From Lachnospiraceae bacterium MD308 (GTDB taxonomy: Bacteria > Bacillota > Clostridia > Lachnospirales > Lachnospiraceae), in NCBI GenBank assembly GCA_000403475.2, contig KE159796.1, positions 653,736 through 717,735 of the forward strand: a stretch of DNA of 64,000 nt. Direction: 5' to 3'. The notes under the pieces are model-generated. The model was given only the letters and a program-made list of their open reading frames with translations, was not told where the DNA came from and searched no databases. Below are positions 1 through 64,000 of this stretch, one piece after another. How positions within the stretch are numbered: the stretch's first letter is position 1; the number at the start of each line of letters is the position of its first letter. Position numbers and translations under genes: made by a program.

Positions 1-2927
1 CCAGGGAGTTTTTAAAGAAAAAAGAAGAATTAAAGACTTATGACATCAATATGTTCCTCTTAGAGACGGCGCGCATACAAGAGCATATCGGGACTTTGGA
101 AGGAAAAATTAAGGATACTGCCGCGGAGCTTGAGAATGCCAGCGGACAGTATGAGGGCATGAAGCAGGAATATGAGACTGTGGAGGAACAGGTGGACTTG
201 ATCGATGAGTCTATTGAGCGCGCGAAGGGGCAGCTGAATGAGACTACCATGCTCAAGCAGCAGCTTGAGAATCAGATTGCTCTTTTGAAGGAACAGATTC
301 ACAGTGCGCGGATGAATGATGAGCATTATGAGCAGCGGACAGAAACGATAGAAGCTGAGATTGCCGAACGTACAGAAAAGCTTTGTGAATTTGAGAAGGA
401 ACAGACAGATATTCACGGACAGTTGGGAGAACACAGGCAGTTTGAGAATAAGGCGCGCGAGGAACTGATTGCTGTTCAGACACGCATTGCCACATTTACT
501 GCAGATATTGAAAAGAATAAGACGGACATCATGGAACTTCTGAATAACCGCGCTTCGACAAAGGCGAAGATACAGAAGTATGATACCATGTTAGAACAGA
601 TACAGGTAAGAAGAGCGCAGCTTGAACAGCGCATGGCGGAAGCAAAGGAAGAAGCGGACGGACAGGAAGCGCTTCTTTCCGGGTATGAGGAGGAGCTAGA
701 AGCTATATCCGGGGAGATTATAACTTTGACAGAGCAAAGCCGTCAGTATGAGGAGAGGATTGAAGAGATTCAAAAGATTTTGTCCCGCCAGACGGAGCAG
801 TTTAGAATCGGGCAGACGGCTTATCACAGGGAGGAGTCAAGGCTGGAATCCCTGAAGAATATCACGGAACGTTACGACGGTTACGGCAACAGCATCCGCA
901 GGGTTATGGACAGGCGGGATGCAGAAAAAGGGCTTCTCGGAGTTGTTGCGGATATCATAAAGGTAGAGAAGGATTATGAAGTTGCCATAGAGACAGCCTT
1001 AGGGGGTAATATCCAGAATATTGTCACTGCGGATGAGGATACAGCAAAGCGCATGATCGGGTATTTAAAGCAGAATAAATACGGCCGTGCCACATTCCTT
1101 CCCCTCACTGCGCTTAAGACCTACGGGGGACTTTCCAAACCGGAGGCACTCAGGGAGGAAGGGGTTATCGGTACGGCTGACAAGCTTGTGAAGGTGGAGA
1201 AAAGATACGATGAGCTTGTCTTGTATCTTTTGGGACGAACCCTTGTAGTGGACCATATCGACCATGGAATTGCAATAGCGAGAAAGTATCGGCAGTCAAT
1301 CCGAATTGTTACGTTAGAGGGAGAGCTGATCAATCCGGGCGGCTCCATGACCGGAGGGGCATTTAAAAATTCCAGCAATCTGCTTAGCAGACGGCGCGAG
1401 ATTGAGGAATTTGAAAAGACGGTCAGGCAGTTGAAACGCGAGATGGACGAGCTTGAGGCAGAGTCCGAGAAGCTTCGCAGCGAGCGGGCAGGCTATTATG
1501 ACCAGATTGAGACGGTGAAGCAAAAGCTTCAGAAAGCGTATGTGGTTCAGAACACAGCGAAGATGAATATCGAACAGGCGAAGGCGAAAATTAAGGCCGC
1601 ACAGAATACGTCAGTTGATATCAAAGAGGAAGAGCAGCAGATTGAGCAGCAGATATCAGATATTATAGATAATCAGGAGTCCATCAGTGTAGAACTTGAT
1701 ACATCGGAACAGTTAGAGGCAAAGCTGTCTTCAAAGGTTGAAAAAGAACAGGCGCAGCTTGACAGTGAGCGTGAGATTGAGGCGGCGAGGCAGAAAGAGG
1801 CTGAGGAGATGCATCTTGCCTGCGCGGGCCTGGAGCAGAAATATGAATTTATCTCCCAGAATGTGACACGTATCCGTGAAGAGCTTGATAAGTTCCGCGA
1901 AGAAATGAAGGAATTAGAAGAGAATAAGGGCGGCACCTCCAGAGAGATTATGCAGAAGGAGGAGAAGATAGCCGAACTCAGAAAGACGATTGAGGATTCC
2001 GGAGAGCTCTTTGCAGAGATTGGGCAGGAGATTGAAAAGTTCAAGCAGCAGCGGGAGGAGCTGAACCAGAAGCATAAAGTGTTTTTGCAGAAGCGGGAAG
2101 ACCTGTCTAAGCATATGTCGGAGCTTGATAAAGAAGTGTTCCGGTTAGAGAGCCAGAAGGAAAGTTATGAGGAAGCGTCGGAAAAGCAGATTAATTATAT
2201 GTGGGAGGAGTATGAGCTTACCTACAACAGAGCTTTAGAGCTTCGCAATGAGAACCTTTCCGACCTTGCGCAGATGAAGAAACGAATCCAGGAGATAAAG
2301 AACGAGATTAAAGGGCTGGGAGATGTGAATGTCAATGCTATTGAGGACTTTAAAAACGTATCTGAGCGATATGTATTTCTGAAAGGTCAGCATGACGATC
2401 TTGTCCAGGCGGAGGAGACGCTTGAGAAGATTATCGAGGAGCTTGACATCGCTATGCGTAAACAGTTTGCAGAACAGTTTGAACGCATTTCCAGAGAATT
2501 TGACCAAGTGTTTAAGGAGCTGTTCGGCGGAGGAAAGGGAACGCTGGAGCTTATGGAGGATGAGGATATCTTAGAGGCGGGAATTAAGATTATCGCCCAG
2601 CCGCCGGGGAAGAAGCTGCAAAACATGATGCAGTTGTCCGGGGGTGAGAAGGCACTTACAGCGATTGCGCTTCTCTTTGCGATTCAGAACTTAAAGCCCT
2701 CTCCATTCTGCCTTTTGGATGAGATTGAGGCGGCGCTGGATGATAATAATGTTATCCGTTTTGCAAAATATCTCCATAAGTTAACGAAAAGTACACAGTT
2801 TATTGTGATTACTCACAGGAGGGGGACGATGACGGCAGCGGACCGGCTGTACGGAATCACGATGCAGGAGAAGGGCGTGTCGACCCTTGTCTCCGTAAGT
2901 CTGTTAGAGGACGAGCTTGATACATAG
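1..2927 (+). CDS. smc: Chromosome partition protein SMC (5' truncated by window edge)
   Basis: SMC is the ATPase of the bacterial condensin that organises and segregates the chromosome with ScpA/ScpB. The reading frame is open from base 3, so the ATG at 51 is internal. About 974 residues are present, against roughly 1,190 for the family, so the N-terminal Walker A head lies upstream. Seen here: a long Glu/Lys/Gln-rich coiled coil, a hinge domain at about window residues 310-450 (starts GLLGVVADIIK, ends near GGSMTGGAF), a second coiled coil, then the C-terminal head with the ABC signature LSGGEKALTAIALL (about 878) and Walker B FCLLDEIEAALDD (about 902). It ends 18 bases before ftsY, the usual smc-ftsY arrangement. 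Identity is very secure. Confidence 0.97.
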   Translation, partial: REFLKKKEELKTYDINMFLLETARIQEHIGTLEGKIKDTAAELENASGQYEGMKQEYETVEEQVDLIDESIERAKGQLNETTMLKQQLENQIALLKEQIHSARMNDEHYEQRTETIEAEIAERTEKLCEFEKEQTDIHGQLGEHRQFENKAREELIAVQTRIATFTADIEKNKTDIMELLNNRASTKAKIQKYDTMLEQIQVRRAQLEQRMAEAKEEADGQEALLSGYEEELEAISGEIITLTEQSRQYEERIEEIQKILSRQTEQFRIGQTAYHREESRLESLKNITERYDGYGNSIRRVMDRRDAEKGLLGVVADIIKVEKDYEVAIETALGGNIQNIVTADEDTAKRMIGYLKQNKYGRATFLPLTALKTYGGLSKPEALREEGVIGTADKLVKVEKRYDELVLYLLGRTLVVDHIDHGIAIARKYRQSIRIVTLEGELINPGGSMTGGAFKNSSNLLSRRREIEEFEKTVRQLKREMDELEAESEKLRSERAGYYDQIETVKQKLQKAYVVQNTAKMNIEQAKAKIKAAQNTSVDIKEEEQQIEQQISDIIDNQESISVELDTSEQLEAKLSSKVEKEQAQLDSEREIEAARQKEAEEMHLACAGLEQKYEFISQNVTRIREELDKFREEMKELEENKGGTSREIMQKEEKIAELRKTIEDSGELFAEIGQEIEKFKQQREELNQKHKVFLQKREDLSKHMSELDKEVFRLESQKESYEEASEKQINYMWEEYELTYNRALELRNENLSDLAQMKKRIQEIKNEIKGLGDVNVNAIEDFKNVSERYVFLKGQHDDLVQAEETLEKIIEELDIAMRKQFAEQFERISREFDQVFKELFGGGKGTLELMEDEDILEAGIKIIAQPPGKKLQNMMQLSGGEKALTAIALLFAIQNLKPSPFCLLDEIEAALDDNNVIRFAKYLHKLTKSTQFIVITHRRGTMTAADRLYGITMQEKGVSTLVSVSLLEDELDT

Positions 2928-2945
2928 GAACAGGAGGCGTATTTG

Positions 2946-3878
2946 ATGGCGGAAGAAGGATTTTTTAAACGGTTGATATCTGGTCTGACAAAGACGAGGG
3001 ACAATATTGTGAACAGTATGGACAGTATCTTTTCAGGCTTTTCCAATATTGATGAAGATTTTTATGAGGAGCTTGAGGAAGTCCTTATTATGGGTGATTT
3101 GGGCGTACAGGCGACTTATGATATTTTAGATGATCTGAAAAAGAAGGTTAAGGAACGTCATATTAAGCAGCCGGCTGACTGCAGGGAGGTTCTGATTGAG
3201 AGTATCAGAGAACAGATGGAGGTAGGCGAGACGGCTTATGAGTTTGAAGAGAAGACGTCGGTCGTTATGGTTGTCGGTGTGAACGGCGTAGGTAAGACGA
3301 CGACGATCGGAAAGCTCGCCGGGAAGCTTAGGGCCATGGACAGGAAAGTAATCATGGCGGCGGCAGATACCTTCCGGGCGGCGGCGGGAGAGCAGCTTAA
3401 GGAGTGGGCGAACCGGGCGCAGGCAGAGCTCATCGGAGGACAGGAGGGTTCAGACCCGGCGTCGGTTGTCTATGACGCGGTTGCGGCGGCAAAGGCAAGG
3501 CACGCGGATGTGCTGCTCTGCGATACGGCAGGGCGGCTTCACAATAAAAAGAATCTGATGGAAGAGCTGAAAAAGATGAACCGGATTGTTGACCGGGAGT
3601 TCCCGGAGGCGTTTCGGGAGACACTGGTTGTTTTGGACGCTACTACAGGGCAGAATGCGCTGCAGCAGGCGAAGGAGTTCAGCGAAGTGACGGATATTAC
3701 AGGTATCGTCCTGACAAAGATGGACGGAACGGCTAAGGGCGGTATTGCGGTTGCGATTCATGCGGAGCTTGGGATTCCGGTAAAATACATCGGCGTGGGC
3801 GAAAGCATTGACGATCTGCAGAAATTTGACGCAGACAGCTTTGTGAAGGCGTTATTTGCTGTGGACGGGAATAACTAA
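2946..3878 (+). CDS. ftsY: Signal recognition particle receptor FtsY
   Basis: FtsY is the SRP receptor GTPase that docks ribosome-SRP complexes at the membrane for co-translational insertion. The protein has 310 residues with a short N-terminal region rather than the long acidic domain of E. coli. GTPase motifs are intact: GVNGVGKTTT (G1, about 111-120), DTAGR (G3, about 193) and TKMDGTAKGG (G4/G5, about 257). TTG at 2943 and ATG at 2946 are adjacent in frame. ATG is preferred because it sits 8 bases after the GGAGG. The gene follows smc by 18 bases and is likely co-transcribed with it. Confidence 0.96.
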   Translation: MAEEGFFKRLISGLTKTRDNIVNSMDSIFSGFSNIDEDFYEELEEVLIMGDLGVQATYDILDDLKKKVKERHIKQPADCREVLIESIREQMEVGETAYEFEEKTSVVMVVGVNGVGKTTTIGKLAGKLRAMDRKVIMAAADTFRAAAGEQLKEWANRAQAELIGGQEGSDPASVVYDAVAAAKARHADVLLCDTAGRLHNKKNLMEELKKMNRIVDREFPEAFRETLVVLDATTGQNALQQAKEFSEVTDITGIVLTKMDGTAKGGIAVAIHAELGIPVKYIGVGESIDDLQKFDADSFVKALFAVDGNN

Positions 3879-3899
3879 TTGTAGCAGGAGGGATTAAGG

Positions 3900-5120
3900 A
3901 TGCAGGAATTGACATTGGAAAAATTTGAAGAAGCCAGTGAGATTGTGAAAAAGGTGACACTGCCGACGAAGCTGGTGTACAGTGAGAATTTAAGCAGGCT
4001 TACCGGAGGAAAGATTTACTTAAAGCCGGAGAATATGCAGTGTACAGGCGCCTACAAGGTGCGGGGTGCCTACTATAAGATCAGCACGCTTTCCGAGGAG
4101 GAGAGAAGCCGGGGGCTTATCACCGCGTCTGCGGGGAATCACGCCCAGGGAGTTGCATTTGCTGCGCAGAAGTATGGATGCAAGGCGACCATTATCATGC
4201 CTACGGTGACGCCGTTAATCAAAGTAAACCGCACGAAAAACTACGGGGCGGAGGTGGTGCTCCACGGAGATGTATTTGACGACTCCTATGCTTATGCGGT
4301 AAAATTGGCAGAGGAGACCGGTAAGACGCTGGTACATCCGTTCGACGACTTAGCAGTTGCAACCGGACAGGGAAGTATCGCTATGGAGATCATCCAGGAG
4401 CTGCCGACGGTGGATTATATTCTTGTGCCGATTGGCGGCGGCGGGTTGGTGACAGGTGTTGCTACATTGGCCAAGATGCTGAATCCGAAGATAAAGATCA
4501 TCGGAGTTGAGCCGAAGTCTGCATCCAGCATGACCGCGGCGATAGAGGCCGGTGAGCCGGTGACACTGCCAAGCGCGAATACAATTGCAGACGGTACGGC
4601 TGTAAAGCGGGTGGGGGAGAACATCTTCCCGTACTGTAAGGAGAATGTGGACCAGATTCTTCTGGTGGAGGACGACGAGCTGATCGGCGCATTCCTTGAT
4701 ATGGTGGAAAACCATAAGATGATTGTGGAAAATTCCGGACTTCTCACGATTGCGGCGCTGAAACAGTTGGATCTGAATAAAAAGAAGGCAGTCGCAATCT
4801 TAAGCGGCGGCAATATGGATGTGACTACGATGTCTTCTGTCGTACAGCATGGGCTGATTCAGAGAGACCGTATCTTTTCAGTGTCGGTGCTCCTGCCGGA
4901 TAAAGCCGGAGAGCTGGTGCGGGTGGCGAGTACGATTGCGAACGCCAACGGCAATGTTATTAAGCTTGAGCACAATCAGTTTGTCAGCATTAACCGTAAT
5001 GCGGCTGTGGAGCTTAGGATCACGATGGAGACATTCGGGACAGAGCATAAGAATGAGATACTTATGGCGCTCGAAAATGAAGGGTTCCGCCCGAGAGAAA
5101 TCGGGGCGAAACTGTATTAA
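3900..5120 (+). CDS. ilvA: Threonine ammonia-lyase (threonine dehydratase) with ACT domain
   Basis: This PLP enzyme deaminates threonine to 2-oxobutyrate and ammonia, feeding isoleucine synthesis or threonine catabolism. It has 406 residues. The PLP lysine is K53 in [13 protein letters not shown], the phosphate-binding SAGNHAQG lies at 77-84, and the glycine-rich [10 protein letters not shown] loop at about 177. A C-terminal region from about 325 to 400 ([16 protein letters not shown]) is a single ACT-type domain, typical of the 400-residue medium form rather than the two-ACT E. coli IlvA. The start has GGAGG seven to eight bases upstream. Whether its main role is biosynthetic (ilvA) or catabolic (tdcB-like) cannot be told from sequence, so the symbol is approximate. 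Confidence 0.9.
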
Positions 5121-5134
5121 GCGGAGGTAGAACA

Positions 5135-6331
5135 ATGGATAAGATAAAGATGATGAACCCGGTCGTTGAGATGGACGGGGATGAGATGACGCGGATTCTC
5201 TGGGGAATGATTAAGGAGCATCTTTTAGCGCCGTTTATTGAGCTGAATACAGAGTATTATGACTTGGGGCTTGAACACCGCAATGAGACGGACGACCAGG
5301 TGACGGTTGACTCAGCCAATGCGGTAAAGAGGCATAAAGTTGCGGTAAAGTGTGCGACTATCACGCCTAATGCGGCGCGGATGACAGAGTATAACCTGAA
5401 AGAGATGTGGAAGAGCCCTAACGGAACGATTCGTGCGATTTTAGACGGTACGGTGTTCCGGGCGCCGATTGTGGTGAAGGGAATCGAGCCTTGCGTGAAA
5501 AACTGGAAAAAACCCATCACCATTGCAAGGCATGCTTACGGAGATGTGTACAAAAATTCGGAGATGAAGATACCGGGCGCAGGGAAGGCGGAGCTTGTCT
5601 TTACAGACAGAGACGGGAAAGAGTCAAGGGAGCTGATCCATGAGTTTGACGGTTCAGGTATCATACAGGGCATGCACAATGTGAACCAGTCCATTGAGAG
5701 CTTTGCGAGAAGCTGCTTTAATTACGCGCTTGATACGAAGCAGGATCTTTGGTTTGCCACGAAGGATACGATTTCCAAGAAGTATGACCATACGTTTAAA
5801 GATATTTTCCAGGAAATCTATGATGCGGAGTATGAAGAGAAATTTAAAGAAGCGCAGATTGTCTATTTTTACACGCTCATTGATGATGCGGTTGCCCGTG
5901 TGATGAAGTCGGAGGGCGGCTATATCTGGGCCTGCAAGAATTATGACGGGGACGTGATGAGCGACATGGTGTCCTCTGCGTTCGGCTCACTTGCGATGAT
6001 GACTTCCGTACTTGTGTCCCCGGAAGGGTATTATGAGTACGAGGCGGCCCACGGGACAGTGCAGCGCCATTATTACAAGCACTTAAAGGGTGAAGAGACA
6101 TCTACAAACTCTGTGGCTACTATATTTGCATGGACGGGTGCGCTTAGAAAGAGGGGCGAGTTAGACGGCAATAAGGAGCTTATGGAGTTTGCGGACAGGC
6201 TTGAGAAAGCCACGATTGATACTATCGAGGAAGGAAAGATGACGAAGGATCTTGCACTGATTACGATTAATCCGAATCCGGTTGTTTTAAACAGCGAGGA
6301 CTTTATAAAGGCCGTTGCTGAGAGATTGTAA
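5135..6331 (+). CDS. icd: NADP-dependent isocitrate dehydrogenase
   Basis: The enzyme oxidatively decarboxylates isocitrate to 2-oxoglutarate. The 398-residue protein begins [20 protein letters not shown] and carries [18 protein letters not shown] and [13 protein letters not shown], hallmarks of the homodimeric type II (eukaryote-like) NADP-IDH, not the E. coli Icd type. It starts 15 bases after the threonine dehydratase with GCGGAGG as ribosome binding site, so the two are probably one transcript. Coupling 2-oxoglutarate formation with amino-acid metabolism genes, including the glutaminase nearby, is plausible but inferred. Confidence 0.95.
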
Positions 6332-6345
6332 GGAAGGGATTCTGT

Positions 6346-7710
6346 ATGAATATACTGATGATTAACGGTACTATGAGGAAAAGTACGACGTACCGGATTG
6401 CGAAGATGTTTGTGGAGAGGGTTACCTTGTCGCGGGATACGGTGAATGAGCTTTTCCTGCCAAGGGATATGCCGGAATTTTGCCGGGGGTGCGGCCTGTG
6501 CATCACCCAGGGAGCAAAGAAGTGCCCGGATTATTTTATCTATCTCAGGCGTGTTACAAGGCTGATTGATGAGGCGGATCTTCTTGTGTTTGCAACGCCT
6601 ACTTACGTCTATCATGCGACGGGTCAGATCAAGGCGCTCCTTGACCATTACGGGTACCGGTGGATGGTGCACCGCCCGGAAGGTTCTATGTTCCGGAAAC
6701 AGGCGGTCTGTTTTTCCACGGCGGCGGGCGGCGGCATGAAGAGCGCGCTTAAAGATATCACCGACAGTCTTAACTGGTGGGGAGTCGGACGAATCTATAC
6801 ATATGGCGTGGCGGTAAGGAGCATGTCCTGGGACGGGGTGGAGAAATCTGTCAAGGATAAGATTGATAAGAAAGTCAATGAGATTATGTCAAGGATCGTC
6901 CATGAGCCTGGAAAAGTGACGCCTTCACTCAGGGCAAGAGTTCTTTTTTATCTGATGCGGCATATGCACAGGCGCGGATTTATGCAGCAGATTGACACGG
7001 ATTACTGGAAAGAGATGGGCTGGCTTGGAGATGTGCGTCCCTGGATGGTGGAGAAAGCCGAGCCGGAAAGAATCGAACCTGGGAAAGCCGGGTCAGGGCA
7101 GGCAGTGTCAGAGAAATGGCCGAAGAAGGCGAATGTCTGTATAAAGAAACTGACGCCCGAAATGGTGGATGATTTTTTGTATTATTTTGATAATGATGCA
7201 TTTTCTGACCATGAGGAGTGGTCTGCCTGCTATTGCCTCCAGAGTCATCTTGGCAGGGAGGAAGATGAGAGGTGCGTCATAAAAGAAGAACGCCACCAGA
7301 GAGCAAAAGAGCTTGTTTTGCAGGGAATTATGACTGGTTATCTTATATATGACGGCAATAAAGTCGCGGGATGGTGCAACGCCGGTGATAAGATTGATTA
7401 TGGCCCGGTCTGTGAGGATGTGCAGTTTTTTACAGACAGGGTGGAAAGAGGCAGGATAAAGGTATTGTATTGTATGGATATCGCTCCGGCTTACCGTGGA
7501 AAAGGGATTGCGAAGGCTGTCATGGAAAGAGTTCTGGAAGATGCGAAAGAAGAGGGATATTCTTATGTCGAGGGGTATCCGTTTTCAGACACGGAACGGG
7601 ATTACCAGTATAGAGGCCCGGTCAGGCTCTATGAAAAATATGGATTTGAGCTCTATAGAAAACAGGAATGGTTTTTTATTATGAGAAAAGAAATCAGGCG
7701 GTCAGTATGA
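6346..7710 (+). CDS. Flavodoxin-fold NAD(P)H reductase fused to GNAT acetyltransferase
   Basis: This is a two-domain protein of 454 residues. Residues 1 to about 190 are a flavodoxin-fold NADPH:FMN reductase / iron-sulfur-flavoprotein-like domain: it starts MNILMINGTMRKSTTY, has four cysteines (46, 49, 52, 60) in CRGCGLCITQGAKKC where a cluster could bind, and PTYVYHATGQIKALLDH near 86-102. A charged linker near 225-255 leads to a GNAT acetyltransferase domain (about 257-450) with the acetyl-CoA loop AYRGKGIAKAVMERVL near 383. Substrates are unknown. It follows icd by 14 bases. The stop codon lies inside the terminator hairpin. The domain fold calls are confident; the physiological role is not. 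Confidence 0.8.
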   Translation: MNILMINGTMRKSTTYRIAKMFVERVTLSRDTVNELFLPRDMPEFCRGCGLCITQGAKKCPDYFIYLRRVTRLIDEADLLVFATPTYVYHATGQIKALLDHYGYRWMVHRPEGSMFRKQAVCFSTAAGGGMKSALKDITDSLNWWGVGRIYTYGVAVRSMSWDGVEKSVKDKIDKKVNEIMSRIVHEPGKVTPSLRARVLFYLMRHMHRRGFMQQIDTDYWKEMGWLGDVRPWMVEKAEPERIEPGKAGSGQAVSEKWPKKANVCIKKLTPEMVDDFLYYFDNDAFSDHEEWSACYCLQSHLGREEDERCVIKEERHQRAKELVLQGIMTGYLIYDGNKVAGWCNAGDKIDYGPVCEDVQFFTDRVERGRIKVLYCMDIAPAYRGKGIAKAVMERVLEDAKEEGYSYVEGYPFSDTERDYQYRGPVRLYEKYGFELYRKQEWFFIMRKEIRRSV

Positions 7711-7723
7711 CCGCTTATTTTTC
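7698..7723 (+). terminator. Intrinsic terminator overlapping the stop codon of the reductase-GNAT gene
   Basis: GCGGTCA at 7698-7704 pairs perfectly with TGACCGC at 7708-7714 around a 3-base loop and is followed by TTATTTTTC. The TGA stop (7708-7710) is part of the right arm, so translation termination and transcription termination coincide. It closes the smc-to-GNAT gene run. Confidence 0.75.
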
Positions 7724-7759
7724 ATAGAATCACAGTAATAGCATGTTAGGGGGAAAAAG

Positions 7760-8686
7760 ATGAACAAGATATTAGAACAGGCAGTAGCAAAAGGAAAGAA
7801 AATGACAGCTCTGGGAAGGACTGCTACATACATACCTGAGCTTGGACATGTGAATAAAGATTATCTGGGAGTATGTGTCTGTACCAGCGACGGGCAATAT
7901 TACAAATGCGGGGATGCGGATGTTCGTTTTACGATTCAAAGTATCTCCAAGGTAATCTCGCTGGCTGTCGCCCTTGAGCGGTGCGGATACGAGCGGACGT
8001 TTGACCGGGTAGGCATGGAGCCTTCGGGGGACTCCTTTGATTCTCTTGTGAAACTTGATTTGACCAGTGATTATCCATCGAATCCGATGATTAATTCCGG
8101 GGCGATAGCTATAGCAAGCCATCTGGCTTCGGAGGTAAGCTTTGAGAATATGTTAAAGTTCACGAGACATCTCTGTATGGATGATGAGATTACCCTTAAC
8201 GAGCGGGTGTTTCATTCAGAGATGGGACATATCTCGAGAAATAAGGCGATTGCGTACCTGTTGGAGAGCAAAGGGATTCTGGAGAACAGTGTGGAGGAAA
8301 GTCTGAAACTTTACGTGCAGATGTGCTCCCTCAATGTGACAGCGGCAAGTCTGGCAGGCTTCGGGCTGGTGCTGGCGTCTGACGGTGTCAATCCGGTAAC
8401 AGAGGAGCGCCTGCTTCATAGTTGGGTGGTGCAGATAGTAAAAACCATCATGCTGACCTGTGGGATGTATGATGGCTCCGGGAAGTTTGCAGTTGAGGTC
8501 GGCGTGCCGTCTAAAAGCGGTGTTGGCGGCGGGCTTCTTTCCGTGGTGGATAAGAGAATGGGAATCGGCATCTTTGGCCCGTCTCTCGATGAAAAAGGGA
8601 ACAGCATCGGGGGACAGCATATATTGCGTGAGCTGTCAGCTAAGATGAAATTACATATGTTTGCAGATAATGTGCCTGAATTCTAG
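7760..8686 (+). CDS. glsA: Glutaminase A
   Basis: Glutaminase hydrolyses glutamine to glutamate and ammonia in the cytoplasm. The protein is 308 residues, the usual bacterial length, and belongs to the serine-dependent beta-lactamase-like fold. The catalytic SxxK is S61-I-S-K64. YPSNPMINSGAIAI matches the conserved substrate-binding segment (many homologues have NAGAI), and SKSGVGGGLL is the conserved C-terminal loop. A GGGGG run six to ten bases before ATG serves as ribosome binding site. It stands alone between two terminator-like regions and is convergent with the ABC-F gene. Some relatives act in acid resistance; nothing here shows that. Confidence 0.95.
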   Translation: MNKILEQAVAKGKKMTALGRTATYIPELGHVNKDYLGVCVCTSDGQYYKCGDADVRFTIQSISKVISLAVALERCGYERTFDRVGMEPSGDSFDSLVKLDLTSDYPSNPMINSGAIAIASHLASEVSFENMLKFTRHLCMDDEITLNERVFHSEMGHISRNKAIAYLLESKGILENSVEESLKLYVQMCSLNVTAASLAGFGLVLASDGVNPVTEERLLHSWVVQIVKTIMLTCGMYDGSGKFAVEVGVPSKSGVGGGLLSVVDKRMGIGIFGPSLDEKGNSIGGQHILRELSAKMKLHMFADNVPEF

Positions 8687-8734
8687 AGGAGAATCCAGGG
8701 AGCCATTCCCTTATTCCTTTTGCCGCCGTATAAC

Positions 8735-10705
8735 TTACTCTGCCAGTTCTTCCCACTTTTCATACAGCGCTTCCAGCTCCTGTGCGATTGCGGCCTTTTC
8801 CATCGCCAGCTCCTGACATCTGACGGAGTTGGTATATACTTCCTCCTGAGTCATAAGCTGATCGATGGTATGATCGCGGTCTTCCAGCTCTGTGATGCGC
8901 TGCTCAGTCTTTTTAAGGTCATTTTGACGTTTCCGCTTGCGGGCCTGGGCTTCTTTCTGCTCCTGCCAACTGGCTTTAGAGCCATTGGCGGCATTTGCCG
9001 GGGCATCAGGGCCGCAGGAAGCGCCGGAAGAATCAGATGTCCTTTCGCTGCCCGGAAAAGAGCTGCCTTTGGCGCCCGCTCCTGAGTAAACGGCGGTAAG
9101 CTCGTCCCGCTTCTCAAGGTAATAGTCATAATTCCCAATATAGTTGACAAAAGTCTGGTTCACAAGATCCAGAATGCGTGTGGCGGTCTGGTTGATAAAG
9201 TAACGGTCATGGGAAACATAGAGTACGGTTCCGGTGTAGTCGTTTAACGCTTTTTCCAGTATTTCTTTTGAGACGATATCTAAGTGGTTCGTCGGCTCGT
9301 CTAGGATGAGGAAGTTGGCTTCGGAGAGCATAAGCTTTGCAAGTGATACGCGGCCGCGCTCTCCGCCGCTTAAGTCTCCGATTCGTTTGAAGACGTCGTC
9401 CCCGGTAAAGAGAAAGGCGGCAAGCATGTTGCGAATCTCTGTGTTGGTGAGCGTGGGATAGTCGTCGGAAATCTCTTCAAAAATTGTCTTTTCCATGTGC
9501 AGGACATGGTGCTCCTGATCGTAATAGCCGATCTGTACGTTCGTCCCCAGTGTAAATTGCCCGGTATCGGCGGGAAGGACACGGTTTAAAATCTTTAAAA
9601 GGGTAGTCTTTCCTGTACCGTTGTCCCCGATGACTGCCACATGCTCTCCACGTTTGATTTCGAAGCTTACGTCTGAAAAGAGCGTGTGGGGCGGAAATGA
9701 CTTGCCAAGGTGCTCTACCGACAGTACATCGTTGCCGCTTGTACAAGAGGGCGATAGCTCTATGTGTATCTCCGCATGAAGTTCCACAGGCTTTTCTACT
9801 GGTTTTATCTTTTCTAACATCTTTTCCCGGCTTTCGGCCCGTTTGATAGACTTTTCCCGGTTGAAGGAGCGCAGCTTTTCAATGACCGCTTCCTGATGTC
9901 TGATTTCCTGCTGCTGGTTTAAATATTCTTTTAACATAGCATCGCGGAGCATCTTTTTCTTTTCCGCGTACTGGGTATAGTTGCCGGAATATGTCATCAG
10001 CTTTCCGTTTTCAATCTCTATGATCTTCGTGACTACCCGATTCAGAAAGTACCGGTCGTGGGAGACGATCAAAACAGCGCCTGAATAATTTAAAAGATAA
10101 GTCTCAAGCCATGCAATGGAATTGAGGTCTAAGTGGTTGGTGGGCTCGTCAAGGAGCAGGATGTCGGGCTTTGTAAGCAAAAGTTTCCCCAGAGAAACAC
10201 GGGTCTTCTGGCCTCCGGAGAGGGTTCCAATCTGTTTGGAAAACTCATTCTCCTCAAATCCAAGGCCCTTTAGTACGCCGGTGATCTCACTTTCATAGGC
10301 GTATCCGTTGGCGCGCTCGAACTCCGCGGTCAGGCGGTTGTAGGTTTCCATAAGGCTTTCAAGGCGCTCGCCGCAGAGATGCTTCATCTCCATCTCTATC
10401 TGTCTGAGACGTCTTTCAGCCTCGATAATCTCTGCTTTTGCGGTTTTTACTTCTTCATAGATGGAATTTTCGCCGGACATGTCCTGATGCTGGGCAAGGT
10501 AACCTAAAGTCTTGCCTTTTGTGAGCGCTACATTTCCACCGTCAAGGGGCAGTTCCCCCACGAGCATCTTGAGAATGGTGGATTTGCCGGCGCCGTTGAT
10601 GCCTACAAGGGCGCATTTTTCATGGTCTTCTATATGGAAAGAGCCGTCGGAGACGATGGTATCTTCGCCGAATGCTTTACTTATTTTCTGACATGCTAAT
10701 ATCAT
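8735..10705 (-). CDS. ABC-F family ATPase (duplicated ATP-binding cassettes, no membrane domain)
   Basis: ABC-F proteins bind the ribosomal E site and act in translation or ribosome protection. This one has 656 residues from the ATG at 10705, chosen because AGGAGG lies five bases upstream; an in-frame ATG at 10771 lies upstream of the predicted -10. Walker A motifs: GINGAGKS (35-42) and GDNGTGKTT (about 355). Signatures: LSGGQKTRVSLG (about 159) and LSGGERGRVSLA (about 443). Walker B: LLLDEPTNHLDL and LILDEPTNHLDI. A charged helical linker joins the cassettes and a C-terminal coiled coil (after about 560, Lys/Glu/Gln-rich) resembles Uup/YdiF-type proteins. No evidence ties it to antibiotic resistance. 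It is divergent from rex. Confidence 0.92.
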   Translation of the reverse strand: MILACQKISKAFGEDTIVSDGSFHIEDHEKCALVGINGAGKSTILKMLVGELPLDGGNVALTKGKTLGYLAQHQDMSGENSIYEEVKTAKAEIIEAERRLRQIEMEMKHLCGERLESLMETYNRLTAEFERANGYAYESEITGVLKGLGFEENEFSKQIGTLSGGQKTRVSLGKLLLTKPDILLLDEPTNHLDLNSIAWLETYLLNYSGAVLIVSHDRYFLNRVVTKIIEIENGKLMTYSGNYTQYAEKKKMLRDAMLKEYLNQQQEIRHQEAVIEKLRSFNREKSIKRAESREKMLEKIKPVEKPVELHAEIHIELSPSCTSGNDVLSVEHLGKSFPPHTLFSDVSFEIKRGEHVAVIGDNGTGKTTLLKILNRVLPADTGQFTLGTNVQIGYYDQEHHVLHMEKTIFEEISDDYPTLTNTEIRNMLAAFLFTGDDVFKRIGDLSGGERGRVSLAKLMLSEANFLILDEPTNHLDIVSKEILEKALNDYTGTVLYVSHDRYFINQTATRILDLVNQTFVNYIGNYDYYLEKRDELTAVYSGAGAKGSSFPGSERTSDSSGASCGPDAPANAANGSKASWQEQKEAQARKRKRQNDLKKTEQRITELEDRDHTIDQLMTQEEVYTNSVRCQELAMEKAAIAQELEALYEKWEELAE

Positions 10706-10739
10706 GGTATCCTCCTGTATATGGTAAATATCTCCTACC

Positions 10740-10767
10740 ATTATAGCGAAAATAAAAGAAAACACAA
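10740..10767 (-). promoter_or_regulatory. Promoter for the ABC-F gene
   Basis: Read on the minus strand, TTGTGT (10767-10762) is separated by 16 bases from TATAAT (10745-10740). It lies 35 bases upstream of the ABC-F start and back-to-back with the rex promoter. Confidence 0.6.
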
Positions 10768-10776
10768 CCAAAAAGT

Positions 10777-10805
10777 TTGACTTTGGCAGGACAATTTACT
10801 ATAAT
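10777..10805 (+). promoter_or_regulatory. Sigma-A-type promoter for rex
   Basis: TTGACT (10777-10782), a 17-base spacer and TATAAT (10800-10805) give a near-consensus promoter 32 bases before the GTG start. No clear TTGTTAA-N4-TTAACAA Rex operator was found around it, so autoregulation is not supported by sequence. Confidence 0.75.
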
Positions 10806-10837
10806 ATTTTTATGAAAGAAATGGAAGGTGAACATCA

Positions 10838-11485
10838 GTGGAAGAAAGAGGGATTTCTCAGGCAGTTATCCGGAGGCTGCCGCGATACTACAGATACTTG
10901 GGGGAATTGCTTGAAAATGGAGTGGAGCGTATTTCATCCAATGACCTGAGTAAGAAGATGAAAGTTACAGCTTCCCAGATTCGGCAGGATCTTAATAATT
11001 TTGGGGGATTTGGACAACAAGGATATGGCTATAACGTGAAGTATCTATATACAGAGATTGGAAAGATTCTTGGTCTGGAGGAAGACCACAATATGATCAT
11101 TATCGGCGCAGGTAATCTTGGACAGGCGTTAGCTAATTATGCTGCTTTTGAGAACAGGGGATTTATCTTAAAGGGCATATTTGATGTGAATCCGAGGCTG
11201 CAGGGCGTATCTATCCGGGGGGTGCCGATCCGCATGATGGATGATCTGAAAGAGTTTGTCCAGAGCAACGATGTGGAGATTGCGGCGCTCACTATTCCGA
11301 AGGAGAAGGCGATTGAGGTTGCGAATCTTCTGGTGGAGAACGGCGTGTGTGCAATTTGGAATTTTGCCCATACGGACTTGAACCTGCCGGATAATATCAT
11401 CGTGGAGAATGTGCATTTGTCGGAAAGCCTGATGCAGTTATCGTACAACATCAGCAGATATCGTCAGGAGCATAAGGAATCGTAG
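10838..11485 (+). CDS. rex: Redox-sensing transcriptional repressor Rex
   Basis: Rex senses the NADH/NAD+ ratio and represses fermentation and anaerobic respiration genes when NADH is low. The 215-residue protein has an N-terminal winged helix (about 1-75; ISSNDLSKKMKVTASQIRQD) and a Rossmann domain with GAGNLGQAL at 90-98. The start is GTG at 10838 with GGAAGG upstream; nearby ATG codons are out of frame. It is followed after 84 bases by the NAD(P)HX repair gene, so redox sensing and nicotinamide repair may share a transcript. Length and motifs are typical of Clostridia. Confidence 0.95.
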   Translation: MEERGISQAVIRRLPRYYRYLGELLENGVERISSNDLSKKMKVTASQIRQDLNNFGGFGQQGYGYNVKYLYTEIGKILGLEEDHNMIIIGAGNLGQALANYAAFENRGFILKGIFDVNPRLQGVSIRGVPIRMMDDLKEFVQSNDVEIAALTIPKEKAIEVANLLVENGVCAIWNFAHTDLNLPDNIIVENVHLSESLMQLSYNISRYRQEHKES

Positions 11486-11569
11486 TTAAAGAGACGTGTA
11501 ATGACGAGCCGTTCTGGAAGCTGGCTGGTTTTTACACGTTCTTTTGTGTATATAGGAGGGGGAGTAAGA

Positions 11570-13081
11570 ATGAAATATTTGCCGGGAGCGCGTCAGATGC
11601 GGGAGGCGGATGAGTATACGATAAATATTCTTGGCGTGCCGTCCCTTGAGCTGATGGAGAGGGCCGCGGCTGCATGTGTCACGTATATAAAGGAGCAGTT
11701 GACAGAGCATTCTAAAGTTTGCGTGGTGTGCGGCTGTGGGAACAACGGAGGCGATGGGTTCGCGATTGCAAGGATGCTTATGAATGACGGATACCATGTG
11801 ACAGCAGTCCTGGCGGGGAACCGTGAGCGCTGTACAAAAGAGTGCGAAAAGCAGATTTGGCTTTTTGAGAAGGCAGGAGGAATTGTTGGCAAGGAATTTG
11901 CAGAGGGAGAATATAGTGTTATTGTAGATGCACTTTTCGGCGTCGGACTCAGCCGAGATATAGAGGGGAGATATCTTAGTATATTGAATGCCATGAACCG
12001 GGCGGAAGGGTTTAAGTTTGCCGTCGATCTCCCTTCGGGAATCTCGGCAGATACAGGAAATATTCTCGGGACAGCGTTTCGCGCCGATCTTACGGTGACT
12101 TTTCAAGAGAAGAAGTTCGGCATGGCGGTATCTCCGGGAAAGGAACTGTCGGGGAAGGTAATCGCAGCGGATATCGGAATCAGTGCAGATCCTTTGAAAG
12201 AAGATGAGACGACGGCCGTTGAGCTTGAGAGAGGAGAATACCGAAATCTTCTTCCGGAGAGGAAAGAAGATTCCCACAAGGGAACATATGGGAAAGTGCT
12301 GGTCATTGCAGGCAGCAAAGGAATGTGCGGTGCAGCTTATTTTAATGCGAAAGCGGCGTATATGTCCGGGGCAGGATTGGTTAAAATATATACTGCAAAG
12401 GAAAACCGGCCGATTTTGCAGCAGCTTTTGCCGGAGGCGATTATCGTTTCCTATGAGACGGTCTGTGAGGAAGAGCTGAAAGGACATCTTGCGTGGGCGG
12501 ACGTTGTGTGTATGGGCTCAGGATCAGGGATGGATAAGTCGGCGCTTGAAATTGTGCGCACTGCACTTTTATATGGAAGCGCACCATGTGTGCTCGACGC
12601 GGACGGACTGAATATTTTGAGCGGGCATCCGGAGCTTTTGGGGCAGCTTTTAAAGGGCAGATATGTTTTGACTCCCCACATGAAAGAAATGTCCCGGCTG
12701 ACGGGATGTTCCGTGGCAGATATAAAAAGAGACCGCCTTAAGGTGCTTGGGGAATACACAGATAAGACAGGCGCGGTATGTGTACTGAAAGACTCCAGGA
12801 CGCTGATTGGGAAGCGCGGGGAGCGACCTGTTTTGAACCCGTCAGGAAACAGCGCTATGGCAAAGGCCGGTTCCGGGGATATACTTGCAGGTGTAATCGC
12901 GGGATTCTTAGCCCAGGGACTTGACTGTTATGCGGGGGCAGTGCTTGGGGCATATATCCACGGAAGGGCCGGGGACTATGCGAGAGATGCAAAGGGGAGC
13001 TACAGTGTGATGGCGGAAGATATCATTTTGCAGTTAGGTACTGCGATCAATGAATGTGCAGGATGGAAGACGGAGGGATAA
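11570..13081 (+). CDS. nnrD: Bifunctional NAD(P)H-hydrate epimerase / ADP-dependent NAD(P)H-hydrate dehydratase
   Basis: This enzyme repairs hydrated NADH/NADPH: the N-terminal YjeF_N domain epimerises R- and S-NAD(P)HX and the C-terminal ribokinase-like domain dehydrates the S form using ADP. The 503-residue protein has CGCGNNGGDGFAIARML near 52-68, LDADGLNIL near 343 and NPSGNSAMAKAGSGDILAGV near 423-442 with the GSGD catalytic motif. The start at 11570 follows GGAGGGGG; the in-frame ATG at 11501 would add 23 poorly conserved residues. It is separated from alr by one base, a common order in Firmicutes. Confidence 0.94.
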   Translation: MKYLPGARQMREADEYTINILGVPSLELMERAAAACVTYIKEQLTEHSKVCVVCGCGNNGGDGFAIARMLMNDGYHVTAVLAGNRERCTKECEKQIWLFEKAGGIVGKEFAEGEYSVIVDALFGVGLSRDIEGRYLSILNAMNRAEGFKFAVDLPSGISADTGNILGTAFRADLTVTFQEKKFGMAVSPGKELSGKVIAADIGISADPLKEDETTAVELERGEYRNLLPERKEDSHKGTYGKVLVIAGSKGMCGAAYFNAKAAYMSGAGLVKIYTAKENRPILQQLLPEAIIVSYETVCEEELKGHLAWADVVCMGSGSGMDKSALEIVRTALLYGSAPCVLDADGLNILSGHPELLGQLLKGRYVLTPHMKEMSRLTGCSVADIKRDRLKVLGEYTDKTGAVCVLKDSRTLIGKRGERPVLNPSGNSAMAKAGSGDILAGVIAGFLAQGLDCYAGAVLGAYIHGRAGDYARDAKGSYSVMAEDIILQLGTAINECAGWKTEG

Positions 13082-13082
13082 G

Positions 13083-14249
13083 ATGGAGAAGTATACGAGG
13101 GTACGGGCAAAAGTAGACCTTGATGCAGTAGAATACAACGTTGACAGAATGAAAGACAATACAGAGCAAGGCGTGGAAGTCGTTGTCGTGATCAAGGCGG
13201 ACGGTTACGGCCACGGGGGTCTTCCGATTGCGCGTATGCTTTCCGAGAAGGAATATGTCTGGGGATTTGCGGTGGCAACCCTTGATGAAGCGGTGTTTCT
13301 GAAAAAAAGAGGCATCTATAAGCCGGTGTTGGCTCTTGGGTGTGTGTTTCCGGACCAGCGGGAGCGGCTGTTAGAGTATAAAGTCCGTATGACAGTCTAT
13401 ACCATGGAGATGGCAAGGGAAGTGTCAGATCTGGCAGTAAAGCTTGAGCAGAAAGCGTATATTCATATTAAGCTTGATACAGGGATGTCCAGGCTTGGAT
13501 TTATGCCGGATGAGAAGAGCGCGGACGAGATTGCGGCGATTGCATCCATGCCAAACCTCGTGATGGAAGGGATGTACACGCATTTTTCCAAGGCAGACGA
13601 GACAGATAAGACTTTTACGGAAAAACAGTTGGAAAAATATCTGTGGATGAAGAGCGCGCTGGAAAAAAGAGGCGTAAGTTTTACCTATTATCACTGCGCA
13701 AACAGTGCGGGAATTATCGACATTCCAAAGTCAAACATGAACCTGGTCCGCTGCGGGATTTCCACTTACGGCTTATACCCGTCGGCGGAGGTGAAAAAAG
13801 AGAATGTGCCGTTAAAGCCGGCCATGGAGCTTTTAAGTCATGTGGCTCATGTAAAATGGGTGGAAGAGGGGACGCTTATCAGTTACGGGGGGACTTTTGT
13901 CACGGAGAGGAAGACGAAGATTGTCACGGTTCCGGTAGGATACGGGGATGGTTATCCCAGAAGCCTTTCTAACAAAGGCGTTGTTCTGATACATGGCAGG
14001 CGGGCAAGGATTTTGGGGCGCGTATGTATGGATCAGTTCATGGTTGATGCAACGGATATTGACGATGTTAAGTTCGGCGACCGTGTTACCCTGATCGGGA
14101 GGGACGGTGATGAAGAGCTGACGGTGGAAGAGCTAAGTAATCTGGCAGAGCGGTTTAATTATGAGTTTGTCTGCAATCTGGGAAAAAGGGTTCCCCATGA
14201 ATTTATCCGACACGGTGAAGTAATCGAGCAGAGGGATTATTTTAATTAA
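13083..14249 (+). CDS. alr: Alanine racemase
   Basis: This PLP enzyme interconverts L- and D-alanine for peptidoglycan and teichoic acid synthesis. It has 388 residues. The PLP lysine is K38 in VVVIKADGYGHG; the catalytic tyrosine is Y268 in ISYGGTFVT. Further family marks are HIKLDTGMSRLGF and VPVGYGDGYPR. ATG at 13083 begins one base after the preceding stop, with GGAGGG embedded in that gene's last codons. An ATG at 13050 would overlap the upstream gene and has no ribosome binding site. The alr-mazF neighbourhood matches B. subtilis. Confidence 0.96.
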   Translation: MEKYTRVRAKVDLDAVEYNVDRMKDNTEQGVEVVVVIKADGYGHGGLPIARMLSEKEYVWGFAVATLDEAVFLKKRGIYKPVLALGCVFPDQRERLLEYKVRMTVYTMEMAREVSDLAVKLEQKAYIHIKLDTGMSRLGFMPDEKSADEIAAIASMPNLVMEGMYTHFSKADETDKTFTEKQLEKYLWMKSALEKRGVSFTYYHCANSAGIIDIPKSNMNLVRCGISTYGLYPSAEVKKENVPLKPAMELLSHVAHVKWVEEGTLISYGGTFVTERKTKIVTVPVGYGDGYPRSLSNKGVVLIHGRRARILGRVCMDQFMVDATDIDDVKFGDRVTLIGRDGDEELTVEELSNLAERFNYEFVCNLGKRVPHEFIRHGEVIEQRDYFN

Positions 14250-14327
14250 ATTCTGTTACTCTATGGAATACATCCGAAAAAGATGGAAATACTTACTTTA
14301 TCTTAAACATATCGGAGTGTGAATAGA

Positions 14328-14675
14328 GTGCAGGTAAGACGTGGAGATATATATTATGCAGACTTAAGCCCGGTGGTGGGTTCCGAACAAGGCGGAATCC
14401 GCCCGGTGCTGATTATACAGAACGATGTAGGGAACAGGCACAGCCCTACCGTCATCTGTGCGGCGATTACTTCCCGCATGAATAAGGCGAAGCTTCCGAC
14501 ACATGTGGAGCTTGATGTAAGAAAGTGCCAGATTGTAAAAAATTCAGTGATTTTACTGGAACAGATTCGTACCATTGATAAGCAGAGGCTTAAGGATATG
14601 GTATGTCATCTGGATAAAGGGATCATGAACAAAGTAGATGAGGCGCTGAGGATAAGTTTTGAGCTTCATACATAG
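14328..14675 (+). CDS. ndoA: MazF/EndoA-type endoribonuclease toxin
   Basis: MazF/EndoA cleaves RNA at specific short sequences. The 115-residue protein ([20 protein letters not shown]) is very close to B. subtilis EndoA in length and motifs, including the RP[VI]LI.QND segment and [18 protein letters not shown] codons occur at 14319 and 14328. The second is chosen because GGAG lies about ten bases upstream and it gives the EndoA-like start MQVRRGD. In B. subtilis the antitoxin EndoAI lies between alr and endoA. Here only 78 bases separate alr from mazF, so no antitoxin gene is present. Confidence 0.93.
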
Positions 14676-14698
14676 CAAAGGAGTTTGAGAAATTTAAA

Positions 14699-15493
14699 AT
14701 GGAAGAAGGCAGTTTGTTTCAAAAGATACGACAGATATTTCAGGCAGAAGATGAGATGGATGACGGGATGAAAAAGGAGGCGGCAGCGTTAATTCGCAAC
14801 ATTTTCCGCTATATGGATAAGGACGCGAAGGATATTATGACTCACAGAAAGAACATTGTCGCCATTGACGGGGAGGAGACCCTGGAGGATGCGCTTAAGT
14901 TCATGTTGGATAAGAACTTTTCACGGTTTCCGATCTATAAGGACGACATTGACGAGATTGTCGGTTTTCTGCATTTGAGAGATGCGATGGCATGCTATCT
15001 TGCAGGCCTTAAGCGCAGGTCGCCCGTCGCGGAACTTGGGGATTACATAAGGGCTGTAACATTTATACCGGAGACGAAAAATATTGATACACTGTTTCGG
15101 GAGATGCAGGTCTCGAGAAATCATGTGGTGATTGTTCTTGATGAGTATGGGCAGACGAGCGGTCTTGTGGCGATGGAGGATATTTTAGAGGAGCTTGTGG
15201 GAAATATTCTGGACGAGCATGATGTGGAGGAAAAGATGATTACCCTTCTTGCTACGGGGAATTTCCTGGTGAACGGGTTTACAGATCTTGAAGATTTGGA
15301 GGATTATCTTGGAATTCAGTTTGAGAAGGAAAATTACGGGACATTGAACGGATTTCTCATCGATATGCTTGAGCGTATTCCGGCGCAGGACGAGCACTGT
15401 GTGGTGGAGTATGAGGGCTACCGGTTTACGGTGCTTCTCGTGGATAATAATACAATCCGCAGAGTTAAGATTGAAAAACTGCCGGAGGCATGA
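14699..15493 (+). CDS. CBS-domain protein with CorC/HlyC C-terminus
   Basis: This soluble 264-residue protein has a CBS pair (about 58-185; IMTHRKNIVAIDGEETLEDA and VVIVLDEYGQTSGLVAMEDI) followed by a CorC_HlyC transporter-associated domain (about 195-260). The DUF21 membrane domain of HlyC/CNNM-type Mg/Co transport proteins is absent, so it resembles E. coli CorC in layout. Relatives bind adenine nucleotides and influence magnesium/cobalt efflux; older names such as hemolysin are misleading. The AAGGAG upstream is somewhat distant (about 15 bases) from the ATG. No membrane partner is adjacent. Confidence 0.85.
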   Translation: MEEGSLFQKIRQIFQAEDEMDDGMKKEAAALIRNIFRYMDKDAKDIMTHRKNIVAIDGEETLEDALKFMLDKNFSRFPIYKDDIDEIVGFLHLRDAMACYLAGLKRRSPVAELGDYIRAVTFIPETKNIDTLFREMQVSRNHVVIVLDEYGQTSGLVAMEDILEELVGNILDEHDVEEKMITLLATGNFLVNGFTDLEDLEDYLGIQFEKENYGTLNGFLIDMLERIPAQDEHCVVEYEGYRFTVLLVDNNTIRRVKIEKLPEA

Positions 15494-15581
15494 TAGAATT
15501 ATGGGAGCTTATCCCACAGAAGAGCCTGCGGGTGGCATGAAAATATAGAGAATGATAAAATGATAAAGCGAGGGATAAAGT

Positions 15582-16313
15582 ATGTCAGGACATTCAAAAT
15601 TTGCCAATATCAAGCATAAGAAAGAGAAGAATGATGCGGCAAAGGGAAAGATATTTACAAAGATTGGAAAGGAGCTGGCGGTGGCCGTAAAGGAAGGCGG
15701 AAGCGCTGACCCGGCAAACAACAGCCGCCTTCGGGATGTGATTGCGAAAGCGAAGTCCAACAACATGCCGAACGAGACCATCGAGCGGAATATCAAAAAG
15801 GCGTCGGGGGATGCAAATGCGGCCAACTATGAGCATATTACATATGAGGGGTACGGGCCGAACGGGACGGCAATCATCGTAGAGACGCTGACCGATAACC
15901 GTAACCGTACCGCGACGAATGTTAAGAATGCATTTACGAAGGGCAACGGAAATGTAGGGACACCGGGATGTGTCTCGTTTATGTTTGATAAAAAGGGGCA
16001 GATTGTTATCGATAAGGAAGAGTATGAGGGAGATTCCGACGAGCTGATGATGCAGGCGTTAGATGCAGGGGCAGATGATTTCTCTGAGGAGGAGGACAGC
16101 TTCGAGATTCTTACTTCACCGGATGATTTCAGCGGGGTCAGACAGACTCTTGAGGATGCCGGGATTCCTATGGCGGCAGCAGAGGTGACGATGATTCCCC
16201 AGACGTATGTGGCGCTTACGGATGCGAAGGATATCGCGTCTATTCAGAAAACGCTTGACATGCTGGATGACGATGATGATGTACAGGACGTGTACCACAA
16301 CTGGGAAGAGTAG
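15582..16313 (+). CDS. yebC: YebC/PmpR family protein
   Basis: YebC-family proteins are about 245-residue three-domain proteins, annotated historically as transcriptional regulators and more recently linked to translation of difficult peptide stretches. This copy has 243 residues, starting [19 protein letters not shown], with the invariant [17 protein letters not shown] and [14 protein letters not shown] segments. A GAGGGATAAAGT ribosome binding region precedes ATG. It is usually near ruvC in other bacteria; here it sits between a CBS protein and a CFI-box protein. Confidence 0.95.
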
Positions 16314-16324
16314 AGAGGATCAGG

Positions 16325-17098
16325 ATGGACAGAACAGATACGCTCAGCGAAGAGCTGACGGTGCTTTTTGACGAGATGCTTGCATATGGGAAAGAATTCA
16401 GACGAAAAACCTATGCGGGCGTTATGGAGTATGCGCGAGAAAGATATGCCCATACAGTAGACGCGGTTATCGAGTGCTTTGCCGATACGCCGGAGGAAGA
16501 ACGGGGAGCGCTGACGGAGAGACTTGCGCAGGCAATTCCGGAACATGCATATGAAAAGATGCAGTCGGTGAAGAAGAGAAACCGGGATCGGATGTATGTA
16601 GATTATAATATGAATATGGCGGTGTATGTGGTGCCTCTTCTCAATGAATCGAAGGATAAGAACTGTGTCGCTCTCACGGAGAGGATGGTAGAGCTTTGGA
16701 ATGAAAAAGGAATCACCAACATGCGTCTGATGCACAGCACCTATGATGAGATTGCCGGAGGATTCGAACGAAAGCTCTGTTATATCACGACGGCTGTGTG
16801 TGAGAACAAGGGAAAGCCGGATGACTGTTATGAGCTTCGGTCATTCCGCAGTTTCCGCGACAGCTATATGCTCAGAACACCGGAAGGCCAAAGCCTTGTG
16901 GATGAGTATTACGAGGTTGCGCCGGGGATTGTCATGCTGATTAATATGCGGCAGGATGCACCGGAGATCTACGACGGTATCTATAAGGAATACCTTGAGC
17001 CCTGTCTGGGGTTGATTGAAGAGAGAAGATATGAATCGTGCAGAGAACATTATGTGTCTATGGTGCGTGAGCTTAAGGAAAAATATTTATATGCATAG
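16325..17098 (+). CDS. CFI-box-type conserved protein of unknown function
   Basis: The 257-residue protein has no membrane segment or signal peptide. Residues 1-145 are charged and helical. From about 152 the segment CYITTAVCENKGKPDDCYEL continues through SFRSFRDSYM and ends near YYEVAPGIV. This matches the short cysteine-containing module I know as the CFI-box C-terminal domain (C[FY]IT-A-C...DDC-EL-x-LR-FRD), found at the ends of diverse proteins in Clostridia. The paired Cys and Asp residues suggest metal binding or a reactive thiol, but no activity is established. It begins 12 bases after yebC and is followed by metY. Confidence 0.65.
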   Translation: MDRTDTLSEELTVLFDEMLAYGKEFRRKTYAGVMEYARERYAHTVDAVIECFADTPEEERGALTERLAQAIPEHAYEKMQSVKKRNRDRMYVDYNMNMAVYVVPLLNESKDKNCVALTERMVELWNEKGITNMRLMHSTYDEIAGGFERKLCYITTAVCENKGKPDDCYELRSFRSFRDSYMLRTPEGQSLVDEYYEVAPGIVMLINMRQDAPEIYDGIYKEYLEPCLGLIEERRYESCREHYVSMVRELKEKYLYA

Positions 17099-17110
17099 GA
17101 GGAAGAGTAA

Positions 17111-18391
17111 TTGAGCAATTATAAGATTGAAACAAAATGTATCCAGTCAGGCTATGAACCGGGAAATGGGGAGCCGAGAGTGATTCCCATCTATCAGAGT
17201 ACCACTTTTAAATACTCAAGCAGCGAGCAGATGGGGCGGCTTTTTGATCTGGAGGAATCGGGATATTTTTACACGCGCCTGCAAAATCCTACCAATGACG
17301 CGGTAGCGGCAAAAATCTGTGATCTGGAGGGCGGAGTTGCCGCGATGCTGACTTCATCCGGGCAGGCGGCAAGCTTTTATGCCATTATGAATATCGCTCA
17401 GGCGGGAGACCATATTGTGTGTGCGTCCGCATTGTACGGCGGCACTTATAACCTCTATGCCCACACCATCCGAAAGATGGGTGTTGAAGCAACTTTTGTG
17501 GACCCGGAGTGTACGCCGCAGGAGCTTGACGCGGCGTTTAAGGATAACACAAAAGCAGTGTTCGGAGAGACTGTAGCGAATCCGGCGCTGGTGGTTCTTG
17601 ACTTCGAAAAATTTGCACAGGCGGCACATGCCCACGGCGTACCGTTTATCGTGGACAATACTTTTGCGACGCCGATTAACTGCCGGCCTTTTGAGTGGGG
17701 GGCAGATATCGTGACTCACTCTACAACAAAGTATATGGATGGACATGCATCCTGTGTGGGAGGTGCGATTGTTGACAGCGGTAACTTTGACTGGGAAGCC
17801 CACGCAGAGAAGTTCCCAGGTCTGACACAGCCGGATGAGACATACCATGGCATTGTGTATACGCAGAAATTCGGCAAGGGAGCCTATATTACGAAAGCGA
17901 CAGCCCAGCTTATGCGCGATCTGGGTTCAATCCAGTCGCCTCAGAATGCATTTCTTTTAAATATCGGTCTTGAGACACTGCATCTTCGGGTGCCGAGGCA
18001 CTGTGAGAATGCGCTGAAAGCTGCAAAATATCTGCAGAGCCATGAGAAAGTAGCATGGGTGAACCATCCGTCTCTTGAAGGCGATAAATACTATGGCCTG
18101 GCGCAGAAATATATGCCGGAAGGAACCTGCGGTGTCCTCACCTTTGGCTTGAAAGGCGGGAGAGACGCGGCAGTGCGCATGATGGACAGCCTTAAGATGA
18201 TTGCGATCGTGACCCATGTGGCAGATGCGAGAAGCTGTGTCCTTCATCCGGCAAGTCATACGCATCGGCAGATGAATGATACGGAGCTTATGGAAGCAGG
18301 CGTACAGCCGGACTTGATTCGTTTTAGTGTGGGCATTGAGAATATTGAAGATATCATTGCCGACCTTGAGCAAGCGCTTTTGAACGTATAA
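17111..18391 (+). CDS. metY: O-acetylhomoserine sulfhydrylase / Cys-Met metabolism PLP enzyme
   Basis: The enzyme condenses O-acetylhomoserine with sulfide (or thiols) to give homocysteine. It has 426 residues, the length of MetY rather than the 380-400 residue MetB/MGL group. The PLP lysine (about residue 206) lies in THSTTKYMDGHASCVGG, and YFYTRLQNPTNDAV and SSGQAASFYA are the conserved active-site segments. The start codon is TTG (17111) behind AGGAGGAAGAG; no in-frame ATG is available upstream. No SAM or T-box riboswitch precedes it, as it lies 12 bases after the CFI-box gene. Methionine gamma-lyase activity is a less likely alternative. Confidence 0.9.
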   Translation: MSNYKIETKCIQSGYEPGNGEPRVIPIYQSTTFKYSSSEQMGRLFDLEESGYFYTRLQNPTNDAVAAKICDLEGGVAAMLTSSGQAASFYAIMNIAQAGDHIVCASALYGGTYNLYAHTIRKMGVEATFVDPECTPQELDAAFKDNTKAVFGETVANPALVVLDFEKFAQAAHAHGVPFIVDNTFATPINCRPFEWGADIVTHSTTKYMDGHASCVGGAIVDSGNFDWEAHAEKFPGLTQPDETYHGIVYTQKFGKGAYITKATAQLMRDLGSIQSPQNAFLLNIGLETLHLRVPRHCENALKAAKYLQSHEKVAWVNHPSLEGDKYYGLAQKYMPEGTCGVLTFGLKGGRDAAVRMMDSLKMIAIVTHVADARSCVLHPASHTHRQMNDTELMEAGVQPDLIRFSVGIENIEDIIADLEQALLNV

Positions 18392-18402
18392 AATTAGAAA
18401 TT

Positions 18403-18441
18403 CACCTCCATACTAATTAGAAAGTATGGAGGTGTAATTTT
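18403..18441 (+). promoter_or_regulatory. 12-bp hairpin: metY terminator and sequestrator of the next ribosome binding site
   Basis: CACCTCCATACT (18403-18414) pairs perfectly over 12 bases with AGTATGGAGGTG (18423-18434) around an 8-base loop, followed by TAATTTT. This has terminator form for metY. The right arm also contains GGAGGTG, the only good Shine-Dalgarno for the ATG at 18442, so a folded transcript would hide it. Confidence 0.75.
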
Positions 18442-19146
18442 ATGGGAAATGAAAATCAGGAAGAAAAGCAAGAGATAAAAAACGACCAGATCCGGGAGAT
18501 GGGCTCGCTGAACTTAAATGAGGGCAAGGATAAACATAAGATTAAGCTTTTGACAATTATCGGTGAGATTGAAGGACATGAAGCTGTGTCAGGCAATGCA
18601 AAATCAACCAAATATGAGCATCTGCTTCCTATGCTTGCGGAGGTGGAGGACAGCGAGGAGATTGAAGGGTTACTCATCCTTCTGAATACGCTCGGCGGAG
18701 ATGTGGAGGCGGGGCTTTCTATCGCAGAGATGATTGCTTCTTTAAGTAAGCCTACAGTGTCTCTGGTCTTAGGCGGCAGTCATTCCATCGGAGGGCCGCT
18801 GGCCGTATCGGCAAAGTATTCTTTTATCGTTCCCAGCGGAACTATGATCGTCCACCCGGTGCGCTCTAACGGGATGTTTATCGGTGTGACACAGAGCTTA
18901 AGGAATATGATAAGAACCCAGGATAGGATCACCAAATTTTTAGCAGGCCATTCACATATGACTCAGCAGAGGATTGAAGAACTTATGTTAAATCCTACGG
19001 AGCTTGTAAAGGATGTAGGAACGCTCTTAGAAGGCCGGGAAGCTGTGCGGGAAGGGCTTATCGATGAGGTGGGCGGGATGAGTGACGCATTAGGAAAACT
19101 GCATGAAATGATTGATGAGGAGCGGGCAAAAAAGAGTAAAAATTAG
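18442..19146 (+). CDS. TepA-like ClpP-fold protease
   Basis: This 234-residue crotonase/ClpP-fold protein resembles B. subtilis TepA (translocation-enhancing protein, formerly YmfB). LLNTLGGDVEAGLSIAEMI (about 81-98) and VLGGSHSIGGPLAVSA (109-124) contain the expected oxyanion and nucleophile region, with S115 the likely nucleophile; VHPVRS near 140 supplies the His. The N-terminus is highly charged with no signal peptide, so it is probably cytoplasmic. In B. subtilis tepA lies next to spoIIIE, exactly the order seen here. Translation is likely controlled by the upstream hairpin covering its ribosome binding site. Confidence 0.85.
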   Translation: MGNENQEEKQEIKNDQIREMGSLNLNEGKDKHKIKLLTIIGEIEGHEAVSGNAKSTKYEHLLPMLAEVEDSEEIEGLLILLNTLGGDVEAGLSIAEMIASLSKPTVSLVLGGSHSIGGPLAVSAKYSFIVPSGTMIVHPVRSNGMFIGVTQSLRNMIRTQDRITKFLAGHSHMTQQRIEELMLNPTELVKDVGTLLEGREAVREGLIDEVGGMSDALGKLHEMIDEERAKKSKN

Positions 19147-19148
19147 TG

Positions 19149-19177
19149 ATGACAGCCCTTATTAAAAATGCTATAAT
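19149..19177 (+). promoter_or_regulatory. Promoter for ftsK/spoIIIE
   Basis: ATGACA (19149-19154), a 17-base spacer and TATAAT (19172-19177). It starts just past the tepA-like stop and would produce a leader of about 60 bases containing the small palindrome GGCTTTAAAGCC (19188-19199). Confidence 0.65.
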
Positions 19178-19240
19178 GTGGTACTGGGGCTTTAAAGCCG
19201 CATTATATTGAGAAACAAGACGTCGCAGGGAGGAAGATGC

Positions 19241-21637
19241 ATGGCTGCAAAGTCAAGAAGAAAGAAGAGTACAAGGCAGGCCAGAACAAAAAAGAAGCCG
19301 GAGCCGAGTTTTATAAAAGATGAGATTGTAATATGGATGACCCTTGCAGCCAGTATTCTGATATTACTTAGTATTTTCGGAGCAGGAGGCATCGTCGGAC
19401 AGGCCGTTTCCGGGTTCCTTACAAGTGTTTTCGGGACAATGGCGTATATCGTACCGTTTATGCTGTTTGGAGTTGTGGCATTTCTTGTATCGAACAAGGA
19501 TAATTTCAAAGCGTATTTCAGAGCTTTTGCCGCTGTCTTGCTGATGGTATTGCTATGTACCTTTTTTCAGCTTATAAACCGGAGCGGAGGGATTATAGGA
19601 AAGGTTACAGCGGGTATATTAACCCCGGCGATTGGAATCGCCGGTACATATGTGGTGGTTGTGATACTTGTGATTATCTGCCTGGTAGTTATCACCGGAA
19701 AGTCTGCACTTAAGAGTGTAAAGAGCCAGGGCAATAAAGCATATGACAGAGCCAGAGACGATGCGGCAAGACGAAGGAAAGCCGCTCAGGAACGCCGCAG
19801 AGAGCAGCAAAGCGTAAAGGGAGCAAAACGCCGTGACCACCATGTAGAAGGCGTTTCCTTTGATACGACTCTGGCAAAGAAAAAAGACATCAGGGAATTG
19901 ACGGTAGATGTGCCTGGCGGGGAGAAGCAGGATGTTGTCCCGGAATTTCATATTCAGCGCAATGAACCGGAGACGGCGGACAGAGAAGCTTCTGTTGAAG
20001 AATTTGCGGAGCCGTCCAAAGCTTCTGATTTTGTGCCGGAGCCTTCGCCCTTCGAGGGTGCGGGAGCACCTTTTGAAGCAGAAAAACGAGACAGAAAATC
20101 ACCGGCACAAAAGGCGGCGGCGGTTGAGGAGACAGAGGGTACTATAAATATCCAGCCGGAAGGTGCAAAACAGCAGAAGGCATACAAGCTTCCGTCGATT
20201 ACTCTGTTGAAAAAGGGAAAGAAAACCGGCGGTGAGTCGGATGCGAACCTCAGAGAGACAGCTATAAAGCTGCAGCAGACGTTGCAGAATTTTGGAGTTA
20301 ATGTCACTGTCACAAATGTAAGCTGCGGTCCGGCAGTCACACGCTATGAGCTGCAGCCCGAGATGGGCGTAAAGGTGAGCAAGATTGTAGGATTAGCCGA
20401 TGATATCAAATTGAATCTCGCGGCGGCGGACATCCGTATTGAGGCGCCGATTCCCGGAAAAGCGGCAGTAGGCATCGAGGTTCCTAACAAGGAAAACTCA
20501 GCGGTTATGCTCAGAGACCTGTTAGAGACAGAAGAGTTTAAGAAAAGCGCATCAAAGCTATCCTTTGCCGCAGGAAAAGACATTGCGGGAAAGGCAGTTG
20601 TGACAGATATTGCCAAGATGCCTCATGTGCTGATCGCGGGAGCTACCGGTTCGGGAAAATCAGTCTGTATCAACACATTGATTATGAGTATTTTATATAA
20701 AGCGACGCCGGAGGAAGTGAAGTTGATCATGATCGACCCGAAGGTGGTAGAGTTAAGTGTGTACAACGGCATTCCGCATTTGATGATTCCGGTTGTCACA
20801 GACCCGAAAAAAGCTGCCGGGGCGCTCAACTGGGCAGTAGCGGAAATGGACAGGCGCTACCGGGCCTTTGCCGAATATAATGTCCGTGACATGAAGGGAT
20901 ATAATGAAAGGATAAAGTCTGAACCGGATATCAATGGAGAGAAGCCGGCTTTGATGTCCCAGCTTGTCATTATTGTAGATGAGCTTGCGGATCTGATGAT
21001 GGTGGCATCGGGGGATGTGGAAGGGGCAATCTGCCGATTGGCACAGCTTGCCAGAGCAGCGGGTATCCATCTGGTTGTAGCTACTCAGAGGCCGTCTGTC
21101 AACGTTATCACTGGTCTTATTAAAGCCAACATGCCGTCTCGAATTGCGTTTGCCGTTTCCTCGGGCGTAGATTCAAGGACGATTATCGATATGAACGGAG
21201 CAGAAAAGCTGCTTGGCAAGGGAGATATGCTCTTTTATCCGGCGGGATACCCGAAGCCGGCCAGAGTCCAGGGGTCCTTTGTGACGGATGAGGAAGTGCA
21301 GAAAGTAGTAGAATTCCTGCGCTCGAACAATGCTGCCCAGGAATATGACGAGGAAGTTGTCAACCAGGTTGCCACGAGCGAGCCGGGGATGGCAGCCGCC
21401 GCCGGGGATGATAATGATCGCGATACGTATTTTGCAGAAGCGGGTCGCCTCATTATAGATAAGGAAAAGGCATCCATAGGGATGCTGCAGCGTACATTTA
21501 AGATTGGATTCAACCGTGCTGCCCGCATTATGGACCAGCTTTGTGAAGCAGGCGTTGTAGGCGGCGAAGAGGGGACAAAGCCCAGGAAAGTGCTGATGTC
21601 TAAGGAAGAATTTGAACAGTACGTGGAACAGATGTAA
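19241..21637 (+). CDS. spoIIIE: DNA translocase FtsK/SpoIIIE
   Basis: This hexameric membrane-anchored ATPase pumps DNA through division or sporulation septa. The protein has 798 residues: four membrane segments between about 30 and 155, a charged variable linker (160-330), the alpha/beta motor with Walker A GATGSGKSVCIN (about 465) and DELADLMM Walker B, and a C-terminal gamma winged helix (about 725-790; SIGMLQRTFKIGFNRAARIM) that reads chromosome polarity sequences. ATG at 19241 has GGAGG seven bases upstream; the in-frame TTG at 19208 does not. Only four membrane segments and location beside a TepA homologue favour SpoIIIE over FtsK, though the names are interchangeable here. Confidence 0.95.
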   Translation: MAAKSRRKKSTRQARTKKKPEPSFIKDEIVIWMTLAASILILLSIFGAGGIVGQAVSGFLTSVFGTMAYIVPFMLFGVVAFLVSNKDNFKAYFRAFAAVLLMVLLCTFFQLINRSGGIIGKVTAGILTPAIGIAGTYVVVVILVIICLVVITGKSALKSVKSQGNKAYDRARDDAARRRKAAQERRREQQSVKGAKRRDHHVEGVSFDTTLAKKKDIRELTVDVPGGEKQDVVPEFHIQRNEPETADREASVEEFAEPSKASDFVPEPSPFEGAGAPFEAEKRDRKSPAQKAAAVEETEGTINIQPEGAKQQKAYKLPSITLLKKGKKTGGESDANLRETAIKLQQTLQNFGVNVTVTNVSCGPAVTRYELQPEMGVKVSKIVGLADDIKLNLAAADIRIEAPIPGKAAVGIEVPNKENSAVMLRDLLETEEFKKSASKLSFAAGKDIAGKAVVTDIAKMPHVLIAGATGSGKSVCINTLIMSILYKATPEEVKLIMIDPKVVELSVYNGIPHLMIPVVTDPKKAAGALNWAVAEMDRRYRAFAEYNVRDMKGYNERIKSEPDINGEKPALMSQLVIIVDELADLMMVASGDVEGAICRLAQLARAAGIHLVVATQRPSVNVITGLIKANMPSRIAFAVSSGVDSRTIIDMNGAEKLLGKGDMLFYPAGYPKPARVQGSFVTDEEVQKVVEFLRSNNAAQEYDEEVVNQVATSEPGMAAAAGDDNDRDTYFAEAGRLIIDKEKASIGMLQRTFKIGFNRAARIMDQLCEAGVVGGEEGTKPRKVLMSKEEFEQYVEQM

Positions 21638-21674
21638 CTAATGGCCACCTAGAGAAAGGAAGGATTGGGAACAG

Positions 21675-23345
21675 ATGAAAACAGATATTCAGATTGCACA
21701 GGAAGCAAAGATGGCGCACATTAAAGACGTTGCTGCTACTTTAGGGATTAAAGAGGACGAATTGGAATTTTACGGGAAGTATAAGGCAAAACTTTCCGAT
21801 GAAGTATGGGAAAAAGTGAAAGATTGCCCGGACGGGAAGCTGGTGCTTGTAACAGCAATCAACCCGACTCCGGCGGGAGAAGGGAAGACGACTACAACAG
21901 TCGGTCTTGGACAGGCTATGGCGAAGCTTGATAAAAAAGCTGTAATTGCACTGAGAGAGCCGTCTTTGGGACCGTGCTTCGGCATCAAGGGCGGTGCGGC
22001 AGGGGGCGGATATGCCCAGGTAGTTCCGATGGAGGATTTGAATCTTCATTTTACAGGGGATTTCCATGCGATTACTTCCGCGAACAATCTTCTGGCAGCT
22101 CTTTTGGACAATCATATTCAGCAAGGCAATGAGCTTGGGATTGACCCAAGACAGGTCGTGTGGAAACGCTGCCTTGATATGAATGACAGAAATCTGCGCA
22201 ATATTGTAGTCGGTCTTGGCAATAAGATGGACGGAATGGTGCGGGAAGACCACTTTGTTATCACAGTTGCTTCTGAAATTATGGCAATCCTTTGCCTGGC
22301 AGATGATATCCACGACTTGAAAAAACGGCTGGGCCGCATTATTGTAGCATACAGTTTCAGCGGGAAACCGGTAACGGCAGATGACCTTCATGCCACGGGG
22401 GCTATGACAGCGCTTCTCAAAGATGCGATCAAGCCGAACCTGATTCAGACCTTAGAGCATACGCCGGCGCTGGTACACGGCGGGCCGTTTGCTAATATCG
22501 CCCATGGCTGCAACAGTGTGAGGGCGACGAAGATGGCGCTGAAAATGAGCGATATCGTTATTACAGAGGCAGGCTTCGGAGCGGACTTAGGCGCAGAAAA
22601 GTTCTTTGATATCAAGTGCCGTAAAGCCGGGTTTAAGCCGGATGCGGTTGTTTTAGTTGCAACTGTGCGCGCATTGAAGTATAATGGAGGAGTTGCGAAG
22701 GCGGATCTTTCAGAAGAGAATTTAGAAGCGTTGAAAAAGGGCATTGTGAATTTGGAGAAGCACATCGAGAATATCCAGAAATATGATGTGCCTGTTGTCG
22801 TGACACTTAACTCCTTCCTTACGGACACGGAGGCAGAGAATGATTATATCCGTACATTCTGTGAGGAGAGAGGATGTGAATTTGCTCTTTCAGAGGTATG
22901 GGAGAAGGGCGGCGAGGGCGGAATTGCCCTGGCTGAAAAGGTTCTTGAGACTCTTGAGACAAAAGAAAGCCGCTTCCATACATTATATAATGATGAAATT
23001 TCTCTGGAGGAGAAGATTGAGACCATTTCAAAAGAAATCTATGGTGCGGATGGCGTGGTATTCGAGCCGGCGGCGAAAAAGCAGCTTGCAAAGATTACGG
23101 AGCTTGGTTTTGGCAGTCTTCCTGTATGTATGGCGAAGAATCAGTATTCGCTGTCGGATGACGCAGGGAAACTGGGACGGCCGAAGAACTTTGATATCCA
23201 TATCCGCGAGGTATATGTCAGCGCGGGGGCTGGCTTTGTGGTTGCCTTGACCGGAGCGATCATGACTATGCCGGGACTTCCGAAGGTGCCGGCAGCTAAC
23301 GGGATCGATGTGTCAGAAGAGGGGGCAATCACAGGATTATTCTAA
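21675..23345 (+). CDS. fhs: Formate--tetrahydrofolate ligase
   Basis: This ATP-dependent ligase forms 10-formyl-THF from formate and THF and is central to one-carbon metabolism and the methyl branch of the Wood-Ljungdahl pathway. It has 556 residues with the P-loop [18 protein letters not shown] near 64-81 and family segments [20 protein letters not shown] and [26 protein letters not shown] lies about 12 bases before ATG. It is paired with folD 19 bases downstream, giving a two-gene formate assimilation unit. No CO dehydrogenase genes are in view, so acetogenesis cannot be concluded. Confidence 0.97.
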
Positions 23346-23364
23346 ACAGCAAGGAGATGGGTTT

Positions 23365-24204
23365 ATGTCCCGGATTATTGACGGAAAAGCCATAGCGGCA
23401 CAGATAAAGGATGAATTAAAAAAAGAGGTTGCACAGATGGGTGACAGAGGAATCACGGTTGGTTTGGCTGTCATACAGGTCGGAGATGATCCGGCTTCTA
23501 CAATCTATGTAAATAATAAGAAAAAAGCATGTGAATATATAGGAATCCATTCCGTAAGCTATGAGCTTGCCGGGGATGTTTCTCAGCAGGAGCTGCTTGC
23601 ATTGATCGATAAGCTGAACCACGACGAAAAGGTCAATGGAATTTTAGTTCAGCTTCCTCTTCCGGAGCATATTGACGAGGAGAAGGTAATAACGGCAATC
23701 TGTCCGGATAAAGACGTAGACGGCTTCCACACGGAAAATGTAGGGCGGCTGACGGTCGGAAAGGATGGGTTCTTACCCTGCACTCCGGCAGGGATTATTC
23801 AGATGATTAAGCGTTCTGGCTTTTCTATTGAAGGGAAAGAATGTGTTGTCATCGGGAGAAGTAATATTGTCGGAAAGCCGATGGCGGCGCTTCTCTTGCG
23901 GGAAAACGGTACGGTTACAGTTGCCCACTCAAAGACTGAGAAGTTAAAAGAGGTGGCGTCCCGGGCGGATATTTTAATTGCAGCGCTGGGCAAACCGAAG
24001 TTTATTACAGCAGATTATGTAAAAGAGGGTGCCCTCGTTATTGATGTGGGCATTCACCGGATGCAGAATCAGAAGATGTGCGGCGATGTGGATTTTGAGA
24101 ATATATACGGAAAGGCAGCGGCAATCACGCCTGTGCCGGGCGGGGTAGGACCTATGACAATTGCTATGCTGATGTGCAATTGCGTAAAGGCCGCCAGAAG
24201 GTAG
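23365..24204 (+). CDS. folD: Methylene-THF dehydrogenase / methenyl-THF cyclohydrolase FolD
   Basis: FolD is the bifunctional enzyme interconverting 10-formyl-, methenyl- and methylene-THF using NADP. It has 279 residues from ATG 23365, placed nine bases after AAGGAG; the in-frame ATG at 23308 lies inside fhs. Conserved parts: DDPASTIYVNNKKKACEYIG with the catalytic lysine region, GILVQLPLPEH, GRSNIVGKPMAALLL (nucleotide site) and TPVPGGVGPMTIAML. It completes the fhs-folD pair. Confidence 0.97.
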   Translation: MSRIIDGKAIAAQIKDELKKEVAQMGDRGITVGLAVIQVGDDPASTIYVNNKKKACEYIGIHSVSYELAGDVSQQELLALIDKLNHDEKVNGILVQLPLPEHIDEEKVITAICPDKDVDGFHTENVGRLTVGKDGFLPCTPAGIIQMIKRSGFSIEGKECVVIGRSNIVGKPMAALLLRENGTVTVAHSKTEKLKEVASRADILIAALGKPKFITADYVKEGALVIDVGIHRMQNQKMCGDVDFENIYGKAAAITPVPGGVGPMTIAMLMCNCVKAARR

Positions 24205-24219
24205 GAGGTTGGGCACAAG

Positions 24220-25776
24220 ATGAGATGCAGATATTGCGGTGCCAATATACCGGACGGTATTTTACATTGCAAGGAATGTGGCGGAGAAGTGCAGATTGTA
24301 CCTGATTATAATCCTTTGGAGGATATGCTGGCTGCCCATGTGAAGGATGCACTGAAAAATTCCCACAAAGCCTCAAAGGGCGGCGTTCGCAGCCGGGCTA
24401 ATGCGGAATATGGCAATTCCGGCCGCACCGCAGCGCTTCGTTCTGATTCTATGCGTGGGGCGGAGGGAAGAACGTCAGCTATAGGAAGCGGCGGCCGTAC
24501 GGGATATATGGATGGCGGAAGAACGTCAGCCATGCGAAGCGGCGGTCGTACAGGATATATTGACGGCGGAAGAACGTCAGCCATGCGAGGCGGCGGGAGC
24601 CGTACGGGATATATGGATGGCGGAAGAACGTCGGCGATGCGAGGCGGCGGTGGTCGTACGGGATATATTGACGGCGGAAGAACATCGGCGATGCGAGGCG
24701 GCGGTGGCCGTACAGGATATATTGACGGCGGAAGAACATCAGCCATGCGAGGCGGCGGAAGCCGTACGGGTTACATTACGGATGGGAGAAGCCGGAGATA
24801 TACCGGGAATACAGCGATGCTTCAAGAGGAATGGGAAGCACAGAGAAAGCAGGCGGAGCGGCGGAAAGCGTTGAAAAAAAAGAAGCGGCGAAAAGCCTTA
24901 TCTGTCTTGTTTTTTCTAATTGTAATAGTGCTCGGTATATTGGCCGGGTTATTCATTAATTCTTATGCCGGTAAGGTGTATCTGGGGAATCGCGCACTAA
25001 GAAACGGAGAATACACGAAAGCGGAGGAATATTTCCAGAGAGCAATCGGGAAGGATAAGAAAAAGGCAGAAGGCTATGCGGGACTTTCAAAGGTTTATAT
25101 AGCACAAAATGATGTGAATTCCGCTGAAAAACTGTTTTTGGATGTGATTGAGGAACAGCCGGAAAATGTGGCGGTATATGAGGCGGCTTTTGAATTCTAT
25201 CTGGATACGAAACAGCCAATGGGAATTCCGGCGCTGTTTAAAGATGCAAAGAGTATTGTGTCGGAAGAACTTCCGGATTATGTTGTGCATGAACCGGAGT
25301 TCAGTCTGGATGATACAGAGACATATGACGATGTACAGCAGTTAACACTTACTTCCAAAGAAGGAGAGATTCGCTACACTACCGACGGTTCTATGCCGGA
25401 TACACAAAGCACAGTATTTACAGAGCCGATTCAGTTAGGAGAAGGCAGCAATGTAATCAAGGCGATTGTCGTGAATAAGGAGGGTGTGCCGAGCCAGACA
25501 TCGGAGAAGGAATTTACGGTAGAACTTCCTATTGAGGACGCGCCTGCAGTTTCACCGTCAACAGGGCAGTATGATTCCGAACGTTTGATTGAGATAAAGG
25601 TTCCGGAAGGGTACACCGCTTACTATACGATTGACGGGACAGATCCCACAACAGCATCCACGCCGTATAAAGATGCGTTAAAGATGCCGAAAGGTGAAAC
25701 ACTCTTTAAAGCTATACTGGTGACAAAGAGCGGAAGAGTAAGCGGAATTACGACAAGAAATTATGTAAGAGAGTAG
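24220..25776 (+). CDS. Membrane protein: zinc ribbon, RG-rich tandem repeat, TPR and two chitobiase-C-like domains
   Basis: The 518-residue protein of unknown function has a clear layout. A CxxC-x12-CxxC zinc ribbon at residues 3-21 (CRYCGANIPDGILHCKECG) is followed by six 17-19 residue repeats (GRTSAMRGGGGRTGYIDG consensus, about 83-189), a basic segment, one membrane helix (about 230-250), TPR-like repeats (255-330; AEEYFQRAIGKDKKKAEGYAGL) and two chitobiase/beta-hexosaminidase C-terminal-like Ig folds (IRYTTDGSMPDTQST and AYYTIDGTDPTTAST). The zinc ribbon and repeat should be cytoplasmic and the TPR and Ig-like part extracellular. It starts 15 bases after folD and ends at a strong terminator. 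Similar zinc-ribbon/TPR/CHB_HEX proteins are common in Clostridia without known role. Confidence 0.75.
   Translation: MRCRYCGANIPDGILHCKECGGEVQIVPDYNPLEDMLAAHVKDALKNSHKASKGGVRSRANAEYGNSGRTAALRSDSMRGAEGRTSAIGSGGRTGYMDGGRTSAMRSGGRTGYIDGGRTSAMRGGGSRTGYMDGGRTSAMRGGGGRTGYIDGGRTSAMRGGGGRTGYIDGGRTSAMRGGGSRTGYITDGRSRRYTGNTAMLQEEWEAQRKQAERRKALKKKKRRKALSVLFFLIVIVLGILAGLFINSYAGKVYLGNRALRNGEYTKAEEYFQRAIGKDKKKAEGYAGLSKVYIAQNDVNSAEKLFLDVIEEQPENVAVYEAAFEFYLDTKQPMGIPALFKDAKSIVSEELPDYVVHEPEFSLDDTETYDDVQQLTLTSKEGEIRYTTDGSMPDTQSTVFTEPIQLGEGSNVIKAIVVNKEGVPSQTSEKEFTVELPIEDAPAVSPSTGQYDSERLIEIKVPEGYTAYYTIDGTDPTTASTPYKDALKMPKGETLFKAILVTKSGRVSGITTRNYVRE
24466..24786 (+). repeat. In-frame 51-57 bp tandem repeat (six units)
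   Basis: Six consecutive units encode GRTSAxRxGGxRTGYxDG variants. Units 1-2 are 51 bp, units 3-5 are 54 bp and the last is slightly degenerate. Units 4 and 5 encode identical peptides with a few synonymous differences, implying recent duplication. All length changes are multiples of three, keeping the frame. Confidence 0.9.
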
Positions 25777-25785
25777 AGATGTTTT

Positions 25786-25831
25786 CGGGGGGCAGATATG
25801 GTTCATGCGAGCCGTACCTGCCCCCCGTTTT
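25786..25831. terminator. Bidirectional terminator between convergent genes
   Basis: CGGGGGGCAG (25786-25795) pairs over ten bases with CTGCCCCCCG (25818-25827) and is followed by TTTTGGG. The interior can extend the stem through GGTT/AGCC. It lies between the zinc-ribbon gene and the minus-strand membrane gene and can serve both. Confidence 0.8.
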
Positions 25832-25853
25832 GGGTTGTTTTACCTGAATTTTT

Positions 25854-26834
25854 CTAGTGCTTGGCGTAAGCCATATCCATATCCGGTTCTGGTGATTGCT
25901 GTCTGTCGTTGGGTACATCGGCTTTTTTCCGGTTGCTGAGTGTGCCGACTTCCATCGCATCTGCAAAGTTGATGGGGTGATTTCTCATATGTACCTTTAA
26001 CAACTCGAACAGGCGGAGTGTCGGGCGCTTGGATTCAAGAGCGCTGACGGCATCTATATACTTGCAGCCGGTTTGAGCGGAAAGCTTTTTGAGCTGTTCG
26101 TTAATCTTTCCCGCAGCAGGATTTTCGGAGATGACAGATACGATATAGATTTCCGCCTGTGTCTTTGTGTGGATCATATAGAGCAGCCATTCATATTTTG
26201 CGATGAATTCTTCGATATTGATATTTTCATCCAGAATATCCATATCTCCCATATTCACAAATATTTTTCGGGGATTTAACTCATAAAGGCAAACTTTCAG
26301 GTAGCTCTCAATCTGGCTTAAACGGATGTCTTTTATGCTGCGGTTATAGATTGGCTCTGTAATTCGAAATGCCTGTGTCAGTTCTCCGATTGGGAGTGAC
26401 GCAAAAGTGTTAGAGCCGAAGAGTACAACGCCGCCGGCCTCTGTAATGCTGTTTAATTCACGATATTTTTCCATTTCATCTTCTCCTTGGCTGCTGCCGA
26501 ATGATTTGTCAACTTTAGTTTCTGTATTGCCCGAGAGTTCTTTGCATAATTGAGTATTTGTTTTCTGGGTCTGTCTGTCGTAGTGCCGGTTGATAAAGTA
26601 AACAACCAAGTTGGCGGATACTACAATTAAGTTCAACAGATATACCACCAGTACGTAGTTGAATTTGTGATTGTAGAATTTTGCACAGATTCCGGCGATA
26701 TATCCGGCAATGATGAGCAAGATAAATTGAAGACTCATAGTTTTTGCTGATTTTGCCTTGATGTTTTTGGCGAGATTCATCGGCCAGGAAAGACCAAAAC
26801 AAATCAGCATGGTAGATTCAAGAAGTTCAGCCAT
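25854..26834 (-). CDS. SemiSWEET/PQ-loop-like membrane domain fused to a degenerate SGNH domain
   Basis: The 326-residue protein starts at ATG 26834 behind GAGGA. Residues 1-85 contain three hydrophobic helices with a PQ-loop-like pattern (CFGLSWPMNLAKNIKAKSAK), as in semiSWEET sugar transporters. A Gln/Lys/Asp-rich linker (86-120) precedes an SGNH/GDSL-hydrolase-like domain (about 125-300). There block I reads VVLFGSNTF, with Asn142 where the catalytic Ser is expected, block II has NR (164-165) and block III reads NMGDMD (194-199). The usual C-terminal D-x-x-H is not evident, so hydrolase activity is doubtful. It is divergent from a LysR gene that may regulate it. Domain assignments are by eye. 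Confidence 0.55.
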   Translation of the reverse strand: MAELLESTMLICFGLSWPMNLAKNIKAKSAKTMSLQFILLIIAGYIAGICAKFYNHKFNYVLVVYLLNLIVVSANLVVYFINRHYDRQTQKTNTQLCKELSGNTETKVDKSFGSSQGEDEMEKYRELNSITEAGGVVLFGSNTFASLPIGELTQAFRITEPIYNRSIKDIRLSQIESYLKVCLYELNPRKIFVNMGDMDILDENINIEEFIAKYEWLLYMIHTKTQAEIYIVSVISENPAAGKINEQLKKLSAQTGCKYIDAVSALESKRPTLRLFELLKVHMRNHPINFADAMEVGTLSNRKKADVPNDRQQSPEPDMDMAYAKH

Positions 26835-26904
26835 TTTTAATATTCCTCACTTTCTGTTACATATAATATATTGCTTCTGGATTTACTTCGTGCTAAGTGT
26901 AGCA

Positions 26905-26933
26905 TTGACTTATGATTATGTCTAATATATAAT
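26905..26933 (+). promoter_or_regulatory. Promoter of the LysR-type regulator
   Basis: TTGACT (26905-26910), a 17-base spacer and TATAAT (26928-26933), near consensus, inside the 160-base divergent intergenic region. Confidence 0.75.
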
Positions 26934-26934
26934 A

Positions 26935-26951
26935 ATTATGAAATCCATAAT
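26935..26951. promoter_or_regulatory. Candidate LysR operator (T-N11-A inverted repeat)
   Basis: ATTATG-AAATC-CATAAT is a perfect 6-5-6 inverted repeat with the T-N11-A form bound by LysR-type regulators. It lies immediately downstream of the lysR -10, a position suited to autorepression. Confidence 0.5.
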
Positions 26952-26994
26952 GTATATGTTATAAATATGGCAAGTGTATGAAAAGAGGACAGAT

Positions 26995-27867
26995 ATGGAA
27001 CTGACACAGATCCGGTATTTTCTTGAGGTTGCGAAGACAAAGCATATGACGAACAGTGCGAAGAACCTCCACATTACGCAGCCCGCGCTGACGCAGGCGG
27101 TTCACAGGCTGGAGGAGGACTTGGGAGTGCCGCTTTTTGCGGCGAAAGGACGCAACATTACTTTGACAGAGTACGGGAAATACCTTCAAAAAAAGCTGGT
27201 GCCGTTGATGGAGCAGCTGGACCGGATTCCGGAACAGCTTAATATGATGGTGAAATTAGAAAGCGATACAATCCACATGAATGTGCTGGCGGCGTCGGGA
27301 CTTGTGATGGAAGCTATTATCGAATATAAAAAGGAACATGAAGACATTCTTTTTCAGCTTCAGCAGAATTTCGAGAGTGACCTTTATGATGTCGCGGTGA
27401 CAACCAAGCTTTTTTATCAGGGGTTGAATGAGAAGAATAGTTTTGCGTGCGGAGAAAAAATCTACCTTGCTGTGCCGGAGAATAAAAAATACAGCCAAAA
27501 GACATCCATCTGTCTTGCAGATGTGGCGGAGGAAGGCTTTGTAAGTCTTTTGGGCTCCAGGGAATTCCGCTATATTTGCGACCGGTTTTGCCAGCATGCA
27601 GGTTTTACGCCGAAGATTATTTTCGAGAGTGACAATCCGTCGGCAGTGAAAAATATGATCGCAGCCAATATGGGAATCGGATTCTGGCCGGAGTTTACAT
27701 GGGGAAGTATTGAGAATGAGAATGTAAGGCTTCTGGAGATTGAGGAACCGGTGTGTCAGAGAGATATCATCATAACTTATAATAAAAATAAAGTTGACAG
27801 CCGCAATGTGTTGGAGTTTTATGACTTCCTGGTTGAATTCATTAAAAGGAGAAAAAAAGTTCTTTGA
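26995..27867 (+). CDS. LysR family transcriptional regulator
   Basis: The 290-residue regulator has an N-terminal winged HTH (1-60; MELTQIRYFLEVAKTKHMTNSAKNL..PALTQAVHRLEEDLG) and a C-terminal periplasmic-binding-like effector domain (about 90-290). ATG at 26995 is chosen because AGAGGA lies five bases upstream; GTG at 26974 would precede it without a ribosome binding site. It is divergent from the semiSWEET-SGNH gene and upstream of pepD, which has its own promoter. Either could be a target. The effector is unknown. Confidence 0.9.
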   Translation: MELTQIRYFLEVAKTKHMTNSAKNLHITQPALTQAVHRLEEDLGVPLFAAKGRNITLTEYGKYLQKKLVPLMEQLDRIPEQLNMMVKLESDTIHMNVLAASGLVMEAIIEYKKEHEDILFQLQQNFESDLYDVAVTTKLFYQGLNEKNSFACGEKIYLAVPENKKYSQKTSICLADVAEEGFVSLLGSREFRYICDRFCQHAGFTPKIIFESDNPSAVKNMIAANMGIGFWPEFTWGSIENENVRLLEIEEPVCQRDIIITYNKNKVDSRNVLEFYDFLVEFIKRRKKVL

Positions 27868-27885
27868 AATTTTTCTGGATTTGGT

Positions 27886-27913
27886 TTGTTTTTTGTAAAA
27901 TTTGTACTATAAT
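27886..27913 (+). promoter_or_regulatory. Promoter of pepD
   Basis: TTGTTT (27886-27891), a 16-base spacer and TATAAT (27908-27913), 37 bases before the start codon. Confidence 0.65.
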
Positions 27914-27949
27914 GATTATACTATACGTCGAAAAGGAGAGGTAATAATA

Positions 27950-29398
27950 ATGGCAGTATTAGAAAATGTTGAACCAAAGAAAGTATTTCAATTTTTTGAG
28001 GAGATTTGTCAGATTCCCCATGGGACTTTTGACATCGAACGTATCAGTGATTACTGTGCGAAATTTGCAAAGGATCGTGGTCTTAGGTACATACAGGATG
28101 AGGTGAAGAACGTAATTATCTTTAAGCCGGGAACTGCGGGGTATGAGGACAGCGAGCCGGTGATTCTTCAGGGCCATATGGATATGGTGTGTGAAAAAAC
28201 ACCGGATTCCGATCATGATTTTAAGAAAGATCCATTAAAATTATATATTGAGGATGGATACATAAAAGCGAAAGATACTACCCTTGGCGGCGATGACGGT
28301 ATTGCACTTGCTATGGCAATGGCCCTTCTTGACAGTGACGACATTCCACATCCGCCGATAGAGGCAGTGTTTACGGTTGATGAAGAGACCGGAATGGGCG
28401 GAGCCATTGGAGTTGATTTGTCTGTTTTAAAAGGACATAAGCTGATCAATATTGATTCCGCTACGGAAGGCGTATTGACGACAGGCTGTGCAGGCGGTAT
28501 CAGAATTACGACGGAGATTCCGGTAGTGAGAGAAGAGAAGAGTGGAACTTCTGTTAAGTTGGAAATTAAGGGTCTTAAAGGAGGACATTCCGGTGAAGAG
28601 ATTCATGAGCAGAGAGGCAATGCGCATAAGCTGATGGGGCGGCTTTTGCACCGGATCTCAGAGGAGATGGATTTCCGGATTATTGACATACAGGGAGGCG
28701 CGAAAGAGAATGTCATCTCTATGGAGAATACTGCCCGTATCGTTGCAGCCGGCGAGGAAGCAGAAAAGGCGGCTGCTCTTGCGGCAGAGATGAAGGCAGT
28801 ATTTGATAATGAATTTGTGGGAGATGAGCCAGGGCTGACGGTAACAGCAGAAGTGACAGGAGAGGGAAATTATCACGCATTTGATAAAGCAAGTACAGAG
28901 CGGATTATTGCTTACCTAATTATCAGTCCATATGGAGTGCAGGGCTTTAGCCGGAAGCTTAAGGGACTTACAGAAACTTCCATCAATATCGGTGTGATGG
29001 AGACAAAAGAAGATACTGTTGAGACGGCATATCTGATGCGAAGCTCTGTGGAAAGTCTGAAACAGAATATGCGTATTCAGCTTGAGGAATTTGCGAAGTT
29101 AATTGGCGCAAAGACAACGGTTGACAGTGAATATCCGGCATGGCAGTATAATCCGGAATCAGAGCTTCGGAAAGTAATGGAAGAGACTTACAAGGACATG
29201 TACGGCAAAGCGCCTGTAGTATTTGCTATTCATGCAGGACTTGAGTGTGGAATGTTTCTTGGTAAGAAACCGGATCTTGACTGCGTTTCAATGGGGCCGA
29301 ATATGTTTGACATCCATTCCTTTAATGAGAGACTTGATATTGCTTCTACAGAACGTGTATGGAATTATCTGAAGACAGTATTGGCAGCACTGAAATAA
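27950..29398 (+). CDS. pepD: Aminoacyl-histidine dipeptidase (PepD, M20C family)
   Basis: This cytoplasmic zinc dipeptidase hydrolyses Xaa-His and other dipeptides. It has 482 residues. Metal and catalytic residues are visible: H76 and D78 in LQGHMDMV, D115/D116 in LGGDDGIAL and E145/E146 in VDEETGMGG. The lid domain includes GGHSGEEIHEQRGNA. ATG at 27950 follows AAAGGAGAGG; the track-length upstream codon at 27902 lies in the promoter -10 and is rejected. It has its own promoter and ends in a terminator, so it is probably monocistronic. Confidence 0.95.
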   Translation: MAVLENVEPKKVFQFFEEICQIPHGTFDIERISDYCAKFAKDRGLRYIQDEVKNVIIFKPGTAGYEDSEPVILQGHMDMVCEKTPDSDHDFKKDPLKLYIEDGYIKAKDTTLGGDDGIALAMAMALLDSDDIPHPPIEAVFTVDEETGMGGAIGVDLSVLKGHKLINIDSATEGVLTTGCAGGIRITTEIPVVREEKSGTSVKLEIKGLKGGHSGEEIHEQRGNAHKLMGRLLHRISEEMDFRIIDIQGGAKENVISMENTARIVAAGEEAEKAAALAAEMKAVFDNEFVGDEPGLTVTAEVTGEGNYHAFDKASTERIIAYLIISPYGVQGFSRKLKGLTETSINIGVMETKEDTVETAYLMRSSVESLKQNMRIQLEEFAKLIGAKTTVDSEYPAWQYNPESELRKVMEETYKDMYGKAPVVFAIHAGLECGMFLGKKPDLDCVSMGPNMFDIHSFNERLDIASTERVWNYLKTVLAALK

Positions 29399-29421
29399 AT
29401 TATTTTGAAAGAGAAAAACAG

Positions 29422-29453
29422 CCTGTCCCATGAATATGGGGCAGGTTCTTTTT
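29422..29453 (+). terminator. Intrinsic terminator of pepD
   Basis: CCTGTCCCA (29422-29430) pairs with TGGGGCAGG (29437-29445) with one G-U pair and a 6-base loop, followed by TTCTTTTT. The hairpin overlaps the TTG-initiated reading frame that would extend the next gene, supporting its later start. Confidence 0.8.
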
Positions 29454-29488
29454 CATATAGTGCAAAAAAGGGCAAGAGGCTATCGTAT

Positions 29489-30220
29489 ATGTATCACAGG
29501 CGCCGCAGAAAATATGGAGTGGACGGAAGTAAGATTCTGATGTTAATCTTCTTTTTGGCTCTGTTTACTGTGCTTGGGACAAAAGAGCTTAGAAATGTGG
29601 GAGTTCATAATACAAAAAAGAATCAGGAGGTCTCGGATGAGAAGTTCAGGGCGGAATTTTTCTCGGAGGAGATGCGAAAGGAAGAAGAACTTCCGGCTTA
29701 TTGCCGGCAGTATTTAAAGCAGGTAGAGAATGAAGCAGTCTATTTCCCGGTTCCGGAGTCTACGTTAGACGCCTCCCTGGGAACTTCATATGTGGACAGT
29801 TGGATGGGAGAGAGGACTTATGCCGGGAAACGGGGGCATGAGGGGACGGATATTATGGCGGAAAAAAATAAGCGGGGGCTCTATCCGGTCGTCAGTATCA
29901 CGGATGGCGTAATCAGTAACCTTGGGTGGCTTGATAAGGGCGGCTACCGCATTGGGATTACGACAGGCGACGGTACTTACTATTATTACGCCCATCTGGA
30001 TTCCTACGCCAATATTAAAGAAGGAAGCCCTGTAAAAGCAGGAGAACTTTTAGGATATATGGGGGATTCCGGATACGGCAAGGAGGGGACTACAGGGAAA
30101 TTTGATGTTCATCTGCATATGGGAATCTATTTTTACAAAGACGGGGAAGAAATCAGTGTAAATCCCTACTATCTTCTAAAATATCTGGAAAATAATAAAC
30201 TAAAATACGCATATTCCTAG
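29489..30220 (+). CDS. Membrane-anchored M23 family peptidase
   Basis: The protein has 243 residues from ATG 29489, placed nine bases after AGAGG. An upstream TTG at 29405 would put the pepD terminator in the coding region. A basic N-terminus and a membrane helix (about 14-31, KILMLIFFLALFTVLG) anchor a lysostaphin-like M23 domain on the outside. Zinc ligands are intact: H and D in KRGHEGTDIMAE (about 115) and HxH in DVHLHMGIYF (about 207). Active LytM enzymes cleave peptidoglycan crosslinks. The length and topology also recall SpoIIQ, but no sporulation neighbour supports that. Confidence 0.85.
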   Translation: MYHRRRRKYGVDGSKILMLIFFLALFTVLGTKELRNVGVHNTKKNQEVSDEKFRAEFFSEEMRKEEELPAYCRQYLKQVENEAVYFPVPESTLDASLGTSYVDSWMGERTYAGKRGHEGTDIMAEKNKRGLYPVVSITDGVISNLGWLDKGGYRIGITTGDGTYYYYAHLDSYANIKEGSPVKAGELLGYMGDSGYGKEGTTGKFDVHLHMGIYFYKDGEEISVNPYYLLKYLENNKLKYAYS

Positions 30221-30237
30221 AGTTATATTGCAGAATG

Positions 30238-30269
30238 TGTTATACTAAATTGTATGCGCAAAAGCATAC
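30238..30269 (+). promoter_or_regulatory. Extended -10 promoter and leader hairpin of the rRNA-modification operon
   Basis: TGT-TATACT (30238-30246) is an extended -10 with no good -35. The leader then carries a 6-bp hairpin GTATGC-GCAAAA-GCATAC (30252-30269) before the GGAGG of the first gene. Confidence 0.5.
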
Positions 30270-30292
30270 TTGAGGATGGATGGAGGAAGTAC

Positions 30293-31678
30293 ATGAGGCT
30301 GCCAGAAGAGTTTGAAAAAAAGATGAAGGATCTTTTAAGTGAAGAGTTTCCAGAATACATTGCATGTTATGACAAACCGCGTCTTTACGGACTGCGGGTG
30401 AATACGGCGAAGATTTCAGTAGAAGAATTTAAAAGAATCTGCCCGTTTCCGATTCGGCCGGTTCCGTGGATTGAAAACGGCTTTTATTACGACGGTGAGA
30501 CAGTGGCTCCTGCAAAACATCCCTATTATTATGCAGGGTTATATTACCTTCAGGAGCCGAGCGCTATGACTCCGGCCAGCCGTATTCCCATTGAACCCGG
30601 AGATAAAGTCTTAGATGTGTGTGCTGCGCCGGGAGGGAAAGCGACAGAGCTTGGAGCAAGACTTTTAAGGGAAGGAGTCCTTGTGGCGAATGACTTGAGC
30701 AGTTCAAGGGCGAAGGGACTTCTTAAAAATATCGAAGTATTCGGAATCGGAAATGTACTTGTTCTCAGCGAGGAACCGGGAAAGCTTGTGAGGTACTTCC
30801 CGGAATATTTTGACAAAATATTGATCGATGCACCTTGTTCCGGTGAGGGAATGTTCCGCAAGGATAAACGGATGGTAAAGGCGTGGGAGGAGCATGGGCC
30901 TGAGTTTTTCTCCAACATACAGAGAAGTCTTATTGTTCAGGCCGCACAGATGTTGAAGCCGGGAGGGATGCTTTTGTACTCAACGTGTACTTTTGACTGC
31001 AGGGAAAATGAGAAGATTATCGAGCATCTCCTCGATGCATATCCGGAATTTCAGATTGTACCGATGGAAGGGTATGAAAGATTTGCACCGGGGTGTTCGG
31101 AGCTTACGGAGTCGGGACGTGAGGAGTTCGCGGATACCGTCCGTATATTTCCGCATCGGATGGAGGGAGAGGGGCATTACCTGGCGCTTCTCAAAAAGGG
31201 CAGAACACAGGGGGAAGAGACGGGGCCTTTTGTTAAGGGCGGCGGAAAAGCGGAGCTTTCCAGAGAGTTTAAAGAGTTTTTAGAAGAGATATCGATTTCT
31301 TTTGAATATGGACGTATGGATATACGGGGGGACAGAGTGTACTATATGCCGGAGGGGCTTCCCGATCTGCGCGGAATCCGTTTTCTTCGTACGGGACTTC
31401 TCCTGGGAGAGATTAAGAAGAACCGGTTTGAACCCAGCCAGGCACTGGCTATGTACTTAAAAAAAGAAGAATATAAAAAGACTATAGATATGAGCGCCGA
31501 AGATGAGAGGATTTCCCGGTATCTGAAGGGTGAGACACTTGAAGTATCCGACCTTGCAGATTGTAAGGAGAAGGGATGGTATTTGGTCTGTGCAGACTCA
31601 TTTCCTTTAGGATGGGGAAAACTGTCGAACGGCACGCTTAAGAATAAGTATCTGCCGGGATGGAGATTGTGCGGATGA
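30293..31678 (+). CDS. RsmF-like 5-methylcytosine rRNA methyltransferase (NOL1/NOP2/Sun family)
   Basis: This SAM-dependent RNA m5C methyltransferase of 461 residues carries the SAM motif DVCAAPGGKATELGA (about 107), catalytic cysteines in DAPCSGEGMFRKD (about 179) and YSTCTFDCRENE (about 227), and a C-terminal RsmF-type extension (about 300-461) that probably binds RNA. GGAGG lies seven bases before ATG 30293; the upstream in-frame ATG at 30254 sits in the leader hairpin. It opens a run of seven genes that overlap or nearly touch. The exact rRNA target is not deducible. Confidence 0.88.
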   Translation: MRLPEEFEKKMKDLLSEEFPEYIACYDKPRLYGLRVNTAKISVEEFKRICPFPIRPVPWIENGFYYDGETVAPAKHPYYYAGLYYLQEPSAMTPASRIPIEPGDKVLDVCAAPGGKATELGARLLREGVLVANDLSSSRAKGLLKNIEVFGIGNVLVLSEEPGKLVRYFPEYFDKILIDAPCSGEGMFRKDKRMVKAWEEHGPEFFSNIQRSLIVQAAQMLKPGGMLLYSTCTFDCRENEKIIEHLLDAYPEFQIVPMEGYERFAPGCSELTESGREEFADTVRIFPHRMEGEGHYLALLKKGRTQGEETGPFVKGGGKAELSREFKEFLEEISISFEYGRMDIRGDRVYYMPEGLPDLRGIRFLRTGLLLGEIKKNRFEPSQALAMYLKKEEYKKTIDMSAEDERISRYLKGETLEVSDLADCKEKGWYLVCADSFPLGWGKLSNGTLKNKYLPGWRLCG

Positions 31679-32394
31679 TTAGATTGGATAAATTTATAGC
31701 TGATATGGGGGAAGGTACCAGACAGGAAGTAAAAAAATATATCCGGCAGGGAAGAGTATTTGTAGACGGAGTGCCGGCGAAAAAGCCGGAGCTTAAGATT
31801 GATGAGACGAAGCAGAAGGTGTTCTTTGACCAGAGGGAGATTCGTTACCGGCAGTTTGAGTACTATATGTTAAATAAGCCGGCCGGCGTCGTGTCTGCGA
31901 CGGAGGACTTTGCGGACCGGACAGTGATTGAACTGATTGAGGAACGCAGGAGGAAAGATTTATTTCCGGTTGGAAGGCTTGATAAGGATACGGAAGGCCT
32001 TCTTCTGATTACCAATGACGGGGCGCTTGCACACCGTCTGTTATCTCCTAGGCACCATGTGGACAAATGCTACTATGCCAGGGTAGAGGGGATTGTGACC
32101 GGGGAAGATAAACGGCGGTTTCTGGAGGGCGTGAATATCGGAACGCAGGATATGCCGGAGCAGACGGCGCCCGGAAAGCTGGAGATTTTAGCGGTGGATA
32201 AGCAGCAGGGCACATCAGAGATTTTGCTTACAATTCAAGAAGGAAAGTATCATCAGGTGAAGCGGATGTTTGAGACTGTAGGAAAGAAAGTTTGCTATCT
32301 GCGGCGTGAGAGCATGGGAAGCCTGATGCTTGATAAAGATTTGAAGCCCGGACAATATCGGAGACTTACAGATGAGGAGTTGAAGAGCTTATGA
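31675..32394 (+). CDS. RsuA/RluB-family pseudouridine synthase
   Basis: The 239-residue protein has an S4 RNA-binding domain (1-60; MIRLDKFIADMGEGTRQEV) and the RsuA/RluB/E/F-type catalytic domain with LFPVGRLDKDTEGLLLITNDG, which includes the catalytic Asp of GRLD. Its ATG overlaps the upstream TGA as ATGA, so translation is likely coupled. Family membership does not fix whether 16S or 23S rRNA is the target; the short length fits RsuA-type enzymes. Confidence 0.9.
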   Translation: MIRLDKFIADMGEGTRQEVKKYIRQGRVFVDGVPAKKPELKIDETKQKVFFDQREIRYRQFEYYMLNKPAGVVSATEDFADRTVIELIEERRRKDLFPVGRLDKDTEGLLLITNDGALAHRLLSPRHHVDKCYYARVEGIVTGEDKRRFLEGVNIGTQDMPEQTAPGKLEILAVDKQQGTSEILLTIQEGKYHQVKRMFETVGKKVCYLRRESMGSLMLDKDLKPGQYRRLTDEELKSL

Positions 32395-33074
32395 CGAATA
32401 TGTTAAATGGGATTGAAGCGTGTATTTTTGATCTCGATGGGACGCTGGTAGATTCTATGTGGGTGTGGGTGGCAGTGGACGAAGAATATATAAAGAAATA
32501 CAACCTCACCAAGCCGGATGGTTTTCACGCGGGGATGGAGGGGATGAGTTACACAGAGACCGCCCAGTACTTTATTGACTGTTTTCCGACGCTTCCTCTC
32601 ACCAGAGAAGAGATTATGGATGACTGGACGCGGATGGCCTACGAAAAATATATGACAGAGGTTCCGCCGAAAAAAGGTGTGAAGGAGTTTTTAAAGGAGC
32701 TTAAAGAGCGCGGCATAAAGACCGGAATTGCCACAAGTAATTCCAGAAAGATGGCGGCAGATACGATTAAGGCTCTTGGGATGGACGGCCTGTTCGATTC
32801 TGTGAGGAGTGCCTGCGAGGTCTGCGCCGGGAAACCTTCCCCGGACGTCTATCTTCTGGTGGCAGAGGAATTGGGCGTGAAGCCGGAAAACTGTCTGATT
32901 TTTGAGGATGTCCCAATGGGAATATTGGCGGGAAAGAATGCAGGCATGAAAACCTGTGCAATAGAGGATGAATTTTCAAAAAAGCAGGCGGCAAAAAAGA
33001 GAGAGCTTGCAGATTACTACATACAGGATTACGATGATATCAAAAGTGGAACTTATGAGGTGCTTTCGAAATGA
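32391..33074 (+). CDS. HAD-superfamily phosphatase
   Basis: This 227-residue HAD subfamily IA phosphatase has motif I FDLDGTLVDSMWVW, an alpha-helical cap, motif II ATSNS, the motif III lysine in AGKPSPDVY and motif IV IFEDVPMGI. Similar proteins dephosphorylate sugar phosphates or act as beta-phosphoglucomutases; substrate unknown. It overlaps rsuA by four bases (ATGA) and the next gene by four, so it is embedded in the coupled operon. Confidence 0.88.
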   Translation: MTNMLNGIEACIFDLDGTLVDSMWVWVAVDEEYIKKYNLTKPDGFHAGMEGMSYTETAQYFIDCFPTLPLTREEIMDDWTRMAYEKYMTEVPPKKGVKEFLKELKERGIKTGIATSNSRKMAADTIKALGMDGLFDSVRSACEVCAGKPSPDVYLLVAEELGVKPENCLIFEDVPMGILAGKNAGMKTCAIEDEFSKKQAAKKRELADYYIQDYDDIKSGTYEVLSK

Positions 33075-34987
33075 TGCATGGTTTTTTGCCGGTCAGCCGG
33101 GAAGAGATGGACTGTCGTGGATGGGACAGAGTAGATTTTGTCTATGTTTCAGGAGATGCTTATGTGGATCATCCGTCTTTTGGAACAGCCATCATCACGC
33201 GGACATTGGAGGCCCACGGTTATCGAGTAGGAATTATCCCGCAGCCTGACTGGAAGGATGAGAAAAGTATTACTCTGTTCGGGGAACCAAGACTTGGGTT
33301 TCTGGTATCCGCCGGGAATATGGACTCTATGGTGAACCATTACAGTGTTTCAAAAAAACCGAGGAAGACCGATGCCTACACTCCCGGAGGGAAGACGGGA
33401 AAGCGCCCGGATTATGCGGCGGTGGTGTACGGCAATCTGATTCGGCGGGTCTATAAAAAGACGCCGGTGATTCTCGGCGGCATCGAGGCGAGCTTAAGGC
33501 GAATGGCTCATTATGATTACTGGTCGGACAGATTGAAGCGCTCCGTTCTTTTAGACTCGGGCGCGGATCTGATCTCTTATGGAATGGGAGAGCGTTCTAT
33601 TGTGGAGATTGCGCAGGCGCTTGAGGCGGGGATTGACGTAAAGGACATTACGTTTATTCCGGGAACTGTGTGCAAGGTAAAAACGCTGGATAGTATCTAT
33701 GATGCAGTTTATCTCCCTTCTTTTGAAGAATTAAAGGAAGATAAACTGAATTATGCCAGGAGCTTTTACACACAATATTGTAATATGGATTCATTTTCGG
33801 GGAAACGCCTTATTGAGTCTTACGGCGAGCACTTATATGTGGTTCAGAACCCGCCGTCGCTTCCGCTTACGCAGGAGGAGATGGATGCGGTCTATGAGTA
33901 TCCCTATATGCGCACTTACCATCCCTCCTACGAGAAGGAAGGCGGCGTGCCTGCTATATCGGAGGTGAAGTTCAGTCTTGCCAGCAGCAGGGGATGCTTT
34001 GGAGGATGTAACTTCTGCGCCCTTACCTTTCATCAGGGACGGATTGTGCAGGCGAGAAGTCATCGTTCGCTGATGAAAGAGGCGGAAGGCTTTGTAAAGG
34101 ATAAAGAATTCAAGGGATATATCCATGACGTAGGAGGGCCTACGGCGAATTTCAGGTTTCCTGCCTGTGAAAAGCAGCTTAAGGCAGGAGTATGTAAGGA
34201 CAGGCAGTGCTTGTTTCCCAGTCCTTGCAGAAATCTCCGGGCGGATCACAGAGACTATACCGAACTTCTCAGAAAGCTCAGAAAACTTCCCGGTGTGAAG
34301 AAGGTGTTTATTCGCTCGGGTATTCGGTTTGACTATCTGATGGCAGATAAGGATGATACTTTTTTTCGGGAGCTGTGTGAATTTCATGTGAGCGGGCAGC
34401 TTAAAGTAGCGCCGGAGCATGTGTCGGATAAGGTGCTTTTGAGGATGGGAAAGCCGGAGAGCAGTGTCTACCATGCATTTGCAGAAAAATATGCCCGGAT
34501 CAATAAATCTCTTCACAAAGACCAATACCTGGTTCCATATCTTATGTCCTCCCATCCCGGTTCAACGCTTATGGATGCGGTGAAGCTTGCGGAGTATCTG
34601 AACAAGACCGGACATATGCCGGAACAGGTGCAGGATTTTTATCCGACGCCGTCGACAATCTCAACTTGTATGTACTATACCGGCGTCGATCCAAGAGATA
34701 TGTCCAGGGTGTATGTGCCTGTAAATCCTCATGAAAAGGCGATGCAGCGTGCGTTGATCCAGTACAGAGATCCGAAAAACTATAAGCTTGTGGCAGAAGC
34801 CTTAAAAAAGACCGGACGGACAGATCTGATCGGTTTTGGCAGGCATTGCCTTATACGGCCGGCACGTGCGGACAGGGATACTACGGATTCTAAAATAGCC
34901 GAAAAGCCTGGAACGCCTGGAAGGTCATCGGGCAGAACCGGAAAGAAAAAGACGATTCGGAATGTTCACAGGAAGAAGGGAAAGTAA
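33071..34987 (+). CDS. YgiQ family radical SAM protein
   Basis: The 638-residue YgiQ/UPF0313 protein starts MMHGFLPVSREEM with an N-terminal cobalamin-binding-like alpha/beta domain, then a radical SAM core with the cluster motif SSRGCFGGCNFCAL (Cx3Cx2C, about 306-318) and a C-terminal extension including QVQDFYPTPSTISTCMYYTG. The tail is Lys/Arg-rich (GKKKTIRNVHRKKGK). Its reaction is unknown, although location with RNA modification enzymes is suggestive. It overlaps the HAD gene by ATGA. Confidence 0.92.
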   Translation: MMHGFLPVSREEMDCRGWDRVDFVYVSGDAYVDHPSFGTAIITRTLEAHGYRVGIIPQPDWKDEKSITLFGEPRLGFLVSAGNMDSMVNHYSVSKKPRKTDAYTPGGKTGKRPDYAAVVYGNLIRRVYKKTPVILGGIEASLRRMAHYDYWSDRLKRSVLLDSGADLISYGMGERSIVEIAQALEAGIDVKDITFIPGTVCKVKTLDSIYDAVYLPSFEELKEDKLNYARSFYTQYCNMDSFSGKRLIESYGEHLYVVQNPPSLPLTQEEMDAVYEYPYMRTYHPSYEKEGGVPAISEVKFSLASSRGCFGGCNFCALTFHQGRIVQARSHRSLMKEAEGFVKDKEFKGYIHDVGGPTANFRFPACEKQLKAGVCKDRQCLFPSPCRNLRADHRDYTELLRKLRKLPGVKKVFIRSGIRFDYLMADKDDTFFRELCEFHVSGQLKVAPEHVSDKVLLRMGKPESSVYHAFAEKYARINKSLHKDQYLVPYLMSSHPGSTLMDAVKLAEYLNKTGHMPEQVQDFYPTPSTISTCMYYTGVDPRDMSRVYVPVNPHEKAMQRALIQYRDPKNYKLVAEALKKTGRTDLIGFGRHCLIRPARADRDTTDSKIAEKPGTPGRSSGRTGKKKTIRNVHRKKGK

Positions 34988-34989
34988 GT

Positions 34990-35565
34990 ATGAAGATACA
35001 AAAAGGGGAGCCGGGTTATATTAAGGCTCAAAAGATAAAGTTTTTGGTGTGGGCGGTTTTGGAATTTGCCATCGTCATTGCACTGGTTATCTTAGGATAT
35101 GTGCAGACGGGGTCAAGGCTTAATCTTTTTACAGTGATTGCAGTTGTGGGCTGCCTTCCGGCAGCGAAGATGCTGGTGGAATTTATCGCGCTTTTGCCGC
35201 ATCGCAGTATTGAGCCGGGGATTTATAAAGAAATTGAGGAGAAGGCCCCGCTTCTTACAAAAGCGTATGACCTTGTCATTACCGGAACCGGCAGGGCGAT
35301 GCCGGTAGATGCATTCGTCATTTCAGACCATACGGTGTGCGGCTATGCCAGCAGCCCGAAGACGGATGAAGTGAAAGTATCCGCGTATCTGAAGGAAATG
35401 CTTAAGAATAATCATGTGGAGAAGGTGACGGTGAAGGTGTTCCACGAATATACCGCATTTCTTGCCAGAGCGGAGGGGATGAATAATATCATGACAGTGG
35501 ACAGGCCGTCGGACAGAAACAGGGAGAATACGATCCGTCAGTTGATTTTGACGGTATCGATATAA
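34990..35565 (+). CDS. Conserved membrane protein of unknown function
   Basis: This is a 191-residue protein I do not recognise. Two hydrophobic helices (about 17-37 FLVWAVLEFAIVIALVILGY and 45-65) form a hairpin near the N-terminus; the remainder (75-191) is a soluble alpha/beta domain on the cytoplasmic side. It carries YDLVITGTGRAMPVDAFVIS and a KVFHEYTAFLARAEGMN stretch. It starts two bases after ygiQ and ends four bases before the next pseudouridine synthase, so it is translated with RNA-modification genes. No catalytic motif is evident. Confidence 0.7.
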   Translation: MKIQKGEPGYIKAQKIKFLVWAVLEFAIVIALVILGYVQTGSRLNLFTVIAVVGCLPAAKMLVEFIALLPHRSIEPGIYKEIEEKAPLLTKAYDLVITGTGRAMPVDAFVISDHTVCGYASSPKTDEVKVSAYLKEMLKNNHVEKVTVKVFHEYTAFLARAEGMNNIMTVDRPSDRNRENTIRQLILTVSI

Positions 35566-35569
35566 AAGT

Positions 35570-36586
35570 ATGAAAGAGTTAGAAATTCAAGTGAACGAGG
35601 CGGGGCAGCGGTTTGATAAGTATTTGAAAAAATATTTGAAAAATGCACCGGACAGTTTTATCTACAAGATGCTCCGCAAGAAAAATATCGTATTGAACAA
35701 AAAGAAGGCAGATGGAAGCGAACGGCTTGTGGCAGGCGATGAGATAAAGTTTTTTCTGTCTGAGGAGACTATTGAAAAATTTAAAGGAGCTGTTTCTTTT
35801 TCGTCTTCCGGCGGCAGGGAATGTTTAGAGCCGGAAATTGTATATGAGGATTCCCAGGTGATTTTCTTTAATAAGCCCTCCGGGATTTTATCTCAGAAAG
35901 CGAAGCAGACGGATGTATCCATGGCGGAATATGTGGTCTCATATATGTTGAAAAGCGGACAGATCAAGGAGGAAGAGCTGCGGGCTTTCCGGCCGTCTGT
36001 GTGCAATCGTCTGGACCGGAATACCAGCGGTATTATTGCAGCGGGAAAGACACTGGCAGGTCTTCAGGAGCTGTCAGAGCTTTTTCGAAACCGTACGCTT
36101 AGAAAATATTATCTGTGCATTGTAAAGGGGACTGTCACGCAGAAGAATTATGTCAGGGGATTTCTGAAAAAAGATGAGGCGGCAAACAAGGTGTGTATTC
36201 TGGATAAAAATAAAGGCGGGGAATGTGTACCCATTGAGACAGAGTATATACCGGTTTCCTATAACCGGGAAATGACTCTTTTGAAGGTGCATCTTATCAC
36301 CGGGCGGACCCACCAGATTCGTGCGCACCTTGCGTCTTTGGGACATCCTATACTGGGAGATTACAAGTATGGGGAGCGGAAATTTAACGAGATCTATAAA
36401 AAGAAGTATCAGATTACGGACCAGCTTCTCCACGCTTATGAACTTCAGATGCCAGAGCTTTCGGGAGTTCTTGAGAGACTTTCGGAAAAGAAAGTTACGG
36501 CGAAGGTTCCGGCAGAGTTTTGGAGAGTGATGGAGGATACAGTATGGCAACGTGGAATTCAAGAGGTCTTAGAGGTTCTGCATTAG
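35570..36586 (+). CDS. RluA-family (RluC/RluD-like) pseudouridine synthase
   Basis: The 338-residue protein has an S4-like N-terminal domain (about 12-70) and an RluA catalytic domain: VCNRLDRNTSGII holds the catalytic Asp (the more usual form is HRLDxxTSG), LITGRTHQIRAHLASLGHPI is the conserved downstream block and GDYKYG follows. It starts four bases after the membrane protein. The last 43 bases overlap the start of recU. Target is a 23S rRNA or tRNA uridine; not resolvable further. Confidence 0.9.
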   Translation: MKELEIQVNEAGQRFDKYLKKYLKNAPDSFIYKMLRKKNIVLNKKKADGSERLVAGDEIKFFLSEETIEKFKGAVSFSSSGGRECLEPEIVYEDSQVIFFNKPSGILSQKAKQTDVSMAEYVVSYMLKSGQIKEEELRAFRPSVCNRLDRNTSGIIAAGKTLAGLQELSELFRNRTLRKYYLCIVKGTVTQKNYVRGFLKKDEAANKVCILDKNKGGECVPIETEYIPVSYNREMTLLKVHLITGRTHQIRAHLASLGHPILGDYKYGERKFNEIYKKKYQITDQLLHAYELQMPELSGVLERLSEKKVTAKVPAEFWRVMEDTVWQRGIQEVLEVLH

Positions 36587-37089
36587 AGGAAATGATAAAC
36601 CGGACCAATGAAAGGTATCTGGAGAAGCATCTGGCGTTGATTCAAAAGATTCCAACGCCGATTACCCCGGTGAAGATGGATAAGGAGCACAGGCATATTA
36701 CACTTGCTTATTTTGAGCAGCGCAGTACGGTGGATTATATCGGTGCGGTGCAGGGAATTCCGGTCTGCTTTGATGCGAAGGAATGTGTGGCGGATACTTT
36801 TCCCCTGCAGAATATCCATGAGCATCAGGTAAAGTTTATGGAGGAGTTTGAACGGCAGGGCGGTATTGCGTTTTTGCTCATCTACTATACGGCAAAGAGC
36901 AAGCTATATTATATGCGTTACGAGGAGATTTTAAGGTTCTGGATGCGGGCGAAGGAAGGCGGGCGGAAGAGCTTCCGCTTTGATGAGCTTGACAGGACAT
37001 TTTTCCTGGAGTTGAAGAACGGCTGCTATGTTTCCTATCTGGACGGCATCAATCTGGATCTTGAGCTTCGGGAGGAACTTGACAAGTGA
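36544..37089 (+). CDS. recU: Holliday junction resolvase RecU
   Basis: RecU resolves Holliday junctions in Firmicutes. The 181-residue protein has SRGLRGSALEEMINRTNERY, TPITPVK, QRSTVDYIGAVQGI with the catalytic Asp, CFDAKE (an Asp in place of the common Glu of FEAKE, a conservative change) and FPLQNIHEHQVKFM. The terminal TxxLE-like region is present. It begins inside the upstream gene (43-base overlap) with GGAGGA six bases before ATG. RecU is more often beside a class A PBP gene; ending a pseudouridine synthase operon is unusual. The his promoter overlaps its last codons. Confidence 0.88.
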   Translation: MATWNSRGLRGSALEEMINRTNERYLEKHLALIQKIPTPITPVKMDKEHRHITLAYFEQRSTVDYIGAVQGIPVCFDAKECVADTFPLQNIHEHQVKFMEEFERQGGIAFLLIYYTAKSKLYYMRYEEILRFWMRAKEGGRKSFRFDELDRTFFLELKNGCYVSYLDGINLDLELREELDK

Positions 37090-37107
37090 TGGGTAAATGC
37101 GTATAAT
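37079..37107 (+). promoter_or_regulatory. Perfect consensus sigma-A promoter of the histidine operon
   Basis: TTGACA (37079-37084), a 17-base spacer and TATAAT (37102-37107). The -35 lies within the last codons of recU. The leader is only about 45 bases, too short for a His T-box or peptide attenuator. Confidence 0.85.
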
Positions 37108-37157
37108 TCTAAGGAGTTTGCTATGGTAGCACGCTAAAGTGAGGTGGAAGGAATATT

Positions 37158-38402
37158 ATGAAAAAATTACTGCATACGCCGGAGGGCGTCCGGGATATTG
37201 TAAATGTGCAGTGTGGAAAGAAACTGACATTAGAACAACAGATTCTAAAAAGTTTCCACATGTATGGATATCACGATATCCAAACCCCTATGTTTGAATA
37301 TTTTGATGTGTTTCGGAAAGAGATCGGAACGGTTCCGTCAAAGGATTTATACAAGCTTTTTGATAAAGAAGGGAATACTCTTGCACTGCGTCCGGATATT
37401 ACCCCTTCAATAGCAAGAGTTGCAGCCACGTTGTTCGGGGGCGAGGAGCTTCCTGTCAGGCTGTGCTATACAGGGAACACTTTTATCAACCATTCCAGCT
37501 ATCAGGGAAGGCTCCGCGAGGTGACGCAGATGGGCGTAGAGCTGATCGGCGATGATACCGTGGAGGCGGACGGCGAGATGCTCGCCCTTGTGATCGAGGC
37601 TCTTTTGTCTGTGGGGCTTAAGGAATTTCAGTTGAGTGTGGGAAATGTAGATTACTTTTCCAGCTTGATTGAGGACGCGAATCTTGATGAAGACGCGAAA
37701 GAACGGGTCATTTGCCTTATTAACAACCGCAATTATTTTGGAGTGGAGGATTATCTTGATAAAATCAGGGTAAAGCGCAGCTCTCGGGAGGCGTTTGCCG
37801 CATTGAACGGACTGGTGGGCGGTCTTGAGGTGCTGAAGGCGGCAAAAGAGATCGCGCCTAATTCCTCAGGCATTATGGCGGTGAAGCGTCTGGAAAAGAT
37901 ATATAATGTTCTTAAGATGTATGGGCTGGAAAAGTTTATTACTTTTGACCTCAGTATGACAGGAGGTACTTATGGATATTATACAGGTATCATCTTCCGC
38001 GGGTATACTTTTGGAACAGGAGATGCCATCGTAAAGGGCGGAAGATATGACAGGCTTTTAGAGAAATTCGGGAAAGAGTCCCCTTCTATAGGTTTTGCGA
38101 TTGTTGTGGATGAGCTGATGAACGCCATGAACCGCCAGAAGCTTCGTATCGTCTACACTCGTAAGAACACGATAATCCTCTACGATGACGGAAAGACAGA
38201 AGAGGCGGTATCGCTGGCTAAGGACCTTAGAAAGAAAGCAAAGAATGTGGAGCTTTTAAGGAAGGATAAAAAGAAGCTTCTGGAAGATTATATCGAGTAC
38301 GGAAAGAGATACTATGCGGGAAATCTGATTTATATCAGAAAGAGCGGTGAGATTACGATGGTGAATCTGGTGAGCGGCGAGCATAAAGTCATTAACGGTT
38401 AG
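37158..38402 (+). CDS. hisZ: ATP phosphoribosyltransferase regulatory subunit HisZ
   Basis: HisZ is a HisRS-like paralogue that partners short-form HisG for the first step of histidine synthesis. The 414-residue protein starts MKKLLHTPEGVRDI, has class II synthetase-like motifs (ALRPDITPSIAR; MTGGTYGYYTGIIFRGYTFG) but is followed directly by a short hisG, which lacks its own regulatory domain. The C-terminal region (about 320-414) resembles an anticodon-binding-type fold. GAGGTGGAAGG precedes ATG. Gene order rules out true HisS. Confidence 0.92.
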   Translation: MKKLLHTPEGVRDIVNVQCGKKLTLEQQILKSFHMYGYHDIQTPMFEYFDVFRKEIGTVPSKDLYKLFDKEGNTLALRPDITPSIARVAATLFGGEELPVRLCYTGNTFINHSSYQGRLREVTQMGVELIGDDTVEADGEMLALVIEALLSVGLKEFQLSVGNVDYFSSLIEDANLDEDAKERVICLINNRNYFGVEDYLDKIRVKRSSREAFAALNGLVGGLEVLKAAKEIAPNSSGIMAVKRLEKIYNVLKMYGLEKFITFDLSMTGGTYGYYTGIIFRGYTFGTGDAIVKGGRYDRLLEKFGKESPSIGFAIVVDELMNAMNRQKLRIVYTRKNTIILYDDGKTEEAVSLAKDLRKKAKNVELLRKDKKKLLEDYIEYGKRYYAGNLIYIRKSGEITMVNLVSGEHKVING

Positions 38403-38420
38403 TGAGGATGGGAGTGTAAT

Positions 38421-39059
38421 ATGAGATATCTTACATTTGCCCTTGGAAAAGGGAGGCTGGCGAGACAGACGCTTGAGTTGTTTGAGAAGGTGGGAATTAC
38501 TTGTGAGGAGATGAAAGACGAGGATTCCAGGAAATTGATTTTTACCAATGAGGAATTAAGACTTAAGTTTTTTTTGTCTAAGGGTCCGGATGTCCCGACT
38601 TATGTGGAGTACGGAGCGGCAGATATTGGAGTGGTGGGGAAGGATACGATACTCGAAGAGGGGCGCAAGGTTCATGAGGTGCTTGACTTAGGGTATGGAA
38701 AATGCAGGATGTGTGTCTGCGGGTACAAAGATGCAAGCCAATATCTTAAGAACCATGAATTGATTCGGGTGGCGACGAAATATCCCAATATCGCCAAAGA
38801 TTATTTTTATAATACGAAAAATCAGACGGTGGAGATTATCAAGCTGAATGGCTCTATTGAGCTGGCGCCTATTGTAGGGCTTTCTGAGGTGATCGTAGAT
38901 ATTGTGGAGACGGGTTCTACATTGAGGGAGAACGGGCTGGAAGTGTTAGAGGAGGTCTGTCCGCTGTCTGCAAGGATGATTGTGAATCCGGTCAGTATGC
39001 GTATGGAGAGTGACAGAATCCGAACTCTTCTTATGAAGCTTCGAACGCAGATACAATAA
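38421..39059 (+). CDS. hisG: ATP phosphoribosyltransferase, short form HisG
   Basis: HisG condenses ATP and PRPP to phosphoribosyl-ATP, the committed step of histidine synthesis. At 212 residues it is the short (HisGS) form that needs HisZ. Conserved segments include ALGKGRLARQTLELF, the PRPP loop DIVETGSTLRENGL and YGAADIGVVGKDT. GGGAGTG lies upstream of ATG. Feedback inhibition by histidine in such systems acts through HisZ. Confidence 0.95.
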   Translation: MRYLTFALGKGRLARQTLELFEKVGITCEEMKDEDSRKLIFTNEELRLKFFLSKGPDVPTYVEYGAADIGVVGKDTILEEGRKVHEVLDLGYGKCRMCVCGYKDASQYLKNHELIRVATKYPNIAKDYFYNTKNQTVEIIKLNGSIELAPIVGLSEVIVDIVETGSTLRENGLEVLEEVCPLSARMIVNPVSMRMESDRIRTLLMKLRTQIQ

Positions 39060-39088
39060 CGGCAGAGGAAAAGCCGAAAAGGAGATGA

Positions 39089-40390
39089 ATGAAATTGAGA
39101 ATACTTCATTTAGATAAAGATACAAGACAAACGCTTCTGGATGAATTGCTGAAAAGAAGTCCCAACCATTACGGACAGTATGAGCAGAGTGTAGGCGGGA
39201 TACTGAATGATGTCAAGCTTCGTAAGGATGAGGCAGTTTTTGAATACACGGGGAAATTTGACGGGGCTAAGATAAATGCTTCTAATATCCGCGTGACACA
39301 AGAAGAGATTGAGGAAGGCTACCGCCTGACGGATGACTCTCTGGTGCAGGTAATCCGCAGGGCGTTACATAATATTCGTATTTATCATGAAAAACAGAGA
39401 CAGACAAGCTGGTTTGACAGCAGGCCTGACGGGACGATTCTGGGGCAGAAGGTGACGCCGCTGCAAAGAGTGGGGGTGTATGTACCGGGAGGCAAGGCTG
39501 CCTATCCGTCTTCTGTTCTTATGAATATCCTGCCGGCTAAGGTGGCGGGGGTAGATGAGATTATCATGGTAACTCCGCCGGGAAAGGACGGAAAGGTGTC
39601 GCCGACGACCCTTGTGGCTGCCAATGAAGCAGGGGCGGATGTCATCTACAAGGTCGGCGGTGCACAGGCGATCGGCGCGCTTGCCTACGGGACAGAAAGT
39701 ATCCCGAAGGTGGATAAGATTGTAGGGCCGGGCAATATCTATGTGGCGCTGGCAAAAAAGATGGTGTACGGCCATGTGAGTATTGACGCCATAGCAGGCC
39801 CGAGCGAGATCTTAGTCATTGCGGATGAAACGGCAAATCCCCGCTATGTAGCGGCAGATTTATTGTCCCAGGCAGAGCATGATGAGCTGGCTTCGGCAAT
39901 CTTGGTGACAACCAGCAGGGAACTTGCAGAGGAAGTGTCAAAGGAGACGGATCGGTTTATCGCAGAGCTTGAAAGGTCTGAGATTATCCGGAAGTCGCTG
40001 GATAATTACGGATATATCTTAGTGGCGGATACCATAGAGGAAGTGATTGATACAGCAAATGCCATTGCGTCAGAACACCTGGAGATTCAGACAAAGAATC
40101 CGTATGACGTTATGACAAAAATCCGAAACGCCGGAGCAATCTTTATCGGGGAGTATTCAAGCGAACCTTTGGGTGATTATTTTGCAGGGCCAAACCATGT
40201 TCTTCCGACTAATGGAACGGCAAAGTTCTTCTCGCCTCTTTCTGTGGATGATTTTATTAAGAAGTCCAGTGTGATTGCGTATTCCGGGGAGGCGCTGGAA
40301 AAAATCCATAAGGATATTGAATATTTTGCGGAGGCAGAGCATCTGACTGCACATGCCAATTCGATCAGGGTAAGATTTGAGGAAGCTTAA
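39089..40390 (+). CDS. hisD: Histidinol dehydrogenase
   Basis: This zinc enzyme oxidises histidinol to histidine in two NAD-dependent steps. It has 433 residues. Conserved features: VPGGKAAYPSSVLMN, GGAQAIGALAYGT, KIVGPGNIYVALAKK, SQAEHDE (zinc ligands Gln/His region), SEHLEI and GPNHVLPTNGTAKF. AAGGAG ends five bases before ATG 39089. It belongs to the operon after hisG. Confidence 0.97.
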   Translation: MKLRILHLDKDTRQTLLDELLKRSPNHYGQYEQSVGGILNDVKLRKDEAVFEYTGKFDGAKINASNIRVTQEEIEEGYRLTDDSLVQVIRRALHNIRIYHEKQRQTSWFDSRPDGTILGQKVTPLQRVGVYVPGGKAAYPSSVLMNILPAKVAGVDEIIMVTPPGKDGKVSPTTLVAANEAGADVIYKVGGAQAIGALAYGTESIPKVDKIVGPGNIYVALAKKMVYGHVSIDAIAGPSEILVIADETANPRYVAADLLSQAEHDELASAILVTTSRELAEEVSKETDRFIAELERSEIIRKSLDNYGYILVADTIEEVIDTANAIASEHLEIQTKNPYDVMTKIRNAGAIFIGEYSSEPLGDYFAGPNHVLPTNGTAKFFSPLSVDDFIKKSSVIAYSGEALEKIHKDIEYFAEAEHLTAHANSIRVRFEEA

Positions 40391-40404
40391 GGAGGGCAGA
40401 CAAT

Positions 40405-40992
40405 ATGAGCCGGGTTGCTACATATAAGAGAACGACGAAGGAGACGGATATTTCGGTCACGATTGACCTTGACGGGACGGGAAAGAGCGAGATTCATACG
40501 GGAATCGGCTTTTTTGACCATATGCTTCATGGATTTGCGAGACATGGTCTTTTTGATCTGAAGGTGGATGTGAAAGGAGACCTGGAGGTGGATTGCCACC
40601 ATACCGTAGAGGATACCGGAATTGTACTGGGAGAGGCGGTTAAGAAGGCTGTGGGAGAGAAAGCGGGGATACGCAGATACGGCCACATGCTCCTTCCGAT
40701 GGATGAGACGTTAGCGCTCTGCGCGGTGGATCTGTCCGGGAGGCCGTACCTTAAGTTTCAGGCGGATTTTACAAATGATAAGATCGGGGATATGGATACG
40801 GAGATGATCCGGGAATTCTTTTATGCTGTATCCTACAGCGCTATGATGAATATACATCTTAAGATTCTGGACGGAGAGAACAGTCATCATATGGCGGAGG
40901 CTCTCTTTAAGGCATTTGGGAAGTCTCTGGACATGGCGACGATGGAAGAGCCGCGTCTTAGCGAGGCGTGGACTACAAAAGGAAGCTTATAA
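40405..40992 (+). CDS. hisB: Imidazoleglycerol-phosphate dehydratase
   Basis: This manganese enzyme dehydrates imidazoleglycerol phosphate. It has 195 residues, the monofunctional length (no histidinol-phosphatase domain). Metal-binding motifs HTGIGFFDHMLHGFARHGLF and DCHHTVEDTGIVLGEA are intact, as is NSHHMAEALFKAFGKSL near the C-terminus. AAGGAGG precedes it by about nine bases. Enzymes encoded by hisC, hisH, hisA and a catalytic hisF must lie elsewhere. Confidence 0.97.
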   Translation: MSRVATYKRTTKETDISVTIDLDGTGKSEIHTGIGFFDHMLHGFARHGLFDLKVDVKGDLEVDCHHTVEDTGIVLGEAVKKAVGEKAGIRRYGHMLLPMDETLALCAVDLSGRPYLKFQADFTNDKIGDMDTEMIREFFYAVSYSAMMNIHLKILDGENSHHMAEALFKAFGKSLDMATMEEPRLSEAWTTKGSL

Positions 40993-41007
40993 AGGAGGAA
41001 AACAGTT

Positions 41008-42291
41008 ATGAGTTACAAACGCCTGATACCTTGTATCTTTATTGAAGGCGGGAAAGCAGTCCGCTGGTTTCATGACGATGAGGTGATTTCTGAGGATGTC
41101 GTCGGGCTCGCTAAATCCTACAGTGATTTGGGGGCGGATGAATTGATTATATTTGATTTGTCCGAGACGGATGACGAGCATGAGGCTTCCATTGATCTGA
41201 TGCGAAGGATCAACCGTGTAATCCGCATTCCTATGATTGCCGGAGGGAACATAAGACGCCAGGAAGATGTAAAAAAGATACTGTATGCAGGGGCGAAACG
41301 GGCAATCATTAATTTTTCAAAGTATGACGGCGTAGAGATGATGGAGGAAGCAAAGCTTCGTTTTGGAAAAGAGAAGATTGCAGTATCCCTCAATGATTTT
41401 GATGCACTGTTTAAACGCCAGCGCGTCATACAGGAGTGCTGCAGCGAGATTGTCTTTATGCACAGGCTTGATCTGAATTCCGTGATGAATGTGACGGATA
41501 TTCCTTCTGTCATCGTGACGGATACGATGGAGGAGCCAGAGCTTTTCAAGATATTGAAATGTCCGGGTATCAAGGGACTTTCCGGAAAGTATATCAGCCA
41601 GCCGGAGCTTGATTTTAAAGCTTTTAAGGAAAAATGCGGCATAGAGGGAATCAAGATTACTTCCTTTGAGAGTATTATGGATTTTTCGGAGTTCACACTG
41701 AACGGCGACGGCCTGATTCCTGTAGTAGTCCAGCATTATAAAACCCAGGAAGTACTGATGTTAGCCTATATGAATGAGGAGGCCTTTGACTGTACGATCA
41801 AGACAGGAAAGATGACTTATTACAGCAGGAGCCGGAAGACGCTTTGGGTGAAGGGGGAGACAAGCGGACATTTTCAATATGTAAAATCTCTTACGATTGA
41901 CTGTGATAAGGATACGCTTCTTGCCAAGGTAGACCAGGTCGGCGCCGCATGCCATACCGGCAATCCTACCTGTTTCTATCAGCCTCTTGTGGGAATGAAT
42001 TATGACGGGAAGAATCCCCTTCAGATTTTTGAGATGGTGTATGACACCATCGTGGACCGGAAAGAACATCCAAAAGAGGGTTCTTATACCAATTATCTGT
42101 TTGATAAGGGACTGGATAAGATACTTAAAAAGGTGGGTGAGGAGGCAACGGAGATTGTCATCGCCGCGAAGAATAAAAATCCGGAAGAGATCAAATACGA
42201 GCTGGCTGATTTCCTCTATCATGCCATGGTGCTTATGGTGGAAAAAGACGTAAAATGGGAGGATATCATTAAGGAGCTGGCAGAACGTTAA
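41008..42291 (+). CDS. hisIE: HisF-like pseudoenzyme domain fused to HisI-HisE
   Basis: The 427-residue protein combines three parts. Residues 1 to about 218 are a HisA/HisF-type TIM barrel ([31 protein letters not shown]). The two catalytic Asp positions of HisF are replaced: position 11 is Phe and position 129 (in AVSLNDF) is Asn. Residues 232-330 are phosphoribosyl-AMP cyclohydrolase HisI ([12 protein letters not shown]; zinc cysteines in [15 protein letters not shown]). Residues 338-427 are phosphoribosyl-ATP diphosphatase HisE ([16 protein letters not shown]). HisI/HisE look active. The barrel may be structural or regulatory. Similar fusions are annotated as hisIE in Lachnospiraceae. Confidence 0.88.
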
Positions 42292-42362
42292 AAGATATAT
42301 TCTTATGCGTTCATGCATATGGTATAAAAGGAAATCTATATGCAATGAACGGAGGAATGTAT

Positions 42363-42665
42363 ATGAATGATTCAGAAAAACGCAGGAGAGAACTTTTGGA
42401 GCAGACAAGGCAGCGCTACAGTGACTACTGGACGCCCCCGGCGATTCATCCAAGATACAGCGGTTCCTATAACCGCCTTTACGGAGGCGAAGGAGAAGAA
42501 AATGTCAGTACCTTTGGGGCGAGAGTGTTTGTGTGTCTTCTCTTGTTTGCGGCATTTGTCACGATGGATATGAAAAAGCAGGAGGTCTTTCACGTGGGCA
42601 GTGACCGGATTGTGAAAGAGATTACGACTGATCTGGATGTGGCGGAAGTGTGGAAGAATCTTTGA
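42363..42665 (+). CDS. Small single-pass membrane protein of unknown function
   Basis: The 100-residue protein starts at ATG 42363, seven bases after GGAGG; in-frame ATGs at 42345 and 42357 are too early or too close. Residues 1-50 are polar, Arg/Tyr-rich, one helix lies at about 51-66 (ARVFVCLLLFAAFVTM), and a short C-terminal tail follows (QEVFHVGSDRIVKEITTDLD). I do not recognise the family. A TTCTTA-N17-TATAAA element at about 42299-42327 may be its promoter. Confidence 0.65.
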   Translation: MNDSEKRRRELLEQTRQRYSDYWTPPAIHPRYSGSYNRLYGGEGEENVSTFGARVFVCLLLFAAFVTMDMKKQEVFHVGSDRIVKEITTDLDVAEVWKNL

Positions 42666-42744
42666 GAAATAGCCAATTGGTTTTTTATATAAGAATCATT
42701 GCATTCTCTTTAATTTGTCTAAAGCTGAAATTGAAAGGAAACCT

Positions 42745-44610
42745 ATGAGAAAATTAGCCTTAAATGATGAAATATTACTAAAGATTGAGAAACCCGCGCG
42801 TTACATTGGGAATGAAGTAAACAGTGTCATGAAAGACCCCGCCAAAGTGGACATCCGCTTTGCCATGTGTTTCCCGGACGTCTATGAGATCGGCATGTCC
42901 CATCTTGGCATTCAGATTCTCTATGATATGTTCAATCAATGGGAGGATGTGTGGTGTGAGCGGGTCTATTCTCCGTGGATTGATCTGGATCAGATTATGC
43001 GTGAGGAAGGGATATCGCTGTTTGCTTTAGAATCCCAGGACGCGGTAAAAGATTTTGACTTCCTTGGTATCACGCTCCAGTATGAGATGTGCTATACGAA
43101 TGTTTTACAGGTGTTAGACCTTGCCGGAATTCCATTAAGTGCCAGGGAAAGGACCCAGGAAGACCCGATTGTTATCGGCGGCGGGCCTTGTGCGTACAAT
43201 CCGGAGCCGTTGGCAGAGTTTTTTGATCTGTTTTATATCGGGGAGGGCGAGACCGTTTACCGGAAGCTTCTTGATTTGTATAAAGAGAATAAAAATAATG
43301 GCGGTAGCAGAAAAGATTATCTTGAAAAAGCAGCGGAAATTGAAGGCATTTATGTTCCGGCTTTTTATGATGCAACATACAATGAGGATGGAACGCTGGC
43401 CTCTTTTGCCCCCAATAATCCTCATGCGTCGAAAACGGTAATAAAGCAGATGGTATCAAACCTTACAGAGACTTATTACCCCCAAAAGCCGGTGGTGCCA
43501 TTTATAAAAGTGACTCAAGACCGGGTGGTGCTAGAGATTCAGCGGGGATGTATCCGGGGATGCCGGTTTTGTCAGGCGGGGATGATCTACCGCCCCACCA
43601 GAGAGCGGGATGTGGAGAAGTTAAAGCAATATGCCTATCAAATGCTGAAAAATACAGGACATGAGGAGATTTCTTTAAGCTCATTAAGCTCCAGCGATTA
43701 CAGTCAATTGAAAGAGCTGGTGAATTTCTTGATTGAAGAGTTTAAGGGAAAGGGAATTAATATCTCCCTGCCGTCCCTGCGGATTGACGCATTTTCGCTG
43801 GATGTGATGGAGCGGGTGCAGGATGTAAGAAAGAGCAGCCTGACATTTGCGCCCGAGGCAGGCTCCCAGCGTATGCGCAACGTAATCAACAAAGGGCTTA
43901 CAGAAGAAGATATCCTGGATGGGGCAGGGCAGGCTTTTGCGGGAGGATGGAATAAGGTAAAGCTTTATTTTATGCTTGGGCTTCCGACGGAGACGGAGGA
44001 AGATATGCGGGCGATTCCGGAACTTGCGGACAAGGTTGCCAGAAGGTATTACGAGATTCCGAAAGAGCAGCGCAACGGGAAATGTCAGATTACTACCAGC
44101 ACGTCCTTTTTTATCCCGAAACCGTTTACCCCCTTCCAGTGGGCGAAGATGTACGACAATGACGAGTATATCGCCAGGGCGGCCATCGTAAAACATGCTT
44201 TTAACGACCAATTGAATCGAAAGAGTTTAAAATATAACTGGCATGATGCGGAGATAACGGTCTTAGAAGGTGTCTTTGCCAGAGGAGACCGGAAAGCCGG
44301 GGATGTTCTTTTAGAGGCATATCGATTGGGGTGTATCTACGACGCGTGGACGGAATGTTTTGATTATGGGAAATGGCTTAAGGCATTTGAAAATACGGGC
44401 ATTGATATGGCGTTCTACAATGAGAGGGAGCGGAAGATGGACGAGCTTTTTCCGTGGGATTTTATTGATATCGGCGTGACGAAGGACTTTTTAAAGCAGG
44501 AGTGGGAGCGTGCCATGAAAGGCGAAGTGACGTCGAACTGCCGGGAGAGGTGTTCTGGGTGTGGAGCGGCAAAGTTTGGGGGAGGTGTCTGTTATGAAGG
44601 CAAGAATTAA
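42745..44610 (+). CDS. TIGR03960-type B12-binding-like radical SAM protein
   Basis: The 621-residue protein has an N-terminal cobalamin-binding-like domain (about 35-200; FPDVYEIGMSHLGIQILYDM) and a radical SAM core with EIQRGCIRGCRFCQAG (Cx3Cx2C, about 262-276), ending in a cysteine-rich tail CRERCSGCGAAKFGGG. ATG 42745 follows AAAGGAAACCT; TTG at 42715 is in frame but lacks a ribosome binding site. It overlaps the TIGR03936-type gene by 17 bases, a conserved pair in Clostridia usually upstream of ribonuclease G/rplU, which are not adjacent here. Reaction unknown. Confidence 0.9.
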   Translation: MRKLALNDEILLKIEKPARYIGNEVNSVMKDPAKVDIRFAMCFPDVYEIGMSHLGIQILYDMFNQWEDVWCERVYSPWIDLDQIMREEGISLFALESQDAVKDFDFLGITLQYEMCYTNVLQVLDLAGIPLSARERTQEDPIVIGGGPCAYNPEPLAEFFDLFYIGEGETVYRKLLDLYKENKNNGGSRKDYLEKAAEIEGIYVPAFYDATYNEDGTLASFAPNNPHASKTVIKQMVSNLTETYYPQKPVVPFIKVTQDRVVLEIQRGCIRGCRFCQAGMIYRPTRERDVEKLKQYAYQMLKNTGHEEISLSSLSSSDYSQLKELVNFLIEEFKGKGINISLPSLRIDAFSLDVMERVQDVRKSSLTFAPEAGSQRMRNVINKGLTEEDILDGAGQAFAGGWNKVKLYFMLGLPTETEEDMRAIPELADKVARRYYEIPKEQRNGKCQITTSTSFFIPKPFTPFQWAKMYDNDEYIARAAIVKHAFNDQLNRKSLKYNWHDAEITVLEGVFARGDRKAGDVLLEAYRLGCIYDAWTECFDYGKWLKAFENTGIDMAFYNERERKMDELFPWDFIDIGVTKDFLKQEWERAMKGEVTSNCRERCSGCGAAKFGGGVCYEGKN

Positions 44611-45358
44611 ATTTCGAAAATACGGATGTATGCGGTTTATCGGCCATCTGGATGTGATGCGGTACTTCCAGAAGGTGATGCGGCGGGCGCAGATTCCGAT
44701 CGCTTTTACCGGTGGGTACAGCCCTCACATGATTATGTCTTTCGCGCAGCCGTTAGGGGTAGGCGTTACCAGTGACGGAGAGTATTTTGACATTGAGTTG
44801 ACAGAGCCGATTGCGTCGGAGTGTGCCGTAAGGCAGATGAATGAGGTGATGGCTGAAGGGATCGATGTTGTAAGCTTTGTGGAGATACCGGAGGAGAAAA
44901 AGTATAGCGGCATGACCATTACGGCGGCGGCCGAGTATGAGGTTATGCTGCTTGAGTCCGGAAAATCTGCAGAGGGGATAAAAAAGATTCCCGAGGGGTG
45001 GAGGAACTTAGCAGAAGAATTTCTTTCCCAGGATGAAATCATCGTGATGAAAAAGACAAAGCGCAGCGAAAAAGAAGTGGATATCAAGCCGATGATCTAT
45101 GAGATGGAGGCCACAGACAGGGCGGTACGCCTGTTTTTAGCCACAGGCAGTGAAAATAACTTGAAACCGGATCTTGTCATGGAGGAGTTCCTGCGATTTG
45201 CAGGGGAGGAATTTGAGCATACACCTTTTCAAGTTCACCGGAAGGATGTGTACGCGAGGAACGAAAGTGCAGCAGATACTGAAAATGCCCATGTGAAGGG
45301 CATCGGGCTTGTGACACTGGAGAGCCTTGGAAGAGAGATTTTAGAAGATGGATTTTAG
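44594..45358 (+). CDS. TIGR03936 / DUF2344 family protein
   Basis: The 254-residue protein starts RIKFRKYGCMRFIGHLDVMR with IAFTGGYSPHMIMSFAQPL, hallmarks of the DUF2344 family that accompanies the preceding radical SAM protein. GGAGGTG precedes the ATG at 44594, inside the upstream gene's end. In some species the two are fused, so they likely act together, perhaps in RNA or protein modification. No direct activity can be read. Confidence 0.88.
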   Translation: MKARIKFRKYGCMRFIGHLDVMRYFQKVMRRAQIPIAFTGGYSPHMIMSFAQPLGVGVTSDGEYFDIELTEPIASECAVRQMNEVMAEGIDVVSFVEIPEEKKYSGMTITAAAEYEVMLLESGKSAEGIKKIPEGWRNLAEEFLSQDEIIVMKKTKRSEKEVDIKPMIYEMEATDRAVRLFLATGSENNLKPDLVMEEFLRFAGEEFEHTPFQVHRKDVYARNESAADTENAHVKGIGLVTLESLGREILEDGF

Positions 45359-45383
45359 AAGATGGATAAAGTGAGGGATCGCT

Positions 45384-45863
45384 ATGGGCAAGAAAGAGAT
45401 CAAAACAAATGCCATGCGGATACTGGACAGGCAGAAAATTGCCTACGAGTACGAGACTTATGATTGCGATGAATTTACAGACGGAATCCAGGTGGCAGAT
45501 ATGCTTGGGTATGAACACCGCCTGGTATACAAGACGCTGGTGACTGTAGGGAAAAGCGGCGGTTACTATGTGTTCGTAATCCCGATTGAGGAAGAGATTG
45601 ATTTAAAAAAGGCTGCCAGAGCAGTGGGTGAGAAATCCCTGGCTATGCTGCCGCTAAAGGAGCTTACAAAGGTGACGGGCTACGTGAGAGGGGGATGTAC
45701 GTCCATCGGGATGAAAAAGCAATATCCAACAGTTATTGACAACTCGGCAAAGGAGCTTTATTATCTATATGTCAGCGGAGGAAGAATCGGGATGCAGCTT
45801 AAGCTTTCGCCGGAAGATCTGAGGATGGCGGCGAATGCGGAGTTTGCAGACGTAACGCTGTAG
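45384..45863 (+). CDS. YbaK/EbsC family Cys-tRNA(Pro) deacylase
   Basis: YbaK proteins hydrolyse mischarged Cys-tRNA(Pro) in trans. The 159-residue protein has NAMRILDRQKIAYEYETYD, VYKTLVTVGKSGGYYVFVIP with the catalytic Lys position, and the RGGCTSIGMKKQYP loop. GAGGGATCGCT precedes ATG. The gene follows the DUF2344 gene by 25 bases. Confidence 0.92.
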   Translation: MGKKEIKTNAMRILDRQKIAYEYETYDCDEFTDGIQVADMLGYEHRLVYKTLVTVGKSGGYYVFVIPIEEEIDLKKAARAVGEKSLAMLPLKELTKVTGYVRGGCTSIGMKKQYPTVIDNSAKELYYLYVSGGRIGMQLKLSPEDLRMAANAEFADVTL

Positions 45864-45901
45864 GGCAAAAGATATAGAAAAATGTATGAGGTGGGGAATA
45901 T

Positions 45902-46600
45902 ATGAACAGCAGCACAGATTTCCAGAAATCGAAAAATATAATAGAGAATAAGGAAATACAAAACGGTGAGACAGAGGGTAAAATGCAGCTTACAGATATC
46001 CGGGAACTAATAGACCATGCGGAGGCGATTGTTTTTGATATCGGCAATGTACTGATTGCATTTGCATGGGAGGAGTATATTCAGTCTCTTGGCTTCGATG
46101 AAGAGACCTGTGAGCATGTTGCTGACGCTATGTTCCGGAATAAGGACTGGGACGCGGGAGACTCAGGGCTTGTCACCACGCAGGAGTGGCTCAACCTGTT
46201 TATTGAAAATGATCCTGCCTACGAAACGCAGATACGATATACATTTGAAAATTTTGGTAAATCGATCGTGCCCTATGAGTTTACCAGGCCGTGGACGATG
46301 GGACTGAGGCAGAAGAAGAGTCTGTATTTTCTGTCTAATTATTCCGAAGAAATGTTCCGCCAATCGAAAGAACAGCTTGATTTTCTTGGATATTTTAATG
46401 GAGGAGTGTTTTCCTGGGAGGAAAAATGCATGAAGCCGGATGATGAGATTTACCGGATTCTTCTGAAACGATATCATCTTGTGCCTGAAAAGTGTGTGTT
46501 CTTTGACGACAGGATAGAGAATGTAGAAGGTGCACGAAGAGCAGGGATGAAAGCTGTTTTGTTTCATACAGATATTCCGTTGCAGTTATTGAAATATTAA
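45902..46600 (+). CDS. HAD-superfamily hydrolase (IA, YihX/epoxide-hydrolase-like)
   Basis: This 232-residue HAD protein has an unusual polar N-terminal extension of about 40 residues (rich in Asn/Glu/Lys) before motif I IVFDIGNVLIAF. Motif II is FLSNYS, motif III Lys lies in EKCMKPDDEIYR and motif IV in CVFFDDRIENVEGARRAG. It resembles YihX-type alpha-D-glucose-1-phosphate phosphatases. If so it could influence sugar-nucleotide supply for the polysaccharide genes downstream, but that is inference. AGGTGGGG precedes ATG. Confidence 0.87.
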   Translation: MNSSTDFQKSKNIIENKEIQNGETEGKMQLTDIRELIDHAEAIVFDIGNVLIAFAWEEYIQSLGFDEETCEHVADAMFRNKDWDAGDSGLVTTQEWLNLFIENDPAYETQIRYTFENFGKSIVPYEFTRPWTMGLRQKKSLYFLSNYSEEMFRQSKEQLDFLGYFNGGVFSWEEKCMKPDDEIYRILLKRYHLVPEKCVFFDDRIENVEGARRAGMKAVLFHTDIPLQLLKY

Positions 46601-46628
46601 GAAGATACGGACAGGAGAAAGAGGAGTT

Positions 46629-49176
46629 ATGGATAAGGTTAAGAGAAAATACGTATATGTCCTGGCATTTATAATTCCAAGTATGATATTTACATTAATC
46701 TGGAATAAATGCGGGATTTATCCCTTTGGAGAAATAAGTAATATGCGTGCGGATCTGAGTATACAGTATGTGGATCTGTATGCATACCTTCAAAATGTAT
46801 TTCACGGAGAAGCCAGCTTAAGGTATTCATTTACGAAGGCATTAGGAGGCGGCTGCATTGCGTTATTTGCATATTATCTGGCGTCACCGGTCAATATCCT
46901 GCTGGCATTGTTCAACCAGGATGATATGCAGATGTTCATCTATATAGCATCTGTTCTGAAGATCGGTCTCTGCGGGCTGTTTCAGGCGGTGTTTTTAAAG
47001 AAGAGATTTGTTAAGCTGAAAGATTTTGAAGTGCTTGTGCTATCCATGTGTTTTGCCGTATCATATTATAACATCAGCCAGGTGGAAAATCTGATGTGGA
47101 TGGACGGGGTATATATGCTCCCACTGATTTTGTGCGGTGTCTGGTCTTTCTTAGAAAATAGGAGGGGGGGGGGTATTTCTTGCGATAACAGCTGCAGCAT
47201 CCATCCTCTTTAACTGGTACACGGCGTATATGAACTGCCTGTTTGCGAGTATATATTTCTTATTTGAATTGTTGAAAAAGAATGGTCTTGATCTTAAATT
47301 TATTTTGAAAAAGACGTTCTGGTTTGCCTGTTATATGCTGCTTGGAATCTTGCTGAGCAGTGTGTTGTTTTTGCCGAACTTATATGGTCTTCTGCAAGGA
47401 AAAGGCAGCGCTGAAGAGAATATCTTCAACTTTGCAGTGAATGGGAACCTGGCTCACATTATGCGTGGCTTTGTGCTGGGGAACGATCCGGGAAGCAATA
47501 TGCTCAGTTTATTCTGCGGCAGCAGTATCCTGCTTCTGGCAGTGACAGGAATGGTATTTTTATACAAAAAGGCGAAAAAGGAATTTGTTCTGTCAGTGTT
47601 ATTTTTAACATTGATGCTTATCTCGTTATTTTTAAAGCCATTGGAAAATGTTTGGAATGGTTTCCGGTATGCGACGAGTTATATGTACCGCTTCTCTTAT
47701 CTGCAGACCTGGCTGCTGGTTTACTTTGCGGCAGTGGGACTGGTGAACTATGCACGCCGTCAATATACGATTTTTATAGTTTCCGCCGGCTGCATCCTGT
47801 CCTGGATCGTGCTGGATTATATGGTACCTTTTGACGGATACTTTTTATACCTTACATATCTTTATGTAATCCTTATGTCCCTGGGGTGGTATGTCTATAA
47901 GACATATTCTGCGAATATTGCAAGTGCGGGATGCCTGCTCATCTGGGGAGTTGCGGTAATTGAATTGTGCGTTAACGGCAATGCAGTGTGCAGTAAATAT
48001 GCGGGCGACGCCCAATTCTATGTGAATTACGTCTCACAGCAAAAACAGTTGATCGATACGGTGAAATCTATGGATAGGCAAGAGTTTTACCGGATGGAGC
48101 AGACGGTAAACCGGGAATTTTCACAAAATAAAAATTCGGCTTATTTTCTGGAGAGTATGGCTTATGATTACCATAGCTTTTCTCATTATACCTCAACATT
48201 TGATGAGAATGTTAAAAAACTGGGTTCTTCTCTGGGATATGGGGAAAATACTACTGTTAGTATGTATGACGAACCGATTCTTACTTCGGACAGCTTGTTA
48301 GGTATAAAATATGTTCTGGCGGATGCACAGTATCCTCAGCTTAATAGGAAATCTGACCAAATATACAATGGAAAACAAATATATGAAAATCCATATGCAT
48401 TTCCGGTCGGATTTGGAGTGTCGGAATCCTGTATGGAAGCAATCGACCAGGGAAATCATTTTGAATTTCAGAATGCGCTGTATTCTAAACTTTTGGGAAG
48501 AGATGTTCAGCTATATCAGCCGGTGCAATACCAGGTGGTTTCCCATGGAGAAAATGAAATCACTTACGGGGTGGATCTGACAGAGGGGTGCATTTTATAC
48601 GGTTATGCAGATTCCGGGGTAGGGAATTTGGAATTATTTATTGATGATCAGTACAGATGCCGTTATCAGGGATGGCTTAGTTACCGCGTGTTTAATATCG
48701 GTGAAACTGCGGGTACGCATTATGTCAGATTTGAAAATTTCAATGGCAGCGAGGAGCAGATTCGGCCGTGGTTTTACCAGTTAGACCTAAAGCTTTTTCA
48801 GGAAGTGGTCGAGGAACTGAAAAGCAGTGTATTTGAATTGGAAACGTTTAAGGATGGATTGGTAGAGGGTAAATATCATGCCGGGGAAGATGGATGGGTA
48901 TTATTGACAATCCCCTCAGAAAAGGGCTGGGCAGGAAAAGTGAACGGAGAATCCGTCAGCTTGCAGAGCGGAGCCAATGCGCTTATGATGGTTCCGGTTA
49001 AAAGCGGGGAAAATCACATAGTCCTTAAGTATCATGTGCCATTTTTGAAAACAGGGTTTATTATGACTGTCCTTGCAGGAATCGTGTTGACCATGTTTGG
49101 CTGTAAAGATAAGCTGCAGCTTATACTAAAAAACATACGTAAGGATGCGAAAACCGAGGGAGGTGTCGGAGTATGA
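46629..49176 (+). pseudogene. yfhO: YfhO family membrane glycosylation protein, frameshifted at a G10 tract
   Basis: YfhO proteins are large multi-membrane GT-C-like proteins needed with the GT2 CsbB to transfer a sugar from undecaprenyl phosphate to lipoteichoic acid outside the cell. The 5' part (46629-47213, 194 residues, starting KRKYVYVLAFIIPSMIFTLI) and the 3' part (from about 47174 to 49176) are in different frames. Removing one G from the ten at 47164-47173 joins them into an 848-residue protein reading RRGGVFLAITAAASILFNWY across the site. The rest looks intact, with about a dozen hydrophobic helices and a C-terminal lectin-like/beta domain. It could be a phase-variable gene in the off state, a recent mutation or a sequencing error. 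It overlaps csbB by ATGA. Confidence 0.85.
47164..47173 (+). repeat. Homopolymer G10 tract in yfhO
   Basis: Ten consecutive G bases preceded by AGGA. The number decides the reading frame: ten gives a stop at 47211-47213, nine restores the full protein. It is the longest G run I noticed in the window. Confidence 0.9.
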
Positions 49177-50105
49177 AGCTTTTGTCGGTAATCGTACCTG
49201 TATATAATGAAGAAAAGATGGTGCCAAGAACGGCGGCTGTCATCTCGGATATCTTAGATAAAGCAAAGATTGATTATGAGATTATCTTTGTCAATGACGG
49301 TTCTAAGGATATGAGCTGGCCTGCTATTGCAAAAGAATGTGATGCGAATCCGAAAGTAAGGGGTATTTGTTTTTCAAGGAATTTTGGAAAAGAAGCCGCA
49401 ATGTTTGCCGGGCTTGAAGATGCGGGAGGGAGGTGCGCAGTGATCATAGACTGTGACCTTCAGCATCCGCCGGAGAAGATTGTAGAGATGTACAGGTTGT
49501 GGGAAGAGGGATATGAGGTTGTAGAAGGAGTGAAGAGCGACAGGGGGAAAGAAAGTTTTCTGCATCGTTTTTTTGCGAAGCTGTTTTACAAGATCATCAG
49601 CATTATCACTAAGATTGATATGGAGAATGCGTCTGATTTTAAGCTGATGGACAGGAAAGTAATCGATGTCTTGAACGCAATGCCGGAAAGAAATGTGTTT
49701 TTCCGGGCATTGTCTTCCTGGGTTGGGTTTAGATCCACGCAAGTTTCTTTTGATGTTCATGAGCGTGAAGAAGGTGTGTCTAAATGGTCAGCCTGGGCGC
49801 TTATCAAGTATGCTTTTTCGAATATTGTGTCATTTACGGCGGCGCCGATGCAGATCGTGACGGTAATGGGGGCGGGGTTCTTTCTTATGGCTGCTATTCT
49901 GGGAATCCAGTCGCTTGTGTATAAGTTTATGGGGCGGGCTTTGGAAGGGTTTACCACGGTAATTATGATTGAACTGCTTCTTGGAAGTATTATGATGATA
50001 AGTATGGGGATTATCGGATTCTATATTGCTAAGATGTATGAAGAACTGAAAGGGAGACCAAGGTATATTATCGTACAGAAGTTAAATGATAAATGTGGGG
50101 AATAA
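49173..50105 (+). CDS. GtrB/CsbB-type polyprenyl-phosphate glycosyltransferase
   Basis: The 310-residue GT2 enzyme transfers a sugar from a nucleotide donor to undecaprenyl phosphate at the inner face of the membrane. LLSVIVPVYNEEKMVPRT begins the GT-A fold; IIDCDLQHPPEKI gives the DxD region (about 92), and NASDFKLMDRKVID and KWSAWALIKYAFS lead to two C-terminal membrane helices (about 228-250 and 262-290). This is the GtrB/DPM1/CsbB layout. It overlaps yfhO by ATGA, matching the functional csbB-yfhO pair of B. subtilis. Its partner here is out of frame. The sugar is not deducible. Confidence 0.9.
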   Translation: MKLLSVIVPVYNEEKMVPRTAAVISDILDKAKIDYEIIFVNDGSKDMSWPAIAKECDANPKVRGICFSRNFGKEAAMFAGLEDAGGRCAVIIDCDLQHPPEKIVEMYRLWEEGYEVVEGVKSDRGKESFLHRFFAKLFYKIISIITKIDMENASDFKLMDRKVIDVLNAMPERNVFFRALSSWVGFRSTQVSFDVHEREEGVSKWSAWALIKYAFSNIVSFTAAPMQIVTVMGAGFFLMAAILGIQSLVYKFMGRALEGFTTVIMIELLLGSIMMISMGIIGFYIAKMYEELKGRPRYIIVQKLNDKCGE

Positions 50106-50173
50106 TATAAACATCATTTTCATAACGAGCTGCATAATGATTTTGAAAATTGATAGATTTTGCATCCGGGATA

Positions 50174-50182
50174 TGCTATACT
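50174..50182 (+). promoter_or_regulatory. Extended -10 promoter before the first small gene
   Basis: TGC-TATACT at 50174-50182, with no good -35. It is 44 bases before the ATG at 50226 and separates the small gene from csbB. Confidence 0.5.
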
Positions 50183-50225
50183 AAAGCCAGTACAACGATG
50201 TATATTATAATTGGGAGGTGGGTAT

Positions 50226-50417
50226 ATGCCAAGTGTATCAGACATTATAAGAGATTCAATTGTTGACTTTTCAAGACTGCAAGATTGGATGATATCAGCG
50301 AAAAAAAATAATGATGAAGAAACATACCAATTAATGTATAAACGCTATATTGAATTAAAAGTTATTTTGACAACAGCAGGGGTTAACCTGACGGAACTGG
50401 ATAAGATCAAAGAGTAA
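50226..50417 (+). CDS. Small helical protein of unknown function (63 aa)
   Basis: This is a 63-residue polar, helical protein (MPSVSDIIRDSIVDFSRLQD...) with no membrane segment or cysteine. ATG at 50226 follows GGGAGGTGGG. It is preceded by an extended -10 promoter and followed by another independent promoter, so it is likely a separate transcript. I do not recognise the family. The heptad-like spacing of hydrophobic residues suggests a helical hairpin. Confidence 0.6.
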   Translation: MPSVSDIIRDSIVDFSRLQDWMISAKKNNDEETYQLMYKRYIELKVILTTAGVNLTELDKIKE

Positions 50418-50426
50418 AAATTACCA

Positions 50427-50455
50427 TTGACATATTCGTGTTTTTTGCATATACT
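50427..50455 (+). promoter_or_regulatory. Strong promoter for the structured RNA/leader
   Basis: TTGACA (50427-50432), a 17-base spacer and TATACT (50450-50455). The predicted transcript starts near 50462 and meets a terminator 150 bases later. Confidence 0.75.
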
Positions 50456-50461
50456 TATTTT

Positions 50462-50624
50462 AAGAACAGCAATGTTTTTAATGTGCAAGCATTTTAAGTT
50501 GTGGACAATTGGAAGTCGGTAAAAATCCAAATCCGTAATTGTATTGCTATAGGCGTACGAGGCTGACAACCAGCAGGAAACTTGTATTTTAAAGCAGGGG
50601 ATATATGTTCTCCTGCTTTTATTA
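50462..50624 (+). ncRNA. Structured RNA: probable riboswitch/attenuator or sRNA
   Basis: Between a near-consensus promoter and an intrinsic terminator lies a 150-160 base stretch with no gene but consistent pairing potential. 50479-50489 pairs with 50581-50591 (ten of eleven, including two G-U), closing the domain. ACAATT (50505-50510) pairs with AATTGT (50537-50542). Inside that, GGA/TCC and CGG/CCG interleave as a possible pseudoknot. GCTG-ACAAC-CAGC forms a hairpin at 50562-50574. Short parts resemble the cobalamin riboswitch core (GGAA..GGTAAAAATCC; CAGGAAAC near the 3' end), but the diagnostic GCCACTG is missing, so identity is open. The 3' side of the closing stem abuts the terminator, a riboswitch-like design. 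Confidence 0.55.
50591..50624 (+). terminator. Intrinsic terminator ahead of the second small gene
   Basis: AGCAGGGGA (50593-50601) pairs with TTCTCCTGCT positions 50609-50617 through nine pairs (one G-U), loop of seven, extended by two A-T pairs and followed by TTTATTA. It lies upstream of the ATG at 50647, so readthrough would be needed to express that gene. Confidence 0.75.
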
Positions 50625-50646
50625 TGTGAAATATACGGGAGATAAA

Positions 50647-50841
50647 ATGAGTATACAAAATATGCATTCGTTATCAGCAGGACACAAAGCCAAATTGCGA
50701 AAGCAATTGATTGTGGGGGCAAGAAATTATAATAAATATTTAGCAAATAAAATATTTAAAATTATTTGCGATGACGGTTTGTTGGATAAGTTGGATGATA
50801 TAATACTGGCAAAGTTTTTGGAGATTATTACAAGACCTTGA
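50647..50841 (+). CDS. Small basic protein of unknown function (64 aa)
   Basis: This is a 64-residue protein from ATG 50647, five bases after GGGAGA. The first half is basic (HSLSAGHKAKLRKQLIVGAR NYNKYLANK), the second acidic/hydrophobic (DDGLLDKLDDIILAKFLEII). I do not recognise a family; it may be the N-terminal remnant of a longer protein. Its position just past the terminator makes it the likely target of the preceding leader RNA. Confidence 0.5.
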   Translation: MSIQNMHSLSAGHKAKLRKQLIVGARNYNKYLANKIFKIICDDGLLDKLDDIILAKFLEIITRP

Positions 50842-50891
50842 TTTTAGAAGTGGCTGATTTCAAATATATTGTAGAAATCCGTCGTTATATA

Positions 50892-50900
50892 TGTTATAAT
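50892..50900 (+). promoter_or_regulatory. Extended -10 promoter of the polysaccharide cluster
   Basis: TGT-TATAAT at 50892-50900, without a recognisable -35, 66 bases before the first polysaccharide gene. Confidence 0.55.
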
Positions 50901-50966
50901 ATCTCGGCGGTGTAATAAAGATACAGTGCATCCAATGTGGAAATTATTTTTACAGAGGAAAAGTAC

Positions 50967-52361
50967 ATGATTAAAGAGAACAGAAGATTATTCAAGATAT
51001 TCAATTGTATAACAGAAGGGGTATTGTTTTTTCTTGCATATTTAATAGCTACATATATCCGGTTTGACGTAATGTACGGAGATATACCGATGCTGCATAT
51101 TGCATGGAATTATCAATGCTTTTTTGCTGTATTGTGCTATGTTATGATTGTGCTGATCCTCTGCTATCTTACGAAACAGTACCGCTACAATGCCATCACG
51201 CAGCCGAATGTACTTCTGACGGGAAAGCTTTGTGTGGTAAATGCAGCGGGGCTTCTGTTGCTGGCATCTTTCTTATATGTTACAAGGATTGTTGACTTCT
51301 CGCGTTACGCTATTTTTTTGTTTTACCTTATATCAACAGGTCTGATAATTGTGAAACGGGCAGTGGTATCTGTTTTGTTTCAGGATTATTGTAAAAAGGG
51401 ACGGTATTTTACCAATATTGTCGTTGTTGGAAACGGAGCGCTGGCGGCGGATTATATTGAGTCGGTAAACCGGCGGGTCAATATGGGGATGCGGATTCTT
51501 GGTTATGTAAGTAAGAGTATAAAAGAAGGATTGGGGAAAAATCTTGGGAGATATGAAGATCTGGAGCAGATCTTAGAGGACAGTGATATTGAGGAAATTG
51601 TGATCGCCCTTGAGGGGCATGAAGTGCAGTTTATGCCAATGGTCATTGCGGCAGGAGAAAAGTCAGGGGTTAAGATCAGTATCATACCATTTTATAACAA
51701 CTATATTCCGAATCATCCATCTATAGAAGTAATCGGAAACAGCAAGCTGATGAATATCCGGCAGATTCCACTGGATAATATCATACTGGCATTTCTGAAA
51801 AGAGGTATGGACATCGTTGGAAGTATTCTATTGATTATCATAACCAGTCCTGTTATGTTGTTAGTGGCTGTAGGAATCAGGATGTCCAGTCCGGGACCGG
51901 TGCTCTTTAAGCAGGAGCGGATAGGCAGGTATAAAAGACCCTTTACGATGTACAAATTCCGAAGCATGCGTGTAAATGCTGCTGAGACAACCGGGTGGAG
52001 CAAGGATGTGGATCCGCGCAAGACGAAGTTCGGGAGCTTTATACGTAAGTGCAGTCTGGACGAGCTGCCACAATTTTTTAATGTATTGAAAGGCGATATG
52101 AGCCTGATCGGACCGCGTCCGGAAGTTCCGTTCCACGTAGAACATTTTAAGGATGAGATTCCCCTTTATCTGGTACGGCAGCAAGTGCGGCCTGGAATTA
52201 CCGGATGGGCGCAGGTAAAGGGATTCCGTGGTAATACCAGTATTAAAGGACGGATTGAATGTGATATCTGGTATATTGAAAACTGGTCTCTGTTTTTGGA
52301 TATAAAGATACTGTTCATGACCGTGTTCGGCGGCATGATCAATCAGGAAAAATTGAGTTAG
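50967..52361 (+). CDS. Undecaprenyl-phosphate sugar-1-phosphate transferase (initiating enzyme)
   Basis: This polyprenyl glycosylphosphotransferase starts repeat-unit synthesis by moving a hexose-1-phosphate to undecaprenyl phosphate. The 464-residue protein has four N-terminal membrane helices (about 10-130), a Rossmann-like domain (about 150-265), a fifth membrane segment (about 275-300; KRGMDIVGSILLIIITSPVM) and the catalytic PglC/WbaP-like core with KFRSMRVNA, SLDELPQFFNVLKGDMSLIG and GPRPE. ATG at 50967 follows GAGGAAAAG; TTG/ATG at 50937 lacks a ribosome binding site. It heads the cluster, as usual. Sugar unknown. Confidence 0.93.
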   Translation: MIKENRRLFKIFNCITEGVLFFLAYLIATYIRFDVMYGDIPMLHIAWNYQCFFAVLCYVMIVLILCYLTKQYRYNAITQPNVLLTGKLCVVNAAGLLLLASFLYVTRIVDFSRYAIFLFYLISTGLIIVKRAVVSVLFQDYCKKGRYFTNIVVVGNGALAADYIESVNRRVNMGMRILGYVSKSIKEGLGKNLGRYEDLEQILEDSDIEEIVIALEGHEVQFMPMVIAAGEKSGVKISIIPFYNNYIPNHPSIEVIGNSKLMNIRQIPLDNIILAFLKRGMDIVGSILLIIITSPVMLLVAVGIRMSSPGPVLFKQERIGRYKRPFTMYKFRSMRVNAAETTGWSKDVDPRKTKFGSFIRKCSLDELPQFFNVLKGDMSLIGPRPEVPFHVEHFKDEIPLYLVRQQVRPGITGWAQVKGFRGNTSIKGRIECDIWYIENWSLFLDIKILFMTVFGGMINQEKLS

Positions 52362-52372
52362 CGGAGAAGGTT

Positions 52373-53125
52373 ATGAAGGATATAAAGATTATCGTAGCAA
52401 CGCATAAGAAGTACTGGATGCCGTCTGATCCGATGTATCTTCCTCTCCATGTGGGGAGGGAAGGAAAAAAGGATTTGGGGTATACCGGGGATGATACCGG
52501 AGATAATATTTCTCTTAAGAATAAGAATTATTGTGAACTGACGGGCTTATATTGGGCGTGGAAGAATCTGGATGCTGATTATGTCGGGGTGGCGCATTAC
52601 AGAAGGCATTTTGTGGACAAGAGGGGCGGGGGAAGTAAGCAGGATAAGGTGCTTACACAGGTGCAGCTGGAACAGATCCTGAAAGAAACGGACATTGTAC
52701 TGCCAAAGCCAAGGAACTATTACATAGAGACGAATTACAGCCAGTATGTACATGCACATCATGCGGAGGATCTGGATGTGACAAGAGAGATTTTGGAAGA
52801 AAAATATCCGTCCTATGTAAAAGCATTTGATGAGAGCATGAAACGTACATATGGGCACCGGTTCAATATGTTTGTTATGCAGAAAGAATATTTTAGGCAG
52901 TATTGTGAATGGCTGTTTGATATTCTTTTTGAACTGGAGAAGAGATTGGATATATCGGATTATAGTGAGAATGATGCCAGAGTGTTTGGGTTTGTCAGTG
53001 AGAGACTGCTGGACGTGTGGTTGGATGCTAATCATTTGAAGTATGAAAATATAGCGGTACAATTTATGGAAAGGCAGAATTGGGTGAAAAAGGGAGGAAG
53101 TTTTTTAAAAAGAAAGTTTAGTTAA
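52373..53125 (+). CDS. DUF4422 family polysaccharide glycosyltransferase-like protein
   Basis: The 250-residue DUF4422 protein (KIIVATHKKYWMPSDPMYLPLHVG; LTGLYWAWKNLDADYVGVAHYRRHF; ENDARVFGFVSERLLDVWL) belongs to a family found in capsule and O-antigen clusters and believed to contain glycosyltransferases. There is no membrane segment. GGAGAAGG lies just before ATG. It is 11 bases after the initiating transferase gene, consistent with adding an early sugar; donor and linkage are unknown. Confidence 0.88.
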   Translation: MKDIKIIVATHKKYWMPSDPMYLPLHVGREGKKDLGYTGDDTGDNISLKNKNYCELTGLYWAWKNLDADYVGVAHYRRHFVDKRGGGSKQDKVLTQVQLEQILKETDIVLPKPRNYYIETNYSQYVHAHHAEDLDVTREILEEKYPSYVKAFDESMKRTYGHRFNMFVMQKEYFRQYCEWLFDILFELEKRLDISDYSENDARVFGFVSERLLDVWLDANHLKYENIAVQFMERQNWVKKGGSFLKRKFS

Positions 53126-53140
53126 AGGTAAAATTTGTTA

Positions 53141-53149
53141 TGATATAAT
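53141..53149 (+). promoter_or_regulatory. Extended -10 promoter before the Wzz-like gene
   Basis: TGA-TATAAT at 53141-53149, 56 bases before the next ATG. Base composition becomes clearly AT-rich from here. Confidence 0.5.
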
Positions 53150-53205
53150 ATTTTGGTAATATTGCAGAGTGCTACTGTAAAATAAAACGTAAGGAGATTT
53201 TTGTA

Positions 53206-54741
53206 ATGGAAAATTATCAACAGAAAGAAAGAAAGATATGTTTTATGGATTGTGTTTGGAATATATTTTTTAAATGGAGGATATTGATCATAACTGTGGT
53301 TTTTTTTGCGGTTTTATTTGGAATGTTGAAATATATGAAAGACAGTAAAGAAAAGGTAGAACGGGAAAAAGCAGAGAGCAATGTAGTTACTGAAATTTCT
53401 GAAGAAGATATTCAGAATCAGCTTAAAAATTTGTCTGACATTGATAAAGCGAAAGCTGAAACAGCAATGAACTATGTTAAATCGTTATATGGTAAAAAGA
53501 AGTATGCTAAAAACGCTGCAATTATGAAATTGGATTCTTATAATGTAAATCGAGTAGAACTTTGTTATAGTATAGAGTCCGAGAAAAATATGTCAAAACT
53601 TGTTTCAGCATATAGCAATGTGTTTCAAAAATCTGATGTGAAGTCCTTGCTTGTAGCAGAATCAGAGGGAACAATGCAAAACGATGATGTGTCGGAAATG
53701 ATAATAGTTAGAAATGGCGGGGAGAGTTTTCAGACATACAATGCAAATAAGTATGTGGTGTCTGCGAATGACACAAATGGGTATACGATTTCTGCCAATA
53801 ATGAAAGCACGTTTTTGTATATTACAGCACGTGGAAATAATGAAGAGCAGGCTCAAAAATTTGCGGATAGAATTAAGCTTGTGATGGAAGAGAATTTTGT
53901 GGAAATTGAAAAGTTGTACGGTAAACACTCGCTGACACTGATACAAGAAAGTTGTATGAGCGGCAGAGACAGTGGGATAACTGCTTTGCAAGACGAGGTC
54001 TACAAATCGATATATGAGATGTCCCGAGATATTGTTGACAGCGCTGGAAAAATGAGTAAAGAAGCGGCTCAAGTAGTTGATAATTATGAGGTGGTGCTAG
54101 ACAAGGGGTTATCAGAAGATAATGCTTCAGAGAACATAGAGACGGAAAACAAGGAGGTAATTAAGGTTTCGGTCAGCAAAAAGTGGGTGTTTTTTGGTGC
54201 TATATTTGGAGCTTTGATCATAGGTGGCATAGAAGTATTATTATGGCTGCTTGGAGGAAAGCTGAACTCACCGGATGAGCTGCAGCAGAATTTTGATATC
54301 CATCTATATGGGGTAGTTGAGGAAAGAAAAAAACATAAAATATTAGGTGTGATTGATGAGCTGATATACAGATTCAAAAATAGAAATAAAAAAATACTCA
54401 ATGAAAAGCAGAATTTCCAGATGATATTGTCAGGAATATGTCTGGATGCAAAAAGGAGAGGAATTTCTTCTATATATGTGACCGGAACTGAAATAGAGTC
54501 AATCGGTGAAAAAGCAATTATAAATGAACTTAAAAAAGAGCTTGCAGCAGAAGAAGTAAATTTGATCATTGGGAAAAATATTCTGTGTGATTCAGAAGCT
54601 CTTTTAGAGATGTCTCAGACAAGATACGTGATATTGGCTGAAGAGACAGGATGTTCCAAATATCAGGAAATTATCCGGGAAATGAATACCTGCCAGAATC
54701 AAAGTGTAGATATTCTTGGAAGTATCGTTTTTGCCCATTAA
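53206..54741 (+). CDS. Wzz/CapA-like chain-length regulator with degenerate kinase-like tail
   Basis: The 511-residue protein has membrane helices at about 25-45 (ILIITVVFFAVLFGMLKYM) and about 326-348 (VFFGAIFGALIIGGIEVLLWL), flanking an extracytoplasmic helical domain with low similarity to polysaccharide co-polymerases. After the second helix, the cytoplasmic tail (about 395-511) resembles a BY-kinase/CpsD fold at secondary-structure level (SSIYVTGTEIES near 421; DILGSIVFAH at the end) but has no Walker A or Walker B and no tyrosine cluster. It is probably a chain-length regulator fused to an inactive kinase-like domain. AAGGAG precedes ATG. Confidence 0.65.
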   Translation: MENYQQKERKICFMDCVWNIFFKWRILIITVVFFAVLFGMLKYMKDSKEKVEREKAESNVVTEISEEDIQNQLKNLSDIDKAKAETAMNYVKSLYGKKKYAKNAAIMKLDSYNVNRVELCYSIESEKNMSKLVSAYSNVFQKSDVKSLLVAESEGTMQNDDVSEMIIVRNGGESFQTYNANKYVVSANDTNGYTISANNESTFLYITARGNNEEQAQKFADRIKLVMEENFVEIEKLYGKHSLTLIQESCMSGRDSGITALQDEVYKSIYEMSRDIVDSAGKMSKEAAQVVDNYEVVLDKGLSEDNASENIETENKEVIKVSVSKKWVFFGAIFGALIIGGIEVLLWLLGGKLNSPDELQQNFDIHLYGVVEERKKHKILGVIDELIYRFKNRNKKILNEKQNFQMILSGICLDAKRRGISSIYVTGTEIESIGEKAIINELKKELAAEEVNLIIGKNILCDSEALLEMSQTRYVILAEETGCSKYQEIIREMNTCQNQSVDILGSIVFAH

Positions 54742-54758
54742 TCTGGAGGAGCAGAGAG

Positions 54759-55820
54759 ATGTCAGAAGTTTTCGAATATAATGATAAAATCAGTATCATT
54801 GTCCCGATTTATAATACTCCGGATATTTTGTTAAGGAAATGTGTAGAAAGTATTCTTCGCCAGACTTATAAAAATATTGAGCTGTTGTTAATTGATGATG
54901 GCTCAAAAGAAGAAGTTGCAAAAAATTGTGATCTTATTGCAGAAACTGACAGACGGATACGGATATACCATCAAGAAAACAAAGGTGTATCTGTATCACG
55001 CAATGTTGGGATTGAAAATTCGACGGGCAGTTATATTATGTTTGTAGATGCAGATGATACAATTGAAGACTGTATGTGTTCGAAAATGATTGGAGTTTTA
55101 GACAAAGAGGAAGCGGAAGTTGTTATATCTGGATATTTTCGGGATTATATGAATGGGAAAAGTGAAAAAGTTGTCTGGAATAGTGAAGTTACAACGTTCA
55201 GGGGAAAAGAAGAAGGACGTTTTTTGATCGATAATATGCTGCAGCTGGAAAAAGGATTGGCATATTGTTGGGGAAAATGCTATAGAAAAGATTTTCTTGA
55301 TGCTCATGCGCTCAGGTTGGATTCGCGCCTTTCGATAGGCGAAGATGCGGAGTTCTCATACAGGGTTTTAAAAAATGCCGATTGTGTATGTTACTTGCCG
55401 TGTCCGCTTTACCATTATTATTTTAATGAAAGCTCCACTGTTCGTGCGTTTAAAGCCAGTATTGCTGCTGATTACCTTAAGAGTGTACAGGTTATGGGAG
55501 AAGATTTGCTTGAAAGTTATAAAGATGACAGAAGTCTTTGTCAATCCTACTATAATTGGGTGTTATATCATCTTTTGCTTACGATGGTGAATTATTCTTT
55601 CCATCCCCAAAATCCGCAAAAGAAAGGCGAGAAAATAAAAAAATTCAGGAGATTGTGTTGTCATCCAATATATAAAAGAGCACTATCCCATGTAAATTAT
55701 CATTGTTTTAGTATTACAAGGGCAGTTCCGCTTTTTTTTATAGTACACAAGTTATATATAGTAGATTATGTTGTAGCAATGTTTCGGCATTGGCAATTCA
55801 AAAGGAGAAATCATTTATAA
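54759..55820 (+). CDS. Glycosyltransferase family 2
   Basis: The 353-residue GT-A enzyme begins MSEVFEYNDKISIIVPIYNT and carries ESILRQTYKNIELLLIDDGS, SVSRNVGIENSTGSYIMFVD and the DxD motif DADDTIED (about 92-99). It is a typical inverting GT2 of polysaccharide clusters, adding a sugar to the lipid-linked repeat unit. ATG at 54759 has GGAGGAG upstream; an earlier in-frame ATG at 54651 would overlap the Wzz-like gene by 90 bases. It abuts the next gene directly. Confidence 0.92.
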   Translation: MSEVFEYNDKISIIVPIYNTPDILLRKCVESILRQTYKNIELLLIDDGSKEEVAKNCDLIAETDRRIRIYHQENKGVSVSRNVGIENSTGSYIMFVDADDTIEDCMCSKMIGVLDKEEAEVVISGYFRDYMNGKSEKVVWNSEVTTFRGKEEGRFLIDNMLQLEKGLAYCWGKCYRKDFLDAHALRLDSRLSIGEDAEFSYRVLKNADCVCYLPCPLYHYYFNESSTVRAFKASIAADYLKSVQVMGEDLLESYKDDRSLCQSYYNWVLYHLLLTMVNYSFHPQNPQKKGEKIKKFRRLCCHPIYKRALSHVNYHCFSITRAVPLFFIVHKLYIVDYVVAMFRHWQFKRRNHL

Positions 55821-56990
55821 ATGTTGCAGTATAATAAAAAGTATTTACAGACAGAAAATTATATTTATTTCTTTGCATTGTTTGTATTTTTGACATCAAC
55901 AATACTTTCAAGAACTATCTGGAGTTATTCGCTAGGAGAGAGTTTTAATGTTTTTTTAAAATTAATGCGATACGTTTCATATATTGTGTGCATGTTCAAG
56001 ATTGCTTCCGAAAATTATTATTTTTCTGATTTTTGGAAAATTGTTCTAATTGTACTTTTTGCTGTGATTGCTGGCTATCGTTCAGGGGGAACACTTATTT
56101 TTACTTATAGTTTCATCTTTCTTTCTTCTTATAAAATAGAAAAAAGGATGATTATAAAGAGTGCAGTTTGTATACAATTCTGTTTATGGTTGATAATTGT
56201 GATTTCTTCTCAGGTTGGGCTGAATTTAGATTATATTTTCGATGCTGGGACAAGGAACAGGCATGCTTTGGGATTTACATGGACAACTACGCCGACAATT
56301 ATGTTCTTTTTTATTTTTCTGGAATATATGTATATACGTAAAAAAAGAATCAAAAATATAGAATATATACTGTTTTTGGTGGTAAGTTATGTATTGTATC
56401 GGCTTACAGATACAAGATTTGTTTTTGTTCTTTCTATATTGGCAATTATTTGTTTTTGGCTTTTGAATCATATTAAGATTGTTAAACTCATAATGGAAAA
56501 ATTTAGGCTTGTATGGATAATGATGCCAACATTTATTGCTGTCTGTTCTTGTTATTTTTATTGTAATTACGTAACGGGAAATTGGATGTGGGAGAAATTC
56601 AATAATTTGTTATCAGGTCGCTTGAAATTAGGAAGTTCAGCATTTAAGATGTATGGGATTACAATGTTTGGACAGGAAATTGAGTGGATTGGTCATGGTT
56701 ATCAGGCAAAAGAGGGTATATATAATTATGTGGATTGTTCATATCTGCATATATTAATTCAGGATGGGGCAATTTTTCTTGGAATATGCCTTATGATGTA
56801 TACATTTATTTTGTTAAAAGCGATTCAGGAAGAGGATTATCATTTGTGCGGATGCATATTGTTGATTTTAGTTTTTAGTATTACGGAGCCCTTTTTATTG
56901 AATTTGATGTTTAATCCTTTTCCATTGCTTGCTGTAAGTTATCTGGGTGAAAGGAAAAAGGAATGGGTGCAGGTAAACAGAAATCTTTGA
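55821..56990 (+). CDS. Wzy-like polysaccharide polymerase (O-antigen ligase/polymerase-like)
   Basis: The 389-residue protein has about ten hydrophobic helices across its length and short loops, very AT-rich coding and poor sequence conservation, as expected of Wzy polymerases. A larger extracytoplasmic loop region (about 255-305; NYVTGNWMWEKFNNLLSGRLKLG, GITMFGQEIEWIGHG) resembles the family's HGYQ-type segment. It starts immediately after the GT2 stop and overlaps the flippase gene by 28 bases. Identification rests on topology and gene context. Confidence 0.78.
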   Translation: MLQYNKKYLQTENYIYFFALFVFLTSTILSRTIWSYSLGESFNVFLKLMRYVSYIVCMFKIASENYYFSDFWKIVLIVLFAVIAGYRSGGTLIFTYSFIFLSSYKIEKRMIIKSAVCIQFCLWLIIVISSQVGLNLDYIFDAGTRNRHALGFTWTTTPTIMFFFIFLEYMYIRKKRIKNIEYILFLVVSYVLYRLTDTRFVFVLSILAIICFWLLNHIKIVKLIMEKFRLVWIMMPTFIAVCSCYFYCNYVTGNWMWEKFNNLLSGRLKLGSSAFKMYGITMFGQEIEWIGHGYQAKEGIYNYVDCSYLHILIQDGAIFLGICLMMYTFILLKAIQEEDYHLCGCILLILVFSITEPFLLNLMFNPFPLLAVSYLGERKKEWVQVNRNL

Positions 56991-58432
56991 AAATAAATTT
57001 TATAATGAATGTTATTCTGACAATGTCATCGTTTATTTTTCCTTTGATTACATTTCCGTATGTATCCAGGGTATTGATGCCGTCAGGTATGGGAAAGGTT
57101 TCTTTTGCAATGGCATTCGTCACTTATTTTTCTATGTTTGCTCAGATGGGAATCCCAACATATGGGATTCGTGCATGTGCGAAAGTAAGAGATGACAGGA
57201 AGAAGCTGTCGAAGACAGTACAGGAGATTATGATTATTAATCTTTTAATGTGTGTAGTTGTCTATATTGTATATTTTGCTTTCTTAGCGGTAATTCCAAG
57301 AGTGCGTCAGGACAGGACATTGTTTTTGATAATGGGTACAATGATTGTGTTTAACGCTATAGGGGTTGAATGGCTGTATAAAGCGTTAGAAAAGTATTCA
57401 TATATTACTATAAGATCAATTGTCTTCAAGTTCATTGCTTTGCTGCTGATGTTTGGCTTAGTACATACCAGACGGGACTATTTAATATATGGAGGTATTG
57501 TAATATTTGCATCGTCAGCTTCTAATATTTTTAATTTTATTAATCTCAAAAAATATATTAGTATAAGTCCGCAGAAAAATTATAATTTCAAACAGCATAT
57601 AGGAATGATTCTGATTTTTTTTGCAATGTCCGTGGCAACTACAATTTACACAAATCTTGATACAGTTATGTTAGGCTTTATGAAGACAGACACTGATGTC
57701 GGATATTATAATGCGGCAGTAAAAATCAAATCAATACTTGTAAGTGTTGTTACATCGCTGGGGACAGTACTGCTTCCAAGAGCTTCGTATTATGTTGAAC
57801 AAAACAATATAGAAGAATTTTACCGTATTGCAAAAAAAGCATTGAACTTTATATTTGTTATTGCAATTCCGATAACTGTTTATTTTATTTTATTTGCAGA
57901 GGAAGGAATTAATTTCTTGTCTGGAGAAGCGTATGCGGGAGCAATACTTCCTATGAAAGTTATTATGCCGACAGTTCTATTTATTGGTGTTACCAACGTT
58001 TTAGGTATTCAGATGATGGTTCCTTTAGGAAAAGAGAAGCAGGTTTTATATTCCGAAATAGCAGGAGCTATAGTAGATTTTGTGTTAAATATAGTGTGCA
58101 TTCCCAGACTTGGGGCGGCAGGGGCCGCAGTGGGAACCTTAGCGGCTGAAATAGTTGTATGTATCTGGCAGATGACAACTATGAGAAAAGAGTTAAAGAA
58201 ACTTTTTGTATCTATAAAATATTGGCTGTTAATTGCTGCTACCGCGATTTCTGCTTCTGTCTCTGTTCAAGTAAAGATATTGGAGACGGGAGTTTTTGTG
58301 TGTCTTGTACTTTCGGCAGGTTGTTTTTGTGTTATATATATGGTCATACTACTATTAGGAAAAGAAGAACTTACTATTGAAGTACTTGGACAGATAAAAG
58401 AACGAGTGATGAGGCTAAAGGTATTGAAATGA
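56963..58432 (+). CDS. Wzx-like polysaccharide flippase
   Basis: The 489-residue MATE/RfbX-type transporter has about 12-14 membrane helices (starting NFIMNVILTMSSFIFPLITF; FPYVSRVLMPSGMGKVSFA). It moves lipid-linked repeat units across the membrane for polymerisation. It overlaps the Wzy gene and shares ATGA with licD, so it is translationally coupled on both sides. Confidence 0.92.
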   Translation: MGAGKQKSLKINFIMNVILTMSSFIFPLITFPYVSRVLMPSGMGKVSFAMAFVTYFSMFAQMGIPTYGIRACAKVRDDRKKLSKTVQEIMIINLLMCVVVYIVYFAFLAVIPRVRQDRTLFLIMGTMIVFNAIGVEWLYKALEKYSYITIRSIVFKFIALLLMFGLVHTRRDYLIYGGIVIFASSASNIFNFINLKKYISISPQKNYNFKQHIGMILIFFAMSVATTIYTNLDTVMLGFMKTDTDVGYYNAAVKIKSILVSVVTSLGTVLLPRASYYVEQNNIEEFYRIAKKALNFIFVIAIPITVYFILFAEEGINFLSGEAYAGAILPMKVIMPTVLFIGVTNVLGIQMMVPLGKEKQVLYSEIAGAIVDFVLNIVCIPRLGAAGAAVGTLAAEIVVCIWQMTTMRKELKKLFVSIKYWLLIAATAISASVSVQVKILETGVFVCLVLSAGCFCVIYMVILLLGKEELTIEVLGQIKERVMRLKVLK

Positions 58433-58836
58433 AGAGATTAAATTTAGATGAAATAAAAGATATAGAATTATCACTTTTAATTGAATTTGATAAACTGTGT
58501 AAAAAGAACGGATTGTATTACACATTATGCGGAGGGACATTGTTGGGTGCAGTTCGGCATAGAGGTTTTATTCCGTGGGATGATGATATTGATATACTGA
58601 TGCCGAGACCGGATTATGACAGATTGTTGAATAATTTGTATATTGACAGGAGGACTTTGCCGACACATATGGAATTTGTCAGTTGGAAAGAGGGTTCTTC
58701 TAATTTCCTATTTATTAAACTGATGGATAATCGTACAAAAGTTGTTGTAGATTACCTTAATCCTGCTCTGGGAGGAAAACATATTTGGATAGATATCTTT
58801 CCAATTGGCGGAAACCAGAGGTTGTGCTGTGCCTGA
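58429..58836 (+). pseudogene. LicD-family transferase, 3' truncated by an insertion element
   Basis: LicD proteins add phosphocholine or related phospho-substituents to surface sugars. The preserved N-terminal 127 residues show CGGTLLGAVRHRGFIPWDDD and DIDILMPRPDYDR (the nucleotidyltransferase-like metal site) and IWIDIFPIGG. Homologues continue for another 130 residues. Here the frame runs into NQRLCCA and stops, coinciding with the predicted left end of an IS1182-like element at about 58810. The missing 3' half is not found after the element. It overlaps the flippase gene by ATGA. Confidence 0.85.
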
Positions 58837-60586
58837 AACAGATACGGGATTTTGGTGAAGGGCGCACTTTTCCAGACCTGCCTTTGAGAGGCAAGTCAAG
58901 AAAAAATCTTTATGGATTAAAGGTTGCTATTATGAAGCTGAATCCATTTTCTGTTTTTTAATCCGGGCATCCAAATGGATATTGATACTGGCAATCATAG
59001 CAAAGAAAGAATACCGTTTTTTGCTGTGGATCTTCATATCATGTAAATGATAATCATTGAGGATCCGGTTATTCACCCGTTCTGAACTTGTGCGGTTATT
59101 ATAAGTCTTTATGTATTCTTCTGTTCCCCTCGGGACAGGGGGATAAAGGCGGATATCCCAATCAGGTTTAGTATAAATGCAGCGCCCATAGGGAGAAGAG
59201 GAACAGGGAACTTTGCACGTACACTTTTCCTCTTTTCCACAGGCGACTGGGCAGCGCCATTTGCAATCATGGCGTTTGGGGCTGTATCCCCAGTAGATCA
59301 TGCGGAAGTCGGCAGGGCACAAAGGAGTCCCATCCGTATCAATATTTAAACGTTTCGGTATGGTTACGGGTCTGCCCCGGTTGGAATTGAGGTCAATAAA
59401 AGGAGAAATACGCCAGGTTTTGCATAATTCATAGGTTGGATAGTTATCATGTGCCGAATCAAGGCAAAGATTTTTGACCGGAAGGTCAGGAGTCAGCCGT
59501 CTGAATTCAGCGAGGGAGACGATGCCGGAAACACTGTCATGCCGTTTTGCATCAAAGAAACGAATATGAAGAGGAAGATCCGTCTGATACAGATCATTGT
59601 GGCAGGACAGCATGTAGAGAGTATGGCCATAGTAGTACATGTTAAGGTCACTGTCCCATCCCCAGGATGCGTCAGGATCAGAAAAATGGCGTGGACAAGA
59701 ACAGTTAGAGATACCATTTTCAGTGCAGCCACAAACTTTATGTCCGTAAGGGTTGGCATGTGAATGGACGCAAGTGCCGTCGCCGGAGACAGTAAGATTG
59801 TCAGGAGGAATCAGTCCAAGTTCCAGTGAAGGGACGATGGCAGCAATGGAAAAAAGCTGTTGAAGAGCTTTTTCATAATGGAAAGGGAAGTCCTGATGCT
59901 GTAAGGCAAAACTGGCAGCCTTTTGAGTGATGCCGGGATGTCGGTTAGGCAGTTTCTTGCCTTTATCCGGTTTGGAAGAAGGTTTTTTATTCTTATCAGG
60001 GGGAAAAGAACCTTGCGTCCCAGCTTTTCGAACCCTGGATTACAGAGCCAAAGGCGGTTGATAAAGTCAAAATAAGAGCCGAGAGGCGGGAGTTGGTCAG
60101 GAGAGCAGCCGATGAGCATAGCAAGGAGATCATCGGAACGAAGCTCGGCGACCCAGTTGGTAAGGATGGTAAACTTACGATCAAGCATGAGGATAAAGGA
60201 ACGCAGGATCTGGGGCTGGTTGATGGCAGGCCTGCCAGTATCAGAGTAGAAAGTGAAAAGAAATTCGCCCACAGGATCAAGGTTCATGGAAGTAAGTTTG
60301 TTCCAGGAATCAGACATGGAATAAAGTTTTTTAAGCTGTGAAGGATTTAATAAAGCCACAGCTTCAGGAATAAAATGCTGGTATTCAGCGTGGGAATCCC
60401 AATGTTTCAGTATGGTTGGCACCTCCGAAAAAAGAATTTCTTTTAACGAAGGGCGGAGCCCCCGATTTTGGGGCGCTTGTCAACCCTTTTTTGAAAATTT
60501 ATTCAAAAAATGTGCAGAAATAATGAGGTGAAACCCAAAAATAAAACAATAAAAAAGAGCGGAAATATGGATACTTCAGAGTTTCC
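58810..60586 (-). mobile_element. IS1182-like insertion sequence (ends approximate)
   Basis: A transposase of IS1182 type sits on the minus strand. The ends are inferred: GGAAAC at 58810-58815 and GTTTCC at 60581-60586 face each other, where licD similarity stops and the adjacent glycosyltransferase similarity starts. The longer flanking match (GAGG/GAAGT region) is imperfect. Flanking four-base direct repeats do not match, which suggests that a deletion or rearrangement followed insertion. Length would be about 1.78 kb. Confidence 0.5.
58930..60422 (-). pseudogene. IS1182-family transposase, frameshifted
   Basis: The N-terminal part (60422 down to about 60000) starts MPTILKHWDSHAEYQHFIPE and has the DUF772-like region; the C-terminal part (to 58930) has DSAHDNYPTYE and the DDE-type core, with a cysteine cluster CKWRCPVACGKEEKCTCKVPC. 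Reading PDKNKKPSSKPDKGKKLPNR joins them if one C is added to the five-base C run at 60003-59999. With the run as given, the upper frame stops at 59811. A -1 ribosomal slip on that run could restore it, but that is not known for this family. About 497 residues if repaired. Confidence 0.85.
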
Positions 60587-60609
60587 GAGACCGCTCTATA
60601 TAGAATGAG

Positions 60610-61453
60610 GTGAAAAAAATAGATAAAATACTTACGATTGCTATTTCGGAATATAACGTAGAAAAGTATTTGGATAATATTTTGTCTACTATTTTGGATG
60701 AACAAATATTAGATAAAATAGAAATTTTGCTTGTGAATGATGAATCAAAAGATAAGACAAAAAGCATCGGTCAGCAGTATGAAAAAAGATATCCAGATAG
60801 TATATATTTAATAAATAAAGAAAATGGAGGACATGGTTCTGCGCTTAATAAAGGGATAGAATTAGCCACAGGTAAATATTTTAAAGTTGTGGATGGGGAT
60901 GAATGGGTTGATACAAAAGAGTTCATAAAATTTGTTAAGACTTTGGAGAATGTGGAATCAGATGTTGTGGCAACCCCGTATGTACGTGTTAATGACATAC
61001 AAAGGAGCTGGAAATCAAGACATTTTCTAATATTGAATTTGGTAAAATATATCAGACAGATGATATATTGAACAATATGGGGGAACAGTACGCAATGCAT
61101 GCGTTAACGTTCAGAACGACAATTTTAAAACAAATCCCCGGAATTAGAGAGCATTGTTTTTATGTTGATATGGAATATATTTTATATCCTTTAAAGTATA
61201 TTCAAACCATTATTTTTTTAGATTTGTCCACTTATCAATATAGTGTGGGAAATAATGAGCAAAGTGTAAGTATAAAAAGCAAACAGAAAAACAAAGAAAT
61301 GAATAAATGCGTTATTGGTGATTTGATTGATTTTTTTCAGAATGAAAAATTGTCTCAGAAAAAAATATATTTTTATCAAATAGAATCAAAGGGTTAATCA
61401 GTGCACAGATAAGGACTTATCTTTCATTCGTCAGGATATTATTTGTTCGGTGA
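60610..61453 (+). pseudogene. Glycosyltransferase family 2, frameshifted
   Basis: From GTG 60610 the frame reads KKIDKILTIAISEYNVEKYL, LLVNDESKDKTKSIGQQYEK, NGGHGSALNKGIELATGKYF and VVDGDEWVDTKEF, a GT2 with DGDEW as DxD. A missing base near 61008-61013 (AAAGG) shifts it; the second frame continues GKIYQTDDILNNMGEQYAMH through REHCFYVDMEYILYPL to a stop at 61397. A further shift near 61386 would continue RIKGLISAQIRTYLSF to 61453. Several single-base lesions at A runs mean it is not expressed as a full protein. It directly follows the insertion element. Confidence 0.75.
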
Positions 61454-61474
61454 TGCAGTTACGCAATGTAAAGG

Positions 61475-62013
61475 GAGAATAAATATGTATTCTTCTGTTT
61501 TAAAACAGATATATTACAAAATAATAGAATACGGCTGTTGGAAAAATGCTTTTATACTGGTACAGAGTATGCTTTGTATCCGCTTACGTATGTAAATGAT
61601 ATCTATATATGTAGTTTCCCAATCTACTATTACAGGCAAGGAGTAGAAGGTCAGAGTGTAAGCTTAGTGGGCAGGAGAAAACACTACCAGGATCACTTAA
61701 AGATTGACAGGCGCCTTGTGAAGTTCTATTATTTTTTCACGGATGAGAAAAAATCGTAAAGAAATATATTGTAAGGTATCTCAAAGACATATGTTCTCAT
61801 GGGTTAACAGAATATGCCATGTTTATTGAGCCTTCAAAAGAGATGAAACGAATAGTTGTCAGTCATGATATGTTTATTAAGAAACATGCGCTTGATATTT
61901 ATAGGATGATGGGACGAAAAAGCAAATTGATAGGTGCATTGCGGAAAAGCAATTATGCATTATACTGGCTACTGTCTAAGCTGAAAATCTGGAAATTGAA
62001 GAGAAAAATATAA
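61475..62013 (+). pseudogene. C-terminal remnant of a second glycosyltransferase family 2 gene
   Basis: An open stretch reads DILQNNRIRLLEKCFYTGTE and PIYYYRQGVEGQSVSL, paralogous to the CFYVDMEYILYPL region of the preceding pseudogene. A frameshift at GAGAAAAAATCG (about 61745-61757) is needed to join the C-terminal part (61819-62013; EPSKEMKRIVVSHDMFIKKH to the basic end WKLKRKI). The GT-A catalytic half is absent. It is a decaying duplicate or a recombined end of a second gene. Confidence 0.65.
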
Positions 62014-62076
62014 ATCAAGAGTTGTAATACGGTTAATAAAAAACAAGCAGAATTAAAGCACAGGGAGGGATAATCT

Positions 62077-63174
62077 ATGAAGGTATTAGTATTTGGAATG
62101 ACAGAAAATCCGGGCGGGGTTGAGAGCTTTTTAATGAATTATTATCGGTGTATGGATAAGGAAAAGATTCAATTTGATTTTTTATGTAATTCATATGAGC
62201 AGGCTGCATATGAAAATGAGATAAAAAAAATAGGGGGGAGGGTGTATCATATATCTGCGAGAAGCCAAAATTATATCAGATACCGAAAAGAGATGGAAGA
62301 GTTTTTCGGCCAGCATAAAGATGAGTACCAGGCTATATGGGTAAATGTATGCAGTCTCGCAAATATAGATTATCTGAAAATGGCAAAAAAATATGGAATT
62401 AAGAGACGTATTATCCATAGTCATAATTCTCAGAACATGGATGGAAAATTTAGAAAACTGCTTCATGATATTAATATGCATCTGGTTGATCATTATGCTA
62501 CTGATTTCTGGGCGTGTTCTCCAAGCGCTGCAAAGTGGTTTTATGGGTCAAAGGATGCGATAATTATCCGTAATGCGATTGATGTTAACAAAATGGCTTA
62601 TGATGAGAGTAAGAGAAAAGCATATCGGGCACAATTGGGGTGGAATGATAACTATATTATTGGCAATATTGGAAGATTTCATTTTCAAAAAAATCAATTA
62701 TTTTTGTTAGATGTTTTTAGTTCGTTATTGCAGAAGATGCCAGAAGCACGGTTAATTCTTGTTGGTCAGGGCGAAGATGAGAAAAAGATAAAGGATAAAA
62801 TACATGATTTAAAGTTAGAAGGAAAGGTGTATTTGGCGGGAATTCAAAAAGATATAGGCGGATGGCTTAGCGTTATGGATACATTTTTATTTACATCAGT
62901 GTTTGAAGGTCTTAGCGTGGTGGCCTTAGAAGCACAGGCTAATGGAATACCAATACTTGCATCTTTAACAGCTATTTCTGATGAAGCAAAATTAAATGAC
63001 AATGTTTTTCTTCTAAGTTTAGAACGTCCAATAATGGATTGGGTGCAGATGATTTGTAAGATAAAAAGGGAATATATGAGAGAAGCGAGTGAGAAGATAA
63101 GAACAGTTTTTATCAAAAATCATTATGATATTGATACAGAAGTACAAAAACTGGAAATGCTTTTGAGGATTTAA
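62077..63174 (+). CDS. Glycosyltransferase family 4 (group 1)
   Basis: The 365-residue GT-B enzyme (MKVLVFGMTENPGGVESFLM) has the C-terminal donor site IGNIGRFHFQKNQLFLLDVF, VGQGEDEKKI and the E-x7-E region FTSVFEGLSVVALEAQANGI (about 283-302). It retains alpha linkages in the family and belongs to the EpsF/capsule group. GGGAGGG lies before ATG. It is the first intact gene after the degraded region and is followed one base later by the Stealth gene. Confidence 0.93.
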   Translation: MKVLVFGMTENPGGVESFLMNYYRCMDKEKIQFDFLCNSYEQAAYENEIKKIGGRVYHISARSQNYIRYRKEMEEFFGQHKDEYQAIWVNVCSLANIDYLKMAKKYGIKRRIIHSHNSQNMDGKFRKLLHDINMHLVDHYATDFWACSPSAAKWFYGSKDAIIIRNAIDVNKMAYDESKRKAYRAQLGWNDNYIIGNIGRFHFQKNQLFLLDVFSSLLQKMPEARLILVGQGEDEKKIKDKIHDLKLEGKVYLAGIQKDIGGWLSVMDTFLFTSVFEGLSVVALEAQANGIPILASLTAISDEAKLNDNVFLLSLERPIMDWVQMICKIKREYMREASEKIRTVFIKNHYDIDTEVQKLEMLLRI

Positions 63175-63175
63175 A

Positions 63176-64000
63176 ATGAAAATAGATTTTGTTATTCCCT
63201 GGGTGGATGGTACAGATTTAAAATGGATAAATGATAAAAACAAATATCTCCCTGAAAATCAGAATCAAATATCTGCTTCGGAAGAAAGGTACAGATCTTG
63301 GGATAATCTGCAATACTGGTTCCGCGCTGTAGAAAAGTTTGCGCCATGGGTCAATCACATTTACTTTGTAACATGGGGGCATATTCCGGAGTGGCTTAAC
63401 ACAGATGCGGAAAAGCTTACCGTAGTGAAACATCGTGACTATATACCTGAAAAATATCTTCCAACTTTTAGTGCGAATCCGATTGAATTGAATCTGCACC
63501 GGATTAAAAATTTAGAAGAACATTTTGTTTATTTTAACGATGACTTTTTTTTGATTGATCAGGTGTGTCCAGAAGATTTTTTTAAAGATGGACTTCCTTG
63601 TGATTATGCAGTTGAGTCACCGATTACTCCTAACCGAAAAGATGTTTTTAATAACATTCTGATAAATAATATGGTTTTGTTGAACAGTCAGTTTAGTCGT
63701 AAAGATGTTTTGAAAAAGTGGAGAAGGAAATTTTATTCATTGGCTGATCTGAAGGGGCTTATGACTAATTTGTGTATGTCACCTTTGAGAAGAGATGATT
63801 TTTTTGGATTTGCCTATTCACATTTGCCTGCCAATTTTCTGAAATCCACATTTGAAAGGGTATGGAATGATAATTACGAAATTTTAGATAAAGTGAGCGG
63901 AAATAAGTTTAGATCTACGGATGATGTTAATCAGTATATTATCAGTAATTACCAGTATGCAATGGGGAAGTTTTCTCCGCGAGGATGGGCTAAAGTAGGA
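63176..64000 (+). CDS. Stealth-family sugar-phosphate transferase (3' end outside window)
   Basis: This gene starts at ATG 63176, two bases after the GT4 stop, and is open to the window end (275 residues). Conserved region 1 IDFVIPWVDGTDLKW, region 2 RYRSWDNLQYWFRAVEKFAP, HIYFVTWGHIPEWLN and region 3-like ANPIELNLHRIKNLEEHFVY with FNDDFFLID are those of Stealth/CapD-type hexose-1-phosphate transferases, related to the GlcNAc-1-phosphotransferase of animals. They build phosphodiester-linked capsular polysaccharides. Regions beyond the window cannot be judged. Confidence 0.9.
   Translation, partial: MKIDFVIPWVDGTDLKWINDKNKYLPENQNQISASEERYRSWDNLQYWFRAVEKFAPWVNHIYFVTWGHIPEWLNTDAEKLTVVKHRDYIPEKYLPTFSANPIELNLHRIKNLEEHFVYFNDDFFLIDQVCPEDFFKDGLPCDYAVESPITPNRKDVFNNILINNMVLLNSQFSRKDVLKKWRRKFYSLADLKGLMTNLCMSPLRRDDFFGFAYSHLPANFLKSTFERVWNDNYEILDKVSGNKFRSTDDVNQYIISNYQYAMGKFSPRGWAKVG

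Follow-up and report, generated by a model that had tools for sequence, protein, structure and literature searches.

A putative RNA antitoxin of an undescribed class beside a decayed PBECR4 gene in a Lachnospiraceae genome

Main finding

Upstream of a small open reading frame (ORF) in Lachnospiraceae bacterium MD308, we identified a short folded RNA that, with a probability of roughly 70%, serves as the antitoxin in a type III-like toxin-antitoxin module whose toxin would be a PBECR4 nuclease. The locus in the window (the whole 64,000-nucleotide stretch of DNA that was analysed) would then be an orphaned antitoxin. This reading draws on gene order, homology, covariation, the co-divergence of RNA and protein, and the retention of the RNA after gene loss. 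More broadly, PBECR4 proteins probably act as toxins in a broad superfamily of toxin-antitoxin systems in which RNA inhibits the toxin, with a nuclease fold of their own beside ToxN. Their antitoxins would fall into several RNA classes, some with hairpin loops that pair with strands of the same RNA, the last loop closing on the first strand; the drum RNA would be one of these and the window RNA another, undescribed class. A partial literature, excluding preprints, supplements and the original drum paper, yielded no paper that connects either PBECR4 or drum with toxin-antitoxin systems and none on PBECR4 by name, and priority is therefore uncertain.

The module in the window

The original prediction placed a promoter, a structured RNA and a terminator before a tiny gene, and this observation is confirmed (Table 1). 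A closing stem had also been proposed. The pairing of TGCAAG with CTTGTA on which it drew does exist, but homologues suggest that it joins the loop of a small hairpin to the 3' tail. According to the ORF listing, the reading frame of the small gene can also be read from an upstream ATG at 50605, giving 78 codons.

Table 1. Features of the module in the window (positions are those of the window)
Feature	Position	Strand	Details
Sigma-70-type promoter	50427-50455	+	TTGACA 50427-50432, 17-nt spacer, TATACT 50450-50455; 11 of 12 consensus positions
Putative RNA antitoxin body, class W, one unit	50462-50590	+	Start inferred from the promoter; two near-identical copies and relatives in other genomes
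Hairpin H1, AGAACA/TGTTTT	50463-50478	+	4 of 6 pairs with two-sided changes in relatives
Hairpin H2, AATG/CATT	50480-50493	+	Loop TGCAAG 50484-50489 complementary to tail CTTGTA 50581-50586
Strand S0, GTTGT	50498-50502	+	Complementary to hairpin C loop ACAAC 50566-50570 (long-range pseudoknot); invariant in class W; equivalent pairings covary in class A
H-type pseudoknot	50504-50530	+	GAC 50504-50506/GTC 50515-50517 and TTGGA 50509-50513/TCCAA 50526-50530; stem 1 only 3 pairs in the window
Hairpin B, GTATTGC/GCGTAC	50541-50558	+	One bulged base; 7 full pairs in sister copies
Hairpin C, GCTG-ACAAC-CAGC	50562-50574	+	G-C to C-G in two relatives
Intrinsic terminator, 11 pairs	50591-50619	+	Between RNA and ORF
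PBECR4 gene stub, 64 codons	50647-50841	+	First 44 and last 20 codons of the gene; in-frame loss of 157 codons compared with the second copy

Relative to shuffled sequences, the folding energy of the window RNA with its terminator has a z score of -2.78, whereas that of the body without the terminator is -0.52, a nested fold no stabler than the shuffles. Because the folding energy of the body is unremarkable, the case for this RNA rests on comparison. A covariance-model search of the whole window returned no Rfam family at or above threshold, and the 261 bases from 50420 to 50680, searched up to an E value of 5, matched only sraA (E 1.1; 19.2 bits against a gathering score of 56). The drum model (RF02958) matched neither the window RNA nor anything else in the window's own genome. 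By itself, the 64-aa ORF matches no Pfam family and hence no PBECR4 profile.

Just 5' of the promoter lies a 63-codon frame (50226-50414) that is also without a Pfam match. Further upstream, an ORF at 46629-47213 matches the 835-position YfhO profile at positions 1-167 only and is directly followed by a 648-codon ORF (47230-49176); a frame disruption may have split a single YfhO gene into these two.

Additional copies and decay of the window gene

A first blastn search, which covered 61 genomes, showed that the window's own genome has a second copy on G000:C3, 88% identical over 198 bases; two other matches were attributed to chance. Behind the RNA of the second copy, at G000:C3:472759-473421, is a 221-aa ORF that matches PBECR4 (PF18813; 53.8 bits against a cut-off of 27), and the window ORF aligns with residues 1-44 and the last 20 residues of this protein. 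Judged from this alignment, the window ORF is a PBECR4 gene with 157 codons deleted in frame, and not a separate small protein family. A histidine motif that is invariant in 28 PBECR4 proteins falls in the part missing from the stub. A third copy, on MAG contig JAAWDZ010000047.1 (L013), has the same RNA followed by a PBECR4 gene whose frame is disrupted near its end.

The body of the window RNA is identical to each of the two other copies at 121 of 129 positions (94%; 2 gap columns), while at synonymous sites the stub and the second copy differ with a pS of 0.73. This disparity suggests that the window RNA has been constrained more than neutral sites, although gene conversion confined to the RNA may also explain its identity.

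Class W RNAs

We refer to the RNA class of the window as class W. A blastn search for the window RNA in 397 genomes of the window's family (E 0.001 or better) gave matches in 10 genomes. Besides the window's own genome, reading of the loci identified four true relatives (L015, L016, L017 and L019), all longer RNAs with two units each; the weak matches L002, L003, L018, L020 and L021 were rejected as chance on reading, being short, coding-like or without the rest of the RNA. Searches around two of the relatives produced matches in 6 of 116 and 4 of 98 genomes and added two true members, L095 and L101. Among the other matches, L096 retains just the promoter and the 5' end of the RNA, L097 is the same locus as L101, and L098, L099, L102 and L103 were likewise read as chance. 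With L068 and L070, found by reading PBECR4 loci, class W comprises 11 RNAs, four with one unit (the window, L004, L013 and L068) and seven with two.

Four elements make up each unit: a strand S, an H-type pseudoknot, and the hairpins B and C, the loop of C being paired with a strand S. Two hairpins precede the units at the 5' end, and the second of these pairs through its loop with the 3' tail. The one-unit RNA of L068 (reverse strand, about 540-760) resembles a fusion of the two units of its relatives, and the PBECR4 frame behind it is interrupted early.

An intact-looking PBECR4 gene follows the class W RNA at L004/L005, L016, L019, L070 and L095; the gene is shortened at L015 and L068. At L017 (1300-1600) and L101 (reverse strand, 1450-1750) the class W helices are in place with no PBECR4 seen behind them, and the genomes concerned (G160 and G069) are not among the 72 genomes with a PBECR4 match. 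These orphan RNAs perhaps protect against incoming copies. Genome G361 combines a class W module (L016) with two drum loci, one a module (L049) and the other an orphan RNA (L113).

Covariation in class W

The class W alignment (A5, MAFFT) consists of the seven two-unit RNAs. From it, RNAalifold drew 52 pairs, 16 of them with compensatory change, and recovered several of the class W helices unaided; it also drew a helix (columns 100-107/162-169) in conflict with the proposed pseudoknotted structure. In the same alignment, the proposed structure has 63 pairs with 92.0% of cells paired, compared with 85.9% after shuffling, and 17 pairs changed on both sides, compared with 9.4. None of 500 shuffles was as high in four of five measures; the fifth, the number of further pair types, was not raised (35 versus 35.2 shuffled, with 318 of 500 shuffles as high). 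With the partners slid, 32-46% of cells are paired, a comparison in which the structure is favoured by having been drawn from the tested sequences, and related sequences can exceed shuffles. The counts are too low at L070 and L101, because the MAFFT alignment puts their hairpins B out of register.

A hand-made table of strands covers all 11 RNAs. Its strands were hand-picked and its positions are first string matches, some of them unintended, and the swapped-strand comparison made with it is a rough guide. The 5' strand GUUG and the last loop CAAC show no variation, and because both are invariant the S0-loop pairing is not proven by class W alone.

RNAs upstream of PBECR4 genes across the family

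The PBECR4 Pfam model matched 72 of the 397 genomes of the window's family, 65 of them over the cut-off, in 95 rows. We examined 76 of these rows, the remaining 19 being second pieces, partial or weak hits. The 73 examined loci with at least 350 nt upstream were scanned for a promoter, a gap of 60-330 nt and a terminator, and 46 other ORFs of at least 120 codons in the same loci served as controls. The full arrangement was found upstream of 60 of the 73 PBECR4 loci compared with 6 of the 46 control ORFs (Fisher p 4e-14), and a terminator upstream of 64 compared with 13 (Fisher p 4e-11). Thus, the type III layout of promoter, RNA, Rho-independent terminator and putative toxin gene is present, with a stub as the gene in the window. 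Among the 13 loci missed by the scan, nine are class A by eye (see below), L092 is like L072, and L071, L073 and L087 have no recognisable RNA; L082 is positive in the scan yet has no RNA recognisable by eye.

Further RNA-like stretches with terminators precede PBECR4 at L072 and L092, at L085 and L090, and at L062, L067, L079, L088 and L091; some pairs of them are alike, and none matches drum or classes W, A or D. At L063 a TPP riboswitch (1471-1578) lies downstream of the PBECR4 gene and is unrelated to the module.

All 28 PBECR4 proteins compared match PF18813 and share one invariant histidine. They otherwise match only two DUFs, with one member each, and have no convincing match to another Pfam family; eight match one PHROG of unknown function. 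A PADLOC match at E 0.02 was taken as chance, the best hit in a PDB sequence search was unrelated (E 0.22), and a fold model of the L013 protein from its single sequence was discarded (mean pLDDT 33).

Classes A and D

Class A, as named here, has two units and a closing stem, and 21 loci were assigned to it by eye. Its alignment (A6) includes 16 of them; L054, L055, L057, L059 and L063 were excluded for other unit numbers, inserts or layout. The 31 proposed pairs are 96.2% paired, compared with 83.1% in shuffles, and 20 pairs are changed on both sides, compared with 11.5. As in class W, no shuffle out of 500 was as high in four of five measures, and further pair types were not raised (29 versus 27.7; 163 of 500 shuffles as high). 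In both classes the helices, pseudoknots included, are kept by compensatory changes beyond all 500 shuffles, as far as these alignments can tell.

For the loop-strand comparison, a set of 17 RNAs was extracted by hand (the 16 aligned and L059), 14 of which have two different loops. In all 14, full Watson-Crick pairing is possible between the last loop and the 5' strand. The first loop is matched by the strand that follows it, completely in 13 RNAs and with a G-U pair in one. Swapping the loop-strand pairing lowers the score in each of the 14 RNAs.

The original prediction of an undescribed RNA class with pseudoknots agrees with these results, given the missing Rfam match and the compensatory changes in the pseudoknot helices. 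Conservation beyond close strains and covariation, for which it had called, were both found: relatives occur in other genomes, and in their alignment the helices are kept by compensatory change.

Class D is represented by 15 units in seven RNAs, three of which are near-copies, with 2-3 units per RNA and a period of 32-33 nt. Stem 1 is complete in all 15 units, and the pseudoknot stem as written here in 11. Class A RNAs have mostly two units.

Drum and co-divergence with the protein

The drum RNA is reportedly described in a 2017 paper. It receives a passing mention in the available part of PMC7657543. In Rfam searches, drum was over threshold in 10 of 20 PBECR4 loci and then in 7 of 20 others. 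Across the 397 genomes it has 40 matches over the cut-off, 29 of them with PBECR4 0-300 nt downstream on the same strand. One of the other 11 is at a contig edge; of the 10 that were fetched, L108, L111 and L117 keep PBECR4 remnants and seven have none detectable by tblastn. These seven fit gene loss and also an independent role.

The co-divergence tree was built from 42 PBECR4 proteins, chosen as full-length and with a classed RNA; truncated and unclassed loci were left out. The four RNA classes need 3 changes on this tree, which is the minimum, compared with a mean of 20.8 after shuffling (0 of 200 shuffles as low). Taken singly, class A needs 2 changes, and drum, D and W need 1 each. Support for the W branch is moderate (87/71), and L005 and L070 are on long branches. 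On this tree, the RNA and the PBECR4 protein appear to travel and diverge together. Because RNA class follows protein clade, the set could serve as a natural experiment in RNA-protein recognition.

Proposed mechanism and alternative explanations

We propose that most transcripts from the single promoter would stop at the terminator, giving a short RNA with pseudoknots, and that read-through would yield the mRNA of PBECR4, a predicted metal-independent endoribonuclease. RNA in excess would bind the nuclease and hold it inactive. Release would follow from loss of the RNA, for example through phage shut-off of host transcription or loss of a plasmid. These triggers are inferred, as are the nuclease activity and toxicity of PBECR4 and its direct neutralisation by the RNA. 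In the window, the nuclease gene would have been cut to its 64-codon stub, leaving an orphan antitoxin; since the same genome has an intact pair elsewhere, this RNA may still act in trans. The RNA is retained where PBECR4 is deleted, shortened or absent (the window, L017, L101, L108, L111 and L117). Conversely, loci without a recognisable RNA (L071, L073, L082 and L087) have shortened proteins, and L050 is cut by a contig edge. A decay pattern in which the RNA outlives the nuclease gene points the same way as the antitoxin reading. If correct, this reading would assign a function to drum, which Rfam lists only as an sRNA, would pair a predicted nuclease family with a partner, and would add one more lineage to the RNA-neutralised toxins; within one bacterial family such toxins would be carried by 72 of the 397 genomes, and they would also occur on plasmids of Enterococcus and Streptococcus.

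Other roles for the RNA were considered. In intact pairs it always stands directly before the gene with a terminator between, as would a cis-acting leader. Such a riboswitch or attenuator would respond to a ligand or to the state of the cell by allowing read-through into PBECR4, and its RNA would have no life of its own. We consider this unlikely: structurally intact RNAs occur without PBECR4 at L017 and L101, the window RNA has kept its 94% identity though its gene is destroyed, several very different RNAs serve one protein family, and by eye, in an unsystematic inspection of the window, no alternative pairing between RNA body and terminator was seen. The riboswitch reading of the original prediction is likewise weakened, since the partner of intact copies is a predicted nuclease and the RNA persists where the gene is gone. 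Its more specific form, a variant cobalamin riboswitch, began from a likeness, by eye, between short stretches and parts of the cobalamin core. In relatives the stretches in question form strands of pseudoknots and show compensatory changes, the Rfam search gave no family at threshold and no cobalamin family up to E 5 in the 261 bases, and the intact partner gene is PBECR4, which together make this form extremely improbable.

The co-divergence of RNA class and protein clade would be expected of any RNA-protein complex, including one in which the RNA would act as cofactor or guide, switching on or directing the PBECR4 nuclease instead of inhibiting it. However, the variable loop letters are matched inside the RNA and are not free, unlike those of a guide, the repeated units and the terminator ahead of the gene are more in keeping with an excess of antitoxin, and the RNA is kept without the protein; we regard this role as improbable. 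Still less probable is a trans-acting regulatory RNA with unrelated targets that stands before PBECR4 by chance. Rfam types drum as an sRNA, and 10 of its 40 matches lie neither beside a PBECR4 match nor at a contig edge, but the 29 matches directly upstream of PBECR4, the remnants at three of the 10 others, and the agreement of RNA class with protein clade all argue against chance placement.

Relation to known systems

Tandem repeats are usual in type III antitoxins. In type III loci, a promoter, an RNA, a terminator and a toxin gene follow one another, and the terminator helps to maintain an excess of antitoxin, according to the available part of PMC5086642. The same text gives ToxIN, CptIN and TenpIN one promoter, a pseudoknotted RNA, a Rho-independent terminator and a protein gene, to which the PBECR4 modules correspond, their pseudoknot helices covarying in classes W and A. 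Class D also resembles ToxI in its tandem H-type pseudoknots, with a period close to the 34-36 nt of ToxI repeats (PMC12373285, in part). In contrast, the PBECR4 proteins are not of the ToxN family (28 of 28 match PF18813), and the window RNA is a single larger unit without tandem repeats. In type III systems the RNA binds and neutralises the toxin and the toxin processes the RNA; for PBECR4 modules, neutralisation is a prediction. By protein family, the PBECR4 module stands outside ToxIN, CptIN and TenpIN; by analogy of layout, it would work like one of them.

AbiF of Clostridioides difficile and its RNA RCd22 have the same layout: the gene of a toxic protein is preceded by a short RNA that has a promoter and a terminator of its own, and direct neutralisation of protein by RNA is shown there (PMC12373285, in part). 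Unlike PBECR4, AbiF belongs to the Abi_2/AbiD/F family, and no RNA examined here matched the Rfam abiF model. Drum precedes PBECR4 in many loci of the window's family, whereas the window RNA is of another class and accompanies another PBECR4 clade. PBECR domains of polyvalent phage and plasmid proteins are predicted RNases, and the catalytic role of PBECR4 is likewise a prediction (PMC5512222, in part). They share this predicted RNase domain with the proteins studied here, in which one histidine is invariant, but the available part of PMC5512222 mentions no RNA partner.

PBECR4 outside the family and on plasmids

Outside the window's family, one further genome (G501) among the 249 of the phylum search has PBECR4, and drum precedes it there (L105). 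One of 14 control genomes, Lactococcus lactis, has PBECR4 over the cut-off. Viral contigs gave no relative in two pattern scans and four protein scans, nor did phages by DNA or with two protein queries, nor plasmids by DNA. With four protein queries against plasmids, two found none, one matched a single Butyrivibrio plasmid and one matched 21 records, 19 of them Enterococcus. On the Butyrivibrio plasmid, pCY360, another RNA-like leader stands before PBECR4 by eye, with no Rfam match over threshold. Three of the 21 matching plasmids were opened, and drum precedes PBECR4 on all three, two from Enterococcus with the same RNA and one from Streptococcus suis.
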